Part shown: positions 1 to 8,431 of the stretch, piece by piece | How the letters are laid out: every line of letters begins with the position of its first letter | Position numbering within the stretch: the first letter of the stretch is position 1 | Assembly (NCBI GenBank): GCA_002708345.1 | Contig: PANG01000092.1 | Coordinates: forward strand, 5,090 to 13,520 | Origin: Planctomycetaceae bacterium | Lineage (GTDB): Bacteria; Planctomycetota; Planctomycetia; Pirellulales; Pirellulaceae | Direction: 5' to 3' | DNA: 8,431 nt | Program-made: the position numbers and the translations under genes | The notes under the pieces: generated by a model | Databases searched by the model: none | Told to the model about the DNA's origin: nothing | Seen by the model: the letters and a program-made list of their open reading frames with translations, nothing else

Positions 1-3000
1 GAAGTTCAGCCATGGAAAGCGCCTGGGAGGAGAGCATCGTGGAAGGCGTCACACCAGCCGCCTGCAAAGCGCGTTGGTCAAACCAGATTTCTGAAAGTCC
101 GCTGGCTGGGAATTGACCTGATCCTGCAATCAAATCACCCCAGTCAGCTGGCCGGCCAGAGCTAACAATTCCCTGCAGGAGTGAATCAAGCTGAAGAATC
201 GTTTTCTCGGACTGCTCGATCAAGGCCGGCAAAGATTTTTGGAGCGGGGACTGTTTATTCGCGAAGGCCACCCCAGAATCGAATTCTCTCCAGAATGGTC
301 CAAAAAGCCGCTTTCCCCAGGAAACAGGGCGTTGATGTCCGCTCAAACCAACACCTTGCTCGAGCGGATGATAACCGGCTGGCAGCAGGACTTCCCAACG
401 GCCATCCAGTACAGGGCAATTCGGCTCAGGAGCACGACTGGTAAGCGAGGAAATGGATCCAAGAGGGTCCCCCTGTTCACGGTAATGCAGCTGAACCGTG
501 CAAAATCGTTTTTTCTCCGGCAGCGTCACGATGACTGACGACCTGGCCGTCGTCGCGTTGTTCACCGTTACCTGTTCACCATCAACAAGAACCTGCAGAT
601 CTTCAACCGTTCCGGGAAGAAGAAAGCGGATACGTCGTCGTCCCACATTTTCCATGAAATAGCTCACCTGGTGATGGATCACACCGTTGGACGTGAAACG
701 CGACCTCATCATCATCTGCCAGGCCCAGGCAAGCGATTTCTGTTCGGAAGACGTGTCGTGTGAAAGAATCACATCACTGTCGAGAGAGGGCTGGTAGCGG
801 TACATCGCCCGGATCGGCAGATAAGTGTCGACCGGGACAACCTGGGGAGGAATCGGCTTGAGCCGCCTGGCCTCGATCTGGAGGTTTCCTTCATCGCGTG
901 CCAGGATCGCCAGGGAAGCCAGCTGCGATGTCGCTCCGGGGAGCATCAGCAGGCTCACTCGACTGGCCTCCTGAATCTCCGATTCACGCTGGAGTTCCAG
1001 GTCAAATCGTGTGCCCATCGATTCAGGCAGGACAAGTTCCCAGGTTTCTCCCCCAACCAGCCCTAGCCCGGACTGATCCTCGGCCGTCAACTTGCGGGCT
1101 GAAAGGCTCACTGCTGGATGATTGACCAATTGCCAGCGGAAGAGTTCATCTCGCGGTTCATGGAAATGAAACACCAGTCGGTTGAGCGACGAGGAACGGG
1201 GCGTACAGCCCACCAGGTATCGCTCCTTGAGAGTGTTCCCATCCACTTCCGCCTGCACGGCAATCTCGGCAGAGAAACGAGGCTGAATACGTCGGACAAA
1301 CAGGCCCAGCCTGTCAGCCACCGGACTTTGCTGGTAGAGAAGTGCCGCCGCCTGGGCATTCACTGCTGTCGCCTCCTCCTCGCTCAATTCCTCTCTCTCC
1401 AATCGCAACAGTCCGGCATCTCCTTCAAGCTGCAGCTGGAATGAAGGATCCACCCGAACCGAAACGACCTGGCGACCATGTTCTACATCCTCGATCCGTA
1501 GCGGCTGGAGAATATCACCAGCCAGACCAGTAGCATTCGTAGGCCGGTGGGCACGAACAACAAGCCGGGCAGGACGATCCAGGCTGATTGCACGTTTCAG
1601 CAGGACCTGTAACCGGCCACCGGAATCATCCTGGGCGGGAGTCACGATATCGTAGCTGTCAATTAACGACGCAGGCTCTGTCTCCACGCTATCAACAATC
1701 CAACCGGGCGCGATCGCTCCGGAAATATCAAACCGAGCACCAAAACTGGAAGAAAGACTGGCGATGAATCGTGCGGTAACTCGGGGGGGCAGAATCGCAA
1801 TCTCAAGGGATGTTTCCAGCTGAATCTCTTCATCTCTTCGCTCCACAGCAACCTCGATATCGGCAGCTGGCTGGTAAAGCTGGATCACACGGTTCTCACC
1901 TCCGGCATCCGCAGGAACAACACGTGTCACCTTTCCACCACTCACCTGTAACCGCTTCAGCATCACGCTCTCGGGAAGCATGAGCTGGATTTCTCCCTCG
2001 CGCCATACAGCATCCGGCAGTCGAACCATGGGCAAATGCCAGCGGCGCCCCGTCTGCATCTTGCCTGTGGCACGCAGCACGAGCAGGTGATTCTGTCCGA
2101 GAATTGCCTCGGGCAACAGCAACTCATGGTGGCCATCCTCTGCCGTACCACGAAATGACCACTTGACCGGATCATCTCCGATCCGCGCATCGATCAACTG
2201 GAGTTCTCCCATCTGGACAGCGAACTGTCGCAGCGGCTCGTTGTATACATCCAGGTTAAGTTGAATCGTGACATCCAGACCGGCATTGGATAAACCATAT
2301 ACGGTCGTCTGCCGCAGGAATGTCAGCTGGCTTCTCTGGCGAAATGGGTTCTCCGGGGCAATCGTCAAGCGGACATGATCATGCCCTCCCAACTCCAGGA
2401 CCCAGTTCAGTGTTTCTGGCTGGCTGGCCGCCGTCGCTTCAGGATTCTCTGCTTCAGGATTCTCTGCTGGAGGATTCTCAGGGGGCACGGCAGCCTGGCT
2501 AATAATTCCTCGATCAATCTGTGGCGTCACGTTCGCAGGAAGTTCCAGGAGCAACTGGCTGGCTGGAGAGGTAGGCAGCTGGATATCAAAATGGAGCTCA
2601 CCGAGCGAATCTCGCTGTCCTTTCAGCGACCATGGAAAATCGAGCCTGCCGGGACGAGGAACCAGGCAGACCTGGCTGCCGTTTGAATCCCTTCCGACGA
2701 TTGCAACCGGCGACTCCTGGTCCTCGCCAAAATGCCAGTGTGGTACTCCAATCGCCAGCCCCATCGGCTTCAATGGAAGGAAAAGAAGTTCCTCACTGTC
2801 TTCCGCTGTTGATTCCTCTTCTACCGGCTCCTCCGGTTCGGCCTCGGGAGGCTCCAGTCGTTCCACCTGGAGCCGTGCCTCTCCAGCAACCAGCTGGTCT
2901 CCCCGTAATCGTGCCCGGTAGCGTGCCCGGCTGATCCGCACGCGGTCTGCAGCCGGGTTTGCCCGGGCCGCGCGGTTAATCACCTGGATCATTGCCTCCA

Positions 3001-3208
3001 CCTCGTCCCGGCGAATCGGCATGAGACCCTTTATCAAGGACGGAAGATCCTTGCTGGGAACATAGACTCGCCGGTAGATGAGTGCTGCTCGAGTCTCCTG
3101 CTCCCCGCCATCGACTGCTGACCTGGGATCCGGGGACTGGCCAGGTAGCGCAAGGCAGGATCCGGAGAGGATCAATAGCAGCACGAGGAACCATTTGAAG
3201 CAGGTCAT
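1..3208 (-). CDS. Giant secreted protein, paralogue of its upstream neighbour (C-terminus outside window)
   Basis: The minus-strand frame is open without a stop from ATG at 3208-3206 to the left edge: 1069 codons plus one base, so the true end is missing. The family is not recognised. Residues 1-20 form a signal peptide (basic Lys5, hydrophobic core 7-14, possible cleavage after Ala20). Cys18 follows SGS, a poor lipobox, so lipoprotein export is unlikely but not excluded. An acidic stretch lies at about 119-140 and an ENP-rich repeat at 242-258; the rest looks like alternating beta-strand sequence. No membrane helix is visible before the edge. Landmarks shared with the upstream gene: GWIVDSV (502-508), RAHR (552-555), and a late Trp-rich block (WEVLLP near 938, then SW and FW near 963-973). 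By analogy C-terminal membrane segments are expected beyond the window. The start is supported by GGAG (3220-3217) eight bases upstream and by an ATGA overlap with the preceding stop, which suggests translational coupling. Coding call firm; function unknown, probably cell envelope. Confidence 0.92.
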   Translation of the reverse strand, partial: MTCFKWFLVLLLILSGSCLALPGQSPDPRSAVDGGEQETRAALIYRRVYVPSKDLPSLIKGLMPIRRDEVEAMIQVINRAARANPAADRVRISRARYRARLRGDQLVAGEARLQVERLEPPEAEPEEPVEEESTAEDSEELLFLPLKPMGLAIGVPHWHFGEDQESPVAIVGRDSNGSQVCLVPRPGRLDFPWSLKGQRDSLGELHFDIQLPTSPASQLLLELPANVTPQIDRGIISQAAVPPENPPAENPEAENPEATAASQPETLNWVLELGGHDHVRLTIAPENPFRQRSQLTFLRQTTVYGLSNAGLDVTIQLNLDVYNEPLRQFAVQMGELQLIDARIGDDPVKWSFRGTAEDGHHELLLPEAILGQNHLLVLRATGKMQTGRRWHLPMVRLPDAVWREGEIQLMLPESVMLKRLQVSGGKVTRVVPADAGGENRVIQLYQPAADIEVAVERRDEEIQLETSLEIAILPPRVTARFIASLSSSFGARFDISGAIAPGWIVDSVETEPASLIDSYDIVTPAQDDSGGRLQVLLKRAISLDRPARLVVRAHRPTNATGLAGDILQPLRIEDVEHGRQVVSVRVDPSFQLQLEGDAGLLRLEREELSEEEATAVNAQAAALLYQQSPVADRLGLFVRRIQPRFSAEIAVQAEVDGNTLKERYLVGCTPRSSSLNRLVFHFHEPRDELFRWQLVNHPAVSLSARKLTAEDQSGLGLVGGETWELVLPESMGTRFDLELQRESEIQEASRVSLLMLPGATSQLASLAILARDEGNLQIEARRLKPIPPQVVPVDTYLPIRAMYRYQPSLDSDVILSHDTSSEQKSLAWAWQMMMRSRFTSNGVIHHQVSYFMENVGRRRIRFLLPGTVEDLQVLVDGEQVTVNNATTARSSVIVTLPEKKRFCTVQLHYREQGDPLGSISSLTSRAPEPNCPVLDGRWEVLLPAGYHPLEQGVGLSGHQRPVSWGKRLFGPFWREFDSGVAFANKQSPLQKSLPALIEQSEKTILQLDSLLQGIVSSGRPADWGDLIAGSGQFPASGLSEIWFDQRALQAAGVTPSTMLSSQALSMAEL
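2436..2480 (-). repeat. Three tandem 15-bp units encoding an ENP-rich linker
   Basis: Two identical 15-bp units (2436-2450 and 2451-2465) and a diverged third (2466-2480) lie head to tail. The unit is a multiple of three, so each encodes five residues (AENPE-type) and the frame is kept. The protein segment, residues 242-258, is rich in Pro, Glu and Asn and probably forms a flexible linker between beta-rich parts of the secreted protein. Copy number could vary by slippage without breaking the frame. Confidence 0.85.
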
Positions 3209-3220
3209 GAGGGTGGCTCC
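3205..3220 (-). promoter_or_regulatory. ATGA start/stop overlap with ribosome binding site
   Basis: The TGA stop of the upstream giant gene (3207-3205) overlaps the ATG of the downstream one (3208-3206) in the four bases ATGA. GGAG at 3220-3217 lies eight bases before the ATG, inside the upstream coding region. This geometry is typical of termination-reinitiation coupling and argues that the two paralogues are made together from one mRNA. Confidence 0.8.
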
Positions 3221-6200
3221 GTGGCCGACATCTCCAGGGAAGCAGATACCGATGCGGTTGACCCCCGGGAGCCGGTCTCGAGGGAAACAACTCCAGGGTC
3301 ACTCGCTCCTTCAACCATCCCGGCACGACCAAGCAGGCGAGGTCCATCCCGCAATCGCCAGAAGAGGGTCCACTGCAGCAGTCTTGCAAGTCCCACCAAA
3401 CCACCCCCGAGAAGTGCCGCCTGGACAACCAGTAGGACAATCTCCGGCCAGCTCACGGCTGACGCCGCGAGAACAACCCCGACGACAAAGAGAAGCGAGG
3501 GATGCCGTACAGCGGGAATATAAATCAGCACCAGGCCAACGAGCAGGATCAAACCCGAGACGACCATGACCAGCGAGGAACGGCGAACCGTTGTCACCGT
3601 GAACATCCGCACCGGCCCAATTGAAGAAAAGAGATACTGGTTGGTCTGGACCGGGACCACCTGCTGGAAGGACGCACCAACCCAGCGTTCCAGATCCTGT
3701 TGGTCCATATACGCCGTTCTTCTCCAGCTCCAACCGTTCCATAACCATTCCTGTTCCGGTGTCATGTGGACAGGGACCTCAAGCAGGTGTTCATTTCCAG
3801 GTGTCACCAGCTGCCAGAAAATCCTGTCAGCACTGTTCGCTCCAATCACCCGCGGAGGCTCCACCGAAACAAAGCCCGTCAGGTGACTGCCAGGATTCGT
3901 CCAGTACCAGATCTCGATCACCATCTCGACGGCATCCCGGGAAGGGGGAAGCGGGATTTCCAGGGCACCCTGTTCGTTGATCACCACGTTCCTCGCTGAC
4001 AGTGGCTGCTTGTCGATGGCAATCCGCAGGTTGGAGGTATTCCCCTGGGCCAGCTCCGGGAGCTGGATCTGCAGGCGGCGATCCCGGGTGGAAACGCGCA
4101 AGGCAGCCCGTTCGTATCGAACTGTTTCAGTCAGATAAGTCTGCAACCATAACTGGCGCAGCTGCGTCGATGCCGAGGCTCCCAATCGATTGAGACTGAC
4201 AAGCAGGGGAAGCACATCTGTCGTCTCGGTCGCTGCAAATATCGGATCGACCGATTGTGAAATGCGTCTGCCGGGGCCATCGTCACGCTGCCAGGAGCCT
4301 TCGCGAGGGCTCGCCTGGACCATCGAATCCACAACCAGCTCCACCTGATTATCCTGGAAGATCGTCGTGGGAGTTCGATAGGGAATCACCAGCCCCACGG
4401 GAACGGTCACCGGTTGGTCCACAAGGAGCGTGGGCAAACGGATACTGTATCGAAGCAGAATGCGGAACTGACCAATTCGTTCCTTAAGCAAATCGACCCG
4501 GATCACCCGTCGCAAGTCACGATCCCCCGCCGACTTCTCCGGATCTTCCACCCAGGGAAGAGACTCCAGCTGCAACTCGCTGTCCTGTATTCCCGTGTTC
4601 ACAAGTGGAAACAGGAATACCTGGAGATCTCGACGAATCACCAACGAGGAGGGAACTTCCAGCGACAACTGCTTGATCGGCTCGTAAGCCACACCAAAAC
4701 GCAGTTCCTGCCGCAACTGGACCTGCTGTTCATCGACAGAGACTCGCGACAGGGAAGCGACCGTTGTATTGCGCTGCCGAATCTGCAGGCGAGCGACGAA
4801 TGACGGTGAAGCAGCATCCCCTCGATCCCGGTAAACAAGTGGAGCCTGCTGTCTCTGAGGGAGCAGGCCTGTTTCCGCTTCCGACAGCCTTGTCTCCTGT
4901 GTCAATCCAATGATCTGCTCAATTTGTGGCACCATTTCCACATTATCATCCGGGCTCACAATCAGCAGGCCGGGAAGCAACGTGAAAACCGTGGAACTGA
5001 GGAGCGAATCCACCCCGGGACGGGGGATGTCGATCACCTGTTCAACCACCAGGTCAGTCTGTGTGGCAAGATCTCGATGAGCTCGCAACTGGATTTCAAA
5101 CTGCTCCGGAAGACTCCCACTGGCCGCCTGTATTGGAATCGATACCAGGGTCCCGCTCTCAATCCGAATCGCGTCCGGATCAACCAGGTCTGCAGGCCTG
5201 GAAAGCACCTGGTCCACGGTCCAGCCATCCAGGTCTGACTCCAGAACAAAACCGCTTTTCCCACGCACCTGGCAGATCAAGTTGATATCGAGCTGGAGTT
5301 CATCATCCCGTACCTGGACCAGGTATTGTGGCTCAACACGAACACGTGTTTTTTCCGGCTCGATCCGGGCATCCAGCGAATAGGACTGGCTGAAGATCTC
5401 GAACCGTGCAATCCCCTCCTGCTGGAGCAGGGCTTCGGGAATTTCATCGATGCGGCGTACATCCCCATCCTGGTGCCAGGCAAGTGACCAGTTCCCCTCG
5501 ACCACGAAATCGATAAATCCGGACTGCTTCACGGCATTCAATACGTCCACACCACGAAACACGCTGGACTGCTCCTCACCAGCAACATTTCCTCCCGGGG
5601 ACTCTTCCTCGGGAAGGCCGGGCGCTGGCCGAAAAATTGCCTCCAGCGTGACCTGCAACTCGTTGGCCGGACGATTGGCCGTCACCTGGACCCTTTGTGG
5701 CTGTGGCAAAGGAACCCCTTCCATGGTTGGCAGGACCACCAGCCGGAAATCTCCCTGGGGAAGATCGATCACCTGCATGGAGGGTGGCAGCACCACTTCG
5801 AATGAAGATACCTCACCCCCTGAACCGGTTACCGTCACTTCGGCCTGCATGCTGATCTGCTGGGGACCCCTGATCGTGAAACGGGTGATCGTGTTGGCCA
5901 GCAGGCGAGTTACCGGCTTCATCGAGTCCCGGTCAATCGTGCCCCAGCTAAAATCAAGCTGCCCACCAGCAAAATCAAAACTAAAATCCGTCTCACCTGT
6001 CCCCGCCGGCCTGGCAACCACGCGCAAGTCGTCATTCAGCGATTCGGCACCTGCCAACCCTACTTTCAGACTCTTCATCCGTGAACGGGCAAGGGGACAA
6101 GTCAAACCAAAAAGGAACTGCCTGGCCGTCCTCTCCAGCGGTGAAATCAACTTCAAGCTGAGTGTGTGACGACTTCCTTTTTCGGCTCGAAACCAGCAAA

Positions 6201-6705
6201 TGTGCCCCGTCCCCCCTTTGTCAAGGGTGAGAAAAAAGTCACCCGGTCCCTCATGCCCTGCAGCTTCCTGGAGGACCGCCTGGCGAAATCCAATCGGCAC
6301 GGCAATCCACTCATCCTGCTGCTGTCGTTCGACAATGCGAATTTTCATTGTCACATCCAGCACGAGATGGTTCTCCCGGGCAACTCCCTGGTAAACCACC
6401 TCGTCAATGGCAAAGGCAGGGGGCAGTTTCCGTCCCAGCAGGTTGTGCCGTGCCTTGTAGATCTGGTCCCACTCTTCCAGCGAAAGATTGGCCACTGGAA
6501 CCAGGTTCCCCTCGGCATCACGAAGGTAGATTACCTCCGTCCGAGCCTCTTGCACTCCACCGCTTTCAGTTTCCTTTTCAGCGGCAGCAGCTGGGGTCGC
6601 CGGTTCCGGTTCCTGTGCCACCAGGCCCTTCCAGGATGTGGAAAAGGGAAACAGCAGCAGTGATGCGAGAATCACTTTCCAGCAATAAGTAGTGATAGAT
6701 TTCAT
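3205..6705 (-). CDS. Giant secreted protein with three C-terminal membrane helices
   Basis: A 1166-residue protein when started at ATG 6705-6703; family not recognised. Residues 1-30 form a signal peptide (Lys2, Lys10, core 11-21, probable cleavage after LVA before QE), followed by a Pro/Glu/Ala-rich linker (31-50). Residues of about 55-1035 are a long beta-rich body with few cysteines and no enzyme motif I can identify. Three membrane segments follow at about 1043-1066, 1070-1086 and 1088-1110, then a basic stretch (QWTLFWRLR) and a Ser-rich tail. The layout suggests a body outside the cytoplasmic membrane and a short cytoplasmic tail. An in-frame ATG at 6822 would add 39 residues before the signal peptide, and a promoter-like sequence lies between the two starts, so 6705 is preferred. 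No clear Shine-Dalgarno precedes it. The stop overlaps the start of the next gene (ATGA), and the two proteins are collinear paralogues: here GWTVDQV is at 494-500, RAHR at 541-544 and the Trp-rich block at 964-995. Confidence 0.93.
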   Translation of the reverse strand: MKSITTYCWKVILASLLLFPFSTSWKGLVAQEPEPATPAAAAEKETESGGVQEARTEVIYLRDAEGNLVPVANLSLEEWDQIYKARHNLLGRKLPPAFAIDEVVYQGVARENHLVLDVTMKIRIVERQQQDEWIAVPIGFRQAVLQEAAGHEGPGDFFLTLDKGGTGHICWFRAEKGSRHTLSLKLISPLERTARQFLFGLTCPLARSRMKSLKVGLAGAESLNDDLRVVARPAGTGETDFSFDFAGGQLDFSWGTIDRDSMKPVTRLLANTITRFTIRGPQQISMQAEVTVTGSGGEVSSFEVVLPPSMQVIDLPQGDFRLVVLPTMEGVPLPQPQRVQVTANRPANELQVTLEAIFRPAPGLPEEESPGGNVAGEEQSSVFRGVDVLNAVKQSGFIDFVVEGNWSLAWHQDGDVRRIDEIPEALLQQEGIARFEIFSQSYSLDARIEPEKTRVRVEPQYLVQVRDDELQLDINLICQVRGKSGFVLESDLDGWTVDQVLSRPADLVDPDAIRIESGTLVSIPIQAASGSLPEQFEIQLRAHRDLATQTDLVVEQVIDIPRPGVDSLLSSTVFTLLPGLLIVSPDDNVEMVPQIEQIIGLTQETRLSEAETGLLPQRQQAPLVYRDRGDAASPSFVARLQIRQRNTTVASLSRVSVDEQQVQLRQELRFGVAYEPIKQLSLEVPSSLVIRRDLQVFLFPLVNTGIQDSELQLESLPWVEDPEKSAGDRDLRRVIRVDLLKERIGQFRILLRYSIRLPTLLVDQPVTVPVGLVIPYRTPTTIFQDNQVELVVDSMVQASPREGSWQRDDGPGRRISQSVDPIFAATETTDVLPLLVSLNRLGASASTQLRQLWLQTYLTETVRYERAALRVSTRDRRLQIQLPELAQGNTSNLRIAIDKQPLSARNVVINEQGALEIPLPPSRDAVEMVIEIWYWTNPGSHLTGFVSVEPPRVIGANSADRIFWQLVTPGNEHLLEVPVHMTPEQEWLWNGWSWRRTAYMDQQDLERWVGASFQQVVPVQTNQYLFSSIGPVRMFTVTTVRRSSLVMVVSGLILLVGLVLIYIPAVRHPSLLFVVGVVLAASAVSWPEIVLLVVQAALLGGGLVGLARLLQWTLFWRLRDGPRLLGRAGMVEGASDPGVVSLETGSRGSTASVSASLEMSATEPPS

Positions 6706-6752
6706 GTTTGGTAATACCGTCGAGATGCCTGCCTTCTCTGTCTGGAAAATAC

Positions 6753-6765
6753 CCTGCCAGGCAGG
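6753..6765. repeat. 13-bp palindrome in the leader of the giant-protein gene
   Basis: CCTGCC-A-GGCAGG (plus strand) is a perfect inverted repeat around one base. It lies between the predicted promoter (6782-6809) and the start codon at 6705, about 10-22 bases after the predicted transcription start. It could be an operator half-site pair or a small hairpin, but a palindrome this short can arise by chance. Confidence 0.3.
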
Positions 6766-6781
6766 AGTTTCCACTCTTTCC

Positions 6782-6809
6782 ATTCTAGGCATGCCGGGAA
6801 TACGATCAA
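6782..6809 (-). promoter_or_regulatory. Possible sigma70-type promoter for the giant-protein pair
   Basis: On the minus strand TTGATC (6809-6804) and TAGAAT (6787-6782) are 16 bp apart, matching four of six and five of six consensus positions. Transcription would start near 6775, leaving a leader of about 70 bases before ATG 6705. That would exclude the upstream in-frame ATG at 6822 from the mRNA, in agreement with the signal-peptide position. This is a sequence match only. Confidence 0.4.
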
Positions 6810-6851
6810 AGAGAATCCCCATCCCTGATTACCTGAAAACCCTGTTCCAAA

Positions 6852-6868
6852 GGGGTCCCCTGGACCCC
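6852..6868 (-). terminator. Hairpin after the phosphatase gene, weak terminator or processing site
   Basis: GGGGTCC and GGACCCC form a perfect 7-bp stem with a 3-base loop, 22 bases after the phosphatase stop codon. On the minus strand only three T follow, so it would be at best a partial terminator or a structure that protects a 3' end. Together with the promoter-like sequence just downstream it could uncouple the phosphatase from the two giant genes. Confidence 0.35.
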
Positions 6869-6889
6869 ATAACCGGTATGACCGTCAGA

Positions 6890-7699
6890 TCAAGACGCCC
6901 TGAAGAGCTCCAGGAGCGATGCATGAAGCGGCGCGGTTGCCGTGGCCATGAGCACTGGCGCGTCAATCTGGAAATCTCCACCATCAATCGCTGTCACCTG
7001 GCCACCTGCTTCCTGAACAAGCAAGATGCCGGCAGCGACATCCCACGGTTTCACACTGCTGGCCCAGTATGCATCCAGGCGTCCAGCAGCAAGGTACGAG
7101 AGATTCAAGGCCGCAGATCCAATCCGCCGCAGTGAACGGCAATGTTGAAGCGCCTTGGTAAATCGATTTACCTCATCTGTTTCGTCTTCGATATTTGCGG
7201 GAAAACTGACGGCTCCCAGTGCCTGCGAAAGTTCGCTTGTCGTGCTCACTGAAATCTCGTCCCCGTTAAGAGTGACTCCGTTTCCTGCCGACGCACAAAA
7301 CAACTCCTCCCGAACCGGATCCAGGACCAGCCCAAGCCGGGGAAGCCCATGTTGCCAGAGTGCGATGGAAACAGAGAAGAAAGGCAACTGGTGTACATAA
7401 TTGGTCGTCCCATCAAGCGGATCGACAATCCAGCAGTTTTCCTGGGAAGCAATCCAGGATGGCTCCCCGTCTGTCGGATGGCGATCGCCCTCCTCACCAA
7501 GAAATGCGTGACCTGGAAAAGCCGACTTGATCGTCTGCTCGATGACCTGCTGGGCCGCCAGATCCACATCCGTCACCAGGTCCTTGGGGCCCTTTTCCCG
7601 GGTGGTGAATTGACTTGATCGGTCAAGCAGGAGCTGGCCGGCCTGGTGAATTGCCTTGCTCGCAACTTCCTCGTATTGACTCACCTCATGCGACGACAA
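6890..7699 (-). CDS. Inositol-1-monophosphatase family protein (IMPase/SuhB type)
   Basis: A 269-residue, full-length member of the Mg2+-dependent, Li+-sensitive phosphatase superfamily. It is predicted to hydrolyse inositol monophosphate or a similar sugar or polyol phosphate in the cytoplasm. Visible motifs: KDLVTDVD (39-46), GEE (68-70, Glu69 as metal ligand), WIVDPLDGTTNYVH (90-103, with metal-binding Asp93 and Asp96 and Thr98) and WDVAAG (219-224, Asp220), followed by EAGG (230-233). The TTNYVH form after DPLDG favours IMPase/SuhB over CysQ-like bisphosphate nucleotidases or HisN-like histidinol phosphatases, but the substrate cannot be read from sequence alone. The start is TTG at 7699-7697, preceded by AAAGGA eight bases upstream; no in-frame ATG fits. 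The next gene downstream is the giant secreted protein, 184 bp away when started at 6705. Confidence 0.95.
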   Translation of the reverse strand: MSSHEVSQYEEVASKAIHQAGQLLLDRSSQFTTREKGPKDLVTDVDLAAQQVIEQTIKSAFPGHAFLGEEGDRHPTDGEPSWIASQENCWIVDPLDGTTNYVHQLPFFSVSIALWQHGLPRLGLVLDPVREELFCASAGNGVTLNGDEISVSTTSELSQALGAVSFPANIEDETDEVNRFTKALQHCRSLRRIGSAALNLSYLAAGRLDAYWASSVKPWDVAAGILLVQEAGGQVTAIDGGDFQIDAPVLMATATAPLHASLLELFRAS

Positions 7700-7713
7700 G
7701 ATACACGTCCTTT
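7697..7713 (-). promoter_or_regulatory. Ribosome binding site that decides the TTG start of the phosphatase
   Basis: AAAGGA (7713-7708) lies eight bases before TTG at 7699-7697, normal initiation spacing. The nearby ATG in CATGAGG is in another frame and meets a stop at once. A GTG at codon 6 is the only close in-frame alternative and has poorer spacing. Confidence 0.65.
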
Positions 7714-7875
7714 CTAGAAACGCCGGTTTTTATCTGCCGTTGCCGGTGCCACCCCATCAAGTGTCTCACGAGAAACACCCCTTGATGGCCAGCAGCACGT
7801 CACTTCGCCAAGAGCAACCTCGTTGCGATTATCGAACACCGAAAGACAACGACAAACAGTCGCTAATATGCTCAT
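7714..7875 (-). CDS. Possible 53-residue small protein upstream of the phosphatase
   Basis: ATG at 7875-7873 opens a 53-codon frame that ends in TAG (7716-7714), 14 bases before the phosphatase start. It is listed because AGGGAG sits seven bases before the ATG, a better ribosome binding site than that of the giant gene. The product starts with a mildly hydrophobic segment (MSILATVCRCLSVF) and has a CxC and a CC pair; the C-terminal half is polar and basic. It matches no family I know. The frame stays open to 7920 upstream, where another ATG has no clear ribosome binding site. A promoter-like element and an inverted repeat lie inside it, which fits untranslated leader sequence just as well. 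The coding call is weak. Confidence 0.25.
   Translation of the reverse strand: MSILATVCRCLSVFDNRNEVALGEVTCCWPSRGVSRETLDGVAPATADKNRRF
7754..7788. repeat. Inverted repeat in the phosphatase leader
   Basis: CCATCAAG (7754-7761) and CTTGATGG (7781-7788) are perfect 8-bp arms around a 19-base spacer, inside which TGT (7762-7764) can pair with ACA (7775-7777). On the minus strand it lies 55-89 bases before the phosphatase start. No T-run follows on either strand, so it is not a terminator. It could be an operator or a leader RNA hairpin. Confidence 0.45.
7828..7855 (-). promoter_or_regulatory. Possible promoter for the phosphatase
   Basis: On the minus strand TTGTCG (7855-7850) and GATAAT (7833-7828) are separated by 16 bp. 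The -10 matches five of six consensus positions, but the -35 only about three. The start would be near 7821, giving a 120-base leader that contains the inverted repeat. If used, it would start inside the 53-codon ORF and argue against that ORF being expressed. Confidence 0.3.
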
Positions 7876-7935
7876 AATCCGTCTCCCTGGCAGGCCAAAA
7901 CAGCAGTCCTGCAAGCACATTTCGATACAAAAGTC

Positions 7936-7963
7936 TGGACACTTCGACCATTCCTGCTATTAT
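7936..7963 (+). promoter_or_regulatory. Sigma70-type promoter with extended -10 for the small RNA
   Basis: TGGACA (7936-7941) and TATTAT (7958-7963) lie 16 bp apart. The -10 is preceded by TGC, giving the extended form TGCTATTAT (7955-7963). Five of six bases match consensus in each hexamer. Transcription would start near 7970, immediately before the first base of the long stem of the predicted RNA. There is no coding ORF of useful length downstream on this strand. Confidence 0.55.
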
Positions 7964-7969
7964 CATAAG

Positions 7970-8133
7970 TGATGGGTTTGTACGTTTTTCTTTGATAGGA
8001 ACTGCGATTTGTGCCCCAACTGACGCAATCTGCGTTTGGTTGAAATCGGCAGTCAACAACGTACGACACCTATCGGCCTCTTCTCTGTTCCGGCCCCGCC
8101 GTAACACTTTTTGTGTGCGGCGGGGTTTTTTTT
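7970..8133 (+). ncRNA. Candidate structured small RNA of unknown family, about 165 nt
   Basis: Three independent signals agree: a promoter just upstream, a strong intrinsic terminator at the end, and a fold that spans the space between. Outer stem: 7971-7977 pairs with 8068-8074 (GATGGGT with ACCTATC, one G-U). After a 2/3-base internal loop, 7980-7986 pairs with 8058-8064 (GTACGTT with AACGTAC). An asymmetric bubble (7987-8000 against 8054-8057) follows, then a middle stem of 8001-8010 with 8043-8053 (one bulged G), and an apical hairpin of CCAA (8016-8019) with TTGG (8036-8039) and ACGCA (8023-8027) with TGCGT (8031-8035). A pyrimidine-rich linker leads to the terminator. The interrupted rod recalls 6S RNA in outline, but the bubble is lopsided and the RNA has its own terminator; I see no SRP, tmRNA or RNase P hallmarks. 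No plus-strand gene follows, so it is not an evident riboswitch leader. Pairings were found by eye; no folding energy was computed. Confidence 0.6.
8094..8133 (+). terminator. Strong intrinsic terminator of the small RNA
   Basis: CCCCGCCG (8094-8101) pairs perfectly with CGGCGGGG (8118-8125). ACAC (8104-8107) pairs with GTGT (8113-8116) around a TTTTT loop, and eight T follow at 8126-8133. On the minus strand no T-run follows the stem, so it is oriented for the plus strand. As no plus-strand protein gene precedes it, it is the best single sign that an RNA gene lies here. It sits 12 bases beyond the stop of the convergent minus-strand gene. Confidence 0.85.
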
Positions 8134-8145
8134 CTACAGGGAACC

Positions 8146-8431
8146 CTAGGTGCTAAGTCGGCAGGGTGCATTGCGAAATTGCAGAAAAAGTGCTTCAGCC
8201 TGCTGCTGATCGCCATCTCGTGGGATGATCCAACCCTGGAGGCGGGATCGGCGAATCACACCCTTCTCTAACTGGTCAAGCAAGAGCTGGAATGTCCAGC
8301 TTACCTCTCCTGGCTGTTCGTTGCCGGCAAGCAGTTCTCCCGCACCAAAATCTGCCGGGTACAGTATCTCCAGGTAGCTGAAGTCACAATCCTCCTGGCG
8401 GCAGAGAATACAGCCCGGCGTTTCAAGCAAA
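8146..8431 (-). CDS. C-terminal fragment of an unrecognised protein
   Basis: The minus-strand frame is open from the right edge to TAG at 8148-8146, giving 94 full codons plus one base of another. The first full codon (8430-8428) is TTG, read here as an internal Leu; a start at this codon cannot be excluded because its upstream region is outside the window. Near the edge is a Cys cluster, C-I-L-C followed by four residues and another Cys (CILCRQEDC), which could be a metal-binding or structural motif. The rest is acidic to mixed and ends in a Leu/Ile-rich and basic segment (LEKGVIRRSRLQGW) and a further Cys near the C-terminus. No family is recognised. Its end faces the end of the small RNA gene (convergent). 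Confidence 0.7.
   Translation of the reverse strand, partial: LLETPGCILCRQEDCDFSYLEILYPADFGAGELLAGNEQPGEVSWTFQLLLDQLEKGVIRRSRLQGWIIPRDGDQQQAEALFLQFRNAPCRLST

Follow-up and report, generated by a model that had tools for sequence, protein, structure and literature searches.

A free-standing small RNA gene, with a predicted transcript designated RNA A, was identified by its sequence, fold and conservation at positions 7936–8133 of the window, the 8,431-nt stretch of DNA that was analysed. The RNA A family was defined by its core and terminator, not by the long rod at its 5′ end. The 24-nt core was nearly invariant and was complementary to a second locus, RNA B, which was found in genomes of A-bearing relatives behind a sigma54-type promoter. 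A and B suggest a two-RNA control circuit in bacteria with few known small RNAs.

The promoter of RNA A (TGGACA-N16-TATTAT, 7936–7963, plus strand) matched the consensus at 10 of 12 positions and had the TG of an extended −10, as an earlier note on this DNA had described. A transcript of about 164 nt (7970–8133, plus strand) was predicted, with its start inferred from the promoter and its extent backed by the fold and the family. It comprised a 5′ folded domain, the rod (7970–8074), the hyperconserved core GGCCTCTTCTCTGTTCCGGCCCCG (8075–8098) and an intrinsic terminator (8094–8133) of an 8-pair stem and an apical stem, followed by eight T (8126–8133). The GC-rich hairpin and T run were thus where the note had placed them; the terminator was unlisted by a simple terminator scanner, yet was shown by both fold and alignment. 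Both flanking genes lay on the minus strand, which agreed with the note's view of a dedicated small RNA of about 165 nt and not a leader. Having its own promoter and intrinsic terminator and no ORF, RNA A had the make-up of a trans-acting, terminator-type small RNA.

The predicted RNA (7970–8133) folded with a minimum free energy of −64 kcal/mol (z −5.05), and none of 200 shuffles was as low. When folded separately, the rod gave z −3.5 and the terminator part z −6.3. A blind scan of the window in 110-nt steps gave z −1.8 to −2.6 for the plus-strand steps over the rod and −3.6 for coding steps elsewhere; thus the rod fold alone was not outstanding, and the terminator and the conservation carried the case. 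The Rfam covariance search that the earlier note had proposed returned neither 6S RNA nor any other family, in support of its option of a new family: no family matched the whole window at the gathering score or positions 7700–8300 up to E 10, and none matched 15 neighbour loci at the gathering score. Plasmid and phage records were also searched, with no match.

When 241 genomes of one family were searched at the nucleotide level, matches concentrated at window positions 8072–8132 (192 genomes at E ≤ 1, a tally that includes chance matches). An alignment of 60 loci was built from the window and the stronger matches, with 59 genomes contributing a single locus each; the second locus of genome G476 (L156) was left out because it is a B locus. 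A covariance model of the core and terminator was used to search 396 genomes of one order, presumably Pirellulales, and RNA A was found in 169 of them at E < 1e-9 and in 204 at E ≤ 0.01. Among the cultured carriers is Botrimarina colliarenosi, with A at L033:3554–3616 on the minus strand. Four of 324 genomes drawn from across the phylum matched at E ≤ 1e-5, and all four were already in the order sample. The promoter was kept as well. Among 62 loci that fitted the promoter pattern, the spacer was 16 nt in all 62 (14–18 allowed) and the −35 was TGGACA in 54; of 79 loci in all, 16 departed from the pattern, L132 had almost no 5′ domain, and one locus (G151) was counted twice.

Of the 23 core columns at positions 2–24, 22 held a single letter in all 60 loci and the remaining one in 59 of 60; because the core itself served to find the loci, part of this invariance is due to ascertainment. 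A coding core was rejected on the same alignment; wobble positions were equally invariant, so that the core looked non-coding. Its pyrimidine stretch was predicted to be unpaired with a probability of 0.90 in the window and a mean of 0.65 over 53 loci (above 0.7 in 25 of the 53). By sequence and fold, the core was an exposed, conserved seed complementary to the RNA of another locus. The terminator stem covaried, with 75 alignment cells changed on both sides of a pair where shuffles gave 25.4; such changes were spread over five pairs, however, a number that shuffles also gave.

The neighbourhood of RNA A was conserved too. A divergent gene of the inositol monophosphatase family (6890–7699, minus strand; PF00459, E 2e-65) lay on one side, and its 15 best relatives shared 43–48% identity and came mostly from Pirellulaceae or Planctomycetes assemblies, so that the window was assigned to a planctomycete close to the Pirellulaceae. 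On the other side the 3′ end of an unnamed gene (8146–8430, minus strand; no Pfam match) converged on RNA A and ran off the window. A check independent of the core was made by fetching 80 loci with the phosphatase protein alone: 12 carried RNA A, which always ran opposite to the phosphatase gene and lay some 100–440 nt before that gene's matched start, while the upstream region of 25 others, when inspected, gave no sign of A. One of the 12 copies, in a Mariniblastus assembly (L021:3728–3786, minus strand; 38 bits), sat at the conserved place with a diverged core, in which 8 of 25 letters differed, six of them by C to U. A neighbouring 1205-aa protein had no Pfam match and was matched in 350 of the 396 genomes; its homologue and RNA A were on one contig in 22 of 35 genomes for which both places were entered, and within 3 kb in 20. 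Two very large minus-strand reading frames, one of them encoding the 1205-aa protein, occupied window positions 3205–6822 and 2–3208, and an inverted repeat, CCATCAAG...CTTGATGG, was observed at 7754–7788, in the region upstream of the phosphatase gene.

The rod, which the earlier note had described, was present in the window and kept in near relatives, but it was variable between clades and not general to the family as judged from sequence and fold. At least five closing pairs were found in 25 of 62 A loci, and z for the 5′ domain was below −2 in 28 of 62; several copies had a short or absent 5′ domain. Six of the seven genomes nearest by the 1205-aa protein had a closing stem of 10–11 pairs, and the seventh (G194) had none and a 5′ domain of 35 nt. 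Stems of 10–15 closing pairs occurred in 11 loci, namely the window, six near relatives and four loci similar to these in sequence. Compensatory change in the closing stem, which the note had suggested looking for, was examined among seven aligned relatives: double-sided changes were seen at five pairs, in a single sequence apiece, where shuffles gave 0.8 (0 of 500 as high). The structure for this test was taken from one of the seven, and the window was excluded as it aligned too poorly to count.

Further matches to the core in A-bearing genomes were mostly not copies of A. Among 20 second matches, two (L209 and L217) proved to be additional copies of A, 13 went forward as candidates together with one from G476, one (L198) was refetched, and L212 and L214–L216 were checked for the promoter pattern alone. 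A set of 23 B loci was obtained, consisting of all 14 first candidates and 9 of 20 further candidates, the promoter being a condition of selection for the nine; all came from genomes of A-bearing relatives other than the window's own genome. Each had a sigma54-type promoter (GG-N10-GC) 21–76 nt upstream of a complement of the core (anti-core), on the strand opposite to the core. When the best anti-core of 38 second loci was chosen without using the promoter, the sigma54-type pattern preceded it in 26 and was absent in 12; at positions drawn at random within these loci the pattern was found in 212 of 3800 cases. One anti-core match with a single mismatch (L294:2418, minus strand) lay within short repeats and had no sigma54 pattern.

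The B loci carried repeated parts of the anti-core. The motif GGGYCGG, with overlapping forms of GGGGCCGG counted once, occurred 1.91 times per B against 0.06 in dinucleotide shuffles. Beyond the first site, GGGYCGG was found 0.96 times per B (0.05 in shuffles) and in 21 of the 23 loci, and GAGGC 1.87 times (0.45 in shuffles) and in 18. A terminator-like site followed the anti-core in 17 of 23 loci, compared with 19 of 230 shuffles. At the 17 B loci where the next gene was scanned, it always shared the orientation of B, and at 15 it was of the PSCyt2 (DUF1549)-PSD1 (DUF1553) type; a class II fructose-bisphosphate aldolase (L244:2894–3895) and a TPR protein (L295:345–1553) stood there instead at the other two. 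The anti-core lay 408–742 nt before the gene start (10 loci), and the gap from terminator to gene was judged by eye to be roughly 150–400 nt. The gene after PSCyt2-PSD1 was DUF1501 at L241, the one locus scanned for it, and others were similar by their first residues. No Rfam family matched 14 B loci at the gathering score. Just 3′ of B at L238, L244 and L248, inverted repeats whose halves resemble TTGCAACA and GATACA were seen by eye; exact halves of this type were present in a minority of 10 loci, and the repeats are possibly a binding site of a sigma54 activator.

The best duplexes of A and B ranged from −46 to −63 kcal/mol. In 16 of 16 genomes they were below every one of 100 shuffles, which is expected of loci that had been chosen for the site. 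Weak duplexes were no more numerous per B than in shuffles, beside the further GGGYCGG sites in 21 of 23 loci. The centre of the B anti-core was predicted to be unpaired with a probability of 0.72, compared with 0.37 for the whole of B, and was the more exposed in 22 of 23 loci. In the 22 columns of the B site taken together, pairing was kept as G.U by 17 changes and broken by 9 transitions, and a further 26 changes were transversions. Over the inner 17 columns 16 of 24 changes kept pairing as G.U, although 12 of the 16 fell at one column left free by the search pattern, and six of these in one close clade.

Full-length B was found in at least 72 of the 396 genomes among the matches listed (to near E 1e-5), and 68 of the 72 had A, compared with 169 of 396 overall (Fisher P ~1e-24, a statistic that ignores kinship). 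The exceptions were G097, G207 (with a weak A), G234 and G298. Conversely, 101 of the 169 A genomes had no full-length B among the matches listed to that same limit. As to whether B might be A read backwards, none of 30 B loci scored above 27.6 bits with the A model, and most others lay on a different contig or at a different place from A (G083, G118, G140 and G207 had no listed place for A in this comparison).

Since the core was the means of finding the A loci as well as the B loci, their sites are ascertained in part, and A is so invariant that covariation between A and B is nearly absent. Compensation was looked for in 25 genomes, mostly with a weak or diverged A. In one of them, G408, RNA A carries an A where nearly all others have G and the weak B match has U, so that a Watson-Crick pair replaces G.U; this is suggestive of compensation, a lead and not a proof. 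Among the diverged A copies of the same set, G460, G439 and G021 gave no clean compensation in B, and there was no series. A search of 40 genomes for a conserved mRNA target at up to one mismatch, in which hits beyond A and B were examined in part, recognised none; the search pattern written backwards, as a control, gave one match in the 40 genomes. Hfq was over the cut-off in none of 30 A genomes (one weak match at 18.3 bits), with a control positive in 5 of 14 genomes, and RNA A therefore did not have the setting of an Hfq-dependent small RNA.

Taken together, RNA A is probably a small RNA that acts in trans and independently of Hfq by pairing through its core, and B its sigma54-driven partner, perhaps a sponge. 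A would be made from its vegetative-type promoter, and the exposed 24-nt core, between the 5′ domain and the terminator, would pair with the complementary site of B. B would be made elsewhere in the genome from its sigma54 promoter, with one near-perfect site and usually at least one further half-site, and would often end at its own terminator, with a PSCyt2-PSD1 gene following in most scanned loci. The likeliest logic is that, once sigma54 is activated, B would soak up A and release whatever A represses; with B as a sponge, the near-invariance of A would reflect many partners. A fuller version is offered more tentatively, as a possibility less likely than not: that the two RNAs make up a switch without Hfq, kept over much of one Planctomycetes order, in which a vegetative, near-invariant A with many targets is titrated by a sigma54-induced multi-site sponge located before, and maybe setting, the PSCyt2-PSD1/DUF1501 operon.

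The main target of A could instead be B itself, as an attenuated leader of the PSCyt2-PSD1 operon, with pairing altering the folding and termination of B and so setting expression. We regard this as rather unlikely but worth serious weight. The constant direction of the next gene, its recurrent identity as PSCyt2-PSD1, the 408–742 nt from anti-core to gene start and the terminator-like site after the anti-core are what a leader would have. Against it, further A half-sites in 21 of 23 B loci were more than one switch needs, the gap between terminator and gene was roughly 150–400 nt by eye, and the aldolase and TPR genes stood in place of PSCyt2-PSD1 at two loci. Given the recurrence of half-sites and a terminator ahead of the operon, the evidence leans to a sponge over a leader, without settling the matter.

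It is unlikely, though conceivable, that the core is the binding site of a conserved protein, on RNA or DNA, and that the complementarity is the same site on the other strand. Invariance over 22 nt nearly without covariation is what protein contacts give, and the opposite orientations at A and B would fit; however, the half-sites of B recurred at a distance from one another in the orientation complementary to A, the inner changes of B mostly kept G.U pairing, and both sites were predicted to be exposed in RNA. Still less probable is a role of B as a CsrB-like decoy that binds CsrA, with A as its antisense. CsrA was present in 30 of 30 genomes with 3–14 matches each, but GGA showed no enrichment in B (6.78, with 8.06 in dinucleotide shuffles and 6.78 in simple ones) and ANGGA was rarer (1.35 against 2.16 in shuffles); on these counts a CsrB-like nature of B was rejected.

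The earlier note had also left a divergent 6S RNA open, from the loose likeness of the rod with its asymmetric bubble. This identity was rejected for A and is now highly improbable. RF00013 gave no match in the window, either at the gathering score or when the limit was relaxed to E 10, and full-length matches (model positions 1–187) to other loci were found in 13 of 30 A genomes at 27.7–45.5 bits, none above the cut-off of 46.4. The other 17 genomes, without a full-length 6S match, would leave room for A in that role; two of them had short weak matches and 15 none. The closing stem, central bubble and terminal stem of 6S RNA were not kept across relatives of A, some copies of which were nearly without a 5′ domain. 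RNA A thus resembles 6S RNA in the long rod with an internal bubble of its window copy, and differs in its linear conserved core, the missing model match and the separate 6S-like loci. When five of the 13 such loci were scanned against all of Rfam, 6S was the sole family up to E 0.1. The loci L187–L196 (e.g. L188:1501–1716, minus strand) hold candidate 6S RNAs of this order, full-length and sub-threshold, the best at 45.5 of 46.4 bits; 6S RNA has been reported absent in Pirellula and Rhodopirellula, in a statement cited in PMC5673643. That there is no gene but a chance fold near a terminator, for which the weak showing of the rod in the blind scan might speak, is contradicted by the conservation and can be practically dismissed, given the z of −5.05 for the whole RNA, the invariant core, the occurrence in 169 of 396 genomes, the promoter, the covarying terminator and the kept place beside the phosphatase gene.

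A review table (PMC9029176) counts 8 distinct small RNAs in the whole PVC group and 345 in Proteobacteria. The Rhodopirellula-1 motif (Weinberg 2010, PMC2864571) has been described as a candidate RNA of both Planctomycetes and Proteobacteria. No description of RNA A or of a trans-acting planctomycete small RNA like it was found in the literature searched, which included few subscription papers. The near-invariant 24-nt core and its complementary sigma54 partner offer a testable entry to RNA regulation where Hfq was undetected, and the pair may serve as a handle on the PSCyt2, PSD1 and DUF1501 genes, whose function is unknown according to Pfam.

RyhB, RsaE/RoxS and the LhrC class are trans-acting small RNAs with an intrinsic terminator and an exposed conserved seed. 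RNA A resembles them in its own promoter, its exposed pyrimidine-rich seed and its 3′-end terminator; unlike theirs, its seed abuts and runs into the terminator, 22–24 nt of it are near-invariant in 60 loci, Hfq was not detected and Rfam gave no match. Sponges and decoys of small RNAs include SroC for GcvB, the chbBC trap for ChiX and 3′ETS-leuZ. B shares with these its complementarity to a small RNA and its separate control, whereas it appears to be free-standing and sigma54-driven, with one full site and usually further half-sites, and mostly precedes a PSCyt2-PSD1 gene. CsrB and RsmZ are multi-site decoy RNAs, to which B is similar in its repeated short motifs and regulated promoter; its repeats, in contrast, match the complement of RNA A and not the GGA recognised by CsrA.
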